NCBI RefSeq assembly: GCF_900142035.1
Contig: NZ_FQZI01000003.1
Coordinates: 1-64,000, forward strand
DNA: 64,000 nt
Source: Flavobacterium terrae
GTDB taxonomy: Bacteria; Bacteroidota; Bacteroidia; Flavobacteriales; Flavobacteriaceae
Reading direction: 5' to 3'
Under the pieces are notes generated by a model. It saw only the letters and a list, made by a program, of their open reading frames with translations, ran no database searches and was not told the DNA's origin. Below are positions 1 to 64,000 of the stretch, in pieces (the first letter of the stretch is position 1; the number at the start of each line of letters is the position of its first letter). The position numbers and the translations under genes were made by a program.

Positions 1-1044
1 GCAGTGAATGTAGGCGCAATGTTATCCAGTACTGTAATAGTTTGCGTTTGTGTAGCGGCTTGATTACCACAATTGTCTACTAATGACCAAGTTCTAGTAA
101 TAATGTGAGATCCTTGACAAGCCCCATCGGCTACCGAATCAGTATAAGTTGCTTGTAAACCAGTTGAGCAATTATCTGCTTCATCAGTTACATCGCCCAC
201 TACTTGTACCGAAGCATCGTAGTTACATTGTGCGTCTGCATATATTGTAGTATTAGCAGGAGCAGTAAATGTAGGCGCGATGTTATCCAGTACTGTAATA
301 GTTTGCGTTTGTGTAGCGGCTTGATTACCACAATTGTCTACTAAAGCCCAAGTTCTAGTAATAATGTGTGATCCTTGACAAGCCCCATCGGCTACCGAAT
401 CAGTATAAGTTGCTTGTAAACCAGTTGAGCAATTATCTGCTTCATCAGTTACATCACCCACTACTTGTACCGAAGCATCGTAGTTACATTGTGCGTCTGC
501 ATATATTGTAGTATTAGCAGGAGCAGTAAATGTAGGCGCGATGTTATCCAGTACTGTAATAGTTTGCGTTTGTGTAGCGGCTTGATTACCACAATTGTCT
601 ACTAATGACCAAGTTCTAGTAATGATGTGTGATCCTTGACAAGCACCATCGGCTACCGAATCAGTATAAGTTGCTTGTAAACCAGTTGAGCAATTATCTG
701 CTTCATCAGTTACATCGCCCACTACTTGTACCGAAGCATCGTAGTTACATTGTGCGTCTGCATATATTGTAGTATTAGCAGGAGCAGTAAATGTAGGCGC
801 GATGTTATCCAGTACTGTAATAGTTTGCGTTTGTGTAGCGGCTTGATTACCACAATTGTCTACTAAAGCCCAAGTTCTAGTAATAATGTGTGATCCTTGA
901 CAAGCACCATCGGCTACCGAATCAGTATAAGTTGCTTGTAAACCAGTTGAGCAATTATCTGCTTCATCAGTTACATCGCCCACTACTTGTACCGAAGCAT
1001 CGTAATTACATTGTGCGTCTGCATATATTGTAGTATTAGCAGGA
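1..1044 (-). repeat. Four tandem 261-bp coding repeats
   Basis: The same block begins at 1, 262, 523 and 784 and ends at 1044, an exact spacing of 261 bp (87 codons), so the reading frame is kept. Only scattered single-base differences separate the copies. A fifth, more diverged start of the unit follows at about 1045. The array continues beyond the left edge. Each unit encodes one HYR-like immunoglobulin-type domain. Confidence 0.97.
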
Positions 1045-2171
1045 GCAGTGAATGTAGGTGGAGTATTGTCGTTAATTTTTATGTTCTGAACACAAGTTTG
1101 AAAAGGAACACCATCGTAGTATAATGTATATGTTCTATTAAAGTCAGCTCCATTACCATCTCCACAAACTATTAAATCACCACTATCACTACTAGTTATA
1201 GTAGCAATTTTTCCACAAGATTCAAATGTAAATACATCTAGTGGATTAGTAAATGCAGGTGGAATTGAGCAACTATTTGCCACAATTGGAGATAAATTAC
1301 AAGTTGCAGATGGAACACAACATGATCCAACATTTATTACCTGTGTATTAGTACTTACTGTTGGAGGAGAGTTGCTATCAGTTACTTGTAATGTCACAGA
1401 ATATGAACCAGCCCCTCCTAAATTTGAAAAATCAAGTGTAAGAAGTGATCCTGAAAAAGGTGATCCTGGTATAGGATTTCCATTTTTGGTAATAATCCAG
1501 CTGTAGCTGTATGGAGTTACTCCTCCACTTGTAGTTGAACCATTAAAAACATAGGTTTGAGCAAAATTATTTGGTGGACATGAACCAACAGCTGTGAAAT
1601 TTACACTCAAAGGAGTAATTACAACAAAGTTGGTATCTATGTTATATTTAAAACAGTGAGGCCCAACATCACAATTTCCGAGGTTACAAACATTATTGCC
1701 AGCGGAATTTCCCCATCCAATAAAAATATTTCTTAAAGATAGTGATGTGCCACATGTCCAAGAAATGGGACTGCCAACAAGTGGAATGTAAAGATTATAA
1801 GTGCCAGAATTAAAAGTGTTACAAGTTTCGAAATTGATAGGTGAATTATATACCCCATTAACATAGATATCCGCACTTATTTGAATACCATATCGAGTTG
1901 TTGCATTTTGATCTAAAGTAACTTTTAAATAGCCATTCATAATATCTCCGCTATTACAAGTACTAGGAAGGGGAAGATAACCCCCATTTCCATCGGATGT
2001 CGCAGAAACCAATTCAACTTTCTGTATACTAATATCATTAGAAGAACAGTTGTTACAGTTGTATGGATTTTGCGAAAAAGCAATGGTTGTGCATAATAGC
2101 ACAAAGAACAGGAAGAAATTTTGCTTGCGGTTTGGTGTCGTTTGCAAAAAAGTAAAATTTTCCATAAACAT
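1..2171 (-). CDS. Secreted HYR-like repeat surface protein, 3' part outside the window
   Basis: The frame is open from an ATG at 2171 (a second in-frame ATG is at 2165) to the left edge, 723 codons with no stop. It starts with a signal peptide (hydrophobic core about residues 18-33, probable cleavage near AFSQ). Next comes a Cys-containing N-terminal domain of about 170 residues, then a PKD-like domain near residues 190-290, then 87-residue repeats with the HYR-like signature DNIAPTFTAPANTTIYADAQ and paired cysteines. Four full 261-bp repeats lie in the window and the array continues past the edge. Proteins of this build in Flavobacteriaceae are usually exported by type IX secretion and carry a C-terminal sorting domain, which cannot be seen here. 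An adhesin or gliding-associated role is an inference. Confidence is high for the architecture, low for function. Confidence 0.85.
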   Translation of the reverse strand, partial: MFMENFTFLQTTPNRKQNFFLFFVLLCTTIAFSQNPYNCNNCSSNDISIQKVELVSATSDGNGGYLPLPSTCNSGDIMNGYLKVTLDQNATTRYGIQISADIYVNGVYNSPINFETCNTFNSGTYNLYIPLVGSPISWTCGTSLSLRNIFIGWGNSAGNNVCNLGNCDVGPHCFKYNIDTNFVVITPLSVNFTAVGSCPPNNFAQTYVFNGSTTSGGVTPYSYSWIITKNGNPIPGSPFSGSLLTLDFSNLGGAGSYSVTLQVTDSNSPPTVSTNTQVINVGSCCVPSATCNLSPIVANSCSIPPAFTNPLDVFTFESCGKIATITSSDSGDLIVCGDGNGADFNRTYTLYYDGVPFQTCVQNIKINDNTPPTFTAPANTTIYADAQCNYDASVQVVGDVTDEADNCSTGLQATYTDSVADGACQGSHIITRTWALVDNCGNQAATQTQTITVLDNIAPTFTAPANTTIYADAQCNYDASVQVVGDVTDEADNCSTGLQATYTDSVADGACQGSHIITRTWSLVDNCGNQAATQTQTITVLDNIAPTFTAPANTTIYADAQCNYDASVQVVGDVTDEADNCSTGLQATYTDSVADGACQGSHIITRTWALVDNCGNQAATQTQTITVLDNIAPTFTAPANTTIYADAQCNYDASVQVVGDVTDEADNCSTGLQATYTDSVADGACQGSHIITRTWSLVDNCGNQAATQTQTITVLDNIAPTFT

Positions 2172-2507
2172 CGCGTTTTAGTTAAAAAAATAGATAACGA
2201 GTCGGTTATAGCTGAAATAAGCTATAACAGAACAAATCAGTAATAAATCTGTAAAGGATTTTGGATTAAAATGAAATTGTAAATTCCGCGATGTGGTATT
2301 GTGAATTTACTATTTTAGGAAATCTGTTAAAGCATTTTTATTATCTTTAACAATGCTAAATTATTACTTTAAATAAAATAGTGTTCATCGCTTTTGCTTT
2401 TTTCGATAAAATCACAAATATTATCCATGAAGTAACAGTTTTTTTATAAAAGATATATTTATATAGCTTTTTTAAGTGTTTAACTTATAACTATTTAAAG
2501 TTAGAGT
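2172..2507. other. Divergent intergenic region with a perfect inverted repeat
   Basis: This 336-bp AT-rich gap separates the repeat protein (minus) from the SixA-like gene (plus). It contains a perfect 9-bp inverted repeat, gttatagct and agctataac, with a 6-base spacer at 2205-2228, about 35 bases upstream of the repeat-protein start. A weaker inverted repeat (gttaaag / ctttaac) lies near 2330-2355. No ORF of convincing coding character is seen, and no clear -7 box could be assigned to either gene. Confidence 0.6.
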
Positions 2508-2990
2508 ATGAAATCATTAATTTTAGTTAGACATGCAAAGTCTAGTTGGGAATTTGGAGTGTCAGATAAACAAAGACCCTTAGAAGAAAAAGGAATTATA
2601 GCTATTCAAAAAGTGGCACAAGAGGTTGTGGGTATTTTACCTAATGATTTAGTGTTTTGGTCTAGTACAGCTTTAAGAGCATCAAGCACATCAATAATTT
2701 TTTGTAAAACAATAAATATAGATACTTCAAAAATCAATTTTATTGATAAGTTATATACATTCGACGAGAGCCAATTAGAATTTGAAATCAAGAAATGTGA
2801 CGATAAAATAAATAATTTAATTCTTTTTGGACATAATGAGGCTATTACAAATTTTGTCAATAAATTTGGAAATAAATATATTGAGAATGTTCCTACGGCT
2901 GGATTTGTATACTTAGAATTTGAGCAAAGTAGTTGGAAAAATATTAACAAAGGAAAAACGATTAAGACAATTTTCCCCAAAGAAATTTAA
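2508..2990 (+). CDS. SixA-like histidine phosphatase
   Basis: This is a 160-residue member of the histidine phosphatase superfamily. The N-terminal RHAKSS motif places the nucleophile at His9 and its partner Arg at 8. A second conserved His lies at about residue 109 in LFGHNEA. The length fits the SixA family (about 160 residues), which removes phosphate from phosphohistidine in signalling proteins; the substrate here is unknown. It is the first gene of a tight block: ppk1 starts 3 bases after its stop and ppx follows. That placement suggests a link to phosphate or polyphosphate handling, which is an inference. Confidence 0.85.
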   Translation: MKSLILVRHAKSSWEFGVSDKQRPLEEKGIIAIQKVAQEVVGILPNDLVFWSSTALRASSTSIIFCKTINIDTSKINFIDKLYTFDESQLEFEIKKCDDKINNLILFGHNEAITNFVNKFGNKYIENVPTAGFVYLEFEQSSWKNINKGKTIKTIFPKEI

Positions 2991-2993
2991 TGA

Positions 2994-5111
2994 ATGTCAT
3001 TTACGGAAAACCGATATATAGATAGAGAGAAGAGCTGGTTAGCATTTAATTTTAGAGTATTACAAGAAGCTGCAGATGAAAAAGTACCTTTACTTGATAG
3101 AATGAGGTTTTTAGGTATTTTTTCAAATAATTTAGATGAATTTTTTAGAGTAAGATATGCTGCAATACGTCGTTTAAATATGACAGGAAATACAAATGAA
3201 GATTTGTTAGGAGGTATTTCTTCTCAAAAGCTTTTGAAAGATATTACAGAAACGGTAATTGATCAACAATCTGAAAGTTTACGTATACTAAGCATTATTG
3301 AAAAAGAACTAGAAAACGAGGGAATTTATATTATTAACGAAAATGATGTTAATAAGGAGCAACAGATTTTTTTAAAAGAGTTTTTTAATCAAAAAGTAAG
3401 TCCAGAGCTAGTTACTATTATCTTGAATGACCTTGATGAATTTCCCTTATTAAAAGACACTTCTGGATACTTGGCAGTAAAACTTGTTATGACTCCAACT
3501 GAAAATTCTTCTTTATTAGAGAAAATTAAAGTAAAAAAAGATATACGATATGCTGTTATAGAAATTCCAAAAACAATCAACAGGTTTGTTGTTTTACCTT
3601 CTAATAATGATAAACAACATATTATATTGCTTGATGATGTTATTAGATATAATCTACATAAAATCTTTAATATTTTCGATTATGAGAGTATTTCTGCTCA
3701 CATGATTAAAATTACAAGAGATGCTCAGTTAGAGTTAGATAGTGATTTAAATAAAAGTTTTATCGAAAAAATTTCTTCAAGTGTAAAAGATAGAAGAATT
3801 GGAGAGCCTGTGAGATTTATTTATGACCAAACTATAGATAAAGATACACTTAAATTCTTTCTTCGTAAGATGGGAATTGATTCAAAAGATAGTATTATTC
3901 CCGGAGGTCGTTATCATAACAGAAGAGATTACATGGACTTTCCTAATCTAGGAAGGTATGACCTGCTTTATAAAGTTAATGCTCCTCTTCCAGTAGATGG
4001 ATTAAATCTTGATGGTAGTATTCTTAAAATGATTGATAAAAGAGACTATCTTGTCAATGCACCATATCAATCATTTTCTTATATCATCAAGTTTTTGCGT
4101 GAAGCAGCTTTAGATCCAAGGGTAACAGCCATTAAGATAACATTATATCGTTTAGCTAAGAACTCTCAAATTGTAAGTTCATTGATAAATGCTGCAAAAA
4201 ACGGAAAAAAAGTAACTGTACAAATAGAACTCCAAGCCCGTTTTGATGAAGCAAGTAACATTTCTTATGCAGAAATGATGCAAACTGAAGGTATTGAGTT
4301 AATTTTTGGCGTGAAAGGATTAAAAGTTCACAGTAAAATATGTTTAATTGAGAGAATTAATGAAGAAGGTAAATTACGCAGATACGGATTTATTTCTACT
4401 GGAAATTTTAATGAATCCACTGCAAAAGTATATACCGATGTAACATTATTGACGGCTCATCAGCAAATTTTAAAAGAGGCTTCTAAAGTTTTTGAATTTT
4501 TCCAAATCAATTACAGAGTTCATAGATATAAACATTTAATTATATCTCCACACTATACACGTAGTCGTTTTTATAAGTTGATTGATCGCGAGATTTTAAA
4601 TGCGTCATTGGGTAAGCCAGCGTATATTAAACTTAAAATGAATAGTTTGTCCGATTATAAAATGATCGATAAACTATATGATGCAAGTAGAGCAGGAGTT
4701 AAAGTACAGCTTATAATTAGAGGAATTTGTTCTTTAATTCCCGGAGTAAAAGGGATGAGTGAAAATATAGAAGCGATTTCAATTGTCGATGCTTATTTAG
4801 AACATTCTAGAGTCTATATTTTCTGCAATAACGATAATCCAGATATTTATATTTCATCGGCAGATTTTATGACAAGAAATTTAGATAGTAGAGTAGAAGT
4901 AACTTGTCCAATTTATGATGAAAATATAAGAAAAGAGTTGCTTGAAACTTTTGATATAGGTTGGAAAGCGAATGTGAAAGCACGTTATCATTCAGAAAAA
5001 TTAGATAACAAGTATAGAGTCCGTGGAGATAATCCAGTTTTTAGAGCACAACACGAAATGTACAAGTACTATCAAAATAAAATTGAAGTTATAACCGAAA
5101 AGCAACTGTAG
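2994..5111 (+). CDS. ppk1: Polyphosphate kinase 1
   Basis: Polyphosphate kinase reversibly transfers the ATP gamma-phosphate onto a growing polyphosphate chain. The 705-residue length is normal for PPK1. The N-terminal domain begins with REKSWLAFNFRVLQEA and the IFSNNLDEFFRVR segment typical of the family. The autophosphorylated histidine is His446 in KVHSKICL, and the second catalytic histidine is about residue 604 in LEHSRVYIF. The ATG at 2994 follows the upstream stop by 3 bases, so translation is likely coupled. The exopolyphosphatase gene comes 22 bases downstream, so synthesis and breakdown of polyphosphate sit in one operon. Confidence 0.97.
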   Translation: MSFTENRYIDREKSWLAFNFRVLQEAADEKVPLLDRMRFLGIFSNNLDEFFRVRYAAIRRLNMTGNTNEDLLGGISSQKLLKDITETVIDQQSESLRILSIIEKELENEGIYIINENDVNKEQQIFLKEFFNQKVSPELVTIILNDLDEFPLLKDTSGYLAVKLVMTPTENSSLLEKIKVKKDIRYAVIEIPKTINRFVVLPSNNDKQHIILLDDVIRYNLHKIFNIFDYESISAHMIKITRDAQLELDSDLNKSFIEKISSSVKDRRIGEPVRFIYDQTIDKDTLKFFLRKMGIDSKDSIIPGGRYHNRRDYMDFPNLGRYDLLYKVNAPLPVDGLNLDGSILKMIDKRDYLVNAPYQSFSYIIKFLREAALDPRVTAIKITLYRLAKNSQIVSSLINAAKNGKKVTVQIELQARFDEASNISYAEMMQTEGIELIFGVKGLKVHSKICLIERINEEGKLRRYGFISTGNFNESTAKVYTDVTLLTAHQQILKEASKVFEFFQINYRVHRYKHLIISPHYTRSRFYKLIDREILNASLGKPAYIKLKMNSLSDYKMIDKLYDASRAGVKVQLIIRGICSLIPGVKGMSENIEAISIVDAYLEHSRVYIFCNNDNPDIYISSADFMTRNLDSRVEVTCPIYDENIRKELLETFDIGWKANVKARYHSEKLDNKYRVRGDNPVFRAQHEMYKYYQNKIEVITEKQL

Positions 5112-5133
5112 TTTTTTATACGATTAATGATTT

Positions 5134-6024
5134 ATGATTACAATTAAAAAATATGCCGCAATCGATATTGGATCAAATGCAATGCGTTTGTTGGTAACTA
5201 ATGTTGTTGAACAAGAAGGTAAGGAAACACAGTTTAATAAAAGTGCTTTATTTAGAGTACCTATTCGTCTTGGACAAGATGCTTTCACCGTTGGCGAAAT
5301 TACAGAAGAGAATATTGATCGTATGATTGATGCGATGAAAGCTTTTAAACTTTTAATGAAAGTATATAAGGTTGAACGTTATATGGCTTGCGCAACTTCT
5401 GCTATGAGAGAGGCTTATAATGGAAAAGAAGTTACAGATATTATAAAAAAGAAAGCCGAAATTAAAATTGAGATCATCGACGGAAAAAAAGAAGCGGCAA
5501 TTATTGCTGCATCAGATTTGAATCATTTTATAAAAACAGATGCAACTTATTTGTATGTTGATGTTGGAGGGGGTAGTACTGAGTTTTCTTTATTTAGTGA
5601 AGGAAAAATGATTGCTTCAAAATCATTCAAGAATGGTACAGTTCGTTTATTGAATAATATGGTTAATGATGTGGTCTGGGTTGAAATTGAAAAATGGATA
5701 AAAACCCATACTGAAGATTATGACAATATTACTTTAATAGGTTCTGGCGGAAACATCAATAAAATATTCAAATTGTCTGGCAAAATGCAAGATAAGCCTT
5801 TGTCTTACATTTATCTTAATACTCAATATCAGTATTTGAATTCTCTAACTTATGAGCAGCGAATTGCTGAATTAGCTCTGAATACTGACCGTGCTGACGT
5901 TATTATTCATGCATTACGTATTTATTTGAATGCTATGAAATGGAGTAAAGCAAATAAAATCTATGTTCCTAAAATTGGACTTTCAGACGGTATTGTAAAA
6001 GCAATGTATTACGATAAAATATGA
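5134..6024 (+). CDS. ppx: Ppx/GppA-family exopolyphosphatase
   Basis: This 296-residue protein belongs to the ASKHA-fold Ppx/GppA family, which releases phosphate from the ends of polyphosphate or hydrolyses pppGpp. The phosphate-1 loop AAIDIGSNAMRLLV is at residues 8-21 and the glycine-rich DVGGGSTEF loop is near residue 150. It has the short form, without the C-terminal HD-like domain of the E. coli enzyme (about 510 residues). The position just after ppk1 favours exopolyphosphatase over pppGpp hydrolase. It is convergent with dnaX, with 17 bases between the stops. Confidence 0.93.
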   Translation: MITIKKYAAIDIGSNAMRLLVTNVVEQEGKETQFNKSALFRVPIRLGQDAFTVGEITEENIDRMIDAMKAFKLLMKVYKVERYMACATSAMREAYNGKEVTDIIKKKAEIKIEIIDGKKEAAIIAASDLNHFIKTDATYLYVDVGGGSTEFSLFSEGKMIASKSFKNGTVRLLNNMVNDVVWVEIEKWIKTHTEDYDNITLIGSGGNINKIFKLSGKMQDKPLSYIYLNTQYQYLNSLTYEQRIAELALNTDRADVIIHALRIYLNAMKWSKANKIYVPKIGLSDGIVKAMYYDKI

Positions 6025-6041
6025 TGTTTTTCTAATTTGAT

Positions 6042-7780
6042 TTATAAATCCAAATCAAACATTTTTTTAAGAAGTTCTAGAGCGGGATTTATTTCTTTTA
6101 AGCGATTGTATTTTTCTTCAACTGTGAATGCTTTTTTGCTTTCAATAGCTTCATTAATAATAATTTCTATTGTAATGTTGTGGTTGTGAAGTTTACCTCT
6201 TAAGTAACCTAATAAATCATGCTTTTCACCATCAAAGTCAATTTTTGAGCTTTCATTTGGTAATTCATGGTAAATTGTTGTGCCTTCAAGTTTAGGATCA
6301 TTTATCAATAACAAAGATTCTAAAATTTTATATCCTTTGTTGCCTAATTTTTGAGCATACTTTATCCATTGCTCCTGCATTTGAGTTTCAGTAAATGGCT
6401 CAGTAGGTAAATCTTCGTGATGTTTTTGTTCAGGTTTTAATTGTGCTTCAAGCTCTCTCTTTGCACGAATACTTGATAATGACAGTGCAGAAACCTTTGG
6501 CTGATTTGAAACAGGAGCTTGATTTATAGGGGTTTCAACTGGTTTTTGTACAACTTCGTTTTTTGTTGGAATTTCTGATTTTTCATCAACTATTGTAACT
6601 TCAGCATTATTTTGAGTTTGTGTTGTTACAGTTGAAGGTTGAGTTTTTACTTCAGTAATTGAATAGCCTGAATTCCTAAAATACGTTGGAGGAATTATAA
6701 AGGACTTAGCTTTTTTTTTTCTCCATCAAAAGTGATAGAGGCAAGTTGCATTAAACATAATTCAACTAATAATCGTTGATTTTGTGAAGCTTTATATTTT
6801 AAGTCGCAATCGTTTGCTAAATCAATTCCTTGTAATAAAAACTCTTGAGAAGCTTTTTGTGATTGTTCACCATATAATTTTTGAGCATGTTCTCCAGCTT
6901 CAAGTAAGGATAAAGTTGCAGGGTTTTTACAAACTAATAAATCTCTAAAGTGTGAAGCTAGTCCTGCAATAAAATGATGTCCATCAAACCCTTTAGCCAA
7001 AATATCATTGTAAGCTAAAAGCAAATCAGGTATTTTATTTTCAAGAATTAGATTAGTAACATTTATATAGTAATCAAAATCTAAAACATTTAAATTTTCG
7101 GTTACCGCTTGTCTTGTCAAGTTATTACCACAATATGAAACAACTCTATCAAAAATAGATAAAGCATCACGCATTGCACCATCAGCTTTTTGAGCAATAA
7201 TGTGTAAAGCATCATCTTCAAAAGAAACTCCTTGGCTTTGTGCTACTTCAGCAAGGTGTTCTTTAGCATCTTTAACTGTAATTCTTTTAAAATCAAAAAT
7301 TTGACAACGTGATAAAATCGTCGGTATAATTTTATGTTTTTCGGTAGTTGCTAATATAAAAATAGCATGTCTTGGTGGTTCTTCTAATGTTTTTAAAAAT
7401 GCATTAAAAGCAGCTTGAGACAACATATGTACCTCATCAATTATATATACTTTGTATTTACCTGTTTGAGGCGGAATTCTAACTTGATCAATTAGATTTC
7501 GAATATCGTCAACAGAGTTATTTGATGCAGCATCTAATTCAAAAACATTAAATGCAAAATCCTCATTTGGATCATCATAACCTTCTTGATTGATTTTACG
7601 AGCTAAAATACGTGCGCAAGTTGTTTTTCCAACTCCACGAGGCCCAGTAAATAATAAAGCTTGTGCTAGATGATTGTTTTCAATGGCGTTTAATAAGGTA
7701 TTGGTAATAGCTTGCTGTCCCACAACATCTTTAAATGTTTGTGGACGGTATTTACGTGCCGATACTATAAACTGTTCCAT
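6042..7780 (-). CDS. dnaX: DNA polymerase III subunit tau (dnaX, read through a -1 frameshift)
   Basis: The clamp-loader subunit is encoded in two overlapping frames. The first (7780-6695) carries the AAA+ ATPase: Walker A GPRGVGKTT at about residues 46-54, Walker B YIIDEVHML, and the SRC motif of sensor 1. The second frame is open without a stop from about 6713 to 6042. It encodes a proline/glutamine-rich linker and a conserved C-terminal domain ending with NPALELLKKMFDLDL, as in Bacteroidetes tau. A -1 shift on the A run at 6711-6720 joins them into a 579-residue protein. The four zinc-binding cysteines usual after Walker A in other bacteria are absent. Either frameshifting is programmed or one A is missing from the assembly. 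A promoter is seen at 7797-7827. Confidence 0.85.
6695..7780 (-). CDS. dnaX: DNA polymerase III subunit gamma-like product (unshifted dnaX frame)
   Basis: Without a frameshift, translation from the ATG at 7780 ends at a stop at 6697-6695 after 361 residues. The product has the ATPase domain, lid and oligomerisation domain but lacks the linker and C-terminal polymerase/helicase-binding part. This matches what the E. coli gamma subunit is to tau. The last seven residues (KKKLSPL) come from the alternative frame after the A run. If the A run is really eleven bases long, this product would not exist and only the 579-residue protein would be made. Confidence 0.6.
   Translation of the reverse strand: MEQFIVSARKYRPQTFKDVVGQQAITNTLLNAIENNHLAQALLFTGPRGVGKTTCARILARKINQEGYDDPNEDFAFNVFELDAASNNSVDDIRNLIDQVRIPPQTGKYKVYIIDEVHMLSQAAFNAFLKTLEEPPRHAIFILATTEKHKIIPTILSRCQIFDFKRITVKDAKEHLAEVAQSQGVSFEDDALHIIAQKADGAMRDALSIFDRVVSYCGNNLTRQAVTENLNVLDFDYYINVTNLILENKIPDLLLAYNDILAKGFDGHHFIAGLASHFRDLLVCKNPATLSLLEAGEHAQKLYGEQSQKASQEFLLQGIDLANDCDLKYKASQNQRLLVELCLMQLASITFDGEKKKLSPL
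6710..6720 (-). promoter_or_regulatory. Slippery A-run in dnaX, possible programmed -1 frameshift site
   Basis: On the minus strand ten A (6720 to 6711) are followed by G (6710). In the reading frame this reads GAA AAA AAA AAG, so it contains A AAA AAG, the same heptamer used in E. coli dnaX. A 6-bp inverted repeat (aattcc / ggaatt, plus strand 6671-6696) with a 14-base loop starts about 13 bases downstream. GGAG lies just 5' of the run. Long A runs can also slip during transcription, as in Thermus dnaX. Confidence 0.6.
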
Positions 7781-7796
7781 AAATTGTAATCAAGTA

Positions 7797-7827
7797 CAAA
7801 TATAGAAGTTGGAATATCAAAACACAA
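7797..7827 (-). promoter_or_regulatory. Promoter of dnaX
   Basis: On the minus strand TATATTTG occupies 7804-7797 and TTG lies at 7827-7825, a spacing of 20 bases. This is close to the Bacteroidetes consensus TTG-N19-TAnnTTTG. The dnaX ATG is 16 bases beyond the -7 box. It is the best two-box match I found in the window. Confidence 0.65.
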
Positions 7828-7878
7828 ACCGCTATGTAGAAATAAAAGAAAAGTTATTCACAAAAGGAATTTTACTTA

Positions 7879-8181
7879 TTACAATTCTTTTCTCCCTTTT
7901 ATTGAAAGTCCAATAAGAAATCTAGCTGAATCACATTCTGAATTAGCAGAATATCCAGATACAAAAACTCCTTTTTGCCCAGATTTTGATTTGATCCCAT
8001 ATACAGTAGCCTCATCATCTGCACTTGAATCTCCTTCATATCTAAAAATGTGAACTATCTCAAAATCATGTGGGTTAGATATAAAATCCTTTTTATTTAT
8101 ATTGTAATCTATATCAAAACCTAAAATTTTAAGTTCCTCAAGAGCATTCGAAACACTTTCGTAATTATATGTGTGTATCAT
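7879..8181 (-). CDS. Small conserved Bacteroidetes protein
   Basis: This 100-residue protein has no signal peptide or membrane segment. The central part, with [18 protein letters not shown] spacing (here [14 protein letters not shown]) and [17 protein letters not shown], resembles a family of about 100-residue Bacteroidetes proteins often labelled phosphoribosylpyrophosphate synthetase in databases. It has none of the PRPP synthetase motifs, so that label is probably wrong. Function is unknown. A TATATTTG box at 8207-8200 on the minus strand sits 19 bases upstream of the ATG and suggests its own promoter. Confidence 0.75.
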
Positions 8182-8269
8182 AATTTATTGATAATTAATC
8201 AAATATAAATTTACGAAAAATATACTGCATGTTATCGTATTTGTAGAAATTAACATTCAAGAATTATTG

Positions 8270-8277
8270 TACCTTTG
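8270..8277 (+). promoter_or_regulatory. -7 box of the RNase P RNA promoter
   Basis: TACCTTTG lies 4-5 bases upstream of the expected 5' end of the RNase P RNA. No TTG was found at the usual 19-23 base spacing upstream. Confidence 0.55.
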
Positions 8278-8280
8278 ACA

Positions 8281-8586
8281 CGCAGACCGCCTTATCGTCC
8301 AATCTTTAAGTTTGGGAGGAAAGTCCGGACACCACAGAGTAAGCATAGCGGGTAACGCCCGTCCGTCGTGAGGCGAGGACAAGTGCAACAGAAAGTATGT
8401 ACAGGTAATGCTGTAGTGAAACCAGGTAAACTCTATGCGGTGAAATGCCATGTATATCAGCAGTTAAGAGTTACTCGCTCGTTGCTGAGGGGTAGGCAGC
8501 TCGATCTTACAAGTAATTGTAAGGCTAGATAAATGATAAGGCTACATTTTTATGTAGACAGAATCCGGCTTATAGGTCTGCTTTTT
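8281..8586 (+). ncRNA. rnpB: RNase P RNA (bacterial class A)
   Basis: This is the catalytic RNA that removes 5' leaders from tRNA precursors. The conserved 5' core GAGGAAAGTCCGGACACCAC is near 8316, ACAGAAA near 8389, GTGAAACCAGGTAAACTC near 8417, and the 3' core ACAGAATCCGGCTTATAGGTC near 8559. The terminal P1 helix is a perfect 7-bp pairing of GCAGACC (8282-8288) with GGTCTGC (8575-8581). A run of T starting at 8582 follows and can serve as terminator. The spurious minus-strand ORF across it should be ignored. Confidence 0.96.
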
Positions 8587-8624
8587 TATTATATTTTTTT
8601 TAAATTAGAGCTTTATATTCTTTA

Positions 8625-9497
8625 ATGTTTATGAAGCTGAACTTAGTAGAAATTCCTAGGGTTAAATCCATTTCCAAAGAAGATTTTTATAAAAACTATG
8701 TCAAAAAGCAAAAGCCTTTAGTGATTGAAGAGCTTACTGCCGATTGGCCTGCTTTCTACAAATGGAAACTTGAGTATATCAAGGAAATTGCAGGTGATAA
8801 AATTGTACCGTTGTACGATGATAGACCAGTTTCTCATAAAGATGGTTTTAATGAAGCGCATGCTCAAATGAAAATGAGTGATTATATCAATTTGCTTCAA
8901 AAAGAACCAACGAACTATCGCATTTTTTTATATAATTTAATGAAGGAAGTTCCTATTTTAAGGGATGATTTCAAATGGCCCGATATTGGCTTAAAACTAA
9001 TAAAACAACTTCCAATGCTTTTTTTTGGAGGAACAAATGCAAAGGTTTTTATTCACTACGATATTGATTATTCTAATATTTTACATTTTCATTTTCACGG
9101 CGAAAAGCAATGTGTTTTATTTGGCCCAGACCAAACTCCATATTTATACAAAGTGCCACATTCCTTAATATCTAGAGAAGATATTGATTATGATAATCCT
9201 GATTTTGAAAAGTTTCCAGCACTAAAACAAGCACAAGGATTTGTTTGTAATTTAAAACATGGCGAAATGTTATATATGCCTGAAGGATATTGGCATTATA
9301 TGAAATATATAACGCCAGGATTTTCAATGAGTTTAAGAGCCTACCCTATGCGAATAAGTAGTTTGTTTAAAGCAGGATACAATTTATTGATAATGCGTCA
9401 TTTTGATGTAATGATGCGAAAATGGAAAGGACAAGCTTGGATTAATTATAAAAACGAAAAAGCTATTACAGATACACACAGAAAAGTTAAAATTTAA
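8625..9497 (+). CDS. Cupin-like (JmjC) Fe(II)/2-oxoglutarate dioxygenase family protein
   Basis: This 290-residue protein resembles the Cupin_8/JmjC-like family. The N-terminal KPLVIEELTADWPA segment is typical. The probable iron ligands are His and Asp in FIHYDIDYSN (about residue 146) and His in MPEGYWHYMKY (about residue 227). A second His-rich strand, ILHFHFHGEK, follows the first ligands. Such enzymes hydroxylate proteins or small molecules; the substrate here is unknown. A second in-frame ATG lies 6 bases after the first, so the start could be 8631. It converges on the DUF4328 gene with a 4-base overlap of the 3' ends. Confidence 0.85.
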   Translation: MFMKLNLVEIPRVKSISKEDFYKNYVKKQKPLVIEELTADWPAFYKWKLEYIKEIAGDKIVPLYDDRPVSHKDGFNEAHAQMKMSDYINLLQKEPTNYRIFLYNLMKEVPILRDDFKWPDIGLKLIKQLPMLFFGGTNAKVFIHYDIDYSNILHFHFHGEKQCVLFGPDQTPYLYKVPHSLISREDIDYDNPDFEKFPALKQAQGFVCNLKHGEMLYMPEGYWHYMKYITPGFSMSLRAYPMRISSLFKAGYNLLIMRHFDVMMRKWKGQAWINYKNEKAITDTHRKVKI

Positions 9498-10189
9498 ATT
9501 TCGTTATTTTTCTGAATTGTTAATGGCTCTATTACTTTTTCAGAATTTCCATCTTTTATACTGAATAATATCTTTTCCAAGTTTGAATAATCATAAATTA
9601 CTTTTATAGTTACTAGAGCTAATGGGATAGATATCATAGTGCTTATCATACTCAATTTGTTACTTTCTAGTAATTCTGGTATTGATTCTGCTTCTATTGT
9701 TTTTCTGAAATAAATCCTTCCTAATATGTTTGAAACGATCCAAAGTGTCCACCATGTGCCAACAAAAAAGGAGTAGTATTTCGATTCAATTTCCTTATTA
9801 TTTTCTTCAATAAAATCAACAGTTTCAACATACAATTCTTTCATTATTTGATAAGGTCTGTATAGATTTACAAATGGAATAAACCAGCTTCCTGCTGCCC
9901 ACCCTTCACTGTGATTTAAAGGTTCAACTTTTGTGTGTAAGTTATAATATGCTCTTCTAAACCATCTTATAAAAAAGACTGCTGATGTTAGATAAATTAT
10001 GATATATAATATACCTAAAACAGCTTGTCTTAAATCATTGTTTTCTGCTTCTTCAATAGTATTTATTCCAAAATCAGACGTTAGAAGTAAATATTCTAAA
10101 TAATCAAAAAGTAAAGAAAATAAGTCTAAAATAAATATTAAAGCAATAAAAACTATTGCATATTTTGCTCTTAAAAAGTTTGGTTTCAA
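9494..10189 (-). CDS. DUF4328 family membrane protein
   Basis: The 231-residue product has hydrophobic segments near residues 10-33, 53-75, 140-160 and 180-200. The hallmark of DUF4328 is seen in IRWFRRAYYNLH and in GWAAGSWFIPFVNLYRPYQIMKELY. Function is unknown. The only usable start is TTG at 10189: an in-frame stop lies just upstream and no ATG occurs before the second half of the protein. Family members begin in the same way with a KPN...RAK motif, which supports this start. It follows rsmD on the same strand after 25 bases. Confidence 0.8.
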   Translation of the reverse strand: MKPNFLRAKYAIVFIALIFILDLFSLLFDYLEYLLLTSDFGINTIEEAENNDLRQAVLGILYIIIYLTSAVFFIRWFRRAYYNLHTKVEPLNHSEGWAAGSWFIPFVNLYRPYQIMKELYVETVDFIEENNKEIESKYYSFFVGTWWTLWIVSNILGRIYFRKTIEAESIPELLESNKLSMISTMISIPLALVTIKVIYDYSNLEKILFSIKDGNSEKVIEPLTIQKNNEI

Positions 10190-10214
10190 TTTGTTTTAGT
10201 TAAGGATTTTTATT

Positions 10215-10784
10215 TTAATCTTCTTCAGTTTCAGCTTCTTCATCATATTCATATTCAAAAAATGAAAAAACAGAACCACCATAGTTTTTAGCATAGGAGA
10301 AATTTTCCATATGTTCTAATGAAGTGTATTTTGAATGCTCAATAATCATCATTCCATCTTTTTCTAAAAGCTCATTTTCGCAGATGATTTCTATGATTTT
10401 TTCAAAATCTTTTTGATCCATATCATACGGCGGATCAGCAAAAATGATGTCATAACTTCCTTTACTTTTCTCAAGAAATTTAAAAACATCACTTTTTATT
10501 GCAGTGATATCAAAATCAAACTCTTTTGCTGTTTTTTTGATAAAGTTTACACAACCCATGTCTCCATCAACACTAATAATAGGTTCACTACCTCTAGAAG
10601 CAAATTCATAGCTTATGCTCCCCGTTCCAGAAAATAAATCTAATATTTTTAAGCCAGAAAAATTGAAATTATTGTTTAGAATATTAAATAGCGCTTCTTT
10701 ACACATATCTGTCGTAGGACGAACAGGTAAGTTCTTAGGAGGATTAATTCTTCTGCCTTTGTATTTACCAGAAATTATTCGCAT
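10215..10784 (-). CDS. rsmD: 16S rRNA (guanine-966-N2) methyltransferase
   Basis: RsmD methylates G966 of 16S rRNA using S-adenosylmethionine. The 189-residue length is normal. The N-terminus MRIISGKYKGRRI and the RPTTDMCKEALFNIL segment are characteristic. The SAM-binding loop is LDLFSGTGSISYE near residue 50 and the catalytic motif DPPYD near residue 117. The acidic C-terminal tail (EYDEEAETEED) is an extra. The start overlaps the 3' end of the upstream DUF3822 gene by 10 bases, so the two are co-transcribed. Confidence 0.95.
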   Translation of the reverse strand: MRIISGKYKGRRINPPKNLPVRPTTDMCKEALFNILNNNFNFSGLKILDLFSGTGSISYEFASRGSEPIISVDGDMGCVNFIKKTAKEFDFDITAIKSDVFKFLEKSKGSYDIIFADPPYDMDQKDFEKIIEIICENELLEKDGMMIIEHSKYTSLEHMENFSYAKNYGGSVFSFFEYEYDEEAETEED

Positions 10785-11599
10785 GCGTGTATAAGAATGA
10801 AATTATTTAAATAATCTTGTTGTGATATTTTATTTTCTATGTCGTTATGATCAAAGAACAAACTAACATTGCGTACATATTTGTAGGCAATTTTATATAG
10901 TTCATCGTTTTTAGAAATCTTTCCAAAAAGTTTCAATTGAAAAGTTTCGGGATTTAATTGCAATTGTTCTGCTGTAAAAAGTAAATAGTATAAAAAGTCT
11001 TCTTTTGTTTGGTATTCAAATGAATTAAACAACAAAAGCTTTTGATTTTTTACTGCAATAATTTGAAAATTATTATCCTGACAATGAACGTATATTTGAG
11101 ATTCGTCAATGTTCTTACTCAAATCTAATATTTTTTTGGCAAGAATAGAATAGGAATGTTTGTAATTAAAGTTTCCGAAACAATCTATTAATGAATTGTT
11201 TAAATTAACAAAGGGAATGTAAACACAATTCATTTCGTAGTTTTGAATTTCATCAAAAGAAATAAAATCGGAACTAAATACTTTTACATTGTATTGCAAA
11301 TAACTACTCAATAAATTTTCGTCAAATAAAACTTGAGGAACAAATGTGCTCAGGTTATTATTATGTAATACCAACACTTCGTCAAATTTTGACTGAAGTA
11401 TTGGCGTTTGTTTTATAAAATTAAGAATTGAATTTTCTGTATCAGATAAGTTTGAATTTTTTTCTAACACAAAATTTCCAAGTGTAGAAACCTTGTTTGA
11501 CAGCGTGTCAACAATACAAAACGAAATTTCAGAGAGTGAAATTTGCAAAATCAGTTTGCTGTATTTTTTGTCTAAAATTGATGCGTTCGAAACTTGCAT
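10775..11599 (-). CDS. DUF3822 family protein
   Basis: This 274-residue soluble protein fits the DUF3822 family of Bacteroidetes, commonly found directly upstream of rsmD. The fold appears actin-like, with a repeating pattern of strands such as SKLILQISLSEISFCI at the start, but no catalytic motif can be named. Function is unknown. Its overlap with rsmD argues for a shared transcript. It is divergent from the RecD-like helicase gene; the 106-bp gap must hold both promoters. Confidence 0.8.
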   Translation of the reverse strand: MQVSNASILDKKYSKLILQISLSEISFCIVDTLSNKVSTLGNFVLEKNSNLSDTENSILNFIKQTPILQSKFDEVLVLHNNNLSTFVPQVLFDENLLSSYLQYNVKVFSSDFISFDEIQNYEMNCVYIPFVNLNNSLIDCFGNFNYKHSYSILAKKILDLSKNIDESQIYVHCQDNNFQIIAVKNQKLLLFNSFEYQTKEDFLYYLLFTAEQLQLNPETFQLKLFGKISKNDELYKIAYKYVRNVSLFFDHNDIENKISQQDYLNNFILIHACE

Positions 11600-11671
11600 T
11601 GCCTGTTTTTAGGTTATCTGGCAAATCTACAATTTTTTTTCAACTATATTATGTTGCGAACTATTACTACG

Positions 11672-11679
11672 TATATTTG
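11672..11679 (+). promoter_or_regulatory. -7 box upstream of the RecD-like helicase
   Basis: TATATTTG lies 26 bases upstream of the ATG at 11706. A TTG at 11654-11656 is 15 bases upstream, shorter than the usual spacing. On the opposite strand TAGATTTG (11629-11622) is a candidate -7 box for the DUF3822 gene. Confidence 0.45.
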
Positions 11680-11705
11680 GCTTTCAATTTCATTCCAAAT
11701 AAAAA

Positions 11706-13130
11706 ATGAGCTCTCAATTGTTTTACAGTGTTTTACAAAAAAAATTCCCTTTTCAACCTACTGTAAAGCAAGATATTTTTTTTTCTAAAATTGCCGAATT
11801 TGTCACAAGTCCTATCCAAAATGAAATTTTTGTCCTTAAAGGATATGCAGGAACTGGTAAAACCACAGTAATTTCCACAATTGTAAATAATCTTGTTGAA
11901 GTTAAAAAAAAGTACGTTTTATTAGCTCCAACAGGAAGAGCGGCAAAGGTCATTGCAAATTATTCTGGTAAGACTGCTTTTACTATTCACAAGAAAATTT
12001 ATTTTCCCAAAAAAGCAAAAGCAGGTGGTGTTAGTTTCACTATGCAAACAAATAAACACACAAATACTATTTTTATAGTTGATGAATCTTCAATGATTTC
12101 AGATGTTGATTCGGATTCAAAAATGTATGCTAATGGGTCACTTCTGGATGACTTAATTTCTTATGTTTATTCAGGTAAAAATTGTAAAATGATTTTGTTA
12201 GGTGATACGGCTCAATTACCTCCAGTTCAATTGGATATATCTCCAGCATTAAATACAGATACACTTAGTTTGAATTACGACAAAGAAGTGATTTCAATAG
12301 AATTTGATGAAGTAATGCGTCAAGAAGAAAACTCTGGAATTCTATTTAACGCAACACAACTTAGAGAGTTATTAAAAGATAGTTTTATAACCGATTTTCA
12401 GTTTAAACTAAAAGGATTCAAAGATATTATCAGACTTGTTGATGGTTATGAAATTCAGGATGCGATAAATCAATCGTATAGTAATTATAGTATTGAAGAT
12501 ACTTGTTTTATAGTTCGTTCTAACAAGAGGGCAAATCAATACAACCAACAAATTAGGGCTAAGATATTAGGAAAGGAAAGTGAACTTTCGGCTGGAGACT
12601 TATTGATGGTGGTGAAAAACAATTATTTTTGGCTAAAAGAAACAGATGAAGCCGGTTTTATTGCCAATGGTGATATCGTTGAAGTTCTCGAAATTAGATC
12701 AATAAAAGAATTATACGGTTTTAGATTTGCTGTAGTAAAAATTAGAATGGTTGATTATCCAAATCAAAGACCTTTTGATACGATTTTGCTATTGGATACT
12801 ATTACCAGTGAATCTCCATCATTAACATATGAAGAATCTAACAAGTTGTATCAAGAAGTGATGAAAGATTATGATAATGAAACTGCATCTTATCGTAAGT
12901 TATTGAAAATAAAAAATAACGAGTATTTCAATGCACTACAGGTCAAGTTTTCATATGCCATAACATGTCATAAATCGCAAGGTGGACAGTGGAATACTGT
13001 TTTTATTGAACAACCATATTTACCTAACGGAATTGACAGAGATTACATTAGATGGCTATACACAGCAATCACAAGAGCAAAAGATAAATTATATTTAATA
13101 GGTTTTAAAAACGAATATTTTGAAAATTAA
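11706..13130 (+). CDS. RecD-like SF1B DNA helicase
   Basis: This 474-residue ATP-dependent helicase resembles the RecD2/Dda type. Helicase motifs in order: Walker A GYAGTGKTT at residues 46-54; motif Ia LLAPTGRAAKV; Walker B FIVDESSMI near 119; motif III LLGDTAQLPPV near 160; motif V/VI region TCHKSQGGQW near 420 and LYTAITRAKDKL near 450. It lacks the RecBC-interacting N-terminal part, so it is not the RecD of a RecBCD complex. It heads a run of three plus-strand genes ending in kdsB, with a gap of 6 bases to the next gene. Confidence 0.9.
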   Translation: MSSQLFYSVLQKKFPFQPTVKQDIFFSKIAEFVTSPIQNEIFVLKGYAGTGKTTVISTIVNNLVEVKKKYVLLAPTGRAAKVIANYSGKTAFTIHKKIYFPKKAKAGGVSFTMQTNKHTNTIFIVDESSMISDVDSDSKMYANGSLLDDLISYVYSGKNCKMILLGDTAQLPPVQLDISPALNTDTLSLNYDKEVISIEFDEVMRQEENSGILFNATQLRELLKDSFITDFQFKLKGFKDIIRLVDGYEIQDAINQSYSNYSIEDTCFIVRSNKRANQYNQQIRAKILGKESELSAGDLLMVVKNNYFWLKETDEAGFIANGDIVEVLEIRSIKELYGFRFAVVKIRMVDYPNQRPFDTILLLDTITSESPSLTYEESNKLYQEVMKDYDNETASYRKLLKIKNNEYFNALQVKFSYAITCHKSQGGQWNTVFIEQPYLPNGIDRDYIRWLYTAITRAKDKLYLIGFKNEYFEN

Positions 13131-13136
13131 TTCAAT

Positions 13137-13694
13137 ATGGATCTTCAAACTATACTTAGTATTTTCCTAGGAATTGGACTCGCAGCATCTGCTGGGTTTA
13201 GAGTTTTTTTGCCTTTGTTTGCGTTAAGCCTTGCTACATATTTTAATATTATTCCATTAAACGAAAGTTGGGCATGGGTTGGTGGTTTTCCTGCATTAAT
13301 AGCTTTGGGAATTGCCATGATTGCTGAGATATTTGCGTACTATATTCCTTTTGTAGATAATCTGTTAGATGTTATTGCGACACCATTAGCAGCTATTGCA
13401 GGAACAGCTGTAATGGCTTCTACATTGATAGATTTAGATCCAATGCTAACTTGGGGATTGGCAATTATTGCTGGAGGAGGTACCGCAACGGCAATGCAAG
13501 GAATGACAAGTGTAACTAGATTGGCTTCTTCAGTAAAAACAGGAGGTTTAGGAAATCCTGTAGTCTCAACTGCCGAAACAGGAACAGCAATTACATTGAG
13601 TACTTTATCAATATTTGTTCCTATTTTAGCTTTAATCATAGTTGTTTTTATTTTTGTGATTGTTTTTTGGATGTATAGAAAGTTTAGAAAATAA
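13137..13694 (+). CDS. DUF4126 family membrane protein
   Basis: The 185-residue product is highly hydrophobic, with about five membrane segments. The start LSIFLGIGLAASAGFRVFLP and the segment DNLLDVIATPLAAIAGT match the DUF4126 family of bacterial inner-membrane proteins. The C-terminus ends in a single membrane helix followed by a basic MYRKFRK tail. Function is unknown. It sits between the RecD-like helicase and kdsB with short gaps on both sides, so it is probably in their operon. Confidence 0.85.
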   Translation: MDLQTILSIFLGIGLAASAGFRVFLPLFALSLATYFNIIPLNESWAWVGGFPALIALGIAMIAEIFAYYIPFVDNLLDVIATPLAAIAGTAVMASTLIDLDPMLTWGLAIIAGGGTATAMQGMTSVTRLASSVKTGGLGNPVVSTAETGTAITLSTLSIFVPILALIIVVFIFVIVFWMYRKFRK

Positions 13695-13709
13695 ATAAGA
13701 TATAAATTA

Positions 13710-14435
13710 ATGAAAATAATAGCCGTAATACCAGCACGATACGCCTCAACACGATTTCCAGCGAAGTTAATGCAAGACTTAGGAGGAAAAACAGTCATAC
13801 TTCGTACTTATGAAGCAGCATTAGAAACTCAATTGTTTGATGATGTTTTTGTGGTTACTGATTCTGATTTGATTTTTGAAGAAATTACATCAAATGGAGG
13901 TAAAGCCATCATGAGCATCAAGGAGCATGAAAGTGGTAGTGATCGTATTGCCGAGGCGGTTGAAACTATGGATGTTGATATTGTAATTAATGTGCAAGGA
14001 GATGAGCCATTCATCAATAAAAAGCCATTAGAACAAGTTATAGAAATCTTCAAAAATGATACCGATAAGAAAGTTGATTTAGCTTCTTTAATGTTTGAAA
14101 TAAAAGACAAAGAAGATATAAAAAGTCCTAATAATGTAAAAGTCATAACTGACCAACAAGGTTTTGCGTTGTATTTTTCACGTTCGGTTATCCCGTATCC
14201 AAGAGAAGAAAATGTAGGTGTTCGTTATATGAAACACATTGGTATTTATGCTTTTAGGAAAGAAGCTTTGATGGATTTTTACCGTTTACCAATGTTATCT
14301 CTTGAAGCTTCGGAAAAACTAGAACAACTTAGGTATTTAGAATACGGAAAACGTATCAAAATGGTTGAAACAGATCATGGAAGTATTGGTATTGATACTC
14401 CAGAAGATCTTGAAAAAGCAAGATTATTACTTTAA
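13710..14435 (+). CDS. kdsB: 3-deoxy-manno-octulosonate cytidylyltransferase
   Basis: KdsB activates Kdo with CTP to give CMP-Kdo for lipopolysaccharide inner core assembly in the cytoplasm. The 241-residue protein begins with the nucleotide-binding signature [15 protein letters not shown] at residues 7-21. Other family motifs are VVTDSD near 48, [10 protein letters not shown] near 73 and [10 protein letters not shown] near 93. The C-terminal [11 protein letters not shown] is also conserved. The product complements the lipid A genes found at 27-32 kb. Confidence 0.97.
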
Positions 14436-14438
14436 ATA

Positions 14439-15149
14439 TTAGCTTTCGTTATCGTGATCAAAGTATCCTTTCGTTTTCATTTTTGCTGAGAAGAAATTCA
14501 AAAACAAGATGATGAAAGATAGAAAGAACATGGATTGAATACTTACTAAAACTTTTCCAAATAATGTTACTGGATAATAATCACCATATCCAATTGAGTT
14601 TGAAGTAATGATACTAAAATAAATAGGTTCAAACCAATGATTAAATGATTTGTTCATTTGGCTACCAATTGTATAAAGAACAGAAAAAGCTAATATCATT
14701 TCTAAATAATTAAAAAATAACAAAAGCATTGAACGTCTATAAGAGCGAGGTTTTGAAAATGAATCTGAAGCAAAAATTAATGTAGGTATATAAAAGAAAG
14801 TTTCAAATAATAAATAGACCATCAAAACAATTAAAAAAGTTGAACCTTGTTGACTATTCAATAAAATTATAAACGGAAAAATCACTTTAGATAAAACATA
14901 TAAATCCATAGCAATATCATCATATTCTGCTCCAATATTATAGGCTAGTTGTTTTATGTATATCCCTGGAAATAATAGTTGCGAAGAGGAAAGTAATAAA
15001 CGAACAATTTTTTCTATTCCATTATCATCTTGATGATCATTATTCCAAATAGCTTTAATGTTTAGAATACGCTTTTTTAGAGGACCATGAATTGAACGAT
15101 CTCTTTTATAATTTTTTCCTAAGAGTAATTTTTTAAAAAATGATTTCAT
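14439..15149 (-). CDS. Two-pore-domain type potassium channel family protein
   Basis: This 236-residue membrane protein has several hydrophobic segments (near 75-95, 105-125, 145-165 and 205-225). A pore loop with the selectivity filter SIGYGDYYP lies between the last two helices, near residue 187. The filter TxGYGD-like sequence (here NSIGYGD) identifies a potassium-type ion channel. No cytoplasmic RCK/TrkA-N domain is attached. The start overlaps the end of the upstream methyltransferase-like gene by 17 bases, so the two are translated from one message. Confidence 0.82.
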   Translation of the reverse strand: MKSFFKKLLLGKNYKRDRSIHGPLKKRILNIKAIWNNDHQDDNGIEKIVRLLLSSSQLLFPGIYIKQLAYNIGAEYDDIAMDLYVLSKVIFPFIILLNSQQGSTFLIVLMVYLLFETFFYIPTLIFASDSFSKPRSYRRSMLLLFFNYLEMILAFSVLYTIGSQMNKSFNHWFEPIYFSIITSNSIGYGDYYPVTLFGKVLVSIQSMFFLSFIILFLNFFSAKMKTKGYFDHDNES

Positions 15150-15807
15150 CTCTTATAATAAATAATTCGTTGTTGCCTTCTACTTTGATTATTTTTTTAA
15201 CATAAGAAAATTGATTCTTCAAATCTAATTCAAGTTTTTTATTTCGTTCATAATCAATGCTTCTTTCAGCTATTGTGTTGAATAAAATAGACCCTCGACT
15301 AACTAAGATAAATTTTAATTTGTTGATAAAAGTTTCTTCAAATAAAAAATCAGGCATAATACTATCTTGAAAGACATCAATAATGATTAAATCATATTTG
15401 TCTTTTGTTTTAATTACATAATTTTCTGCATCATCATTAATGATGTTAACATTAGTATACTTGTCTAAACCAAAATAAGTGTTGGCAATTTCAATAGTTT
15501 TTTTATCTAATTCAATACCGGTTATATTACCAGTAAAATCAAACTCCTCTTTTAGTGTTTTTATCACACTTCCACCAGCTACTCCCAATATTAAAGCCGA
15601 TTTATAGTTTTTTACTAGATCACTACCAATATGAGCTAAACCAATTCGCATTACTCTTTGTAGGCTACCATAAGAAAAATTTGTATTTTTAGAATCTAAA
15701 ACTAATTGACCATTATTCCAGGTTACTTCTAAAGATTTATTAATTTCAGAATCAATTTCATACTCTTTAATAGGTATAAAATAACTCAGAATGCGTTTTA
15801 AATTCAT
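15133..15807 (-). CDS. Spermidine synthase-like methyltransferase-fold protein
   Basis: This 224-residue protein has a Rossmann methyltransferase fold of the spermidine synthase type: the glycine loop ALILGVAGGSVIKTL near residue 68, the acidic residue after strand 2 in GIELDKK near 97, and YDLIIIDVFQD near 140. It lacks the N-terminal beta-domain tetrad of true spermidine synthases, so polyamine synthesis is unlikely. Many Bacteroidetes carry such short homologues of unknown substrate. It shares a transcript with the channel gene that follows and diverges from the acyltransferase gene across 53 bases. Confidence 0.8.
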   Translation of the reverse strand: MNLKRILSYFIPIKEYEIDSEINKSLEVTWNNGQLVLDSKNTNFSYGSLQRVMRIGLAHIGSDLVKNYKSALILGVAGGSVIKTLKEEFDFTGNITGIELDKKTIEIANTYFGLDKYTNVNIINDDAENYVIKTKDKYDLIIIDVFQDSIMPDFLFEETFINKLKFILVSRGSILFNTIAERSIDYERNKKLELDLKNQFSYVKKIIKVEGNNELFIIRDEIIF

Positions 15808-15838
15808 TGTTCAGATTTTCTATTAGTAAATATAATGC

Positions 15839-15846
15839 TATTTTTG
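15839..15846 (+). promoter_or_regulatory. -7 box upstream of the acyltransferase
   Basis: TATTTTTG ends 14 bases before the ATG at 15861. It lies inside the longer open frame that begins at TTG 15807 and so argues against that upstream start. Confidence 0.5.
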
Positions 15847-15860
15847 ACCAAATATTTATC

Positions 15861-16421
15861 ATGAAAAAGAAAATTTACCAATTCATATTTTTTAAATTAA
15901 TGGGGTGGAAGCTCCTAGGGAATTTTGATACTTCGATTAAAAAAAGTGTTGTAATAGTAATTCCTCATACAAGTTGGCATGACTTTTACATTGGCGTTTT
16001 TACTAGAGGAGTATTGGGGATAAATATAAATTTTGTTGGTAAAAAGGAATTATTCATTTTTCCATTTGGGTATTATTTTAGATGGATGGGAGGAGCTGCA
16101 TTAAATAGATTCAAAAATGAAAATAAAGTGGATGCAATTGCAAAAATTTTTGAAGGAAGAGATGAATTTAGATTGGCCATAGCTCCAGAAGGAACTCGTA
16201 AGAAAGTAACAGAATTAAGAACGGGATTTTATTACATAGCGATGAAAGCAAATGTGCCAATTATCCCAGTAGCTTTTGATTGGACAAAAAAACAAGTTAC
16301 TATTTTTCCTGAGTTTTATCCAACAGGAAATAAAGATGCTGATTTCACTATTCTGGAACAAAACTTCGTTGGTATAGAAGGGAAAGTAAAAGAATATGGT
16401 TATGATATCGAAAAAAAATAA
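15861..16421 (+). CDS. PlsC-family 1-acyl-glycerol-3-phosphate acyltransferase
   Basis: The catalytic HxxxxD motif is HTSWHD near residue 37 and the substrate-binding motif is APEGTR near residue 112. A third motif, VPIIPVAFDW, lies near 136. These identify the LPLAT/PlsC superfamily that acylates lysophosphatidic acid or related lipids at the membrane. At 186 residues it is shorter than E. coli PlsC (245). The frame extends upstream to a TTG at 15807, but the ATG at 15861 gives a normal N-terminus (MKKKIYQFIFF) and follows a -7 box. Confidence 0.85.
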   Translation: MKKKIYQFIFFKLMGWKLLGNFDTSIKKSVVIVIPHTSWHDFYIGVFTRGVLGININFVGKKELFIFPFGYYFRWMGGAALNRFKNENKVDAIAKIFEGRDEFRLAIAPEGTRKKVTELRTGFYYIAMKANVPIIPVAFDWTKKQVTIFPEFYPTGNKDADFTILEQNFVGIEGKVKEYGYDIEKK

Positions 16422-16486
16422 AAAATTTTAAAACCAAGAGAAAAGATTTTTCGTAAGTAAGTTTTATAACAAAAAAACTAAGCAAT

Positions 16487-17503
16487 ATGAAAAATCTTTT
16501 TTTAACTCTTTCGGTATTTACACTTACATTGGGAGCTTGTTCAGATGATGACAATAATTCACAAAATAATCCTTCAGCACCTGCAAGTGAATTAAAATTA
16601 ATCACTGGTAGTAATACTTCCGGTAAAGTATCATTTACAAATTTATTAGAAACTTCTCCAACTGTTAAAAGTTTAACAGTTAGTGGATTAGATTCAGACG
16701 GTACTTATTATGATAGTACTAATGATCAGTTAATTGTTGCCTCTCGAACAAATAATAGACTGGAATTGTATACTGGTTTAAAAAATGCCATAGCCAATAA
16801 TACAGATAATTTAACACTACAATTTTTTAGTACTTCAGATTTTAATAATGCTAGAGAAATAGCTGTAGTAGGAGATAAGGTGATTGTTACTCAAGATCAA
16901 AGCGCCGCTAATGGTAATGTAAATAAATTGGTTGTGTATCAAAAAACAGCAACTGGTTTTCAATTGTTGAATAGTTATACAGTAGACTTTAAAGTATGGG
17001 GTATTCATGTTGAGGGAACTACTTTCTACGCTGTTGCAGATTTAACTAGTGATATTGTTGTTTTTAATAATTTCTTTGCAAATTCTAATGGAGCAATAAC
17101 TCCTTCAAAAAGAGTAACAATCGAAGGTTTGGTTAGAACACATGGTATTACAGTTTCAACATTAGATAATAGAATGGTACTTACAGATGTTGGTAGTGCA
17201 GCTTCTGATACAGATGGTGGTGTAATCGTAATTAATAATTTTTCTAGTGTGTTAGGTTCAACTGCGAATCTTGGAACGATTGCTTTAAGTAGTCAAGTAA
17301 GACTTTACGGGCCTAATTCTAAATTAGGTAATCCGGTTGATGTAGCTTATGATAATGTGACTAAAAATATATATGTTGCAGAAAGATTAAATGCAGGAGG
17401 GCAATTGTTAGTATTTGCTAATCCTTCATCAAATGGAGATGCAACGCCAATTAGTTCAAGAGCAGAGTTAGGTGTGGCATCTGTTTTCTTGATTAGAAAA
17501 TAA
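16487..17503 (+). CDS. Putative lipoprotein with beta-propeller-like repeats
   Basis: The 338-residue product has a lipoprotein signal: hydrophobic segment followed by the lipobox LGAC with Cys18, then a DDDNNSQNN stretch. The mature part is rich in beta strands with repeating patterns such as GLDSDGTYYDSTNDQLIVASR and VYQKTATGFQLL, which suggests a beta-propeller of the NHL/YncE kind. No catalytic motif is visible. The protein is probably at the outer membrane. Its function is unknown. A terminator-like hairpin follows at 17573-17621. Confidence 0.75.
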   Translation: MKNLFLTLSVFTLTLGACSDDDNNSQNNPSAPASELKLITGSNTSGKVSFTNLLETSPTVKSLTVSGLDSDGTYYDSTNDQLIVASRTNNRLELYTGLKNAIANNTDNLTLQFFSTSDFNNAREIAVVGDKVIVTQDQSAANGNVNKLVVYQKTATGFQLLNSYTVDFKVWGIHVEGTTFYAVADLTSDIVVFNNFFANSNGAITPSKRVTIEGLVRTHGITVSTLDNRMVLTDVGSAASDTDGGVIVINNFSSVLGSTANLGTIALSSQVRLYGPNSKLGNPVDVAYDNVTKNIYVAERLNAGGQLLVFANPSSNGDATPISSRAELGVASVFLIRK

Positions 17504-17572
17504 GTCTTTTAAAAGAAAATCTTGTTAAATCAAATAGAATTGATTTTGTATTAATTTTTTCAGATGTTTCTA

Positions 17573-17621
17573 AAATCGCGTATTTGTAATTTTATTTTTA
17601 AAATTTTCAAATACGTGATTT
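17573..17621 (+). terminator. Terminator-like hairpin after the lipoprotein gene
   Basis: aaatcgcgtatttg (17573-17586) pairs with caaatacgtgattt (17608-17621) with one G-T mismatch over 14 bases. The AT-rich loop is 21 bases and a T-rich stretch follows. It lies 70 bases after the stop codon. Confidence 0.6.
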
Positions 17622-17724
17622 TTCAATTTATATTTTTATTGTGAAAAACAGATCATAGGTTACATTTATTATTATTTCCCAATTAATAAAATAGATTCTT
17701 AATAATAATAAAACATATCTTATT

Positions 17725-17732
17725 TACTTTTG
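17725..17732 (+). promoter_or_regulatory. -7 box upstream of the M14 peptidase
   Basis: TACTTTTG ends 18 bases before the ATG at 17751. The last three bases form a TTG in frame with the gene, which makes the longest open frame start inside the promoter. Confidence 0.55.
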
Positions 17733-17750
17733 TATTGTGAAAAAAGCAAT

Positions 17751-18905
17751 ATGGATTTAAATAATATTTACTCAATTTATAAAGAGGTCAGACTAAAAGG
17801 AAGATATATAACTAATAAACATATCGAGCCAATTCTTAAAAGTTTACCAGACTTTTTCAACTTATCTGTTATTGGAAAATCAGTAAACGGGAAACCTATT
17901 TATTCAGTAAAAATTGGAACAGGAAACACTAAAGTTTTTATGTGGTCTCAAATGCATGGAAATGAATCTACTACCACAAAAGCCTTGTTTGATTTGTTTC
18001 TTTTTTTAAATGGTGATTCCAATGAAGCCAATCAAATTAGAAATGATTTTACTTTATTAATAATTCCTATCTTAAATCCTGATGGTGCAGAGGCTTATAC
18101 TCGAGTTAATGCTAATGAAATAGATTTGAATAGAGATTCTGTGGACTTATCTCAGCCAGAAAGTAAGTTATTGCGTAAAACTTTTGAGGAATTTGAACCA
18201 GATTTCTGTTATAATTTACACGATCAAAGAACTATTTTTGCGGCTGGTGATAAAAATTACCCTGCAACTGTCTCATTTCTAGCGCCTTCATATAATAACG
18301 AAAAAGAGTACAATAAAAGTAGGCTAAAAGCAGTTAATGTTATTGCCGAAATGAATGAAGAACTTCAAAAATATATACCCAATCAGGTAGGTAGATTTGA
18401 TGATTCCTTTAATATAAATTGTATAGGTGATATGTTTCAATCTTTAGGAGTTCCTACTATTTTGTTTGAAGCAGGACATTATCAAGACGATTATGAAAGA
18501 GAAGAAACAAGAAAATTTATTTTTATATCAATTCTTTCAAGTTTATTAAAAATGAAAGAAATCGATTTTCTTGTTAACAAACTTAACAATTATTTAAAGA
18601 TTCCGCAAAATAAGATTAATTTTTACGACATCATTTACAAAAAAATCAAAATAAATGATGGTTCTTTAAAAAGAATTACTAATTTTGCCGCCCATTACAA
18701 AGAGGTGCTTATTGAAAATGATGTAATTTTTGAAGCGTTTGTAGTGGAAATAGGTGATGAAATAAGCCGATTTGGTCATTTGGAGTATGATTGTGAGGGA
18801 TTAGAATATTCTGATAATTTTAACAATATTCCTGAAATTGATAGAAAAGCTGATTTTTATTTAGATAAAGACAAAAAATTTGTTAATGGTTTGAATAAAA
18901 TGTAA
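17751..18905 (+). CDS. M14 family zinc carboxypeptidase-like protein
   Basis: The 384-residue product carries the M14 metallopeptidase signature. Zinc ligands are His and Glu in QMHGNEST (near residue 74) and His in NLHDQRT (near 162). The catalytic glutamate is probably in ILFEAGHY near 239. NPDGAEAYTRVNANEIDLNRD is the typical substrate-binding stretch of this family. There is no signal peptide, so it acts in the cytoplasm. The frame is open back to a TTG at 17730, which lies in the -7 box; the ATG at 17751 is preferred. Confidence 0.87.
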   Translation: MDLNNIYSIYKEVRLKGRYITNKHIEPILKSLPDFFNLSVIGKSVNGKPIYSVKIGTGNTKVFMWSQMHGNESTTTKALFDLFLFLNGDSNEANQIRNDFTLLIIPILNPDGAEAYTRVNANEIDLNRDSVDLSQPESKLLRKTFEEFEPDFCYNLHDQRTIFAAGDKNYPATVSFLAPSYNNEKEYNKSRLKAVNVIAEMNEELQKYIPNQVGRFDDSFNINCIGDMFQSLGVPTILFEAGHYQDDYEREETRKFIFISILSSLLKMKEIDFLVNKLNNYLKIPQNKINFYDIIYKKIKINDGSLKRITNFAAHYKEVLIENDVIFEAFVVEIGDEISRFGHLEYDCEGLEYSDNFNNIPEIDRKADFYLDKDKKFVNGLNKM

Positions 18906-18982
18906 TATTTTTTCATTACTTTTAATTAAATATTAATTGAGTAAAGTAATTTTATAGAAGTTTTAAATTTAAATAACTAATT

Positions 18983-19462
18983 ATGAGTAAGTTCCGTTTG
19001 GATGAAGTTGACCATCAAATCCTTGATATGTTAATTGATAATACGAGAATCCCATTTACAGACATTGCAAAAAAATTATTAATTTCTGCGGGAACGGTAC
19101 ATGTGAGAGTGAAAAAATTAGAAGATGCCGGAATTATTCAAGGGTCATCATTAACATTGGATTATGAAAAATTAGGTTATTCATTTATTGCTTATGTTGG
19201 AGTTTTCTTAAATAATACATCACAAACTAAATTCGTGTTAGAAAGAATTAATGAAATTCCTTATGTAACTGTAGCACACGTTACAACTGGAAAATTCAAT
19301 ATCTTTTGTAAAATTAGAGCGCGTGATACAAAACACGCTAAAGATGTAATCTACATGATTGATGATATTGATGGAGTTTACAGAACTGAAACTATGATAT
19401 CTCTTGATGAAAGTATAAACGACAAAAAGAGATTAATGCATACAATTTTTAGAGAAATGTAA
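18983..19462 (+). CDS. Lrp/AsnC family transcriptional regulator
   Basis: The 159-residue length is normal for the family. The N-terminal winged helix-turn-helix spans residues 5-60 (LDEVDHQILDMLIDNTRIPF, then AKKLLISAGTVHVRVKKLE). The C-terminal RAM ligand-binding domain covers about 65-150, with VTTGKFNIFCK in its core. Lrp-type proteins bind DNA as octamers and respond to amino acids. The target is unknown; alanine dehydrogenase lies 1 kb downstream on the other strand, which is only suggestive. A terminator follows at 19469-19491. Confidence 0.93.
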   Translation: MSKFRLDEVDHQILDMLIDNTRIPFTDIAKKLLISAGTVHVRVKKLEDAGIIQGSSLTLDYEKLGYSFIAYVGVFLNNTSQTKFVLERINEIPYVTVAHVTTGKFNIFCKIRARDTKHAKDVIYMIDDIDGVYRTETMISLDESINDKKRLMHTIFREM

Positions 19463-19468
19463 CAAAAG

Positions 19469-19491
19469 AGACCTGATTCAGGTCTTTTTTT
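19469..19491 (+). terminator. Rho-independent terminator after the Lrp gene
   Basis: AGACCTG (19469-19475) and CAGGTCT (19479-19485) form a 7-bp stem with the loop ATT, followed by six T. Confidence 0.85.
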
Positions 19492-19496
19492 ATGCT

Positions 19497-19504
19497 TATA
19501 TTTG
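19497..19504 (+). promoter_or_regulatory. -7 box abutting the DinB-family start codon
   Basis: TATATTTG ends only 3 bases before the ATG at 19508. If used, transcription would begin at or next to the start codon, giving a leaderless message. Confidence 0.5.
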
Positions 19505-19507
19505 ATT

Positions 19508-20020
19508 ATGAAAAATCTGTTAGTAAATGAGTATCCAGAATATTTTGGAACTTACATAAATAAAGTAGAATCTGAAGATTTGATTGAAGCTTTAGAAGTA
19601 AATTTAGATGATTTTACAAATTTCATCGAAAATATTGTCCCAGATTCTAAATATGAGTTTCGTTATCAACCTGAAAAATGGTCAATTAAAGAGATTGTTC
19701 AGCATATTATTGATGCTGAAAGAATTTTTGCCTACAGAGCACTTCGAATGGCAAGATTTGATAAAACACCTTTGCCTGGTTTTGAAGAAAATGATTACGT
19801 GTCTGTTTCGGAATCAGACAAAAGGACTATGGATGATTTGATAAGAGAGTTTGTTTTGGTAAGGAAATCTACTATCGAATTGTTTGAAAGTTTTTCAGAT
19901 GAAATGATGAAAAGTATAGGAGTTGCTTCAGGTAAAGAAGTATCTGTGAGAGCTATAGGTTATATAATTTCCGGACATTGTATACATCATCAGCAAGTTA
20001 TAAAGGAAAGATATTTGTAA
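19508..20020 (+). CDS. DinB-family protein
   Basis: This 170-residue protein has the DinB/YfiT four-helix fold. The metal-binding histidines are His in KEIVQHIIDAERI near residue 64 and the pair in ISGHCIHHQQVIKERYL near 156-160. DPxKWS-like QPEKWSIKEI is typical. Such proteins are metal-dependent transferases or hydrolases of mostly unknown substrate. The longer frame begins at a TTG at 19502 that belongs to the -7 box, so the ATG at 19508 is chosen. A strong bidirectional terminator follows. Confidence 0.88.
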   Translation: MKNLLVNEYPEYFGTYINKVESEDLIEALEVNLDDFTNFIENIVPDSKYEFRYQPEKWSIKEIVQHIIDAERIFAYRALRMARFDKTPLPGFEENDYVSVSESDKRTMDDLIREFVLVRKSTIELFESFSDEMMKSIGVASGKEVSVRAIGYIISGHCIHHQQVIKERYL

Positions 20021-20023
20021 AAT

Positions 20024-20052
20024 AAAAAGAGCAGCTTAAAGCTGCTCTTTTT
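20024..20052. terminator. Bidirectional terminator between convergent genes
   Basis: A-rich aaaaaGAGCAGC (to 20035), loop TTAAA, then GCTGCTCttttt (from 20041). The stem is flanked by A and T runs, so it can stop transcription from both sides, the DinB gene and the minus-strand gene ending at 20051. Confidence 0.85.
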
Positions 20053-20434
20053 ATTTAGTAGATATTTTTTTAATTTCTTTCAGTATTGCTTTGTCTTCAT
20101 AATTGATAACACTCAATTCAATAAACTGATTTTTTTCAGTTTTTCCTTCAATTACATAAAGCTTTCCGTTTTCTTTTTTAACATTACTTCTATCAAAATC
20201 AACATCTCCATAAGTTAATGTGTTTTTGATATCTAAGGTATCTATCCAATCTTCGGCTAAAACTTTAGAGGCTTCTGGAGAATAATGAAATGGTTTAGAA
20301 ATTATATTGTTTAAAACTCTGTCGTTAGGAAAATAACTGCAACGTGTTTGTTTTTTATTTAAAAAGAAGAATAAAAAAACACATCCAAAAAGAAACCCTA
20401 ATAAATAATAACTTAAGCGTTGATAAAATTTCAT
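20051..20434 (-). CDS. Single-pass membrane protein, DUF4258-like
   Basis: The 127-residue product has one N-terminal membrane helix (LSYYLLGFLFGCVFLFFFLN) and an extracytoplasmic domain of about 95 residues. The sequence resembles Flavobacteriaceae proteins labelled DUF4258, with the conserved TRCSYFPNDRVL and KPFHYSPEA stretches. Function is unknown. The frame is open to 20452, but the ATG at 20434 (MKFYQRLSYY) gives the usual family start. It follows the alanine dehydrogenase gene by 36 bases on the same strand and may be co-transcribed. Confidence 0.7.
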   Translation of the reverse strand: MKFYQRLSYYLLGFLFGCVFLFFFLNKKQTRCSYFPNDRVLNNIISKPFHYSPEASKVLAEDWIDTLDIKNTLTYGDVDFDRSNVKKENGKLYVIEGKTEKNQFIELSVINYEDKAILKEIKKISTK

Positions 20435-20470
20435 TGTAAAATATTTTGGCAAAAATAGGTAGAATAAAAC

Positions 20471-21664
20471 TTAAAACACAATTAAATTAATATCTCTATG
20501 TGTTAAATCAAACCATTCGCCTATAGTCTTGTTGGTAAGAATTCCGTGATAAAAATAAACGCCATTTTTTAAACCCGCATCGCATCTTATAGCTGATTCA
20601 ATTCCACCATCATCAGCAATTTGAAGTAGGTAAGGCGTTATAATGTTACTTATCGATAAAGAAGCTGTTTTAGAATATCTTGACGGTATATTAGGAACGC
20701 AATAGTGTATTACTCCATTTTTTACAAAAGTTGGATTCTCATGTGTTGTGATTTCTGATGTTTCAAAGCATCCGCCAGTGTCAATACTAACATCAACAAT
20801 GATGGCTCCTTTTTTCATATGCGTTATCATGTCTTCGCTAACAACAATAGGAGTGCGGTATTTACCTCGCATAGCTCCAATGGCTACATCACATCTTCTT
20901 AATGATTTCAAAAGAGTTTTGTTTTGTATGGTAGAAGTAAATATTCTTTGATTTAAATTATTCTGAAGCCTTCTTAATTTGGTTATCGAATTGTCAAATA
21001 CTTTTACTGAAGCTCCTAAGCCTAATGCCGTTTTAACTGCATATTCAGCTACAGTTCCAGCACCTAAGATTACTACTTCTGTGGGTCTAACTCCTGTAAT
21101 ATTTCCAAAAAGTAATCCGTTTCCAGAATTGCTTGTTGTCATTAATTCTGCAGCAACAAGTACAGAAGCGGTTCCAGCAATTTCACTTAATGATTTAACT
21201 GCTGGGAATGAATTGTCATCGTCTTTGATGTATTCGAAAGCTAGAGCAGTAATTTTTTTCTTTTTTAATGCCTCAAAGTATTCTTTTTTTCTGGTTTTTA
21301 ATTGAATAGCAGAAATAATAATTGTTTGAGGTTTAATTAACTCAATTTCTGCAATGGTAGGTGGCTCAACTTTTAAAAGCATTGGACACTCAAAAACTTT
21401 TTTTGTATCACTAGTAATTTCTGCACCAGCATCGCTATAATCTTTGTCAGAATAGCTAGCGTGTTTTCCAGCACCAGATTCAATTAAAACTCGATGTCCG
21501 TGGCTAACAATTGAACTTACGGCATCTGGTGTAAGGCAGATACGACGTTCCTGATATGAAGTTTCTTTAGGAATTCCAATAAAAAGTTCACTTTTATGTT
21601 TAGCTACTTCTAGTTTTTCTTCTTGCGGAAGTAACTCTTGCTTGCTAAATGGTGTTATGCCCAT
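20471..21664 (-). CDS. ald: Alanine dehydrogenase
   Basis: This enzyme reversibly deaminates L-alanine to pyruvate and ammonia with NAD. The 397-residue protein has the family start IGIPKETSYQERRICLTP (near residue 30; Lys/Arg for carboxylate binding). The Rossmann loop VILGAGTVAEYAVKTALGLGA lies near 202. The stretch DVSIDTGGCFETSEITTHENP near 297 is the AlaDH/PNT C-terminal signature. About 25 extra residues precede the usual N-terminus, as in other Bacteroidetes copies. The related transhydrogenase alpha subunit is less likely because no other transhydrogenase subunit is adjacent. Confidence 0.88.
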   Translation of the reverse strand: MGITPFSKQELLPQEEKLEVAKHKSELFIGIPKETSYQERRICLTPDAVSSIVSHGHRVLIESGAGKHASYSDKDYSDAGAEITSDTKKVFECPMLLKVEPPTIAEIELIKPQTIIISAIQLKTRKKEYFEALKKKKITALAFEYIKDDDNSFPAVKSLSEIAGTASVLVAAELMTTSNSGNGLLFGNITGVRPTEVVILGAGTVAEYAVKTALGLGASVKVFDNSITKLRRLQNNLNQRIFTSTIQNKTLLKSLRRCDVAIGAMRGKYRTPIVVSEDMITHMKKGAIIVDVSIDTGGCFETSEITTHENPTFVKNGVIHYCVPNIPSRYSKTASLSISNIITPYLLQIADDGGIESAIRCDAGLKNGVYFYHGILTNKTIGEWFDLTHRDINLIVF

Positions 21665-21708
21665 GACCGAATTTTAATTGGTCCAAATTACAAAAAAATT
21701 TCTCACAA

Positions 21709-22116
21709 TTATTTTAATTCTAACAATCTTTTACCGTTTGAAAGAACTGATATCGTTATGGTTGAATGATTTTCTGGAATTAAATCTTCAATTTTTTCTG
21801 CCCATTCAATAAAGCACCAATTTCCTGAATATAAATATTCGTCTATGCCCATGTCAAGAGCTTCATTTTGATTTTTTAACCTATACACATCAAAATGATA
21901 AACTAATTGATTGTTAGGTATTTCATATTCATTAACTAAACTAAAAGTTGGACTACTAGTTGGGTTTTCAACACCAAGATATTTGCAAATACTTTTAATG
22001 AATGTTGTTTTTCCAGCACCCATTTCTCCATTAAAAAGAATTACTTTTTCAGGATTGGAATCGATAACTTGTTTAGCAACATTATTTATTTCTTCTAAAG
22101 AAAATTCAATTTTCAT
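21709..22116 (-). CDS. tsaE: tRNA threonylcarbamoyladenosine biosynthesis ATPase TsaE
   Basis: TsaE is the ATPase that recycles the TsaB-TsaD complex during t6A37 modification of tRNAs that read ANN codons. The 135-residue protein has Walker A GEMGAGKTT at residues 25-33, the SPTFSLVNEY stretch near 55 and the HFDVYRL motif near 73. CFIEWAEKI near 105 is also conserved. It lies 2 bases after the porX stop on the same strand, an arrangement common in Flavobacteria. Confidence 0.95.
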   Translation of the reverse strand: MKIEFSLEEINNVAKQVIDSNPEKVILFNGEMGAGKTTFIKSICKYLGVENPTSSPTFSLVNEYEIPNNQLVYHFDVYRLKNQNEALDMGIDEYLYSGNWCFIEWAEKIEDLIPENHSTITISVLSNGKRLLELK

Positions 22117-22118
22117 TT

Positions 22119-23669
22119 CTATTTTTTAGGACTAAATACTAAAAATGGAACAATCATTTCTTCTAACGAAATACCTCCATGTTGGTAGGTATTTCTGTAA
22201 TAACTCACATAATGATTGTAGTTATTTACATAAGCAAGAAAATAATCATTTTTTGCAAAAATATATGAACTTGTCATGTTTACAATAGGTAAACCAATTT
22301 TTTTAGGTTCTTTTACTGCATAAACATCTTTTTGTTCGTAAGTAAGGCTTCGGCCGGTTTTGTAACGCAAATTTAAACTTGTGTTTTTGTCTCCAATTAC
22401 CTTTGATGGGTTTTTGCAGTTAATTGTGCCATGATCAGTAGTTAGAATTAATTTAAAACCTAACTTTTGTGCTTGCTGAATGATTTCAAGTAACGGAGAA
22501 TTTTTAAACCAACTTAAGGTTAAAGAACGATAAGCCTTATCGTCAGAAGCTAATTCTTTAACTACTTCCATGTCAGTCTTAGCATGAGATAACATATCAA
22601 CAAAATTGTAAACTACTGAAACTAGTTTTTTATCCTTCAATGCTTTGAAGTTTTCGGCTAATTTTTTTCCGTTATTAAAATTGGTGATTTTAAAATATTC
22701 ATGTTGGATGTTAAGTCCTAGTCTTTTTATTTGTGCATCAAGAAATTCGGCTTCATACAGGTTTTTTCCTCCTTCATCGATGTCATTTTTCCAGTATTCT
22801 GGATGCATTTTTTCCATATCAAGTGGAGTAAGCCCTGAAAAAAGTGCATTTCTAGCATACTGAGTAGCGGTAGGTAAAATGGCAAAGTATGGAGTTTCTG
22901 CTTCCAGTTTGTAATGATTACTTACAACACTTTCAAAGGCTTTCCATTGGTCATAACGTAAGTTGTCGATTACAACGAATAAAACATTTTCTTCACCTTT
23001 TAACTCAGGAACTACAAGTTGTTTGAATACTTCATGAGATTGGACAGGCTTGTCAGCTTTTGGTTGGAACCAATCTTCGTAATTTTTTTCAATGAATTTT
23101 CCAAATTGAGAATTGGCTTCGGCTTTTTGTGACTCTAGAATTTGAAACATATTTTGATCATCAATATCCTCTAACTCTAATTCCCAAAACATCAGTTTTT
23201 TATATAGATCAACCCATTCCTCATAAGAGTTAACCATGGCCATTTCCATAGAGATTTTACGAAACTCTTTTTGATAATCAAGTGTAGTCTTTTCAGAAAT
23301 TAATCTCGAATGGTCAAGATTTTTCTTTAAACTTAGTAGTATTTGATTCGGATTAACAGGTTTTATAAGATAATCAGCAATTTTAGAACCTATGGCTTCT
23401 TCCATAATATATTCTTCCTCACTCTTTGTAATCATGATTACAGGTACAGCTGATCTCTTTTCTTTGATTTCAGATAATGTTTCTAGTCCTGACATACCAG
23501 GCATGTTTTCATCTAGAAAAACTACGTCAAAATTTTCTTCCTGAAATAAATCTACAGCATCACGTCCATTGTTACATGTTTTTACAGTGTAATTTTTCTT
23601 TTCAAGGAATAATATGTGTGGTTTTAATAAGTCAATTTCGTCATCGACCCAAAGTATCTTAATGCTCAT
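22119..23669 (-). CDS. porX: PorX, response regulator with PglZ-type phosphatase domain
   Basis: PorX works with the sensor PorY to control type IX secretion system genes in Bacteroidetes. The receiver domain covers residues 1-120, with acidic residues Asp9/Asp10, phospho-acceptor Asp53 (FLDENMPG) and conserved Lys in YLIKPVNP near 105. A helical linker follows, then an alkaline-phosphatase-like PglZ domain from about 195, with VIDNLRYDQW, the ILPTATQYARN nucleophile region and LTTDHGT. This domain hydrolyses oligonucleotide second messengers in studied homologues. The open frame reaches a TTG at 23690; the ATG at 23669 (MSIKILWVDDE) matches the family. Confidence 0.95.
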   Translation of the reverse strand: MSIKILWVDDEIDLLKPHILFLEKKNYTVKTCNNGRDAVDLFQEENFDVVFLDENMPGMSGLETLSEIKEKRSAVPVIMITKSEEEYIMEEAIGSKIADYLIKPVNPNQILLSLKKNLDHSRLISEKTTLDYQKEFRKISMEMAMVNSYEEWVDLYKKLMFWELELEDIDDQNMFQILESQKAEANSQFGKFIEKNYEDWFQPKADKPVQSHEVFKQLVVPELKGEENVLFVVIDNLRYDQWKAFESVVSNHYKLEAETPYFAILPTATQYARNALFSGLTPLDMEKMHPEYWKNDIDEGGKNLYEAEFLDAQIKRLGLNIQHEYFKITNFNNGKKLAENFKALKDKKLVSVVYNFVDMLSHAKTDMEVVKELASDDKAYRSLTLSWFKNSPLLEIIQQAQKLGFKLILTTDHGTINCKNPSKVIGDKNTSLNLRYKTGRSLTYEQKDVYAVKEPKKIGLPIVNMTSSYIFAKNDYFLAYVNNYNHYVSYYRNTYQHGGISLEEMIVPFLVFSPKK

Positions 23670-23767
23670 ATAATTTGATTTCTGTTGCAATTTACTACTT
23701 ATTAAACATCAGTTTCATAAAAATATTGTAAAATATTCACGTGTTTTTATTAATAATTTGTTTTCAA

Positions 23768-23775
23768 TATATTTG
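23768..23775 (+). promoter_or_regulatory. -7 box upstream of the M13 peptidase
   Basis: TATATTTG ends 23 bases before the ATG at 23799. No TTG at the canonical distance was found. Confidence 0.5.
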
Positions 23776-23798
23776 GCATCAAACAAACTAAATAAAAT

Positions 23799-25844
23799 AT
23801 GAATTATTATAAAGTTGCACTCCTAGTTGCTGGGATTGCTTTGTTTGCGACAAGTTGCAAAAAAGAACAAGATTTTGATCCAAATGCTCCAGATGTTTTA
23901 GTAACAAATAGAGATACTTTAATAAACCCTTCTGATGACTTTTTTAGCCATGCAAATGGTGGATGGTTTAAAAAAAATCCAATCCCTGATTCTGAACGTA
24001 GTAATGGTATTTTTAGAACTATTGGAGATACTATCAACAGTCAAATCAAACAAATTTGTGAAAAATCAGCTGCAGAAAATGCTGATAAAGGTACAAATAA
24101 GCAAAAAATTGGGGATTTTTATGCCTCTGGTATGGATACGCTAACAATTGATAAGCAAGGTATCAATCCTTTAAAAAATGAGTTAGCAAAAATTGATGCA
24201 GTAAAAGATATTCCTACACTTCTTAACACTATTGCATATTTGCATACAATAGGTGCTAGCCCAGCTTTTGGTTTTTATGTTGGTCAAGATGATAAGATAA
24301 GTACAAAATATGCTTTGTTTTTTTACCAAGGAGGTTTAGGAATGGGTAATCGAGATTATTATTTCAATACTGATAAAGAAACTGTAGCAATTAGAACAGA
24401 GTATGTAAAACACCTTGAGGCAATATCAAAACTTATGGGTAGTGATGTGACATCTGCAAAAAAGAATGCTGAAGTTATTATGAAGCTTGAAACGGAATTG
24501 GCAAGTAATTCTAGAAAACTAGAAGCGCTTAGGGATCCTATCAAAAATTACAATAAAATGTCTTTGGCGCAATTTAATGGGACTACACCAAATATTGCTT
24601 GGGATAAATTACTCTCTACAATGAATGTTAAAAAAGCTGATACAGTTATTGTGGGCCAGCCAGAATTTTATAAAGCTTTAGATAAAACAATCAAGTCTTA
24701 TTCAATTAATGATTGGAAAACATACTTGAAATGGGATTTAGTTAATAGTTATTCATCTTATTTAGGTAAAGATTTTGAAAAACAGAATTTTTACTTTTAT
24801 TCAACAGTAATGAGTGGTGTTAAAGAGCAAAAGCCTCGTTGGAAAAGAGTTGTTGAGCAAACTGATAGTTCTTTAGGGGAATTAATAGGACAAGTTTATG
24901 TAGAAGAATATTTACCAAAAGGAACAAAAGAAAAGCTTTTGGAAATAGGAAACAATATTCGTGATGTTTATGCTGAAAGAATTAAAAAGTTGGATTGGAT
25001 GAGTTCAGAGACAAAAAAGAAAGCGCTTAGTAAGCTTTCTAAAATTGTTATGAAAGTTGGTTACCCTGATAAATGGAAAGATATGTCATCAGTTTCGATA
25101 AGTAGAGATACGTATTGTGCTAATGTAATGGCTGTAAATAAATGGAGTTACAATGATATGGCTGCTAAGTTTGGCAAACCAGTTGATAGAACCGAATGGG
25201 GAATGTACCCTCAAACGTACAATGCTTATTATAGTCCAAGTAATAATGAAATATGTGTGCCAGCATGTAATATTATAGTGCCAGGATTTGAAGGAAGAAT
25301 GCCAGATGATGCCATTTTATATGGAATTATTGGAGGTTCAACTTTTGGTCATGAAATTACACATGGATTTGATGATCAAGGTAGTCAGTATGATGAGAAT
25401 GGAAATTTAAATAATTGGTGGACTGCTGAAGATTTAAAGAAATTCACTGCAAAGACAAAAGCTATTGTAAATCAGTATTCTAAATATGAAGCTTTACCTG
25501 GTAAGTTTGTTAATGGTGATGCAACTCAAGGAGAAAATATAGCAGATTTAGGTGGAGTAGTAATGGGTTACGAAGCATTTAAAAAGACAAATCAATTTAA
25601 AGAGAATCAAAAAATTGCAGGACTAAGCCCTAATCAGCGTTTCTTTTTAGCGTATGGTTACGCTTGGATGGTAAATATTAAGCCAGAATCTTTAGCTCAA
25701 CAATTAATGACTGATGTTCATGCACCTGCTAAATATAGAATAAATGGTCCTTTAAGTAATATTGAAGAGTTTTATAAAACATTTAATATTAAAGAAGGAA
25801 GCAAAATGTTTATTCCTGCAAAAGACAGAATTGTAATCTGGTAA
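23799..25844 (+). CDS. M13 family metallopeptidase, lipoprotein
   Basis: The 681-residue protein resembles neprilysin/PepO endopeptidases. The N-terminus is a lipoprotein signal with lipobox FATSC (Cys20). The zinc-binding HEITH motif has His518, Glu519 and His522; the third ligand is Glu579 in ENIADLGG. The NAYYSPSNNEICVPA stretch upstream of HEITH is the family's substrate-binding region. It likely cleaves peptides outside the inner membrane. A strong terminator follows at 25861. Confidence 0.95.
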   Translation: MNYYKVALLVAGIALFATSCKKEQDFDPNAPDVLVTNRDTLINPSDDFFSHANGGWFKKNPIPDSERSNGIFRTIGDTINSQIKQICEKSAAENADKGTNKQKIGDFYASGMDTLTIDKQGINPLKNELAKIDAVKDIPTLLNTIAYLHTIGASPAFGFYVGQDDKISTKYALFFYQGGLGMGNRDYYFNTDKETVAIRTEYVKHLEAISKLMGSDVTSAKKNAEVIMKLETELASNSRKLEALRDPIKNYNKMSLAQFNGTTPNIAWDKLLSTMNVKKADTVIVGQPEFYKALDKTIKSYSINDWKTYLKWDLVNSYSSYLGKDFEKQNFYFYSTVMSGVKEQKPRWKRVVEQTDSSLGELIGQVYVEEYLPKGTKEKLLEIGNNIRDVYAERIKKLDWMSSETKKKALSKLSKIVMKVGYPDKWKDMSSVSISRDTYCANVMAVNKWSYNDMAAKFGKPVDRTEWGMYPQTYNAYYSPSNNEICVPACNIIVPGFEGRMPDDAILYGIIGGSTFGHEITHGFDDQGSQYDENGNLNNWWTAEDLKKFTAKTKAIVNQYSKYEALPGKFVNGDATQGENIADLGGVVMGYEAFKKTNQFKENQKIAGLSPNQRFFLAYGYAWMVNIKPESLAQQLMTDVHAPAKYRINGPLSNIEEFYKTFNIKEGSKMFIPAKDRIVIW

Positions 25845-25860
25845 AAAATGAATTTAAAAG

Positions 25861-25897
25861 CCCTAATTGATACTTTCTAATTAGGGTTTTTATTTTT
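25861..25897 (+). terminator. Rho-independent terminator after the M13 peptidase
   Basis: CCCTAATT (25861-25868) pairs with AATTAGGG (25879-25886) across a 10-base loop, followed by TTTTTATTTTT. Confidence 0.85.
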
Positions 25898-25907
25898 AAA
25901 ATAGTCT

Positions 25908-25915
25908 TATATTTG
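25908..25915 (+). promoter_or_regulatory. -7 box upstream of the HD-domain gene
   Basis: TATATTTG lies 19 bases before the GTG at 25935 and just beyond the preceding terminator, which supports a separate transcript. Confidence 0.5.
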
Positions 25916-25934
25916 TTAGCCTAAATAGTATTTT

Positions 25935-27170
25935 GTGAGTAATACAAACAAACTAAAAATCTTTAATGATCCTATATATGGTTTTATAACCATACCTAAT
26001 CCTTTCATTTACGATTTAATACAGCATCAATATTTTCAACGTTTGAGAAGAATTTCTCAAATGGGATTGTCTTATTTGGTTTATCCTGGTGCTAATCATA
26101 CAAGATTTCATCATGCATTAGGCTGTTTGCATATTATGCAAAAAGCTGTTAACGTATTGAGGTTTAAAAATGTGCAAATTTCAGAACAAGAAGAAAATGC
26201 TTTATATGTAGCGATTTTGCTTCACGATATTGGTCATGGTCCTTTTTCTCATGCCATGGAACACAGTATTGTTGAAGATGTTCATCATGAAGAAATTTCA
26301 CTTCTTTTTATGAATAAACTAAATAAAGAGTTTGATGGACAATTAAGTTTGGCAATTCAGATTTTCAAAGGAGAGTATCACAGAAAATTCATGCTTCAGT
26401 TAATTTCTAGTCAATTAGACATGGATAGAATGGATTACCTAAAACGCGATAGCTTTTATAGCGGGGTGGAAGAAGGTAAAATTAATTCTGACCGATTAAT
26501 TCAGATGATGAATGTTGTCGATGATGTTCTTGTTATTGAAGAGAAAGGAATTTATTCTGTAGAAAAATTTTTAATGGCCAGACGATTAATGTATTGGCAA
26601 GTGTATTTGCACAAGACAAGTTTAGTTGCCGAAGAAATTTTAACCAGAATCTTAAAAAGAGCAAAAGAATTATACCAAAAGGGTTTCGATGTTGATTGTA
26701 GTAAGCCTTTGCACTTCTTTATAGAAAATAAAATCACCTTTGATCAGTTTAACGATGAAATATTAGATGAATTTGCAAAATTAGATGATACAGATATAAT
26801 TGGCGCTATCAAAAATTGGCAATATCATGAAGATTTTACGTTATCAACTTTAAGCAAAATGATCATTAATAGAGATTTACTTAAAATCAAAATGAGTAAT
26901 GAAAAATTTACATCAGAAGAAATTCAAAATCTTTTAGATCAATTTTCTAAAGAAAGTAAATTGACAGCATTAGAATCAAAATATTTTGTTTTTAAGGGGA
27001 AAATTAAAAATCAAGCTTACAGCAAAATTGCTGAACCAATAAGAATTTTACAAAAAGATGGTGGTTTAGAAGACGTTGCGATATTATCGGATCAATTGTC
27101 ATTGAATACATTGTCAAAACATGTAACGAAATACTACTTGTGTTATCCAAAACAACTTAATAAAAGTTAA
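25935..27170 (+). CDS. HD-domain phosphohydrolase (dNTPase-like)
   Basis: The 411-residue protein has the HD superfamily metal site: His in RFHHALG near residue 58, HD in ILLHDIGHGPFSHAMEH near 96-97, and Asp in SQLDMDRMDYLKRD near 162. The whole resembles the SAMHD1/dGTPase-like group found in Bacteroidetes. It may hydrolyse dNTPs or other nucleotides; the substrate is not known. The start codon is GTG at 25935, with no closer ATG. The lpxD promoter follows its stop. Confidence 0.88.
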   Translation: MSNTNKLKIFNDPIYGFITIPNPFIYDLIQHQYFQRLRRISQMGLSYLVYPGANHTRFHHALGCLHIMQKAVNVLRFKNVQISEQEENALYVAILLHDIGHGPFSHAMEHSIVEDVHHEEISLLFMNKLNKEFDGQLSLAIQIFKGEYHRKFMLQLISSQLDMDRMDYLKRDSFYSGVEEGKINSDRLIQMMNVVDDVLVIEEKGIYSVEKFLMARRLMYWQVYLHKTSLVAEEILTRILKRAKELYQKGFDVDCSKPLHFFIENKITFDQFNDEILDEFAKLDDTDIIGAIKNWQYHEDFTLSTLSKMIINRDLLKIKMSNEKFTSEEIQNLLDQFSKESKLTALESKYFVFKGKIKNQAYSKIAEPIRILQKDGGLEDVAILSDQLSLNTLSKHVTKYYLCYPKQLNKS

Positions 27171-27187
27171 AATTCACAAAAAATTTA

Positions 27188-27195
27188 TACTTTTG
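27188..27195 (+). promoter_or_regulatory. -7 box upstream of the lipid A operon
   Basis: TACTTTTG ends 7 bases before the lpxD ATG at 27203. It can drive the lpxD - lpxC/fabZ - lpxA - efp - lpxD paralogue run with a very short leader. Confidence 0.5.
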
Positions 27196-27202
27196 CAAGA
27201 AT

Positions 27203-28222
27203 ATGAAATTTACGGCCGAGCAAATAGCAGGTATTTTAGAAGGAGAAGTAGTAGGTAATCCTAACGCAGAAGTTTCTAAGTTATCAAAAATTGAAGAAGG
27301 TACAGAAGGTTCGCTAACATTTTTAGCAAACCCTAAGTATGTCAATTATATATATGAAACAAAGGCAACAATTGCCATTGTGAATAAAACCTTTGTACCA
27401 GAAAACCCTGTACAAATTACTCTTATCAAAGTTGAAGATGCTTACAAAGCTTTTTCAAAACTACTAGAGTTTTATAATCAAATTAAATTAAATAAAACTG
27501 GAATTGAAGTACCTTGTGTATTGTCTGAAACTGCAATACATGGAGATAATTTTTATTTAGGAGCATTTAGTTATATTGGAGACAATGTTGTTATTGGGAA
27601 AAATGTAAAAATTTATCCTAATAGTTTTGTAGGAGATAATGTAGTTATTGGAGACAATACTATGATATTTGCTGGGGCTAAAATCTATTCAGAAACTATA
27701 ATTGGTAGTAATTGTACTATTCACTCTGGTGCCATTGTTGGAGCCGATGGATTTGGTTTTGCTCCAAATGAAAATGGTGAGTATAGTAAAGTGCCACAAA
27801 TTGGTAATGTTATTATTGAAGATAATGTTGATGTAGGAGCGGGAACTACAATAGATAGAGCTACTCTAGGATCAACAATAATACGTAAAGGAGTAAAGTT
27901 GGATAATCAAATTCAAATAGCTCACAATGTTGAAATAGGTGAAAATACAGTAATAGCTGCTCAAACAGGAGTTGCAGGATCTACTAAAATTGGTAAAAAC
28001 TGTATGATTGGGGGCCAAGTAGGTATTGCAGGCCATTTAGTAGTAGGTAACAATGTACGTATACAGGCTCAAACAGGAGTTGGTAGAAATATTAAAGATA
28101 ACGAAACATTACAGGGAAGCCCTGCATTGGGTTATAGTGATTACAACAAATCGTATGTACACTTTAAAAACCTTCCAAAAATTGTAGTTGAATTAGAAGA
28201 ACTTAAAAAGAAAAATAATTAA
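27203..28222 (+). CDS. lpxD: UDP-3-O-acylglucosamine N-acyltransferase
   Basis: LpxD adds the second 3-hydroxyacyl chain to UDP-3-O-acylglucosamine in lipid A synthesis. The 339-residue length is normal. The N-terminal uridine-binding domain (to about residue 95) is followed by a left-handed beta-helix of hexapeptide repeats (IGDNVVIG, IGENTVI and others). The catalytic histidine is in QIAHNVEIG near residue 237, and GADGFGFAPNENG near 188 is the conserved loop. The lpxC/fabZ fusion begins 3 bases after its stop. Confidence 0.97.
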   Translation: MKFTAEQIAGILEGEVVGNPNAEVSKLSKIEEGTEGSLTFLANPKYVNYIYETKATIAIVNKTFVPENPVQITLIKVEDAYKAFSKLLEFYNQIKLNKTGIEVPCVLSETAIHGDNFYLGAFSYIGDNVVIGKNVKIYPNSFVGDNVVIGDNTMIFAGAKIYSETIIGSNCTIHSGAIVGADGFGFAPNENGEYSKVPQIGNVIIEDNVDVGAGTTIDRATLGSTIIRKGVKLDNQIQIAHNVEIGENTVIAAQTGVAGSTKIGKNCMIGGQVGIAGHLVVGNNVRIQAQTGVGRNIKDNETLQGSPALGYSDYNKSYVHFKNLPKIVVELEELKKKNN

Positions 28223-28225
28223 ATC

Positions 28226-29614
28226 ATGGTTAAGCAAAAAACCATCAAATCAGAAATTACTCTTACTGGTGTAGGACTTCACACTGGAAGAGAAGTAACA
28301 ATGACTTTTAAACCAGCACCTGTAAACAACGGTTTTACTTTTGTGCGTGTAGATTTAGAAGGACAACCTATAATCGAAGCAGATGCTGCTTATGTGGTAA
28401 CAACACAGCGAGGGACTAATCTTGAAAAGTTAGGAGTTATGATTCAAACTCCTGAACATGTATTAGCGGCTATTGTAGGTTGTGATTTAGATAACGTAAT
28501 TATAGAATTAAATGCTTCTGAATTGCCAATCATGGATGGTTCATCTAAGTATTTTGTTGAAGCAATCGAAAAAGTTGGTGTAGTTGAACAAGAGGCAGAA
28601 AGATGTGTCTTTGTAGTAAAAGATGTTATTTCTTATATTGATGAATCAACAGGAAGTGAAATAACAGTAATTCCTTCAGATGATTATCAAGTTACAGCAA
28701 TGGTTGATTTTGGTACTAAAGTTTTAGGTACTCAAAATGCTAGCATGAAAAATATTTCTGAGTTTAAAAATGAAATTGCTGCCTGTCGTACATTCAGCTT
28801 TTTGCATGAACTAGAAATGCTGCTTGAAAATGGATTAATTAAAGGAGGTGATTTAAATAATGCTATTGTTTATGTTGATAAAGAACTATCCGCAGAAACA
28901 ATGGAAAAATTAAAAGTTGCTTTTGGTAAAGATAAAATATCAGTAACTCCAAACGGAGTTTTAGATAACCTTACATTGCATTTTCCTAATGAAGCTGCTC
29001 GTCATAAACTACTTGATGTAGTTGGAGATTTAGCTTTAATAGGTACAAAAATTAAAGGTAAAGTTATTGCGAATAAACCAGGACATTTTGTGAATACTCA
29101 GTTTGCAAAAAAAATGTCTAAAATCATCAAGAATGAGCAACGCAATAACGTTCCTGTTTATGATTTAAATAAGGAACCGTTAATGGACATTCATAAAATT
29201 ATGTCTATGTTGCCACATCGTCCACCTTTTTTATTGGTTGACAGAATTTTAGAAATGACGGATACTCAAGTAGTAGGACTTAAAAATGTAACTATGAATG
29301 AAGATTTCTTCGTAGGACATTTTCCTGGAGCTCCAGTTATGCCAGGAGTTTTAATTGTTGAAGCAATGGCACAAACGGGAGGTATTTTAATTTTAAGTAC
29401 TGTTCCAGATCCAGAAAACTATTTGACTTATTTTATGAAAATCGATAATGTGAAATTCAAGCATAAAGTATTACCTGGAGACACATTAATTTTTAAATTA
29501 GATTTACTATCACCAATTCGTAGAGGTATTTGTCATATGCAAGCAAGCGCTTATGCAAATGGTAAATTAGTAGCCGAAGCAGAATTAATGGCTCAAATAG
29601 TAAAAAAACAATAA
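28226..29614 (+). CDS. lpxC/fabZ: Fused UDP-3-O-acyl-GlcNAc deacetylase / 3-hydroxyacyl-ACP dehydratase
   Basis: Residues 1-300 form LpxC, the zinc deacetylase of lipid A synthesis: QTPEHVLAAIVG has the first zinc-binding His near residue 78, and HKLLDVVGDLAL near 256 holds the others. Residues 315-462 form FabZ, a hot-dog dehydratase of fatty acid synthesis: LPHRPPFLLVDRI and GHFPGAPVMPGVLIVEAMAQ with the catalytic His and Glu. This fusion is standard in Bacteroidetes. It joins lipid A and fatty acid synthesis in one protein, both drawing on 3-hydroxyacyl-ACP. Confidence 0.97.
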   Translation: MVKQKTIKSEITLTGVGLHTGREVTMTFKPAPVNNGFTFVRVDLEGQPIIEADAAYVVTTQRGTNLEKLGVMIQTPEHVLAAIVGCDLDNVIIELNASELPIMDGSSKYFVEAIEKVGVVEQEAERCVFVVKDVISYIDESTGSEITVIPSDDYQVTAMVDFGTKVLGTQNASMKNISEFKNEIAACRTFSFLHELEMLLENGLIKGGDLNNAIVYVDKELSAETMEKLKVAFGKDKISVTPNGVLDNLTLHFPNEAARHKLLDVVGDLALIGTKIKGKVIANKPGHFVNTQFAKKMSKIIKNEQRNNVPVYDLNKEPLMDIHKIMSMLPHRPPFLLVDRILEMTDTQVVGLKNVTMNEDFFVGHFPGAPVMPGVLIVEAMAQTGGILILSTVPDPENYLTYFMKIDNVKFKHKVLPGDTLIFKLDLLSPIRRGICHMQASAYANGKLVAEAELMAQIVKKQ

Positions 29615-29621
29615 GAAAAGC

Positions 29622-30404
29622 ATGAATCAACCTTTAGCATATGTTCACCCAGGAGCAAAAATTGCCAAAAATGTGGTGATTGAGCCTTTTACAACTATTC
29701 ATAATAATGTTGTTATTGGTGACGGTACTTGGATAGGCTCTAACGTAACTATTATGGAAGGAGCTAGAATTGGCAAAAACTGTAATATTTTCCCCGGAGC
29801 TGTAATTTCAGCTGTGCCGCAAGATTTAAAATTTGGTGGTGAAGAATCACTTGCTGTAATAGGTGATAATACAACTATACGTGAGTGTGTTACAATAAAT
29901 AGAGGAACTGTTGCTTCAGGGCAAACGGTTATTGGAAATAATTGTTTAATTATGGCTACAGCACACATTGCACACGATTGTCATATAGGTAATAATGCTA
30001 TCGTTGTTAATGGAGTTGCATTAGCTGGACATGTTACTGTAGGAGACTTCGCTATTATTGGAGGTTTGGCAGCAGTTCATCAATTCATTTCGATAGGAGA
30101 TCATGCAATGGTTTCTGGGGGATCTTTAGTAAGAAAAGATGTGCCACCTTTTACAAAAGCGGCAAAAGAACCTCTATCATATGTTGGGATTAATTCGGTT
30201 GGATTAAGAAGAAGAGGTTTCTCAACTGAAAAAATTAAAGAAATTCAAGACATATATAGAATTTTATACCAAAAAAATTATAATACATCACAAGCAATGG
30301 CTATTATCGAAGCTGAAATGCAAGCAACACCAGAGCGTGATGAAATTCTAGATTTTATCAGAAATTCATCAAGAGGTATTATGAAAGGTTATACAGGAGT
30401 TTAA
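29622..30404 (+). CDS. lpxA: UDP-N-acetylglucosamine acyltransferase
   Basis: LpxA performs the first step of lipid A synthesis, O-acylation of UDP-GlcNAc. The 260-residue length fits. Hexapeptide repeats run through residues 10-185, with the catalytic His in ATAHIAHDCHIG near 115-120. The C-terminal helical domain contains GINSVGLRRRGFS near 193, a family signature. It starts 7 bases after lpxC/fabZ and is followed by efp after 28 bases. Confidence 0.97.
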   Translation: MNQPLAYVHPGAKIAKNVVIEPFTTIHNNVVIGDGTWIGSNVTIMEGARIGKNCNIFPGAVISAVPQDLKFGGEESLAVIGDNTTIRECVTINRGTVASGQTVIGNNCLIMATAHIAHDCHIGNNAIVVNGVALAGHVTVGDFAIIGGLAAVHQFISIGDHAMVSGGSLVRKDVPPFTKAAKEPLSYVGINSVGLRRRGFSTEKIKEIQDIYRILYQKNYNTSQAMAIIEAEMQATPERDEILDFIRNSSRGIMKGYTGV

Positions 30405-30432
30405 TTTTAAAGAATAAATAAATTATATAAAA

Positions 30433-30993
30433 ATGGCAAGTACGGCAGACATTAGAAACGGATTATGTATTAAGTTTAATCATGATATCTACAAAATTGT
30501 AGAATTTTTACATGTTAAACCTGGGAAAGGTCCTGCTTTCGTTAGAACAAAATTAAAAAGTTTAACATCAGGAAAAGTTTTAGATAATACTTTCTCTGCA
30601 GGTCACAAGATAGACGTTGTTCGTGTTGAAACTCATACTTTTCAGTTTTTATATGCAGAAGGAAATGATTTCCACTTTATGAATTCTGAATCTTTTGAAC
30701 AAATTACATTAAACAAAGACGTTCTTGATGCTCCAGATTTATTAAAAGAAGGAACTAATGTAATGGTTCAAATCAATACAGAAACAGATTTGCCATTAGC
30801 TGTAGATATGCCTGCTTCAATAGTTCTTGAAGTTACTTATGCTGAACCAGGGGTTAAAGGAAATACGGCTACAAATGCTACTAAACCTGCAACTGTAGAA
30901 ACAGGTGCTACTGTAAATGTTCCTTTATTTATTAATGAGGGCGACAAAATCAAAATTGATACCGCTACTGGTAAATACATGGAAAGAGTATAA
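30433..30993 (+). CDS. efp: Elongation factor P
   Basis: EF-P relieves ribosome stalling at polyproline stretches. The 186-residue protein has three beta-barrel domains. The tip loop is KPGKGPAF, with Lys32 at the position that is modified or contacts the P-site tRNA. The C-terminal signature appears as [21 protein letters not shown]. No modification enzyme gene is next to it. Its place inside the lipid A operon, between lpxA and a second lpxD-like gene, recurs in Flavobacteria. Confidence 0.97.
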
Positions 30994-30994
30994 T

Positions 30995-31936
30995 ATGAAG
31001 TTTCCTCAAACACATAACCTAAAGCAAATAGCAGAAATAATAAACTGCAAATTTGTTGGAAATGAAGAATTTCCAGTTCTGGGTATGAACGAAATTCACG
31101 TTGTTGAACCTGGAGATATTGTGTTTGTTGATCATCCTAAATATTACGATAAAGCTTTGCAATCTGCGGCAACTATTATTTTGATTAACAAAGAAGTTGA
31201 TTGCCCAGTAGGTAAAGCTTTATTGATTTCTGATGATCCTTTCAGAGATTTTAATAAGCTTACAAAGCATTTTAAACCTTTTCAACATTCTTCAAAATCT
31301 ATATCAGATTCTGCAAAAATAGGAGAGGGTACAATTATACAACCAAATACTTTTGTTGGTAATAATGTAATAATAGGAAAGAATTGTTTAATTCATTCTA
31401 ATGTTTCAATTTATGACAATACAGTTATTGGTGACAATGTAATTATACATTCAGGAACTATTTTAGGTGCGGATGCCTTTTATTACAAAAAGCGCCCAGA
31501 AGGTTTTGATCAATTACTGTCTGGCGGTAGAGTGGTCATTGAGGATAATGTAGGAATAGGTGCGCTTTGTACCATAGATAAAGGAGTAACAGGAGATACT
31601 ACTATTGGTGAAGGAACTAAAATAGACAACCAAGTTCATGTGGGACACGATACCATAATTGGGAAAAAATGTTTAATTGCTTCACAAACTGGAATTGCTG
31701 GATGTGTGATAATAGAAGATGAAGTAACACTTTGGGGTCAAGTAGGTACCACTAGTGGAATTAAAATCGGTACAAAAGCTGTAGTAATGGGACAGACTGG
31801 AGTTACTAAATCTATTGAAGGAGGAAAGACTTATTTTGGAACTCCTGTAGAAGAATCACGTGAAAAACTTAAGCAATTAGCAAATCTTAAAAAAATCCCT
31901 GAAATACTTAATAAACTGAATCAAAATGAAGGTTAG
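30995..31936 (+). CDS. LpxD-like N-acyltransferase paralogue
   Basis: This 313-residue protein is a second member of the LpxD family, clearly different from the copy at 27203. It has the N-terminal uridine-binding-like domain ([19 protein letters not shown]) and a hexapeptide beta-helix. The catalytic His is kept in [11 protein letters not shown] near residue 215. The loop that reads GADGFGFAP in LpxD is [16 protein letters not shown] here, so the substrate may differ. The frame is open upstream to 30917, inside efp, but the ATG at 30995 directly follows the efp stop and begins with a normal family N-terminus. Confidence 0.87.
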
Positions 31937-32288
31937 AAAATTTATCAGAGAACTTTACGAATCTGATGCTTTATACAATGCCGATGTATTAGAGCAATTT
32001 ATTCATCCTGAAATTACATTAGAGTGGTATAGTAGTAAAGGACTTCTTCAATTAAAAAAGAAAGAAATTTTATTATTAGCCAAAGAATTAGAACGAACTT
32101 ACAAATCAATGCGTTCTGAAATTTATGATGTTTTGAAAGATGAAAATAAAGTAACAGTTCGTTATAAGCATTTTGGTAAAACTATCGAAAATCCTTTTGA
32201 AGAAACTTTATTAGCTTCATTTATAGTGATTTGGGAAATTAGAGATGAAAAACTTTTTAGAGGCTATCAAATGAGCCAATTATATTAA
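31926..32288 (+). CDS. NTF2-like (SnoaL-type) fold protein
   Basis: The 120-residue product has the alpha+beta cone pattern of NTF2-like proteins: N-terminal helix ([20 protein letters not shown]), conserved [15 protein letters not shown], and two long C-terminal strands ([25 protein letters not shown]). No catalytic residues can be named. The start overlaps the end of the LpxD-like gene by 11 bases, so it is translated from the same message. Its role in or near lipid A metabolism is unknown. Confidence 0.72.
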
Positions 32289-32320
32289 AAAAGTTTACTC
32301 AAAATCTAAACTCTTTTCAT

Positions 32321-32328
32321 TACTTTTG
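32321..32328 (+). promoter_or_regulatory. -7 box upstream of sucD
   Basis: TACTTTTG ends 40 bases before the sucD ATG at 32369. Confidence 0.5.
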
Positions 32329-32368
32329 CATCACAAATATTAAAAAATAACAAACAATACACATAATC

Positions 32369-33241
32369 ATGAGTGTTTTAGTAAATAAAGATTCAAAAAT
32401 TATCGTACAAGGTTTCACAGGAAGTGAAGGAACATTTCACGCATCTCAAATGATTGAGTACGGAACAAACGTAGTAGGTGGTGTAACGCCAGGAAAAGGT
32501 GGTACAACTCACTTAGATCGTCCAGTTTTCAATACAGTAAAAGATGCTGTTGTTCAAGCTGGTGCAGATACATCAATCATTTTCGTACCACCTGCATTTG
32601 CAGCTGATGCTATCATGGAAGCTGCTGATGCTGGAATCAAAGTAATCATTTGTATTACTGAAGGTATCCCTGTAGCTGATATGATTAAAGCATACGATTT
32701 CATTAAAGAAAAAGATTGTCGTTTAGTAGGTCCTAACTGTCCAGGTGTAATCACTCCAGAAGAAGCTAAAGTTGGTATTATGCCAGGTTTCGTTTTCAAA
32801 AAAGGAAAAGTAGGTATTGTTTCTAAATCAGGTACTTTAACATATGAAGCTGCTGATCAAGTAGTTCGTCAAGGTTTTGGTATTACTACGGCTATTGGAA
32901 TTGGTGGAGACCCAATCATTGGAACTACTACTAAGGAAGCTGTTGAATTATTAATGAATGATCCAGAAACTGAATGTATCATCATGATTGGTGAAATTGG
33001 AGGTCAATTAGAAGCTGATGCTGCAAAATGGATCAAAGCTGATGGTAACCGTAAACCAGTTGTAGGTTTCATCGCTGGTGAAACTGCTCCAAAAGGACGT
33101 ACAATGGGCCATGCTGGTGCTATTGTTGGTGGTGCTGATGATACTGCTGAGGCTAAAAAACGTATCATGAGAGAAAACGGAATTCACGTTGTAGATTCTC
33201 CAGCTGAAATTGGTAAAAAAGTAAAAGAAGTTTTAGGTTAA
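32369..33241 (+). CDS. sucD: Succinate-CoA ligase, alpha subunit
   Basis: SucD carries the CoA-binding site and the phosphohistidine of succinyl-CoA synthetase in the TCA cycle. The 290-residue protein shows the CoA-binding [19 protein letters not shown] near residue 15, [10 protein letters not shown] near 122, and the phosphorylated His in [10 protein letters not shown] near 247. The beta subunit gene sucC is not adjacent, which is usual in Flavobacteria. Codon use leans to preferred codons (GGT, GCT), as expected for a highly expressed gene. A terminator follows. Confidence 0.97.
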
Positions 33242-33268
33242 TTCCTTATACTTTAAATATAAAATAAA

Positions 33269-33294
33269 AGCCTGCTAATCTAAGCAGGCTTTTT
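33269..33294 (+). terminator. Rho-independent terminator after sucD
   Basis: AGCCTGCT (33269-33276) pairs with AGCAGGCT (33283-33290), loop AATCTA, followed by four to five T. Confidence 0.9.
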
Positions 33295-33354
33295 CATTAA
33301 TGCTCTTAGTATTCTATGAGTATATTTTAGATAGTGATTGCATATTTAAAACAT

Positions 33355-33362
33355 TATTTTTG
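33355..33362 (+). promoter_or_regulatory. -7 box upstream of the SulP gene
   Basis: TATTTTTG lies 121 bases before the ATG at 33484. The implied leader is about 115 bases long; I see no known riboswitch in it. Confidence 0.35.
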
Positions 33363-33483
33363 TGTTATGATGAGTAAATGTCTTACTATTTAATGAATTT
33401 ATACGTTTTTCTGTTTATAAAAAGTATCGATTGATTTTCGACACCTTGTTATTAAATAACTCACAAACTTTATTACTAACTAA

Positions 33484-35019
33484 ATGAAAAATTTTTTCAA
33501 CCTATTTGATTTATCTCAAAAAGTTAATCATAAAACTGAAATTTTAGCTGGTTTAACAGTAGCGATGACAATGATACCAGAATCTTTATCATTTGCAATT
33601 TTGGCCGGATTACCGCCGCTAGTAGGTTTGTATGGAGCTTTTTTAATGGGATTGATTACTGCAATTTTTGGAGGCAGGCCTGGTTTAATATCTGGTGGAG
33701 CAGGAGCAACAGTTATTGTGTTAATTGCTTTAATGAAATCACACGGTATAGAATATGTTTTTGCTGCAGTAGCATTAGCTGGGGTTGTTCAAATATTAGT
33801 TGGGCTATTTAAACTTGGAAAGTTTATAAGATTAGTTCCTCAACCCGTTATGTTTGGTTTTGTAAACGGATTAGCGATAATAATTTTTATGTCGCAAATT
33901 GAACAATTTAAAACTGTTATCAATGGTCAACCAGAATGGTTAAGTGGTACACCTTTTTTAATTATGACTGGTTTAGTGTTACTAACCATTGCTATAGTAG
34001 TCTTATTTCCTAAAATAACTAAAGTGGTACCTTCTTCGTTAATAGCAATTTTAGTTGTTTTTGGATTAGTAATGATTTTCAATATTGATACTAAACAAGT
34101 AGAAGATATAGCTTCTATTAGTGGTAGCCTACCACCTTTTCATATTCCAAATATTCCTTTAAATGTTAACTCAATCCAAATTATTTTTCCATATGCTTTA
34201 ATTATGGCAGCAGTAGGTTTAACAGAAGGTTTGTTAACCTTGAACTTAGTTGATGAAATTACAGCCACAAAAGGAAATAGTAATAGAGAATGTTTAGCCC
34301 AAGGAAGCGCAAATCTTGTAAATGGTTTTTTCTTTGGAATGGGAGGATGTCCTATGATTGCACAAACATTAGTAAATCTTTCAGCTGGTTCTAGAGCAAG
34401 ACTTTCGGGAATTGTAGCAGCATTAACCATTTTAGTAATTATTTTAGTTGGTGCTCCAGTAATTGGGAAATTGCCAATTGCTGCATTAACTGGTGTTATG
34501 ATTATGGTCGCTATTGGAACTTTTGAATGGGCTAGCTTAAGAATTTTCAAGCGAATGCCTAAGTCAGATATCATTGTGATGATTATAGTTATGTTAATAA
34601 CTGTTTTTCTTCACAACTTAGCCCTTGCAGTTTTTGTAGGTGTTATTATATCGGCATTGGTTTTTGCCTGGGATAATGCTAAGAGGATAAGAGCAAGAAA
34701 GCATATTGATGAAAACGGTGTGAAACATTATGAGATTTATGGACCTTTGTTTTTTGGATCTGTAAGCGGTTTTGCTGAAAAATTTGATGTTTTTAATGAT
34801 CCAAAGGAAGTGATTATTGATTTTGCAGAAAGTAGAGTAGTGGATATGTCTGCTATCGAAGCTTTAAATGCAATTACGCATCGTTATCATAAAGAAGGGA
34901 AAATAGTTCATTTGAGACATTTAAGTCAAGATTGTAGAACACTACTTAAAAATGCTGAGGCTATAATTGATGTAAATATTATGGAAGACCCAATGTATTT
35001 AGTTGCTGATAAGCAGTAA
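33484..35019 (+). CDS. SulP family inorganic anion transporter
   Basis: The 511-residue inner-membrane protein has the SulP/SLC26 layout: about 12-14 hydrophobic segments to residue 395, then a cytoplasmic STAS domain (about 415-505, with EVIIDFAESRVVDMSAIEAL). The family start is ILAGLTVAMTMIPESLSFAILAGLPPLVGLYGAF. These proteins move sulfate, bicarbonate or other anions. Nothing here fixes the substrate, and no carbonic anhydrase or sulfate-assimilation gene is adjacent. Confidence 0.93.
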   Translation: MKNFFNLFDLSQKVNHKTEILAGLTVAMTMIPESLSFAILAGLPPLVGLYGAFLMGLITAIFGGRPGLISGGAGATVIVLIALMKSHGIEYVFAAVALAGVVQILVGLFKLGKFIRLVPQPVMFGFVNGLAIIIFMSQIEQFKTVINGQPEWLSGTPFLIMTGLVLLTIAIVVLFPKITKVVPSSLIAILVVFGLVMIFNIDTKQVEDIASISGSLPPFHIPNIPLNVNSIQIIFPYALIMAAVGLTEGLLTLNLVDEITATKGNSNRECLAQGSANLVNGFFFGMGGCPMIAQTLVNLSAGSRARLSGIVAALTILVIILVGAPVIGKLPIAALTGVMIMVAIGTFEWASLRIFKRMPKSDIIVMIIVMLITVFLHNLALAVFVGVIISALVFAWDNAKRIRARKHIDENGVKHYEIYGPLFFGSVSGFAEKFDVFNDPKEVIIDFAESRVVDMSAIEALNAITHRYHKEGKIVHLRHLSQDCRTLLKNAEAIIDVNIMEDPMYLVADKQ

Positions 35020-35130
35020 AAAAATCATCTTACATTTATATTAACCCCTTTTAGGTATTTTGAATACTAATTTCAATTTTATTATTTAGTCAAGAGTAAT
35101 ATTAAGAAGTTCTATTATTTATTGAAATTA

Positions 35131-36087
35131 TTAATTTTTCTTTTGTTTTTCTTCTAGTTCTGGAAGTTGCTTTTTATATTCTTTGGCATTCCAAATTATA
35201 TTCCATCGTTTTACATAGTCAGCAAGTAAGCCAAGTCCCACATCAGCTCTTCGTTTGTCAACATTATCGGGGTCTTCAAGTGGTAAAACATAATTTGAAT
35301 TTGTTACATTGTCGTAACCAATTTGACTACCGTAAATTTGTCTTTTTCCTTCTCTAAGAGCAATTCTGTCTTCAAGTAGTGCTAATGAACTTCCACTTGC
35401 ATTATTGATTTTAACAGCATCTCTCATCATAGAAAGATATTTTTGTTGCTTTTTTAAATCAGAATGTTGAATCACTAAAAACAACGTTTGATTGGCTTGA
35501 CCTCCAACTTTGTCAGGCCCAACCCATCCATATTTGTCTAAAATTTCAGTAACCTTTATCAGATTAATACTGTCTTTATATATCATAATTTTGCCCAAAC
35601 TATCAACTTGTTTGCTCTGATATCCAAATTCTTTCTGAGCAGAAATGTATTGTTGTCTAATTGGTTGGTCGTCTTCAAATATTGCTAATAACTTAGCTTG
35701 CAATGGTTTGTCATAGTTTGCTTCTTTTTTATCAATTATAGATTGAAGTTCAGAAACGAGTTTGTTCCAATTCTTGTCTGTATGTAATGATGTTAAGTCT
35801 GTATCTTTTTTTAAATGTGTAATATTAGACCAACCATTTTTTATAGCTAGATGTAACCATGTAAAAGCTAATTTGTTTTCTCCTAATAACGCTGCAGAAC
35901 AACCTGCATTATAAAAATCACTTCCGCTTTTTTGTTCAATTTTAAAGGCTTCTTTATACTTTTCTACAGATTCTTTATATTGCTTGTTGTCGTAAAAAGC
36001 ACTAGCTTCAGCAATAGTAGATTTGTAATTTTGTCCAAAAGTAAATGTGCAGATAAATAATAATAATGTAGTGAAGGATAATCGCAT
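35131..36087 (-). CDS. Exported TPR / DUF6624 protein
   Basis: The 318-residue product has a signal peptide (hydrophobic LLLFICTFTFG, cleavage near FGQ). A short TPR-like helical region covers about residues 22-130 (SAFYDNKQYKESVEKYKEAF is a TPR start). From about 150 the sequence matches DUF6624, with ILDKYGWVGPDKVGGQANQTLF and ALLEDRIALREGKRQIYGSQ. Function is unknown. It is probably periplasmic. It converges with the SulP gene; the 111-bp gap shows no clear hairpin. Confidence 0.78.
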   Translation of the reverse strand: MRLSFTTLLLFICTFTFGQNYKSTIAEASAFYDNKQYKESVEKYKEAFKIEQKSGSDFYNAGCSAALLGENKLAFTWLHLAIKNGWSNITHLKKDTDLTSLHTDKNWNKLVSELQSIIDKKEANYDKPLQAKLLAIFEDDQPIRQQYISAQKEFGYQSKQVDSLGKIMIYKDSINLIKVTEILDKYGWVGPDKVGGQANQTLFLVIQHSDLKKQQKYLSMMRDAVKINNASGSSLALLEDRIALREGKRQIYGSQIGYDNVTNSNYVLPLEDPDNVDKRRADVGLGLLADYVKRWNIIWNAKEYKKQLPELEEKQKKN

Positions 36088-36263
36088 TGTAATTGTTGTT
36101 TAAATTTAAACCAATGTTTAAAGGTCTTGTTAAGACAAATTTTTGATATTGTTTGAAGCAAATATATTGAAAAGAATATAAGAAAAAACTTCTTTTTTAA
36201 ATAAGAAATACAAGTATTAAACATTCTAAAAAAACACCACCCCCAATTTCTTAAAAGCCGATG

Positions 36264-36455
36264 TTATAGTCTGGTTCTTTTTATTTTATCATCTATTAAC
36301 ATAATAATTTTTACATACGAATCTTCTCCAATTTCTTCATTTCCTAGTACGCATGATAATTGATTTCCTACATTTAAATCGAGGAAAATATTATCTTCAA
36401 TTATTCGGTATGATTTAAATGCATCCCAATTATGCTTTCGTTGATAAAAACTCAT
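36264..36455 (-). CDS. Short orphan ORF, probably a gene remnant
   Basis: A 63-codon frame with an ATG at 36455. The product is acidic in its second half (EEIGEDSYVKIIMLIDDK) and matches no family I recognise. It begins inside the broken acetyltransferase start at 36430-36531 but in a different frame. An in-frame stop lies close upstream of the ATG. It may be the decayed end of a different gene rather than a working one. Confidence 0.3.
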   Translation of the reverse strand: MSFYQRKHNWDAFKSYRIIEDNIFLDLNVGNQLSCVLGNEEIGEDSYVKIIMLIDDKIKRTRL

Positions 36456-36531
36456 GAATAGAATGAATGTCTAATTTAGACTTGTCAGTTGAAATGCAAA
36501 ATTGATCTTTGTATGTAGTAAATTCTTTCAT
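36430..36531 (-). pseudogene. Truncated GNAT acetyltransferase start
   Basis: An ATG at 36531 opens 33 codons that read like the first strand and helix of Flavobacteria GNAT proteins: ISTDKSKLDIHSIHEFLSTK, normally followed by a YW pair. Here a stop (36432-36430) comes right after, where TAA then TTGGG replaces a TAYTGG-type sequence. No acetyl-CoA-binding motif follows in any frame. This looks like the remnant of a gene lost by deletion. Confidence 0.55.
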
Positions 36532-36560
36532 AGAAAGTTAGCCAAAAATTTTAGCGGGTG

Positions 36561-36959
36561 TTATGAGCTAGCTTGATTTTTTAGTTTTTTATATTCTCTG
36601 ATTAACTCTTTAAGTTGTCGATTTGAGTTAACATCGATCTGTTTATCTGATAGAAAATGTTTGAATCTGAATTTACTATTATAATTTTTTGAAATTATTT
36701 CTTGGTCAACAACAAAGAGCTCATTTCTTAAATGTTGTTTTTGATTTTCGAGACTTTCCAAACTCACAAACTTATCTTTTAAATCTCTACGAAAAGTATT
36801 TGTATTGAAAGGAATAGAGTTTAAAATTTGCATTTGTTTTTTAGATTTAAAATCTAAACTCGCGATAATCTTAATAGCAATTTCTTCAATATCATTTTTT
36901 GATAAAGTGTCAATTTTTTTAGGAAGAAAAGATTCTAGTTTAGATTTTTTGGTTGTCAT
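36561..36959 (-). CDS. Hypothetical protein
   Basis: The 132-residue product is lysine-rich, lacks a signal peptide and membrane segments, and has predicted helices with coiled-coil character (residues 75-100 and 112-130, e.g. LKELIREYKKLKNQ). I recognise no family. It lies in the patch between the DUF6624 and LOG-family genes that carries gene fragments, so it is probably accessory. The ATG at 36959 is the only clear start. Confidence 0.5.
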   Translation of the reverse strand: MTTKKSKLESFLPKKIDTLSKNDIEEIAIKIIASLDFKSKKQMQILNSIPFNTNTFRRDLKDKFVSLESLENQKQHLRNELFVVDQEIISKNYNSKFRFKHFLSDKQIDVNSNRQLKELIREYKKLKNQASS

Positions 36960-37134
36960 GTTTTTAGATAATTTTTTTAAGTTGACTCATAGTATTTGAA
37001 CCCTTGGAGTAGTGTGTTATTAAGTGAAAGATTTATTTCCTGCTAAGATAAGATTTTCAAGAGGGAAATTAAACGTGAAATTAAGGTAAATGCAGTTATT
37101 GAACTAAACCTCTGTTGCCTACAGTGCGTTTTTC

Positions 37135-37818
37135 TTATTCAAGTCTAATATTACTTTCAATTTTTTGGACAAGCTCTGCCAATTTCTTAGGAAATCCATT
37201 ATGATTTTCTCCACATAAAATACATTGAGGTTTTTCTGATTCGGCATTTATGTAAGGAAGCACGAATGAATCTAAATGAAATTTTATTAGTTCATTGAAA
37301 TATTGTTTATCATTCGAATCAATGTTTACTTTGTTAAGTTGTTCAATAAATAAATTTTCCAGTCTAAAAATTGCGTTTAGTTCTGCCATTTTCCCTTTAT
37401 CATATAAGGAATCATCATGAGCAAACTTTCTGTCAAGATTTGCTAGCTCTCTTGATAATTTTATAATACCGCCGTTTCCTTTTGCTTTATCATATTCAAA
37501 ACTCTCAACTGTTTGAAGAAAATATTTATATAAATCAGAAATGTATGTTAATTGCTTTTTTGCTTTTTCATCTTTTTTCTGATCATCTATTTGTTCTTGA
37601 ATGATTTCATTTGCACGTATTTGCGCTTTCAGTGCTAAATAAACTAATATTGAACCAATCAAACTTGTAATTGGTGCAGTTGTCCCGCCAATAGTATCAC
37701 CAATTTGCCCTGTTGTCGTAAATTCTAATGTTCCGTTTCTTGTAAACAGGAAAGGAGCAATTAGAACTAATAATATTCCAATTATCAAAATTATTAGTGC
37801 TACTCGTGATAACTTCAT
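37135..37818 (-). CDS. Membrane protein resembling putative phage abortive-infection proteins
   Basis: From the ATG at 37818 the product has 227 residues. It has an N-terminal membrane helix (VALIILIIGILLVLIAPFLF), then GQIGDTIGGTTAPITSLIGSILVYLALKAQIRANE, a second hydrophobic segment running into a coiled coil. This GD-x-GG-x-x-x-P pattern recalls the putAbiC-type family. A CILCGENH motif near the C-terminus could bind metal. The frame is open to a GTG at 37866, with another ATG at 37842, so the start is uncertain. An antiphage role is an inference. Confidence 0.6.
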   Translation of the reverse strand: MKLSRVALIILIIGILLVLIAPFLFTRNGTLEFTTTGQIGDTIGGTTAPITSLIGSILVYLALKAQIRANEIIQEQIDDQKKDEKAKKQLTYISDLYKYFLQTVESFEYDKAKGNGGIIKLSRELANLDRKFAHDDSLYDKGKMAELNAIFRLENLFIEQLNKVNIDSNDKQYFNELIKFHLDSFVLPYINAESEKPQCILCGENHNGFPKKLAELVQKIESNIRLE

Positions 37819-37864
37819 GTTCTGTAATAGTTTGCTTAGCATTGCAGATAACTTATAAATAAAC

Positions 37865-37880
37865 ACAGTACGAATACTGT
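37865..37880. repeat. Small perfect palindrome upstream of the membrane protein gene
   Basis: ACAGTA (37865-37870), spacer CGAA, TACTGT (37875-37880). It covers the possible GTG start of the neighbouring gene and could be an operator or a tiny hairpin. Confidence 0.45.
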
Positions 37881-37966
37881 TAATTTTATAGTTTTCTTTA
37901 TTTATGACTAATATAAGAAAAACAATACAAAAAGTACAATACGTATTTTTGAATTGTTTTCAATAT

Positions 37967-37991
37967 AAAAAAACCTCCAGTTTTCTGGAGG
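37967..37991 (-). terminator. Rho-independent terminator of the LOG-family gene
   Basis: On the minus strand CCTCCAG (37991-37985) pairs with CTGGAGG (37980-37974) across a 4-base loop, followed by seven T (37973-37967). It lies just after the stop at 38000. Confidence 0.88.
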
Positions 37992-37999
37992 CTTTATTT

Positions 38000-38722
38000 T
38001 TAAAAGTTAGGTGATAAATTGTATTTTTTGTAGAAGTTGTCAAGGGCTTCAACCACTTCTTCTTCGGTATCTACAATTTGTATCAAATCCATATCGCCTG
38101 GGCTTACGGTCTTTTCTTGATTAATCATGATTTCTTTTACCCAATCAATCAATCCTTTCCAAAACTGGCTTCCTACCAAGATAATAGGGAATTTGCCAAT
38201 TTTTTTGGTTTGAATTAAAGTAATCGCTTCAAACAATTCATCTAAAGTTCCAAAGCCTCCTGGCATTACCACAAATCCTTGCGAGTATTTTACAAACATT
38301 ACTTTACGCACAAAGAAGTAATCAAAGTTTAGGTTTTTATCTTTGTCAATATATGGGTTAAAGTGTTGCTCAAAAGGTAATTCAATGTTTAAGCCAACAG
38401 AAGTTCCTTCGCCACGATGCGCTCCTTTGTTACCAGCTTCCATGATTCCAGGACCACCACCAGTAATAACTCCATATCCAGCTTTACTAATTTTATAAGC
38501 AATTCGTTCTGCTAACTGGTAGTATTTATCTTCAGGTTTTGTTCTTGCCGAACCAAAAATGGAAACACATGGACCAATACGCGCCATAGTTTCATATCCG
38601 TTTACAAACTCAGACATGATTTTAAAAATCGCCCACGAGTCATTGGTTCTTATTTCGTTCCAAGTTTTTTGTTTTAACTTATCTTGAATTCTTTCGTCTT
38701 CATTTATAAATTCTTCTTTCAT
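38000..38722 (-). CDS. LOG family (TIGR00730) protein
   Basis: The 240-residue protein has the lysine-decarboxylase-like Rossmann fold of the LOG family. The nucleotide-binding signatures are VITGGGPGIMEAGNKGAHRGEG near residue 82 and VVMPGGFGTLDELFEAITLIQTKK near 152. Related enzymes release free bases from nucleoside monophosphates, as in cytokinin activation; the PGGxGTxxE motif holds the catalytic residues. The true substrate in this organism is not known. Confidence 0.93.
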   Translation of the reverse strand: MKEEFINEDERIQDKLKQKTWNEIRTNDSWAIFKIMSEFVNGYETMARIGPCVSIFGSARTKPEDKYYQLAERIAYKISKAGYGVITGGGPGIMEAGNKGAHRGEGTSVGLNIELPFEQHFNPYIDKDKNLNFDYFFVRKVMFVKYSQGFVVMPGGFGTLDELFEAITLIQTKKIGKFPIILVGSQFWKGLIDWVKEIMINQEKTVSPGDMDLIQIVDTEEEVVEALDNFYKKYNLSPNF

Positions 38723-38777
38723 TCTATTCTAAGGTTATTATATGTTTTTTATAAATTTATTTATGCGATTCATTTTT

Positions 38778-38882
38778 CGTCAGTTCGAGTGATTTTCGTA
38801 GAAAATGGTATCGAGAACAAGAAAAATTCAATTGAAAACTATTCTCGATACTTTTTTATTACATAAAAAACTCGAATTGACG
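38778..38882. repeat. Nested palindromic intergenic repeat
   Basis: The gap between uvrA and the LOG gene holds two nested inverted repeats. The outer arms are cgtcagttcgagtg (38778-38791) and aactcgaattgacg (38869-38882), 12 of 14 bases pairing. The inner arms are perfect: gtatcgagaa (38808-38817) and ttctcgatac (38842-38851). The whole could fold into one long hairpin. I have seen similar CGTCAGTTCGAG elements scattered in Flavobacterium genomes, so this is probably one copy of a dispersed family. Confidence 0.75.
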
Positions 38883-38918
38883 TTTTCAATTCCGCTTAGG
38901 CTTAAAAAAATCAGCCGA

Positions 38919-41750
38919 CTAAAATAGTTCTTTTTTTAGAAATTGAGCGGTATAGCTCTTTTTATTTTTAATTAATTCCTCAGGAGTTCCTTTGGCAATG
39001 ATTTCTCCACCGCCTTTTCCACCTTCATATCCTACATCAATGATATAATCGGCAAGTTTGATTACATCCATGTTGTGTTCGATAATCAAGACTGTATTTC
39101 CTTTGTCAACCAGCTTGTTAATCACATCCATTAACACACGAATATCTTCAAAATGCAAACCTGTGGTAGGTTCGTCCATGATGTAAAATGTATTTCCGGT
39201 GTCTTTTTTAGAAAGTTCAGTCGCTAGTTTAATACGTTGCGCTTCACCACCAGAAAGGGTAGTGCTTTGTTGTCCCAAAGTAATATAACCTAAACCTACA
39301 TCTTGTATGGTTTTTATTTTTCGGTGTATTTTAGGGATATTTTCAAAAAATTCCACACCTTCGTCAACGGTCATATTCAATACATCCGAAATTGATTTTC
39401 CTTTGTAGCGAATCTCTAAAGTTTCTCTATTAAAACGTTTCCCTTGACACGTTTCACATTCTACATAGACATCAGGTAAGAAACTCATCTCGATAGTTCT
39501 CACACCACTTCCTTCACAAGTTTCACAGCGACCACCAGCCACATTAAAACTAAAGCGACCTGGTTTGTAACCACGAATTTGCGCCTCTGGTGTTTGAGTA
39601 AACAAACTTCTTATTTCCGAGAAAACTTCGGTATAAGTAGCAGGATTTGATCTTGGTGTACGTCCAATAGGACTCTGATCGATATCAATTACCTTATCGA
39701 TATGTTCTAAGCCTTCAATTTTTTTATAGGGCTGTGGTTTTTTTACCGCGTTGAAGAAATGTTGGTTCAAAATAGGATAGAGGGTTTCGTTAATCAGAGT
39801 TGATTTCCCTGAACCTGAAACTCCCGTCACACAGATTAATTTTCCTAAAGGAAATTCTGCCGAAACATTTTTTAAGTTATTTCCAGTAGCACCCGAAATT
39901 TTCATCGTTTTTCCGTTTCCTTCGCGACGTTTTTTAGGAATTTCAATTTTCATTTTACCACTCATAAACTGAGCAGTAATAGTGTTTTCTTGAAGTAAAG
40001 CTTTAGGTGTTCCTTGACTAATTATTTGGCCTCCATACTTACCTGCTTTAGGTCCAATATCAATCACGTGATCAGCACGTTCAATCATATCTTTATCGTG
40101 TTCTACTACTAAAACGGAGTTTCCGATATCTCGTAGACTTTCCAGTGATTTGATTAATCGCTCGTTGTCTCTTTGATGTAAACCAATACTAGGTTCGTCC
40201 AAAATATAAAGCACACCAACCAATTGCGAACCAATTTGCGTAGCCAAGCGAATACGTTGGGCTTCTCCACCCGAAAGTGATTTTGAATTTCGGCTTAACG
40301 AAAGGTAATTCAACCCTACATCAACTAAAAATTGAAGGCGAGCTTTGATTTCTTTAACAACTTCACTGGCAATAACCTTTTGCTTTTCGGTTAAATTATT
40401 TTCTAATTCATTAAACCAAATACTCAAATCAGAAACATCGGTATTCGATAATTCTTGAATGTTTTTTTCATTGATTTTAAAGTATAATGCTTCTTTTTTT
40501 AAGCGTGATCCCCCACAAACAGGACAATCTACTTCATCCATAAAATCTTTTGCCCAACGCTTTATCGAAGTCGATTCGGTTTCATCGTGTTGGGTTTTGA
40601 TGAAATTGGCAATTCCTTCAAATTCAATTTTATATTCTTTGGTTACACCAGCAGCTTTTGAACTAACGGCAAACTTTTCGTTACCACCATTTAAAATCAT
40701 ATCCATGGCTTCGGCAGAAATCTTTTCGATTGGATCAGTTAACTTGAAACCAAATTTTTCACCAATAGTTTCTAACTGTTTGAAAATCCATGATGATTTG
40801 TATTCGCCAATGGCCACAATTCCACCATTTTTGATGGAAACTTTAGGATCAGGAATAATTTTTTGAAGATTAATTTCATTGACAGTTCCTAATCCGTTGC
40901 AATTGTCACAAGCCCCTTTTGGCGAATTGAACGAAAATAAATTGGGTTCTGGATTTTGATACGAAATACCTGTTGAAGGACACATTAAATTACGACTGAA
41001 GTAGCGTACTTCGTTTGTATCTTGATCTAAAATCATCAATACATTTTCACCATGATACATAGCTGTTTTGATGCTTTCAGTAAGACGTTTTTCACTATCT
41101 TCTGAACTATCTATGGCTAAACGATCAATCACAATTTCGATATCATGCGTTTTGTAGCGATCGAGTTTCATTCCAACAACAATATCTTGAACTTCACCAT
41201 TGACTCTAACCTTTAAAAAACCTTGCTTGGCAATTTGTTGGAACAATTCGGCATAATGTCCTTTACGTGCACGAATAACAGGAGCCAGAATATTAATTCG
41301 CTTGTCTTTGAAATTCTCGATAATTAAATCTTTGATTTGCTCATCAGAATACGAAACCATTTTCTCACCCGTATTGTAACTGTATGCATCGGCAGCACGC
41401 GCAAACAATAAACGAAGGAAATCGTAAATTTCAGTTATGGTTCCAACGGTTGAGCGAGGACTTTTGCTGGTTGTTTTTTGCTCAATAGCAATTACTGGAG
41501 AAAGTCCGTCGATTTTATCAACATCCGGACGTTCTAAGCCACCTAAAAACTGACGCGCATACGCAGAAAACGTTTCGATGTAACGACGCTGACCTTCGGC
41601 ATAAATAGTGTCAAAAGCCAAGGATGATTTTCCTGAACCTGATAAACCTGTGATAACCACCAGTTTTTCACGCGGAATAGAAAGATCTATGTTTTTAAGA
41701 TTATGAGCGCGAGCGCCTATGATTTCGATAGTTTCGTCAGTATGTTGCAT
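38919..41750 (-). CDS. uvrA: Excinuclease ABC subunit A
   Basis: UvrA recognises damaged DNA and loads UvrB in nucleotide excision repair. The 943-residue protein has two ABC ATPase modules: Walker [10 protein letters not shown] near residue 33 and GVSGSGKST near 640; signatures [17 protein letters not shown] near 485 and [16 protein letters not shown] near 825. The C-terminal zinc finger is intact (CETCEGSG ... CETCQGKR). The first zinc finger has CPSTG in place of the usual CxxC, but its second half CDNCNGLG is present. A TACCTTTG box at 41775-41768 on the minus strand lies 17 bases upstream. Confidence 0.97.
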
Positions 41751-41767
41751 AAATTTTGAGCAAAATA

Positions 41768-41775
41768 CAAAGGTA
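41768..41775 (-). promoter_or_regulatory. -7 box upstream of uvrA
   Basis: TACCTTTG on the minus strand, 17 bases before the ATG at 41750. No TTG occurs at the expected distance upstream. Confidence 0.45.
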
Positions 41776-41790
41776 TTGTTTTTTTGGTGA

Positions 41791-41854
41791 AAAGTGATTA
41801 GTGAAAAGTTAAGAGTATTTGTAATACGGGAAAGAACTTATCACTAATTACTCG
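41791..41854. repeat. Imperfect inverted repeat between uvrA and the MFS gene
   Basis: aagtgattagtgaaaagtt (from 41792) is nearly complementary to aacttatcactaattact (41836-41852). A smaller gtatt/aatac stem sits in the loop. No T run follows on either strand at the right distance, so a simple terminator is unlikely. Confidence 0.5.
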
Positions 41855-41861
41855 TTACTAA

Positions 41862-43115
41862 TTACTTATTATCAATATCCAAGTCTCTAAATTTTGGCGA
41901 AGCAAAAGCAGTAGTTCCAACCACAACAAGTGTCATAATTCCTCCGAAAACCACAGCGTTTACTGTTCCCATTAATTTAGAAGTGAATCCGCTTTCGAAA
42001 GCCCCTAATTCGTTAGAAGATCCCACAAATATTGAATTCACTGAAGATACACGACCACGCATATTGTCAGGCGTATACAATTGTAAAATTGTTGAACGAA
42101 TTACTACCGAAATTCCATCAGTCACACCACTCATAAATAAGGCAATTACTGAAATCCAAAAGTTAGTTGATAATCCAAAAATGATAATACAAATTCCGAA
42201 ACCAAACACAGCAAATAGTAATTTTCTTCCTGCTTGATGATTTAAGTCAAAATGCGTTGCTACAACCATGGTTATTAATCCTCCTATTGCTGGTGCAGCA
42301 CGCAAAATTCCAAACCCTTCCGAACCCACTTTTAGAATATCTTGAGCGAAAATAGGAAGTAACGCAACGGCTCCTCCAAATAAAACTGCAAACATATCTA
42401 ATGAAATGGCATTTAAAATAGTTTTGTTTTCAAAAACAAAATTTATCCCACGTTTTAAACTTTGAAAAATAGGTTCGCCTAAATCTGGATTTAAAATAGG
42501 TTTCGGTTTTATTTGCATTAAAAAGAAGATACCAACTATTATTGCAAAGGTTACCAAGCACATAGAACCAAAAACACTAATCCAACCTATCAAAAAACCA
42601 GCTAATGCAGGACCAATAACTACAGCCACTTGCCATGTTGAACTACTCCAGGCAGCAGCATTTGGTTTTTCATTATTAGGAACAATTAATCCAAGTAAAC
42701 TAAATATAGAGGGAATAATAAAGGCACGGATAATGCCACCTAAAAAAACTAATGCATAAAAACCTTTGACAATTAATGATTTTGATAAAGTATCATGAAC
42801 AGCTGGGTATGTTAACACGCACATGCTTCCGCTAATTAATACTAGACCTATAAAGCATTTAATAAGCATCGATCGCTTTTCATTTTGGTCTACAAAATGA
42901 CCTGCAAATAGAGCCATGCTTATGGCTGGAATTACTTCCATTAATCCAATTAAACCCAACGATAATGGATCTTTAGTTAACCTATATACTTCCCATTCAA
43001 TTAATACAAATTGCATTGACCATGCAAGAACTATGGCAAGTCTCATGGCTAAAAACCAACGAAATTCTATTATTTTTAAAGATGAATACGGATCTTTTTT
43101 TACTATTTCATTCAT
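41862..43115 (-). CDS. MFS transporter
   Basis: The 417-residue protein has about 12 hydrophobic segments and resembles the MFS_3/EntS-like group of exporters. Signatures include the loop GHFVDQNEKRSMLIK between helices 2 and 3 and SVVIRSTILQLYTPDNMRGRVSSVNSIFVG near residue 340. The substrate is unknown. It lies 4 bases after recJ on the same strand, so the two are co-transcribed, although no functional link is evident. Confidence 0.9.
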   Translation of the reverse strand: MNEIVKKDPYSSLKIIEFRWFLAMRLAIVLAWSMQFVLIEWEVYRLTKDPLSLGLIGLMEVIPAISMALFAGHFVDQNEKRSMLIKCFIGLVLISGSMCVLTYPAVHDTLSKSLIVKGFYALVFLGGIIRAFIIPSIFSLLGLIVPNNEKPNAAAWSSSTWQVAVVIGPALAGFLIGWISVFGSMCLVTFAIIVGIFFLMQIKPKPILNPDLGEPIFQSLKRGINFVFENKTILNAISLDMFAVLFGGAVALLPIFAQDILKVGSEGFGILRAAPAIGGLITMVVATHFDLNHQAGRKLLFAVFGFGICIIIFGLSTNFWISVIALFMSGVTDGISVVIRSTILQLYTPDNMRGRVSSVNSIFVGSSNELGAFESGFTSKLMGTVNAVVFGGIMTLVVVGTTAFASPKFRDLDIDNK

Positions 43116-43119
43116 TTTT

Positions 43120-44811
43120 CTAAGCTTTTAAATCTCTCATTTGAAGTTGGATAGTTGTATTTCCGTTCCACTCATTTTCTTCAATAGAGTAAACTAAATC
43201 AAAAGGTTTTCTGTCTCTTGCTATTTCAATTTTTTTACCAAGTCCAAAACCAATTGTTCCAAATCCTTCAGACTGTTCTTGTTTAACGAATAGTCTCAAA
43301 TGTTCATTATCACTTCCTAACTGTTTTGGATAACCAGAATCGAAAACATTTTTAGTTAGAAAAATGGGTGTCATATTTTCTGGCCCAAAAGGTTCAAACT
43401 GTTTTAAAATTCGAAGTAATTTAGGATTTATGTCATCAAAATTTATTTCTAAATCAATAGAAATCTCTGGAGTTAATAAATCAGGATGTATAGTTTTTTG
43501 TACGAATTCTTCAAAAGCTTGCTTGAACGCTTGTAGATTTTCTTCTTTTATTGTCATACCTGCCGCATACATATGACCTCCAAATTGTTCTAGATGTTCT
43601 GCACATGCTTCTAAGGCATTGTAAATGTCAAAATCTTTAACAGATCGAGCAGAAGCAGCTAGTTTTTCACCGCTTTTTGTGAAGACTATTGTTGGGCGAT
43701 AATAGTTTTCGACTAATCTAGAAGCTACGATACCAATAACACCTTTGTGCCAATCTTCTTGATATACTACTGTTGAAAATCTATCTTCTTCATTATTGTC
43801 AATAATTTGTGATAAGGCTTCTTTTGTAATTTGCTTATCCAAATTTTTTCTATCAGCATTAAAAGTTTCTATTTCTGCAGCAAATTGAATTACTTGACTT
43901 AAATCAAATTCAGTAAGTAATTCAACAGCATAATTTCCGTGTTTAATTCTTCCAGCGGCATTTATACGTGGAGCGATAATAAATACTACATCGGTAATAG
44001 ATAATGTTGCCTTTTTTACGTTTTTTATCAATGCTTTTATTCCTGCTCTTGGGTTTGAATTGATTACTTCTAAACCAAATTTTGCTAAAACCCTGTTTTC
44101 ACCTGTAATAGGAACAATATCAGCTGCAATAGCAGTAGCTACTAAATCAAGGTAAGGAACTAAATCATCAACAGATTGATTTTTTGTAGAAGCTAAAGCT
44201 TGTATTAATTTGAAACCTACACCACAACCACATAATTCTTTATAAGGATAATTGCAATCTTCTTGTTTAGGATCAAGAACAGCAACTGCATTTGGAACAG
44301 TATCGCCAGGTCTATGGTGGTCACAGATGATGAAGTCGATTCCTTTTTGTTTAGCGTAGTCAATATGTTCAATGGATTTAATTCCGCAGTCCAGAGCTAT
44401 AATTAAGGAGAAATCATTATCATCTGCAAAGTCAATTCCGATATAAGAAATTCCATAACCCTCATTATATCTATCAGGAATATAAGTTGCAACGTTTGGA
44501 TAAAAGCTTTTTAAATAACTTGAAACTAAAGAAACAGCAGTTGTCCCATCTACGTCATAATCTCCAAAAACCAATATGTTTTCTTGATTTTCAATTGCAG
44601 TTAGAATTCGTTTAACGGCTTTATCCATATCCTTCATTAGAAATGGATCATGCAAATCATCTAGTGTTGGTCTAAAAAATGTTTTAGCATCTTCATAGGA
44701 TTCTATGCCTCTTTGAAGAAGTAATGTAGCTACAATTTCATCTATTTGTAATGCGTTTTGTAAAGTTTTTATTTTTTGATTATCTGGTTTAGATTTTAAA
44801 TTCCAACGCAT
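43120..44811 (-). CDS. recJ: Single-stranded-DNA-specific exonuclease RecJ
   Basis: RecJ degrades single-stranded DNA 5' to 3' in recombination, base excision and mismatch repair. The 563-residue protein has the DHH-family motifs: VFGDYDVDGTTAVS near residue 78, LIIALDCGIKS near 132, and FIICDHHRPGD near 155 (the DHH motif). The DHHA1 domain includes GGHMYAAGMTIKEE near 415. The OB-like C-terminal part (EPFGPENMTPIF) is complete. Confidence 0.96.
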   Translation of the reverse strand: MRWNLKSKPDNQKIKTLQNALQIDEIVATLLLQRGIESYEDAKTFFRPTLDDLHDPFLMKDMDKAVKRILTAIENQENILVFGDYDVDGTTAVSLVSSYLKSFYPNVATYIPDRYNEGYGISYIGIDFADDNDFSLIIALDCGIKSIEHIDYAKQKGIDFIICDHHRPGDTVPNAVAVLDPKQEDCNYPYKELCGCGVGFKLIQALASTKNQSVDDLVPYLDLVATAIAADIVPITGENRVLAKFGLEVINSNPRAGIKALIKNVKKATLSITDVVFIIAPRINAAGRIKHGNYAVELLTEFDLSQVIQFAAEIETFNADRKNLDKQITKEALSQIIDNNEEDRFSTVVYQEDWHKGVIGIVASRLVENYYRPTIVFTKSGEKLAASARSVKDFDIYNALEACAEHLEQFGGHMYAAGMTIKEENLQAFKQAFEEFVQKTIHPDLLTPEISIDLEINFDDINPKLLRILKQFEPFGPENMTPIFLTKNVFDSGYPKQLGSDNEHLRLFVKQEQSEGFGTIGFGLGKKIEIARDRKPFDLVYSIEENEWNGNTTIQLQMRDLKA

Positions 44812-44909
44812 TTAATTATGACTATTTGAGGTATATTATAAAGAGTACGAATTTAGTAAAAAACGTTTGTATAGCTAAAAGAAATAATAACAAAACAATC
44901 AAAAATAGT

Positions 44910-44917
44910 TACATTTG
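44910..44917 (+). promoter_or_regulatory. -7 box upstream of the adenine deaminase gene
   Basis: TACATTTG ends 20 bases before the ATG at 44938. No TTG at a proper spacing was found. Confidence 0.45.
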
Positions 44918-44936
44918 AAGGCTAAAAAAAATAGAA

Positions 44937-46559
44937 ATGCAAATTCAAGGTCAAATTGTTGATATCAAAAACAAAAGAATTTACTCTGGTGAAATCACTG
45001 TTGAAAATGGTAAAATTGTAAGTATCATTGAAAAAAATCATGACACCAAATCATATATATTACCGGGTTTTATAGATGCTCATATTCATATCGAAAGTTC
45101 GATGCTTGTTCCTTCAGAATTTGCAAGATTGGCAGTGCTTCATGGTACAGTAGGAACCATTTCTGATCCTCATGAAATTGCTAATGTTTTAGGTAAGGAA
45201 GGTGTTTATTACATGATTGAAAACAGCAAACAAGTTCCTTTAAAATTCCATTTTGGCGCACCTTCATGCGTGCCCGCAACTTCTTTTGAAACGGCTGGGG
45301 CTGTTATAGATTCTGAAGATATTAAAGAGTTATTGGCTTCGCCAGATATTCATTATCTAGCCGAAATGATGAATTATCCGGGTGTTTTATTTGATGATGA
45401 AGAAGTATTGAAGAAGATTGCTTGGGCAAAGCATTTTAATAAACCTGTTGATGGTCACGCACCTGGATTAAGAGGAGAACCAATAAAAAAATATATTTCC
45501 GCAGGAATTACTACCGATCATGAGTGTTTTACGTATGAAGAAGCTAAGGAAAAATTAGACTTAGGTATGAAAGTAATCATTCGTGAAGGAAGTGCAGCTA
45601 AAAACTTTAATTCTTTGATTGATTTATTGCCAGAATATTATGAAAACATGATGTTCTGTTCTGACGATAAACATCCCGATGATTTAATTGTAAGTCATAT
45701 TAATGCATTGTGTGCAAGAGCAATTGCCAAAGGAATGGATTTGTTTAAAGTGCTTCAAGTGGCTTGTGTAAATCCAGTTCACCACTATAATATGAATGTA
45801 GGATTATTGAAAGAAAATGATGCGGCCGATTTTATTGTTGTAGAAGACTTAGTAGATTTCAAAGTAAAGAAAACCTTTATTGATGGAATTTTAGTTGCCG
45901 ATAATGGAAAATCGTTGGTAGAAAAAATTTCTTTTGAAACACCCAACAACTTTAATACTGAAAAGAAAAGTGCTTCCGATTTTGAAGTTGTAAGTACTGC
46001 TCAAAACATTCGAGTAATTGAAGCATTAGAAGGCCAATTGATAACCAACGAAATTCATTGTAAATCATTAAAAAGTTCAGGAAAATTAGTGTCTGATGTT
46101 GAAAATGATGTGTTGAAAATGGCTGTAGTTAATAGATACAGTAATGAAAAACCAGCTGTAGCATTTATTAAAAATTTTGGTTTAAAACACGGAGCTATTG
46201 CCAGTTCTGTTGCTCATGATTGTCACAATATTGTAGTTGTAGGAACTTCTGATGAAGAGATTTGCAAGGCTGTAAATGTTTTGATTGAAAATAGAGGAGG
46301 AGTTTGCGCGGTGAATGGTAACCAATTTAAATCATTAGCTTTACCTGTTGCTGGAATTATGAGCGATCAAGACGGATGGACTGCCGGAAAATTATACCAA
46401 GAAATTGATGAAATGGCAAAACAGTTAGGCAGTGGCTTAAAAGCTCCATTTATGACTTTATCATTCATGGCTTTATTAGTAATTCCAGACCTTAAATTAT
46501 CTGATAAAGGATTGTTTAGTGGTAAAAGTTTTGAATTTGTAAACCTACAATTAGATTGA
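44937..46559 (+). CDS. ade: Adenine deaminase
   Basis: This amidohydrolase converts adenine to hypoxanthine in purine salvage. The 540-residue protein has the metal-binding motif [15 protein letters not shown] near residue 44, the DHECFTYEE segment near 197, [11 protein letters not shown] near 240, and the C-terminal domain with [20 protein letters not shown], typical of the long Ade subfamily (about 540-600 residues). The gene is monocistronic. Its 3' end overlaps that of the convergent hopJ-like gene by 9 bases. Confidence 0.95.
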
Positions 46560-46865
46560 TTGTAAAGCTTCGCCATCAAATATAATTCCGTCCCAACCAA
46601 ACTGCATGAAGTTGCGAATATTTTGATGATCCGTTGCTTCGGGTGTTTTTAAGACATCTTGGTAATGCTCACAAAAAAGTAACAGTGTTTCCTCTTTGGA
46701 TAGATTATTCAATTTTGCAAAAGAAAACACTTTGCAAGAACCATTGTTTTGACCTGCTTCATTGTACTGATTCCCGTTTTTAAAACTGGTAGGAGTGAAG
46801 TGGTAGTTTTCGTCAATGAAAGCGATTACATCTTGAAAGGAAGGATTATTTAGAAGATGTTTCAT
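46551..46865 (-). CDS. HopJ type III effector-like protein
   Basis: The 104-residue product matches the HopJ family, named after a Pseudomonas syringae effector but widespread in free-living bacteria. Conserved parts are [34 protein letters not shown] and the end [17 protein letters not shown]. Nothing suggests secretion by a type III system here, which Bacteroidetes lack. The frame extends to a TTG at 46883, but the ATG at 46865 ([10 protein letters not shown]) fits the family. Function is unknown. Confidence 0.87.
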
Positions 46866-46915
46866 ATTTTGTTTTTTAATCAATTATCTTTTAAATTGGC
46901 TAATACTTTTAGAAA

Positions 46916-47647
46916 TTATTCAAATTTTATTATTGGGAAATAAGGTTTCCAAACATTACCTAATTCTTTTTGACTAACCGCAAAACCAATATCACTAATT
47001 TTATTTTCTAACAATAAATTCATAAATCTTTCAGAAACATAAGTTCCCCATGAATAAAAAGGAATTTTAAACATATCAATTGAAGAATCAAAATTGTTAT
47101 TAAAAGTTATAGATTTTGTCTCAAAAAAAAACGTCTTAAGATTTTTAGTTTTTTCTCTTTTTTCTTTGTCTGAAATTTTTAATGAATGAATCTCATTTAT
47201 TTGTTTTGAAATTTTTTTGTTTTCTTCAATGTAAATAAATAATTCTTCATGAGATGATAAATTACAAACTTCAATACCATCTTTTAAAACTTTTATTTCA
47301 CTTTTATTGAAATTAATCCAATTATAGCAAACTAAATCTTTAGGTTCAAGTAATGAAACTTTAAAGTATTCATATGATTTTGTAGTCTTTATTGGTCCAA
47401 GAATTTTTTCTTTTCTTTTCACAATGGCAGGAAATAAGTCATATGGAATAATATTACTTTTCTGAAACAGTTTTAAAGTTTTTTCATTTACTACGTATTC
47501 ATCAGTTGTATGAAGAATATCATTTAATGAATTAAATTCTACATCATCGTATATTTTACAAATATGTGTTTTTTGACCATTAATTATTTTTTCATCATAA
47601 TCTTCAATAGCACCTGAATCTTTAATATGTAAAGTATAATATTTCAT
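46916..47647 (-). CDS. Hypothetical protein, possibly immunity-protein-like
   Basis: From the ATG at 47647 (MKYYTLHIKD) the product has 243 residues, with no signal peptide or membrane segments. The C-terminal part, SWGTYVSERFMNLLLENKIS followed by a short strand, resembles the vvSekfkellek pattern of Imm11/Imm43 (DUF1629-like) immunity proteins. That resemblance is weak. The longer frame to 47701 overlaps rsmI, and its extra residues look non-coding. Its AT content is higher than that of rsmI, which fits an accessory gene. Function is not established. Confidence 0.55.
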   Translation of the reverse strand: MKYYTLHIKDSGAIEDYDEKIINGQKTHICKIYDDVEFNSLNDILHTTDEYVVNEKTLKLFQKSNIIPYDLFPAIVKRKEKILGPIKTTKSYEYFKVSLLEPKDLVCYNWINFNKSEIKVLKDGIEVCNLSSHEELFIYIEENKKISKQINEIHSLKISDKEKREKTKNLKTFFFETKSITFNNNFDSSIDMFKIPFYSWGTYVSERFMNLLLENKISDIGFAVSQKELGNVWKPYFPIIKFE

Positions 47648-47675
47648 TTTATAATTGAATATTGGAAGCTTATTT

Positions 47676-48353
47676 TTATTTTGAAGACTTCCCTGCCACA
47701 CATATCACAATTTCTCCTTTAGGAGGTTTTGCTTCGAAGTGTTTTAAAACCTCATCTGCGGTACCACGAACGGTTTCTTCATGTAGTTTTGATAATTCTC
47801 TAGAAACAGAAACTTGTCTATCGGCACCAAAGTATTGTACAAATTCACCAAGTGTCTTAACCAATTTATGAGGAGAAACATATAAAATCATAGTACGTGT
47901 TTCTTCAGCTAAAGATAAATAACGAGTTTGGCGACCTTTTTTATCAGGTAGAAAACCTTCAAAAACAAACTTATCGTTAGGTAATCCGCTGTTTACAAGT
48001 GCTGGAACAAAGGCTGTAGCTCCTGGTAAACATTCTACATCAATTCCATTTTCGACACATGCACGAGTCAATAAAAATCCAGGATCAGAAATTGCTGGAG
48101 TTCCCGCATCACTAATTAAAGCAATAGTTTCACCAGCTTGTAAACGTTTAATAAGACCTTCAACAGTTTTATGTTCGTTATGCATGTGATGACTTTGCAT
48201 GTGTGTAGCAATTTCGAAGTGTTTTAATAACTTTCCGCTATTGCGAGTATCCTCAGCAAGAATTAAATCAACTTCTTTAAGGACTTTAATGGCTCTAAAA
48301 GTCATGTCTTCGAGGTTTCCAATAGGAGTAGGGACAATGTATAATTTACCCAT
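47676..48353 (-). CDS. rsmI: 16S rRNA (cytidine-1402-2'-O)-methyltransferase
   Basis: RsmI methylates the ribose of C1402 in the decoding centre. The 225-residue protein has the tetrapyrrole methylase fold: GKLYIVPTPIGNLEDMTFRA at the start, EDTRNSGKLLKHF near residue 36, and the SAM-binding ALISDAGTPAISDPGFLL near 78. GATAFVPALVNSGLPNDKFVFEGFLP near 110 is also conserved. The upstream gene ends on the base next to this start codon, so the two are likely translated together. Confidence 0.95.
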   Translation of the reverse strand: MGKLYIVPTPIGNLEDMTFRAIKVLKEVDLILAEDTRNSGKLLKHFEIATHMQSHHMHNEHKTVEGLIKRLQAGETIALISDAGTPAISDPGFLLTRACVENGIDVECLPGATAFVPALVNSGLPNDKFVFEGFLPDKKGRQTRYLSLAEETRTMILYVSPHKLVKTLGEFVQYFGADRQVSVSRELSKLHEETVRGTADEVLKHFEAKPPKGEIVICVAGKSSK

Positions 48354-49268
48354 TTACGCAAATTTACCTTCAACAAGTTCCATAAATCGAGACACAAATT
48401 CGTCTTTACCTTCCCAGTTGTTATAATCTGGTTTTACCATTTCATCGATAAAGTTTTTAGCATCTTCTAAACTGTCTAAGGTGTTTAATTGAGAAATAAC
48501 ACGATTTAAGTCTTCACTGCTTCCGCCAAAAAGGTTTTTTTCAAAAGCAATTCTATCGTTTAACCCAATATTGAAGCCTTTGATTAGTTTGTCATTTAAG
48601 TTAGCGGCAGGTTTAGGTTCTTTTTTAGAAGCGGTACTTTTATCTTCAAAAGCAGTTTCAAGAACTGGCTCAGGTTTGATTTCAGTTTCTTTTTTTGCTT
48701 GTACTTTATCTATACGCTCAAAAATAGGTTCTGGTTGAATACCTCCTAATAATTCTTCAAATGAAATTTGTTTTTTATCAGTTTTTGGGGCTTCTTCAAT
48801 TACAGCTTCATTTTTTGCTTTAACTTCAGTAATAGCCTCAGGTTCGATTACTGTTTCTTGTTGTGTTTCCACTGCAATTTCTTCTTGAGTTTCTATAACT
48901 TCTTCTTCAGCTTTTACCTCTTCAGTAGGAGTTTCTTCTTGTAGAATTTCTTCTTCTACAGAAGTTTCTTCTATAGGTTTTACATCAGTTTTAGTTTCAA
49001 CAGATAATTCGTGATTTTCATCTTCTTTAATCTCAGCAACAACTATTTTTTCGTCAAAATCAAATGCTTTTTCCAATTTTGCTTCAATGTCATGTAGTCC
49101 AATAGTTGGCTTAACCTCATCAAAATTTTCTTCAACAAATAATAAAACCGATAATTTTTCATATAATTTTTGCGCTTCATGATGCAATTCCTTAACGTCA
49201 TCTTTATTTTTCATTTTTAAGATTCGGTGGGCAATGCTAATTAATTCGGCTTCTAATTTCTTTTTCAT
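48354..49268 (-). CDS. Conserved Bacteroidetes protein with acidic low-complexity middle
   Basis: The 304-residue product has a helical N-terminal part (residues 1-75), a long Glu/Val/Thr-rich segment (about 80-235, with repeats such as EEEILQEETPTEEVKAEEE) and a conserved C-terminal helical part (about 240-304, LNDKLIKGFNIGLNDRIAFE then NNWEGKDEFVSRFMELVEGK). I know similar proteins next to rsmI in Flavobacteria but no function. The N- and C-terminal modules may bind partners, with the acidic stretch as a flexible linker. Confidence 0.75.
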   Translation of the reverse strand: MKKKLEAELISIAHRILKMKNKDDVKELHHEAQKLYEKLSVLLFVEENFDEVKPTIGLHDIEAKLEKAFDFDEKIVVAEIKEDENHELSVETKTDVKPIEETSVEEEILQEETPTEEVKAEEEVIETQEEIAVETQQETVIEPEAITEVKAKNEAVIEEAPKTDKKQISFEELLGGIQPEPIFERIDKVQAKKETEIKPEPVLETAFEDKSTASKKEPKPAANLNDKLIKGFNIGLNDRIAFEKNLFGGSSEDLNRVISQLNTLDSLEDAKNFIDEMVKPDYNNWEGKDEFVSRFMELVEGKFA

Positions 49269-49350
49269 TTGGTTACAGATATTATTTGATGTGACTTTAA
49301 AATTATTTATAACTTTTATTATTATAGTAACTAAAGCGTTTGTTTTTTAA

Positions 49351-49358
49351 TAAATTTG
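49351..49358 (+). promoter_or_regulatory. -7 box upstream of tdk
   Basis: TAAATTTG lies 53 bases before the tdk ATG at 49412. Confidence 0.35.
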
Positions 49359-49411
49359 TTCTGTTACAAAGTAATAAAAACTATTCTTTTTTATCGTTAT
49401 AAAAATAAAAA

Positions 49412-50020
49412 ATGTTTCTTGAAAATACAGTAAACCATAAAGAACAATTTGGCTGGATTGAAGTAATCTGTGGGTCAATGTTTTCTGGTAAAACAGAAGA
49501 ATTAATACGCAGACTAAAAAGGGCTCAATTTGCTAAACAAAAGGTAGAAATCTTTAAACCATCTATAGATACTCGATATGACGACGAGATGGTAGTTTCT
49601 CATAATAAAAATGAAATACGATCTACTCCAGTTCCCGCTGCAGCAAATATTAGAATATTAGCGCAAGGTTGTGATGTGGTAGGTATTGATGAAGCTCAGT
49701 TTTTTGATGACGAGATAGTTTCTATTTGTAATGACTTGGCTAATTCAGGAATTAGAGTAATTGTGGCAGGTTTAGATATGGATTTTAAAGGCAACCCTTT
49801 TGGACCTATGCCAGCTCTTATGGCAACTGCCGAATATGTTACCAAAGTGCACGCGGTATGTACCAGAACAGGAAATTTGGCCAATTATAGTTTTAGAAAA
49901 ACACAGAATGAAAACTTAGTTCTATTAGGTGAAACCGAGGAATATGAGCCTTTAAGCCGTGCAGCATACTACAATGCCATGAAAAAATTAGAAGAAGAAA
50001 AACAACAAAAAAGAAAATAA
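49412..50020 (+). CDS. tdk: Thymidine kinase
   Basis: Tdk phosphorylates thymidine for nucleotide salvage. The 202-residue protein has the P-loop [20 protein letters not shown] near residue 21, [13 protein letters not shown] near 92 and the lasso region near 145. The cysteines that bind structural zinc in most type II thymidine kinases are largely missing: CTRTGN stands for CxxC, and the second pair reads EPLSRAAYY. The protein ends in a lysine-rich tail. murF-alr begins 6 bases downstream. Confidence 0.95.
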
Positions 50021-50025
50021 AAGAG

Positions 50026-52470
50026 TTGAGTATTCCAATACAAAATATTATTCCTGTTATAGAAGCTAAAGCTACTATTGAGTTAGTAGATGAAATTATA
50101 GAAAATGTTTCAATCGATAGCCGATCGCAACAAAATAATAATAAAACGTTGTTTTTTGCCCTAGTAGGGCCTAATCATGATGCTCATATTTACATTAATG
50201 ATTTGATTGATAAAGGTGTAAATAACTTTGTCGTAAATTATATTCCAGACAACATCAATGATAAAGCAAATTTTTTAGTTGTTGACAACACACTTTTTGC
50301 TTTACAAAATTTTGCTTCATATTACAGAGCTCTATTTTCTTTTCCAGTGATAGGAGTTACAGGGAGTAACGGGAAGACAATAGTTAAAGAATGGCTTAAT
50401 TTTTTATTAAGTCCTGATTACAATATTATAAGAAGTCCTAAGAGTTATAACTCACAAGTAGGAGTGCCATTATCTGTAATTGCAATAAATGAGCATCATA
50501 ATCTTGGAATTTTTGAAGCAGGAATTTCGACAATTGGAGAAATGGTTCGATTGCAAAAAGTCATTCAGCCGACTATTGGAATTTTAACCAATATTGGTTC
50601 TGCACACGATGAAGGTTTTGTAGATATTTCTCAAAAAATAAAAGAAAAGTTAAAGCTGTTCTCAGATGTTGAAGTTTTAATACTTCATAAAAATAAAACA
50701 ATTGAGGCATTTTTAAAATCAGAGATAAAAACTTTTACTTGGAGCTCCCAAGATCGCAGTGCTGATGTTTATTACCAAAAAAAATCTTTTGACAATCACT
50801 CAGTACTGAATATAACCTATAAAAATTTATGCTTTTCAATTTCGATTCCGTTTACTGATGATGCTTCTTTAGAAAACTGTATGCATTGTGTTTTAACAAT
50901 GTTGTATATGGGTTACAATGATGAGATAATTCAATCTAGAGTTTCTGAACTTTTCCCTGTAGAAATGCGTTTAAAAGTCAAAAACGGAATCAATAATTGT
51001 ACTTTAATTGATGATAGTTATAGTTCAGATTTTCAGTCACTTAAAATTGCTTTAGATTTTCTTGAACATCAAAAACAACATAAAAAAAGAACACTGATAT
51101 TATCAGATATATTTCAGTCTGGTTTGTCAGATGATGAACTGTACGCTCGTGTTTCTCAGTTAATTATTTCGTATAAAATTAAAAGAGTAATATGTATAGG
51201 TGATACAGTTGTAAAGTTTAAACACAAATTTTTAAACTCTATTTCATTTCAATCAACTAAGGATTTTATTAAAGCATTTGAAAGTTTAGATTTTGATAAT
51301 GAAACTATTCTCATTAAAGGTTCAAGACAATTTGAATTTGAAAATATTGTTTCATTACTAGAAGAAAAAACACACGAGACAGTTTTAGAGATTAACCTGA
51401 ATTCCATAAGTCATAATTTAAACTATTTTAAATCAAAACTGAAGCCTAAAACCAAAGTAATGGTTATGGTTAAAGCTTTTGGCTATGGTAGCGGAAGCTA
51501 TGAAATTGCGAGGTTATTAGCACATCATAAAGTAGATTATTTAGGCGTAGCGTTTGCTGATGAAGGAATTGAATTAAGAAAAGCAGGGATTGACTTGCCC
51601 ATTATGGTCTTGAATCCAGAAATGACAAGCTTTAGTTCTATGATTCAGTACAATTTAGAACCTGAAATTTATAGTATTAGGCAATTGAAAGCTTTTTTAA
51701 AGATAGCTGATCAAAAAGAATTAACTAACTATCCTATTCATGTCAAAATCAATACAGGTATGAATCGTTTAGGTTTTGATACCGAGATTTTGCCTGAATT
51801 AGTTTCTATTTTGAAAGGGTTAACTTCTATAAAAGTTAAGAGTATTTTATCTCATTTAGCTTCAAGTGATGTACTTTCACATAATGAGTTTACATTAAAA
51901 CAAATTTCAGATTTTGAAAAAGATTCTTCATTTCTAATGAAAGAGTTAAAAATAAATCCTATCCGTCATATATGTAATACTTCTGGTATTAGTAATTATC
52001 CAGAAGCGCAATATGATATGGTAAGGTTAGGAATTGGACTATATGGTGTTTCAAATGATGAGGATGAAATACATCTTCTAGAAAACGTAGGAACGCTAAA
52101 ATCAGTCATTTCACAAATTAGAGAAATACATGAAGGTGAAAGCGTAGGCTACAGCAGAAGATTTATGGCTGAGGGAAAAACTAAAGTTGCTACGATTCCC
52201 ATTGGCTATGCTGATGGTATTTCAAGAGCATGGGGAAATGGAGTAGGATATGTAGTTGTAAATAACCAACAAGCTCCAATCATAGGAAGTATATGTATGG
52301 ACATGTTGATGGTTGATGTTACAGGGATTAATTGTACCGAAGGAACTTCAGTAATTATTTTTGGAAAAGATCCATCTGTTGTTACTATTGCAAAAGGTAT
52401 CAAAACTATTCCTTATGAAATCCTTACGAGTATTTCTGAAAGAGTTAAAAGAGTTTTTTATAGAGAATAA
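50026..52470 (+). CDS. murF-alr: Fused MurF ligase / alanine racemase
   Basis: The 814-residue protein joins two steps of peptidoglycan precursor synthesis. Residues 1-445 are MurF, which adds D-Ala-D-Ala to the UDP-MurNAc-tripeptide; its P-loop is GVTGSNGKTIVKEWL near 111. Residues 450-814 are alanine racemase: the PLP lysine is Lys483 in MVKAFGYGSG, and the catalytic Tyr region is IPIGYADGISRAWG near 725. The fusion is known in Bacteroidetes. Only a TTG at 50026 serves as start; upstream ATGs (49974, 49979) are out of frame. Confidence 0.95.
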   Translation: MSIPIQNIIPVIEAKATIELVDEIIENVSIDSRSQQNNNKTLFFALVGPNHDAHIYINDLIDKGVNNFVVNYIPDNINDKANFLVVDNTLFALQNFASYYRALFSFPVIGVTGSNGKTIVKEWLNFLLSPDYNIIRSPKSYNSQVGVPLSVIAINEHHNLGIFEAGISTIGEMVRLQKVIQPTIGILTNIGSAHDEGFVDISQKIKEKLKLFSDVEVLILHKNKTIEAFLKSEIKTFTWSSQDRSADVYYQKKSFDNHSVLNITYKNLCFSISIPFTDDASLENCMHCVLTMLYMGYNDEIIQSRVSELFPVEMRLKVKNGINNCTLIDDSYSSDFQSLKIALDFLEHQKQHKKRTLILSDIFQSGLSDDELYARVSQLIISYKIKRVICIGDTVVKFKHKFLNSISFQSTKDFIKAFESLDFDNETILIKGSRQFEFENIVSLLEEKTHETVLEINLNSISHNLNYFKSKLKPKTKVMVMVKAFGYGSGSYEIARLLAHHKVDYLGVAFADEGIELRKAGIDLPIMVLNPEMTSFSSMIQYNLEPEIYSIRQLKAFLKIADQKELTNYPIHVKINTGMNRLGFDTEILPELVSILKGLTSIKVKSILSHLASSDVLSHNEFTLKQISDFEKDSSFLMKELKINPIRHICNTSGISNYPEAQYDMVRLGIGLYGVSNDEDEIHLLENVGTLKSVISQIREIHEGESVGYSRRFMAEGKTKVATIPIGYADGISRAWGNGVGYVVVNNQQAPIIGSICMDMLMVDVTGINCTEGTSVIIFGKDPSVVTIAKGIKTIPYEILTSISERVKRVFYRE

Positions 52471-52548
52471 TTTGCACAATTTGTTTTTTCTGAATAAAAT
52501 GTTAAATTAGCTTTTATTAGTAACTAAAATTAACTAAAAAACAAAATT

Positions 52549-52974
52549 ATGGGATTTTTATCTGAGTTTAAAGAGTTTGCAATGAAAGGCAATTTAGTCG
52601 ATATGGCAATTGCTTTTGTTATGGGGGGAGCATTTGGTAAAGTAGTAACTGCTTTTGTCGAGAAAATGTTTGCTCCTGTTGTTGGTCTATTAATGGGAGG
52701 TATTGACTTAAATGATAAAAAAGTAGTTATAGTTGATGCAGTCGCTGAAGTTAAAGATGCCTCAGGTACAGTTACTTCACCAGCAGTTGCTGAAGTAGCG
52801 ATTCAATGGGGAGCATTTTTAACAGCTCTAATTGACTTTATCATTGTAGCTTTTGTTATGTTTTTGATTATTAAAGCTATAAATAAGATGAAAAAGCCTG
52901 AGCCAGTAGCTCCACCAGCAGGGCCAACTCAAGAAGAATTGCTAACACAAATTAGGGATTTATTAAAAAAATAA
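52549..52974 (+). CDS. mscL: Large-conductance mechanosensitive channel
   Basis: MscL is a pentameric inner-membrane channel that opens under high membrane tension to release solutes. The 141-residue protein has the N-terminal amphipathic helix FLSEFKEFAMKGNLVDMAIAFVMG, TM1 with the GGAFGKVVTAFVEKM pore region, a periplasmic loop (about 52-85) and TM2 (FLTALIDFIIVAFVMFLIIKA). The C-terminal helix TQEELLTQIRDLLKK is also typical. A terminator follows. Confidence 0.97.
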   Translation: MGFLSEFKEFAMKGNLVDMAIAFVMGGAFGKVVTAFVEKMFAPVVGLLMGGIDLNDKKVVIVDAVAEVKDASGTVTSPAVAEVAIQWGAFLTALIDFIIVAFVMFLIIKAINKMKKPEPVAPPAGPTQEELLTQIRDLLKK

Positions 52975-52980
52975 TAGAAA

Positions 52981-53008
52981 AAGGAGAGTTTTAACTCTCC
53001 TTTTTTGT
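52981..53008. terminator. Bidirectional terminator between mscL and the DoxX-like gene
   Basis: AAGGAGAGTT (52981-52990) and AACTCTCCTT (52993-53002) form a perfect stem with a 2-base core, flanked by A and T runs. The 3' end of the minus-strand gene lies inside the hairpin. Confidence 0.85.
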
Positions 53009-53401
53009 TTCTTCAAATATGAACCAGCTTTTTAAAGTGTTAGGAATTCCTAATGTGATGAGTAAAACTAATGGTAAACTCCAGTTGGCAGACCTTTCGA
53101 TGAATTCAATAAATTCCATACCTGAAATAGGACGACTTAAAGCTGTTATAAATGCCCAAAAGAAAGCCCAAAATACTACAATTCTAATAGGAAAAATTAA
53201 AACAAAGAATGCTACAATAATATCTAATATCCCTATGTAAGGCATTATTGTTATGGCTTGTTCTTCCGAAAAACCAAAGCATGTAATTAATGGTATCCAT
53301 TTTGGATTAATTCCAAGGGCTAGAATGCCATGTCCCAGAAATGTGCCAAAAACTCCTATTCTGGCACATTTTTCTACTATCTTTTTGCTGTAATTATTCA
53401 C
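52991..53401 (-). CDS. DoxX-like membrane protein
   Basis: The 136-residue product has four hydrophobic segments: GVFGTFLGHGILALG, MPYIGILDIIVAFFVLIFP, IVVFWAFFWAFITALS and WSLPLVLLITLG. The length and four-helix pattern resemble DoxX-like proteins, but the match is not strong. Function is unknown. Its start overlaps the end of the metallophosphatase gene by 8 bases, so it is probably translated from the same message. Confidence 0.68.
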   Translation of the reverse strand: MNNYSKKIVEKCARIGVFGTFLGHGILALGINPKWIPLITCFGFSEEQAITIMPYIGILDIIVAFFVLIFPIRIVVFWAFFWAFITALSRPISGMEFIEFIERSANWSLPLVLLITLGIPNTLKSWFIFEETKKES

Positions 53402-55361
53402 GAACTATGATTGAACTGTCTTTTTGATTGTCTATTTGTATTTCAAAAACATAAATTCCTTTTTGTAATGCTGATCCTGTATACTGATAAGTAAAATCAG
53501 TTTTAGTTTTTTCAGCCTTATCTGTCAATACTAAATTTCCTTTAATATCATAGATTTTTATTATTGCATTGCCAGTATTAGGTGAACTGTATTCGACTTT
53601 AAATGTCTCTTTTATAGGGTTTGGATATACTTTAATTGGATAAAAAATTTGTTTCTGTTGTTTTGTATTTAAATAAGGCTTGTCAATACAAAAATTATCA
53701 ATCATCACATTTGTATCATCGTATACTTTTCCGCAAAGAGAAGTAGCAGTTACATCAAAAATAACATAATGGTAATCAGATTTAAAAGTTTGTAAAAGTG
53801 ATGAACTTCCTGCTGTGTATAATGGAGCGCCAGCTCCACCACAAACAACTTGACATCTTCCTTCTGTTGGCAAACTTCCATAATTTGCAACAGAATTTGT
53901 TGTACTTACATTTCTATTAATAGGCTTGAATCTTTCATACATGTGATCATGACCTGTTAAAATTAAATCAACACCATAATCATCAAAAGCTTTAAACCAA
54001 GTGTTCCAATACGAATTCATTTCTCCAGCGTGAGGTCCCACGGTGTAAAATGGTTTATGGAAAGAAATAATCTTCCATTTTTTATTAGAATTTGCTGCTA
54101 ATGTTGATTTTAGCCAATTGTATTGATTAACATCTCCAGGAGTTTCAGAATTTAAACAAATAAAAACGGCTTCTCCATATTCTACAGAATAATATAATTC
54201 AGTTTGGGCAGTATTGTTTTTTGGTAAGTCAAAAATATTTTGATAATAAGATGCTGAAGCCACATCATGATTCCCTTGTGCGTGTAGTATTAGTTTATTA
54301 CTTACTAAATTTGTTCCATTGTCAAACCATGAATTCCATTGAGATGCAGAGCTGCCAGTATCGACAATATCTCCGTTAAAAACAACAAAAGCTGGATTTC
54401 TATTGTTTGTTAAAGTTGATATGTTATTCCAAACATTAACATTTGTTCTACTATCACCTATAGCCGCAAAAGTGAATGTATTAGTATTTAGTGCTGGTGT
54501 CGTTGTATATGTTTTTTGAGCACTCCATACACCCGAAACGGAATCGTATAGAGAATAATAAATAGTTGAGTTAGCGTTTAAAACACCTGGAAATGTAAAA
54601 CTAAAAAATTTGTTCGTAGAAGATGAATATCCAGCTCTAGATGACACATTACTTGTTCCTTTTTCGTAAGATGTTGTATAACCCCATTTAATTTGATCAG
54701 TGGTTGCAGAAGTTGAGTTTGTCCAAGAAATAGTAAGTCCTTCTAAAGGATTTTTAGTTGTACCCCAACGAATGTGTTTTTGCGTAGTTGAAGCAGGAGC
54801 AGAAGTATTTCCAATTAATTCAAGATCAAAGCTAATGTCAGAACTATTTCCTGCGTTTTGATGTATTTCTACTGCGATTGTATTGTTTCCTGTTACAAAA
54901 GTATTTGCTGGCAAAGTTGTAGTTTGAAATGTACTACCATCATCACTTGCTAGTGAAGCTAAAGTAGTATAAGTGGCATTTGCTGCTAGATTATTTCTGT
55001 ATACTTCATTTCCGTTCACATAGACAGCTACTCCGTCATCTCTTTTTACTTTTAGAGTGTAATTTAAATATTGTGAAGCGTTGGTGATTGAGAATGTTTT
55101 TCTAAAATAAGTTGTAACATATTTGTTAGATGAGCTAGAACCGTAACTTACTACAGTTGTTTCGTCTCCATCACCATATCCTAATTGTGCGTTGCCTTGT
55201 AACCAACCTGTTTCATTTATTGTAGTTGATTTCCATGTTGTTCCTTGATTTGACCCGTTGTCAAGATATTTCCAACTTGATCCAGCATTAATCAATGTGG
55301 TTTGAGCAAATAGCATTGTGGATATGCTTATACCCAGTAAAGTAAATAAAATTTTTTTCAT
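53394..55361 (-). CDS. Exported purple-acid-phosphatase-like metallophosphatase with type IX sorting tail
   Basis: From the ATG at 55361 the product has 655 residues. A signal peptide (LFTLLGISISTMLFAQ) leads into a beta-sandwich domain (about 20-185). Next comes a fibronectin-like/PAP N-terminal domain (about 195-290), then the metallophosphatase core with AAIGDSR, VVFNGDIVD, AQGNHD and LTGHDHMYER metal-binding motifs. The last 75 residues (YPNPIKETFKVEY ... KGIYVFEI) are a type A sorting domain of type IX secretion. It is likely released from or attached to the cell surface and scavenges phosphate from organic esters. Confidence 0.93.
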   Translation of the reverse strand: MKKILFTLLGISISTMLFAQTTLINAGSSWKYLDNGSNQGTTWKSTTINETGWLQGNAQLGYGDGDETTVVSYGSSSSNKYVTTYFRKTFSITNASQYLNYTLKVKRDDGVAVYVNGNEVYRNNLAANATYTTLASLASDDGSTFQTTTLPANTFVTGNNTIAVEIHQNAGNSSDISFDLELIGNTSAPASTTQKHIRWGTTKNPLEGLTISWTNSTSATTDQIKWGYTTSYEKGTSNVSSRAGYSSSTNKFFSFTFPGVLNANSTIYYSLYDSVSGVWSAQKTYTTTPALNTNTFTFAAIGDSRTNVNVWNNISTLTNNRNPAFVVFNGDIVDTGSSASQWNSWFDNGTNLVSNKLILHAQGNHDVASASYYQNIFDLPKNNTAQTELYYSVEYGEAVFICLNSETPGDVNQYNWLKSTLAANSNKKWKIISFHKPFYTVGPHAGEMNSYWNTWFKAFDDYGVDLILTGHDHMYERFKPINRNVSTTNSVANYGSLPTEGRCQVVCGGAGAPLYTAGSSSLLQTFKSDYHYVIFDVTATSLCGKVYDDTNVMIDNFCIDKPYLNTKQQKQIFYPIKVYPNPIKETFKVEYSSPNTGNAIIKIYDIKGNLVLTDKAEKTKTDFTYQYTGSALQKGIYVFEIQIDNQKDSSIIVRE

Positions 55362-55561
55362 AGTTTTTAGTTTAATAGGGACAAAAATATACAAATAAGA
55401 ATTTTCTTATGTTTATGCTTAAGTTATTATTTTGTAAATCATCAGTTGATATTTTCGATTTATGTTAACTTATTGTTTATTAGTTATTTATTTTATTAAA
55501 ATTTATTTTTATAACAATTTGTTAAATTTTGTAATTACGTATTTATAATGCAAATATTAAT

Positions 55562-55569
55562 TACTTTTG
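55562..55569 (+). promoter_or_regulatory. -7 box upstream of asd
   Basis: TACTTTTG lies 31 bases before the asd ATG at 55601. The gap 55362-55600 is otherwise AT-rich, with no ORF or clear hairpin. Confidence 0.5.
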
Positions 55570-55600
55570 TGGAGTCAAAATTTAAACACACACATTTAAG

Positions 55601-56590
55601 ATGAAAGTAGCCGTAGTAGGTGCTACCGGTATGGTAGGTGAAGTAATGCTTCAAGTTTTAGCAGAAAGAAATTTTCCAATTACAGAATTAATTCCTGTTG
55701 CTTCTGAAAGATCTGTAGGGAATGAAATTGAATTTAAGGGAAATAAATATAAGGTCGTAGGAATGCAAACAGCTATAGATATGAAGCCTGCTATTGCAAT
55801 TTTTTCAGCTGGTGGAGATACTTCTAAGGAATGGGCTCCAAAATTTGCAGAAGTAGGTACTACTGTAATTGATAATTCTTCAGCATGGAGAATGGATCCA
55901 ACAAAAAAATTAGTAGTTCCAGAAATTAACGCTTCAGTTTTGACAATAGAAGATAAGATTATTGCAAACCCAAACTGTTCTACAATTCAAATGGTAATGG
56001 TTTTAGCGCCGTTGCACAAAGAATTTGATATAAAAAGAGTGGTGGTTTCGACCTATCAATCTATTACTGGTACAGGTGTAAAAGCGGTTCGACAATTAGA
56101 AAATGAATATCAAGGAGCTAAGGGTGAGATGGCTTATAAATATCAAATTCACCGCAATGCTATTCCTCAATGTGATGTCTTTGAAGAAAATGATTACACT
56201 AAAGAGGAAATGAAATTAGTGCGTGAAACACAAAAAATACTTGATGATAGAACAATTGCAGTTACTGCTACAGCTGTAAGAATTCCAGTTGTGGGAGGGC
56301 ATAGTGAAGCAGTTAATGTAGAATTTGAAAAAGATTTTGAAGTGAGTACTATTCGCCAAATTTTGCATCAGACTCAAGGAGTGACTGTTCAAGATAATGT
56401 TGATACGTTTACTTTTCCAATGCCATTATATGCTCAAGGTAAAGACGATGTTTTTGTTGGAAGAATCCGTCGTGATGAAAGTCAGCCTAATACATTAAAT
56501 ATGTGGATTGTTGCTGATAATTTGCGTAAAGGAGCTGCTACAAATGCTGTTCAAATAGCTGAATATATAGTTGCTAATAATTTAGTTTAA
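55601..56590 (+). CDS. asd: Aspartate-semialdehyde dehydrogenase
   Basis: Asd makes aspartate semialdehyde for lysine, diaminopimelate, threonine and methionine. The 329-residue protein has the NADP loop VGATGMVGEVMLQVL at residue 5, the catalytic cysteine in NPNCSTIQM near 126, and the substrate-binding RIPVVGGHSEAVNVE near 227. It is monocistronic, with a strong terminator at 56612. Peptidoglycan of this organism therefore depends on it together with murF-alr. Confidence 0.97.
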   Translation: MKVAVVGATGMVGEVMLQVLAERNFPITELIPVASERSVGNEIEFKGNKYKVVGMQTAIDMKPAIAIFSAGGDTSKEWAPKFAEVGTTVIDNSSAWRMDPTKKLVVPEINASVLTIEDKIIANPNCSTIQMVMVLAPLHKEFDIKRVVVSTYQSITGTGVKAVRQLENEYQGAKGEMAYKYQIHRNAIPQCDVFEENDYTKEEMKLVRETQKILDDRTIAVTATAVRIPVVGGHSEAVNVEFEKDFEVSTIRQILHQTQGVTVQDNVDTFTFPMPLYAQGKDDVFVGRIRRDESQPNTLNMWIVADNLRKGAATNAVQIAEYIVANNLV

Positions 56591-56611
56591 AAAAATCATC
56601 TTAATTATATT

Positions 56612-56647
56612 AATCCGTTATGCTGTAGTATAACGGATTTCTTTTTT
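56612..56647 (+). terminator. Rho-independent terminator after asd
   Basis: AATCCGTTAT (56612-56621) pairs with ATAACGGATT (56630-56639), loop GCTGTAGT, followed by a T-rich tail to 56647. Confidence 0.88.
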
Positions 56648-56654
56648 ATATTTG
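56647..56654 (+). promoter_or_regulatory. -7 box abutting the His/Cys-rich small gene
   Basis: TATATTTG overlaps the tail of the asd terminator and ends 6 bases before the ATG at 56661. The leader would be only a few bases or none. Confidence 0.5.
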
Positions 56655-56660
56655 TTACAA

Positions 56661-57008
56661 ATGAAAAAGAAATTAATACTTCTTAACTACTCCCTGCTTG
56701 GCGCAATATTGTTTGCAGTATTGTTTCAATCTGGGCATTCATTTGAACATTTAGTAAAGCAGCTCACTACAGAGCATTGTCATCACAAGTACAATAAAGA
56801 TAAAACCGAATTTTCTCACGCACACAATGATTTTGACGATTGTTTTGTTTGTGAGTATTCTTTTAGTAATTATTTACCAACAAAATTCTATTCATTTGAA
56901 TTTAAAAATTTTGTTGTTAACTCTGACATAATATTTGGTTATAAAAAAGTAGAAATTAATTGTAATTCTACGGTTTATTATCTCAGAGGACCTCCCGTAA
57001 ATGTTTAA
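56661..57008 (+). CDS. His/Cys-rich small membrane-anchored protein
   Basis: The 115-residue product has a hydrophobic N-terminal segment (LLNYSLLGAILFAVLFQSG) and a cluster of possible metal ligands: His39, Cys40, His41, His42, His53, His55, Cys61 and Cys64 (CFVC). This points to a periplasmic metal-binding protein or sensor, which is an inference. It starts 49 bases before the TonB-dependent receptor gene, so the two probably form a unit. The longest frame begins at a TTG (56652) inside the -7 box; the ATG at 56661 is used instead. Confidence 0.72.
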   Translation: MKKKLILLNYSLLGAILFAVLFQSGHSFEHLVKQLTTEHCHHKYNKDKTEFSHAHNDFDDCFVCEYSFSNYLPTKFYSFEFKNFVVNSDIIFGYKKVEINCNSTVYYLRGPPVNV

Positions 57009-57056
57009 TATCCTGAATACATTGTATTACTATTATTAAACATTAAAATTTAACCA

Positions 57057-59264
57057 ATGAAATATTTTTTTGTAACCCTATTTATAGGGTTTTCAATATT
57101 TACCCATGCACAAACATCACTAAAAGGAACAATTACTGATAAAAACAAAAATAAAATTAATGATGTTACTGTTTTAATTCCTGATTTACATAAAGAAGTT
57201 AAGTCAGATCAATCAGGGAATTATCAATTTAATAATCTTCCATCAGGAAATTTTACAATTATTTTTTCACATCCAGAATTTGATGCAGTTACTTCAACTA
57301 TTACTTTAAATTCTTCTGAAGTTGTTCATGATGTAATTTTATCTGAAGAGCATTCACATCATATTGATGAAGTCATAGTGTCTACAGTTTTCAATAAAAT
57401 TCAATCACAAAATGTAATGAAAGTTGAAAACAAAAAAATTAAAGAATTACAGCAATCTGGTGCAGCAACTTTAGCCGAAGGATTATCAAAAATACCTGGT
57501 GTCTCAAACATTTCAACAGGGACATCAATAGGGAAACCCGTGATTAGAGGTCTAAGCGGTAATAGAGTTTTAGTTTATTCACAAGGTGTTCGATTAGAAA
57601 ATCAACAGTTTGGTGAAGAGCATGGATTAGGGCTTAATGATAGTGGAGTTGAAAGTGTTGAAGTTATCAAAGGTCCAGCCTCATTGCTTTATGGATCGGA
57701 TGCTTTAGGAGGTGTACTTTATTTTAATCCTGAAAAATTTGCAAAATCAAATTCTTATTCAAGTGATTTCAGCCAAAAGTTCTTTTCAAATACCTTAGGA
57801 AGCAATACAAGCTTTGGGTTAAAAAGCTCCTCTGAAAACTGGAAATTTCTTTTAAGAGGCGGATATAATTTGCATTCAGATTATAAAATACCTGATGGTA
57901 ATCGAGTAACAAATACTCGTTTTGAAGAGACAGATTTTAAAGCAGGTATAGGCTATAGTAATAATTCATTTTCAACAATTTTTCGCTATAACTTAAATAA
58001 TCTAAATTTAGGTTTGCCAGAAGAAATAGGAGACAACACTATTAAAAAAGATCCAGATTACCCTAGGCAAGGAGTTCTAAATCATATTGCTAGTTTAGAT
58101 AATACTATGTTCTTTAAAAATTCTAAACTAGATTTTGACTTAGGGTTTATTGCAAATGATAGAAATGAATATGAAGATTCTCAAATTCCAATATTAAAAA
58201 TGGATTTGCAAACCTTTAATTATGATGTTAAGTATTACTTTCCTAAGTTTAAAAAAATTGAAACAATAATTGGTGTTCAAGGAATGAGTCAAACCAATAA
58301 AAACTATGGAGAAGAAATATTAATCCCTAACGCAAAAACTAATGATCTAGGTTTTTTAATTACATCTAATTATGAGTTTGGTAAAAATGTGCTTCAAGCA
58401 GGATTACGTTTTGATAATAGAAGTATAGAAACAGAAACACATGGAGAAATAGGAGAGGAAGGCTATTTTGAAGCAATTAATAAAAAGTTTCAAAGCTTCA
58501 ATGCATCATTAGGTTATAAAACAAGTTTAATAGATAAGGTAACTTTAAGAGCTAATCTAGCTTCAGGTTTTAGAGCACCAAATCTAGCAGAATTAACTTC
58601 TAATGGAGTCCATGAAGGGAGTAATCGTTATGAGATAGGGAATTCAAATCTTAAAAATGAGCAAAACATTCAGGTCGATTTGAATATTGAATATGGGAAT
58701 TCACATTTTGAATTCTTTGTAAACGGATTTTACAATCACATCAATAATTATATTTTTATTTCTCCAACTTCTGATTATATAGATGATAATTTAGTATTTA
58801 ATTACACACAAGCAAATAGTGCTTTATATGGTGGAGAAGCTGGTATTCATTTGCATCCCCATCCTCTGGACTGGTTACATTTTACAAGTAGTTTTGAAAG
58901 TGTTACAGGGAAAATTGAAAACGGCGACAATTTGCCCTTAATTCCTGCTAATAAACTAAATAATACATTAAGGCTTGAGGTTAATTCTTTTGAATGGCTT
59001 AAAAAAATGTACTTTTCACTTAATTTAGAAACCTATTTAAAGCAAAATAAGATTAGTTCATTTGAAACAGCAACTAATGACTATTCATTATTAAATTTTG
59101 GATTAGGGGGAAATATTAATTTAAGTAAGATTAAATTTGAGCTTGTTGTAAGTGGAAACAATATATTAAATAAAGAGTATGTATCTCATTTATCTAGATT
59201 AAAGAATGATGGAATTCCTAATATTGGAAGAAATATAATGGTAGGAATTAATTTTAATCTTTAA
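57057..59264 (+). CDS. TonB-dependent outer-membrane receptor
   Basis: The 735-residue protein has a signal peptide (VTLFIGFSIFTHAQ), a carboxypeptidase-D-like regulatory domain (about 22-95), a plug domain (about 110-220, with KPVIRGLSGNRVLVYSQGVR and VEVIKGPASLLYGSDALGGVLYF) and a 22-strand barrel to the C-terminus (NIMVGINFNL). Plug features resemble ZnuD-like receptors. His-rich stretches (EEHSHHIDEV; GIHLHPHPLDW) and the His/Cys-rich neighbour suggest a metal such as zinc or copper as substrate; this is not proven. A strong terminator follows. Confidence 0.92.
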   Translation: MKYFFVTLFIGFSIFTHAQTSLKGTITDKNKNKINDVTVLIPDLHKEVKSDQSGNYQFNNLPSGNFTIIFSHPEFDAVTSTITLNSSEVVHDVILSEEHSHHIDEVIVSTVFNKIQSQNVMKVENKKIKELQQSGAATLAEGLSKIPGVSNISTGTSIGKPVIRGLSGNRVLVYSQGVRLENQQFGEEHGLGLNDSGVESVEVIKGPASLLYGSDALGGVLYFNPEKFAKSNSYSSDFSQKFFSNTLGSNTSFGLKSSSENWKFLLRGGYNLHSDYKIPDGNRVTNTRFEETDFKAGIGYSNNSFSTIFRYNLNNLNLGLPEEIGDNTIKKDPDYPRQGVLNHIASLDNTMFFKNSKLDFDLGFIANDRNEYEDSQIPILKMDLQTFNYDVKYYFPKFKKIETIIGVQGMSQTNKNYGEEILIPNAKTNDLGFLITSNYEFGKNVLQAGLRFDNRSIETETHGEIGEEGYFEAINKKFQSFNASLGYKTSLIDKVTLRANLASGFRAPNLAELTSNGVHEGSNRYEIGNSNLKNEQNIQVDLNIEYGNSHFEFFVNGFYNHINNYIFISPTSDYIDDNLVFNYTQANSALYGGEAGIHLHPHPLDWLHFTSSFESVTGKIENGDNLPLIPANKLNNTLRLEVNSFEWLKKMYFSLNLETYLKQNKISSFETATNDYSLLNFGLGGNINLSKIKFELVVSGNNILNKEYVSHLSRLKNDGIPNIGRNIMVGINFNL

Positions 59265-59267
59265 CAT

Positions 59268-59297
59268 AAAAAAGCCTCTTTAAAAAGAGGCTTTTTT
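59268..59297. terminator. Strong terminator after the TonB receptor gene
   Basis: AAAAAAGCCTCTTT (59268-59281) and AAAGAGGCTTTTTT (59284-59297) form a 14-base perfect inverted repeat with A and T flanks. It can work in both directions, also for the minus-strand genes ending near 59300. Confidence 0.9.
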
Positions 59298-59370
59298 ATT
59301 CAAGAAATCTAGCTTTTATCTCTGGGGTAGGCATCATGCATGATTCTTTTTTGCTTCTATCCTTGAAAAT
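59296..59370 (-). pseudogene. Remnant of a DCC-family gene 3' end
   Basis: On the minus strand this stretch reads KKESCMMPTPEIKARFLE then a stop (59298-59296). It matches the C-terminus of the intact DCC-family protein at 60261-60686 (KKESCMIPTPELKKKFLDES). About 24 of 28 bases in the core (59326-59353) are the same as the intact gene. Upstream of this the similarity is lost and the phyH gene begins its 3' end at 59387. It looks like the leftover of a duplication or rearrangement around phyH. Confidence 0.6.
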
Positions 59371-59386
59371 TAAAATGTAAAGTAAA

Positions 59387-60241
59387 TCACTTGAACAATT
59401 CAAAACAATAATTAGAGGGTTTTGCGTGTATTGGCATTGCATAAATTGAATCTAATGCAGTTCGTATTTGATCTTCAGAATCATAGATTGAAACTTGTTC
59501 TCTTTTCCAATCAAATTGAGGCAATAACGGGTTTTGCAATTTATAATAACTTGTTGCAACTGCTAGTAACTTGGTTCTATTGTCAACTAATTCTTGGGTG
59601 TAGATATGTTCATTTAAAACTTGCTTAGCCGACAAAAATTCGAAATAAATGACACGTCTTTTTTTATTCTTTTGCAAAATATCTGAGCAATGTGCCAACA
59701 TCATATCGTGAATAAGAATATCTCCTCGTTTCATAGGAACTTCTAAAGCTTCTTCTTGAGCTAGTTCACAAATCGTTTTTTTACTCAAATGACTTTTAGG
59801 TATTACTTTAAGAGCACCATCACCAGCATTAGCATCATCAATATAAATACCTACTGTAAAATTATTTCCTGTTTGTTCGTTTACCATATCTTGATGCCAC
59901 AAAACAGGTAATTGATCACCAGAGTTTTTAATTACTGCAAATTCCTGTATAGCAAAAAAATCTTTTCCGCAAATGGTTTGAGCAATGTTTAGCAATAAAG
60001 GAGCCCCCAATAACTCTAAACAAGCTAAATTGTTTTTATAACACAACAACTCAATATTGGTAACAAACTTTTGCTCTCCAACAGTAATGGTTACCTTTTG
60101 ATTATCCTCTTCATCAGCTATTACTTCATCAAAATAGACTTGTAATTTATTTAATAATTCAGCAGATATACAATTGGTTAATTTTAAAAAGCCTTCTTTA
60201 TAAAACCCTTCTAACTGTGTTGCTGTTATAAATGAATTCAT
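59387..60241 (-). CDS. Phytanoyl-CoA dioxygenase (PhyH) family protein
   Basis: The 284-residue protein is a Fe(II)/2-oxoglutarate oxygenase of the PhyH type. Metal ligands: His and Asp in LWHQDMVNE near residue 117, and His in DMMLAHCSD near 190. The 2-oxoglutarate-binding Arg is in KKRRVIYFEF. GDGALKVIPKSHL is typical of the family. The substrate is unknown. The gene sits between an intact DCC-family gene (upstream, 19 bases away) and a decayed copy of that gene's 3' end. Confidence 0.87.
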   Translation of the reverse strand: MNSFITATQLEGFYKEGFLKLTNCISAELLNKLQVYFDEVIADEEDNQKVTITVGEQKFVTNIELLCYKNNLACLELLGAPLLLNIAQTICGKDFFAIQEFAVIKNSGDQLPVLWHQDMVNEQTGNNFTVGIYIDDANAGDGALKVIPKSHLSKKTICELAQEEALEVPMKRGDILIHDMMLAHCSDILQKNKKRRVIYFEFLSAKQVLNEHIYTQELVDNRTKLLAVATSYYKLQNPLLPQFDWKREQVSIYDSEDQIRTALDSIYAMPIHAKPSNYCFELFK

Positions 60242-60260
60242 TTTCTAAATGTGGTCAATG

Positions 60261-60686
60261 TTAGTTACTTTCGTCCAAAAACTTCTTTTTCAACTCAGGA
60301 GTAGGAATCATGCACGACTCTTTTTTACCATACCATTTGTATCGGTTTTTGGCAACATAATCATAAATAAAATCGCGTAAAAATGAAGGGATTATTTTAA
60401 AAATGATTGCATAAGCATAAAATCCGCCTAAATTTTTAGCAATTTTTAGCGCAGCATGTGACTTATAATAATAAGCTTTTCCCGGCTCGTAAAAAACAAT
60501 GCTATCAATATTTCTTTCTGAAATCCCTAAGTGTTTTAAAATTTTTTGACCTAACTCAGTCTGAATAGGGACAAATCTAAAAATATCATTTTTATCACGT
60601 TTAATAATATATTGAACGGTCGAATCACATAAATTACAGACACCGTCAAATAATATTATTTTTTTATTTTGCGGTACACCTTCCAT
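60261..60686 (-). CDS. DCC-family (DUF393) thiol-disulfide oxidoreductase-like protein
   Basis: The 141-residue product starts with the family motif ILFDGVCNLCDSTVQYIIKRD, in which DGVCNLC holds the redox-type CxxC (here Cys-Asn-Leu-Cys) near residue 17. RFVPIQTELGQKIL and the C-terminal YKWYGKKESCMIPTPELK are also conserved. The fold is thioredoxin-like and the function not settled. It begins 1 base after the mutS2 stop on the same strand, so the two are in one transcript. Confidence 0.9.
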   Translation of the reverse strand: MEGVPQNKKIILFDGVCNLCDSTVQYIIKRDKNDIFRFVPIQTELGQKILKHLGISERNIDSIVFYEPGKAYYYKSHAALKIAKNLGGFYAYAIIFKIIPSFLRDFIYDYVAKNRYKWYGKKESCMIPTPELKKKFLDESN

Positions 60687-60687
60687 A

Positions 60688-62856
60688 TTATTTGGGTTGA
60701 ATATATTCCAATTGATCTAAACTCACTTTTGATGTAAAAATACCATAATTTACGGTAGCTTTATTTTTTTCAATCGAATCAATTGTACCTATAGATTTAC
60801 CATCTATCATTCTAACTCGGTCACCAACTTTAAGTATTACTTTAGGTTTATTTTCTTCTTCGATTTTTGCTTTAAGTTTTTTTTCTTTTTTCTCTTTTCG
60901 AATTTCTTCAACTTTAACTTTTACCTCTTCAATAACTTCTTTGACAATAATCTCTTTTTCCTTTTTCTCTTTGGCAGTAATCTTTTTTCTTTTTGAATTT
61001 TCAATCTCTACCATTTTTAAAAATTCACCAATGAGCTCTTTCTTATTTTTATTGTTGAAGTATTTTTCAGAAATATCATCAATTTTTTGTCCCATATAAA
61101 CCAAACGTTGATTTGCGTCATATAATTCTTGGTAGCGTTCTAGTTTATCTTGAATTTTAGCATTAATGTTTTCAAGTTTTTTACTTTCTTCTCTGGCTTT
61201 AGTTTCTTCTTCTTTAAGGTTTTGAGAAGTTTTTTCAAGCTTAGAGCGTTCTTTTTGAAGATTTGCAATGGTTTTATCGAAACGTACTTTGCCACCCTCA
61301 ATTTTCTTTTTAGCTCGGTTGATTAATCCATAAGGAATTCCGTTTTTTTGAGCTACTTCAAATGTAAAAGAACTACCAGCTTGTCCAAGAACTAATTTGT
61401 ACATTGGTTCCAATGATTTTTCATCAAAAAGCATATTAGCATTCGTTGCAGAAGGTAACTCGTTGGCTAACATTTTTAAGTTAGAATAATGAGTGGTAAT
61501 AATTCCGAATGCTTCTCTTTGATAAAATTCTTCAAGAAATACTTCTGCTAAAGCACCACCAAGTTCAGGGTCTGATCCTGTTCCAAATTCATCTATTAAA
61601 AATAAGGTTTTTGAATTACATTTTTTCAAAAAGTAATTCATGTTTTTTAATCTATAACTATATGTGCTTAAATGATTTTCAATAGATTGATTATCTCCTA
61701 TATCGGTCATGATTCGATCAAATAAGCACGTTTCACTACGCTCATGAACAGGTATAAGCATTCCAGACTGAAGCATTAGTTGTAATAATCCAACAGTTTT
61801 CATGGATATTGTTTTCCCTCCAGCATTAGGTCCAGAAATTACAACAATCCTATTGTCATTATTAAAATCAAATGTTTGTGGATAAGTGATTTCTTTCTTC
61901 GCTTTATTTGTTAAATATAAAATAGGATGGTAAGCATCTCTGAAATATATTTTTCTTTCTTCGGTGATATTTGGTAATAAACCATTTATTTTTCGAGCAT
62001 ATTTAGCCTTAGCTGCAATTACATCTACATCACTTAAAAACTCTTGGTACTGTATAAGAAGCGGTAAAAAAGGTCTTATAGAATTGGTGAGTGTTTTCAA
62101 AATCTTAATGATTTCCTCTCGTTCTTCATATTCTAAATTAGCCAATTCTCTAGAGTAATGTAAAGTAGATTCGGGTTCTATGTAAGCAATACTTCCTGTT
62201 TTTGAGCTACCTAAAATTGAACCTTTTACTTTTCGGCGATACATAGCTAAAACCGCTAAAACTCTACGATTTTCAACAACAGTTTCTTTGATTTCGTCTA
62301 AGTATCCTAATCCGTTGTATTGACTTAAGGCCAATCCAAAGCTTTGATTTACTTTTCCTCGAACCGAGTTCATGTTTCTACGAATATCAAGTAAAGTTGG
62401 TGTAGCATCATCTTTTACTTCTCCATATTTGTCTAACACACTATCGATAAGTTTAGTTATCTCTTTAGTAATTTCAATTTCACTAGATTTCAAATACAAA
62501 GCAGGGTAGTAGTCTTGAAATTTTTTCAAGAATTGAAGTAAAATATTTGTGTTTTCAGAAATAGAATGGATTTTTTTGAAACTTTGTAATTCCAGAAAAC
62601 TATCTTCTATACCTAAAAATTTTATTTCATTAGTTATTGGTTCAAACCCATGATTAGGCAAAGCGTTGTTATTGTCAAATGAGGCTCTATACTCAGAAGT
62701 TTGTAGTAAAGCTTGCATCAATTCCTCTTGATTTTTAAAAGGTTTGATGTTTAATGTTTTTTCGTTACCAATTTCAGTAACACAAAGTTCTGAAATGGTT
62801 TCTAAAACAGTTTGGAATTGTAAATCTTGTTGCGTTTTAGTATTTATTGAAATCAT
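60688..62856 (-). CDS. mutS2: MutS2 protein lacking the Smr domain
   Basis: The 722-residue protein has the MutS2 core and clamp regions followed by the ABC ATPase: Walker A ISGPNAGGKTISMKTVG near residue 342, Walker B LFLIDEFGTGSDPELGGALAE near 425 and the THYSNLK switch. A lysine/glutamate-rich coiled coil covers about 520-660. The C-terminus ends in a KOW-like VGDRVRMIDGKSIGTIDSIEK segment. The Smr nuclease domain of longer MutS2 proteins (about 780 residues) is absent. The frame extends to TTG 62877; the ATG at 62856 (MISINTK) is chosen. Confidence 0.93.
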   Translation of the reverse strand: MISINTKTQQDLQFQTVLETISELCVTEIGNEKTLNIKPFKNQEELMQALLQTSEYRASFDNNNALPNHGFEPITNEIKFLGIEDSFLELQSFKKIHSISENTNILLQFLKKFQDYYPALYLKSSEIEITKEITKLIDSVLDKYGEVKDDATPTLLDIRRNMNSVRGKVNQSFGLALSQYNGLGYLDEIKETVVENRRVLAVLAMYRRKVKGSILGSSKTGSIAYIEPESTLHYSRELANLEYEEREEIIKILKTLTNSIRPFLPLLIQYQEFLSDVDVIAAKAKYARKINGLLPNITEERKIYFRDAYHPILYLTNKAKKEITYPQTFDFNNDNRIVVISGPNAGGKTISMKTVGLLQLMLQSGMLIPVHERSETCLFDRIMTDIGDNQSIENHLSTYSYRLKNMNYFLKKCNSKTLFLIDEFGTGSDPELGGALAEVFLEEFYQREAFGIITTHYSNLKMLANELPSATNANMLFDEKSLEPMYKLVLGQAGSSFTFEVAQKNGIPYGLINRAKKKIEGGKVRFDKTIANLQKERSKLEKTSQNLKEEETKAREESKKLENINAKIQDKLERYQELYDANQRLVYMGQKIDDISEKYFNNKNKKELIGEFLKMVEIENSKRKKITAKEKKEKEIIVKEVIEEVKVKVEEIRKEKKEKKLKAKIEEENKPKVILKVGDRVRMIDGKSIGTIDSIEKNKATVNYGIFTSKVSLDQLEYIQPK

Positions 62857-62871
62857 TTTTATTTTGCAAAA

Positions 62872-62911
62872 GCCCAAAGTTACAAAGATTCAAAGTAGCA
62901 AAGAATCAAAG
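62872..62911. repeat. Five CAAAG units at exact 8-bp spacing
   Basis: CAAAG occurs at 62875, 62883, 62891, 62899 and 62907, always 8 bp apart, with the three spacer bases varying (tta, att, tag, aat ...). It lies between the mutS2 start and the ung promoter. On the minus strand each copy reads CTTTG, like the right half of a -7 box; the first gives TAACTTTG (62882-62875), a possible mutS2 promoter. Confidence 0.75.
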
Positions 62912-62915
62912 TGAT

Positions 62916-62923
62916 TATATTTG
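62916..62923 (+). promoter_or_regulatory. -7 box upstream of ung
   Basis: TATATTTG ends 16 bases before the ung ATG at 62940. Confidence 0.5.
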
Positions 62924-62939
62924 TATAAAAAACAAATAA

Positions 62940-63608
62940 ATGCAATTAAATATTCATCCATCTTGGCAACCTTTTTTTGATTTGGAGACATCTAAGTCAT
63001 ATTTTACGGAACTTAATAAACAGGTTGATGAAGAATACCAAAATTTTATTTGTTTTCCTCCAAAAGATTTGATTTTTAATGCTTTTGACAAATGCTCCTT
63101 GCAAGAAGTAAAAGTGGTAATCATTGGTCAAGATCCTTATCATGGAGTAGGTGAGGCAAATGGTTTGTGTTTTTCGGTTAATGATGGTATTGCAATTCCC
63201 CCATCTTTAAAAAATATTTTAATTGAAATCAATAATGAATACGATCGAGTGTTTTTTTCAACTTCGGGAAATTTAGAACACTGGGCGAAACAAGGAGTTT
63301 TATTATTGAATGCTTCTTTAACAGTACGTAAAGATTTAGCCAATAGTCATAAGCATTTAAAGTGGAATGTTTTCACAGATTCAGTTATTCAATACATATC
63401 TGAAAATACTGAAAATGTTGTGTTCTTACTTTGGGGAAGTTTTGCTCAAAAAAAAGGAGCTAAAATCAATAGAGAAAAGCATTTGGTTCTAGAAAGTGGT
63501 CATCCTTCACCACTAAGTGCCAATAGAGGTTTTTGGTTTGGAAATAATCACTTTTTGAAAACGAATGAGTATTTGAAAAGTGTTAATAAAGAAATTATTG
63601 AGTGGTAG
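62940..63608 (+). CDS. ung: Uracil-DNA glycosylase
   Basis: Ung removes uracil from DNA as the first step of base excision repair. The 222-residue length is typical of family 1. The catalytic water-activating motif GQDPYHGVGEANGLCFSV is near residue 65 (Asp in QDPYH), the leucine/minor-groove motif ESGHPSPLSANRGFWFGN is near 190 with the catalytic His. GVLLLNASLTVR near 120 is also conserved. It is divergent from mutS2; its stop abuts that of the gene on the other strand (63608/63609). Confidence 0.97.
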   Translation: MQLNIHPSWQPFFDLETSKSYFTELNKQVDEEYQNFICFPPKDLIFNAFDKCSLQEVKVVIIGQDPYHGVGEANGLCFSVNDGIAIPPSLKNILIEINNEYDRVFFSTSGNLEHWAKQGVLLLNASLTVRKDLANSHKHLKWNVFTDSVIQYISENTENVVFLLWGSFAQKKGAKINREKHLVLESGHPSPLSANRGFWFGNNHFLKTNEYLKSVNKEIIEW

Positions 63609-64000
63609 TTAATTATAAAGAGTCAACTCCCCAAGAATTTTTTCACTCATAAATTTTCCTCCAGGATAATATCCGGTATAATCTAGGTTCAGCCATATTT
63701 GACCATGTTCGTCAATATGATAATGAATGTCTTTGTTTTTGCTTTCTTCAACAAAAAGAACTTTTTTTATTAGAAAAATAATATTTTCTAAATCTCTTTT
63801 GTCTCCAATTAGCATTTCAGGATAGACATGCGCATCGGTATGTATAAGTCTAGGTGTTCCGCCTACAGCTTTAACACAAGCAGCCATAAGTACAGCATGA
63901 TCATCACAATCACCTGAAAAATGTTCTAATGTTTCTGAAGCTGATGCTATATAATTGTTCCCAATAGGATCACTAACATAATTCCATCTAGATTTTATTT
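63609..64000 (-). CDS. Transglutaminase-like protein, 5' part outside the window
   Basis: The frame is open from the right edge to a stop at 63611-63609; 130 codons are in the window. HFSGDCDDHAVLMAACVKAVG has the catalytic Cys of the transglutaminase-like superfamily (GDCxxHA). The partner His is probably in HTDAHVYPEML, and the Asp in WLNLDYTGYYPGG. The N-terminus lies beyond 64000; the ATG at 63887 is internal because conserved sequence continues upstream. These proteins may be proteases or transpeptidases; function here is unknown. Confidence 0.8.
   Translation of the reverse strand, partial: IKSRWNYVSDPIGNNYIASASETLEHFSGDCDDHAVLMAACVKAVGGTPRLIHTDAHVYPEMLIGDKRDLENIIFLIKKVLFVEESKNKDIHYHIDEHGQIWLNLDYTGYYPGGKFMSEKILGELTLYN

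Follow-up and report, generated by a model that had tools for sequence, protein, structure and literature searches.

The dnaX gene of Escherichia coli carries the heptamer A_AAA_AAG at the gamma/tau junction, where a -1 ribosomal shift, stimulated by a Shine–Dalgarno (SD)-like element and a stem-loop, gives rise to gamma (PMC3711429). In Thermus thermophilus, RNA polymerase slips on a run of nine A, stops are found close by in both non-zero frames, and gamma and tau are obtained 1:1 from the one gene (PMC5009743, PMC1088944). Another arrangement is that of the two-ORF dnaX genes grouped in a GeneTack cluster by Antonov et al. in 2013 (PMC3711429); nine of the 17 genes have an A10 run, for which polymerase slippage was proposed, and Flavobacterium may already be among these A10 genera. 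A 2016 review (PMC5009743) treats dnaX genes with such reversed logic as ribosomal and names a candidate in Chlorobium that has stimulators. In Blochmannia vafer and B. floridanus, dnaX is broken in a poly-A tract, and slippage was proposed to restore tau (2010, PMC3017870), and in Shigella mxiE slippage joins two ORFs into a longer protein (PMC1088944). A further paper mentions dnaX among symbiont genes and, in its accessible portion, says nothing about the dnaX frame (PMC3971599). A search of titles and abstracts, with subscription journals mostly outside its reach, found none on a split dnaX in Flavobacterium.

Here we analyze the dnaX gene contained in a 64,000-nucleotide stretch of Flavobacterium terrae DNA (the window). 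The gene is split at an A10 run, where RNA polymerase probably slips to yield both gamma and tau, and most of the Bacteroidota genes that we examined retain at least nine A there. Having a stop at the junction, a tail in the -1 frame and a poly-A run kept in relatives, it belongs to the two-ORF type already described, followed here over a wider range; the reversed gamma/tau logic, too, is already published as a type (PMC3711429, PMC5009743). As in the genes of Antonov et al., the zero frame ends near the run and tau requires a -1 shift at the DNA level. However, the retention of the run in single-frame relatives, the repeated switches of the default and the codon with a hidden stop are not described in the accessible part of that paper.

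The likeness to T. thermophilus consists of an A-run of at least nine, the closure of both tail-less frames near it and, presumably, the making of gamma and tau from one gene by polymerase slippage. In T. thermophilus, though, the templated frame leads to tau and slippage to gamma, whereas here gamma is templated and tau would result from one additional A. With E. coli, the gene shares A_AAA_AAG at the junction, but we found no conserved stem and the shifted product is tau. The Blochmannia break is situated downstream of the gamma/tau junction, in the part found only in tau, whereas ours is at the junction; mxiE differs in being another gene, encoding another protein, and in having a run of U.

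The dnaX locus of Flavobacterium terrae

All the features of the locus lie on the minus strand. The first ORF (6695..7780) begins with the ATG at 7780 and encodes 361 amino acids, comprising the AAA+ clamp-loader part (Pfam PF13177 and PF22608); it scores above the cut-off of TIGR02397 (dnaX_nterm) and represents the default, gamma-like product. The A10 slippery run (6711..6720) has GGAG before it and G after it. Around the run the zero frame reads GGA GAA AAA AAA AAG CTA AGT CCT TTA TAA, closing four codons past the A10 with a TAA (6695..6697) that overlaps the tail-frame codons ATA ATT (6698–6693). The -1 frame continues after the run as GCT AAG TCC TTT ATA ATT and remains open for 222 codons, the tau tail (6042..6710), up to a TAA at 6044–6042; the two frames joined predict a tau of 579 amino acids. 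The third frame, which would be reached with A9 or A12, is closed by a TAA at 6706..6708, so the two frames without the tail close after four and zero codons.

These observations bear out the core of the initial annotation, namely a dnaX frame broken at the A10 with a stop at 6695 after 361 codons, a -1 frame open to 6042 and carrying the tau tail, and the presence of A_AAA_AAG, which we find in the zero frame. We also concur with its view that tau needs recoding and that the unshifted frame gives a gamma-like product, opposite to what is found in E. coli and Thermus.

On NF011531, the NCBIfam gamma/tau model of 614 positions, the first ORF aligned to positions 1–370 and the tail to 418–613; the two halves separately scored 627 and 82 bits, each below the curated cut-off of 685. 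When the tail was compared with 127 other Flavobacterium tails, the differences at codon positions 1, 2 and 3 of the -1 frame were 0.37, 0.28 and 0.57. Because of this codon-position pattern and of the NF011531 match, the tail is coding. For its residues 104–189 (6144–6401), modelling gave, with good confidence, a KH-like domain that bears a weak likeness to DnaA domain I and to DciA.

Among the 120 matches listed, out of 7919, for public proteins near 6698–7780, 113 are 357–404 amino acids long and lack the tail, and seven have 565–598 amino acids; the named entries in this set are called gamma/tau or similar. The F. terrae genome (3.16 Mb, 19 contigs) contains 24 separate runs of A10 or longer, counting both strands.

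The break in Flavobacterium and its family

Aligning dnaX of related species, as the initial annotation had suggested, attested to a wide presence of the break and of the A-run in Flavobacterium. A dnaX match was found in 136 of 140 Flavobacterium genomes: in 124 the frame ends at about gamma length, in nine it is open, and in three (G097, G123 and G144) the sequence is cut before the site. In the one-contig genomes of the genus, dnaX was broken in 17 cases out of 17. The nearest relative found, itself a one-contig genome (G322, locus L082), has a first ORF 99% identical to that of the window, an A10 and a tail in the -1 frame.

Among the other genera of the family, each sampled with one genome, dnaX was broken at the junction in 24 of 134 matching genomes. 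The family table contained matches for 136 of 140 genomes, 134 of which belong to other genera; 26 showed a short frame, and two were set aside as unjudgeable (G177, at a contig edge, and G224, partial), leaving the 24. A long A-run occurs in 23 of these broken genes, the exception being L321. Both the genus and the family fractions were taken from the full tables.

Close relatives are thus far from all having a single uninterrupted frame. The alternative that one A is missing from the sequence, also considered in the initial annotation, appears very unlikely given the one-contig relative and the 17 broken one-contig genomes.

Conservation of the run, the closed frames and the default

The site was read in 429 Bacteroidota dnaX loci, 419 of which were unique after the removal of ten duplicate named loci. 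At the junction, 401 of the 419 had at least nine consecutive A (genus set, 78/78; named, 70/70; family, 134/136; order, 49/53; class, 57/62; phylum, 13/20), bearing in mind that many of our counts rest on shared descent because the sequences are related. Elsewhere in the same genes, we counted ten such runs in 726,114 coding bases; the junction run is beyond chance. A10 was, overall, the commonest length in both main modes (tail in the zero or in the -1 frame). The run starts in codon phase 1 in 147 of 147 genes of the Flavobacterium set, and in phases 1, 2 and 0, respectively, in 117, 6 and 9 genes of the family and in 59, 30 and 27 order, class and phylum genes that have it. Because the starting phase varies in this way outside the Flavobacterium set, the run seems to be conserved at the level of the DNA sequence, rather than for its codons or the peptide. 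In a reduced, 0.3-Mb genome of the same order (L390), dnaX consists of a first ORF of gamma length (345 codons) alone and there is no long A-run at the site, as if tau and the switch had been lost together.

The frame beyond the run, on the other hand, is not conserved. In the 419 unique genes, the tail lies 199 times in the zero frame, 200 times in the -1 frame (198 of these genes having the A9+ run) and ten times in the +1 frame; seven unresolved genes and three with an early stop were left out of the mode tests, and the fractions in the order, class and phylum sets are not population rates because those loci were partly picked for being broken. Parsimony on a FastTree protein tree of 392 genes gave at least 55 changes in total, including 28–35 from tau-default to -1, 10–17 back and ten to +1; these figures are rough, as they come from one such tree.

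Within the smallest clade holding all the genus rows, 130 of 142 genes are of the -1 type and ten are single-frame. The latter arose in different ways, with A11 in L334 and L339, and with base changes following an intact A10 in L015, L333 and L335–L338. Conversely, L078 and L292 appear to have become two-ORF through changes just before the run. One of the +1 genes (L315, genome G187) comes from a one-contig genome. The two +1 genes of the Flavobacterium set have unusual run lengths, A12 in L348 and A9 in L200, and may be errors. L200 is from Flavobacterium sp. YO12, in which A9 in place of A10 puts the tail in the +1 frame; this could reflect a fault in assembly or genuine variation in run length.

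Of 395 genes with the run, 384 have both tail-less frames closed within nine codons (the 18 genes with runs shorter than nine were left out of the off-frame tests), as compared with 47–72% closing of a single frame at random sites in the same tails. The telling test is the third frame, to which a -1 ribosomal shift gives no access, because two-ORF genes have one closing frame by definition. It was shut in 197 of the 198 -1 genes with the run and, of the 187 tau-default genes, in 178; for the -1 genes of Flavobacterium alone, closure of the third frame within nine codons was seen in 128 of 129.

In Flavobacteriaceae, the ATA ATT codons of an I-I-P motif contain the out-of-frame TAA. This hidden stop is formed in 225 of the 237 genes of the genus, named and family sets that have the motif (43 of 280 genes do not), the first codon being ATA in 214 of the 237 and GTA in 11; upstream, ATA accounts for 16–21% of Ile codons. 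In each of the 12 motif genes that lack the hidden stop, that frame is already closed further upstream by another stop. Eight of them are Flavobacterium genes with AAG TAG, which probably form one clade, so that the 12 exceptions represent few independent events.

Proposed polymerase slippage and other possible routes to tau

Two candidate stimulators flank the run. The stem-loop (6671..6696) is indeed 13 bases downstream of the heptamer, as initially annotated, but comprises seven base pairs (6696–6690 with 6677–6671) instead of six, and we judge it incidental on the basis of pairing and folding comparisons. In the window, this stretch folds no better than its shuffles (z –0.32). Among 111 Flavobacterium two-ORF genes with the motif, all seven pairs are formed in the window alone, and the commonest number is three of seven; across the genus, the 60 bases downstream had a mean z of 0.07 against codon-shuffled controls (n = 127). 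The GGAG, too, is present just upstream (6721..6724), as part of the codons GGA GAA, but we regard it as coding only: it is unlikely to act as an SD stimulator, because ribosomes of Bacteroidia do not recognize SD sequences (PMC9976891).

We propose that RNA polymerase would slip on the A10 run during transcription, as opposed to the ribosome during translation. A transcript with A10 would then give gamma, ending at the TAA hidden in ATAATT, a transcript with A11 would join the frames into the full-length tau, and transcripts with A9 or A12 would end at once at the third-frame stop. Both proteins would be made, and slippage would be frequent, affecting perhaps a third to a half of the transcripts; a lower rate would have made the many switches of the default costly.

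Slippage of this kind, as in Thermus, seems likelier than -1 ribosomal frameshifting, because the stem is not conserved, the GGAG is unlikely to act and ten genes carry the tail in the +1 frame, where a -1 shift by the ribosome could not reach it. It is also suggested by the closing of the frame that such a shift does not visit and by the persistence of the run in -1 genes outside Flavobacterium, most of which have no in-frame heptamer. In Flavobacterium, 124 of 129 -1 genes have the heptamer A_AAA_AAG in the zero frame, but this is no general rule: the same holds for only 6 of 19 such genes elsewhere in the family and for 12 of 52 at greater distance, the other 13 and 40 lacking it in that frame. 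The near-constancy of the heptamer within the genus nevertheless speaks for ribosomal shifting there, as do the dominance of the -1 direction over +1 (200 genes against ten) and the treatment of reversed dnaX in the 2016 review. Strong downstream folding (z < –2), moreover, is slightly commoner after the run than in controls (6.3% versus 2.4%, n = 127). The only lysine tRNA found was tRNA-Lys(UUU) (37 tRNA genes, 25 loci scanned of 51 matches), and a DNA search of the F. terrae genome returned no other lysine-like tRNA, a situation that, as in E. coli, makes ribosomal shifting possible. Finally, among 385 relatives, the base after the run is G in 170 of 198 -1 genes but in only 57 of the 187 tau-default ones; C takes that place in 2 and 43, respectively. 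This bias is not predicted by pure slippage and might point to a contribution of the ribosome, or to slippage being influenced by the base that follows. Given the in-frame heptamer, the single tRNA-Lys and the G after the run, some ribosomal shifting in Flavobacterium is possible; that -1 programmed frameshifting on A_AAA_AAG is what makes tau in the genus, with or without some polymerase slippage, we consider rather unlikely.

It is very improbable that gamma is the only DnaX product and that the tail is a separate protein made by re-initiation. An ATG at 6380 does open a 112-codon ORF inside the tail, and the prevalence of entries stopping at about gamma length among the 120 database matches listed would fit such a view; but the tail is a direct continuation past the run, where no start codon occurs; it also shows codon constraint and is fused in one frame with the first ORF in 199 unique relatives. 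That the break reflects a decaying pseudogene or a sequencing error is scarcely credible. Homopolymers are error-prone, and some single genes with an odd run length, such as the A9 of L200, may be errors; as the source of the break in the window, however, sequencing error is very unlikely because the break is common to relatives, both in Flavobacterium and, at a long A-run in all but one of the broken genes, in the rest of the family. The codon constraint retained by the tail argues against decay, and so does the weakness of other dnaX-like matches in the genome (at most 51.9 bits versus 802, with three of the four matches listed).

Returning to polymerase slippage, we lean slightly toward a broader reading, in which Bacteroidota dnaX would be a polymerase-stutter switch: the A-run, of about ten, would set the gamma:tau ratio, the frame beyond it would be near-neutral, with the default flipping dozens of times, and selection would act on run length and on the hidden stops that close the two other frames. 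Slippage predicts A11 in a large share of the transcripts. A practical aspect is that the database proteins listed near the window dnaX mostly lack the tau tail. The need for gamma in E. coli has long been disputed (PMC5009743). If a slippery run and two shut frames have been maintained while the default changed many times, as inferred here, this would constitute evolutionary evidence that both forms are wanted.
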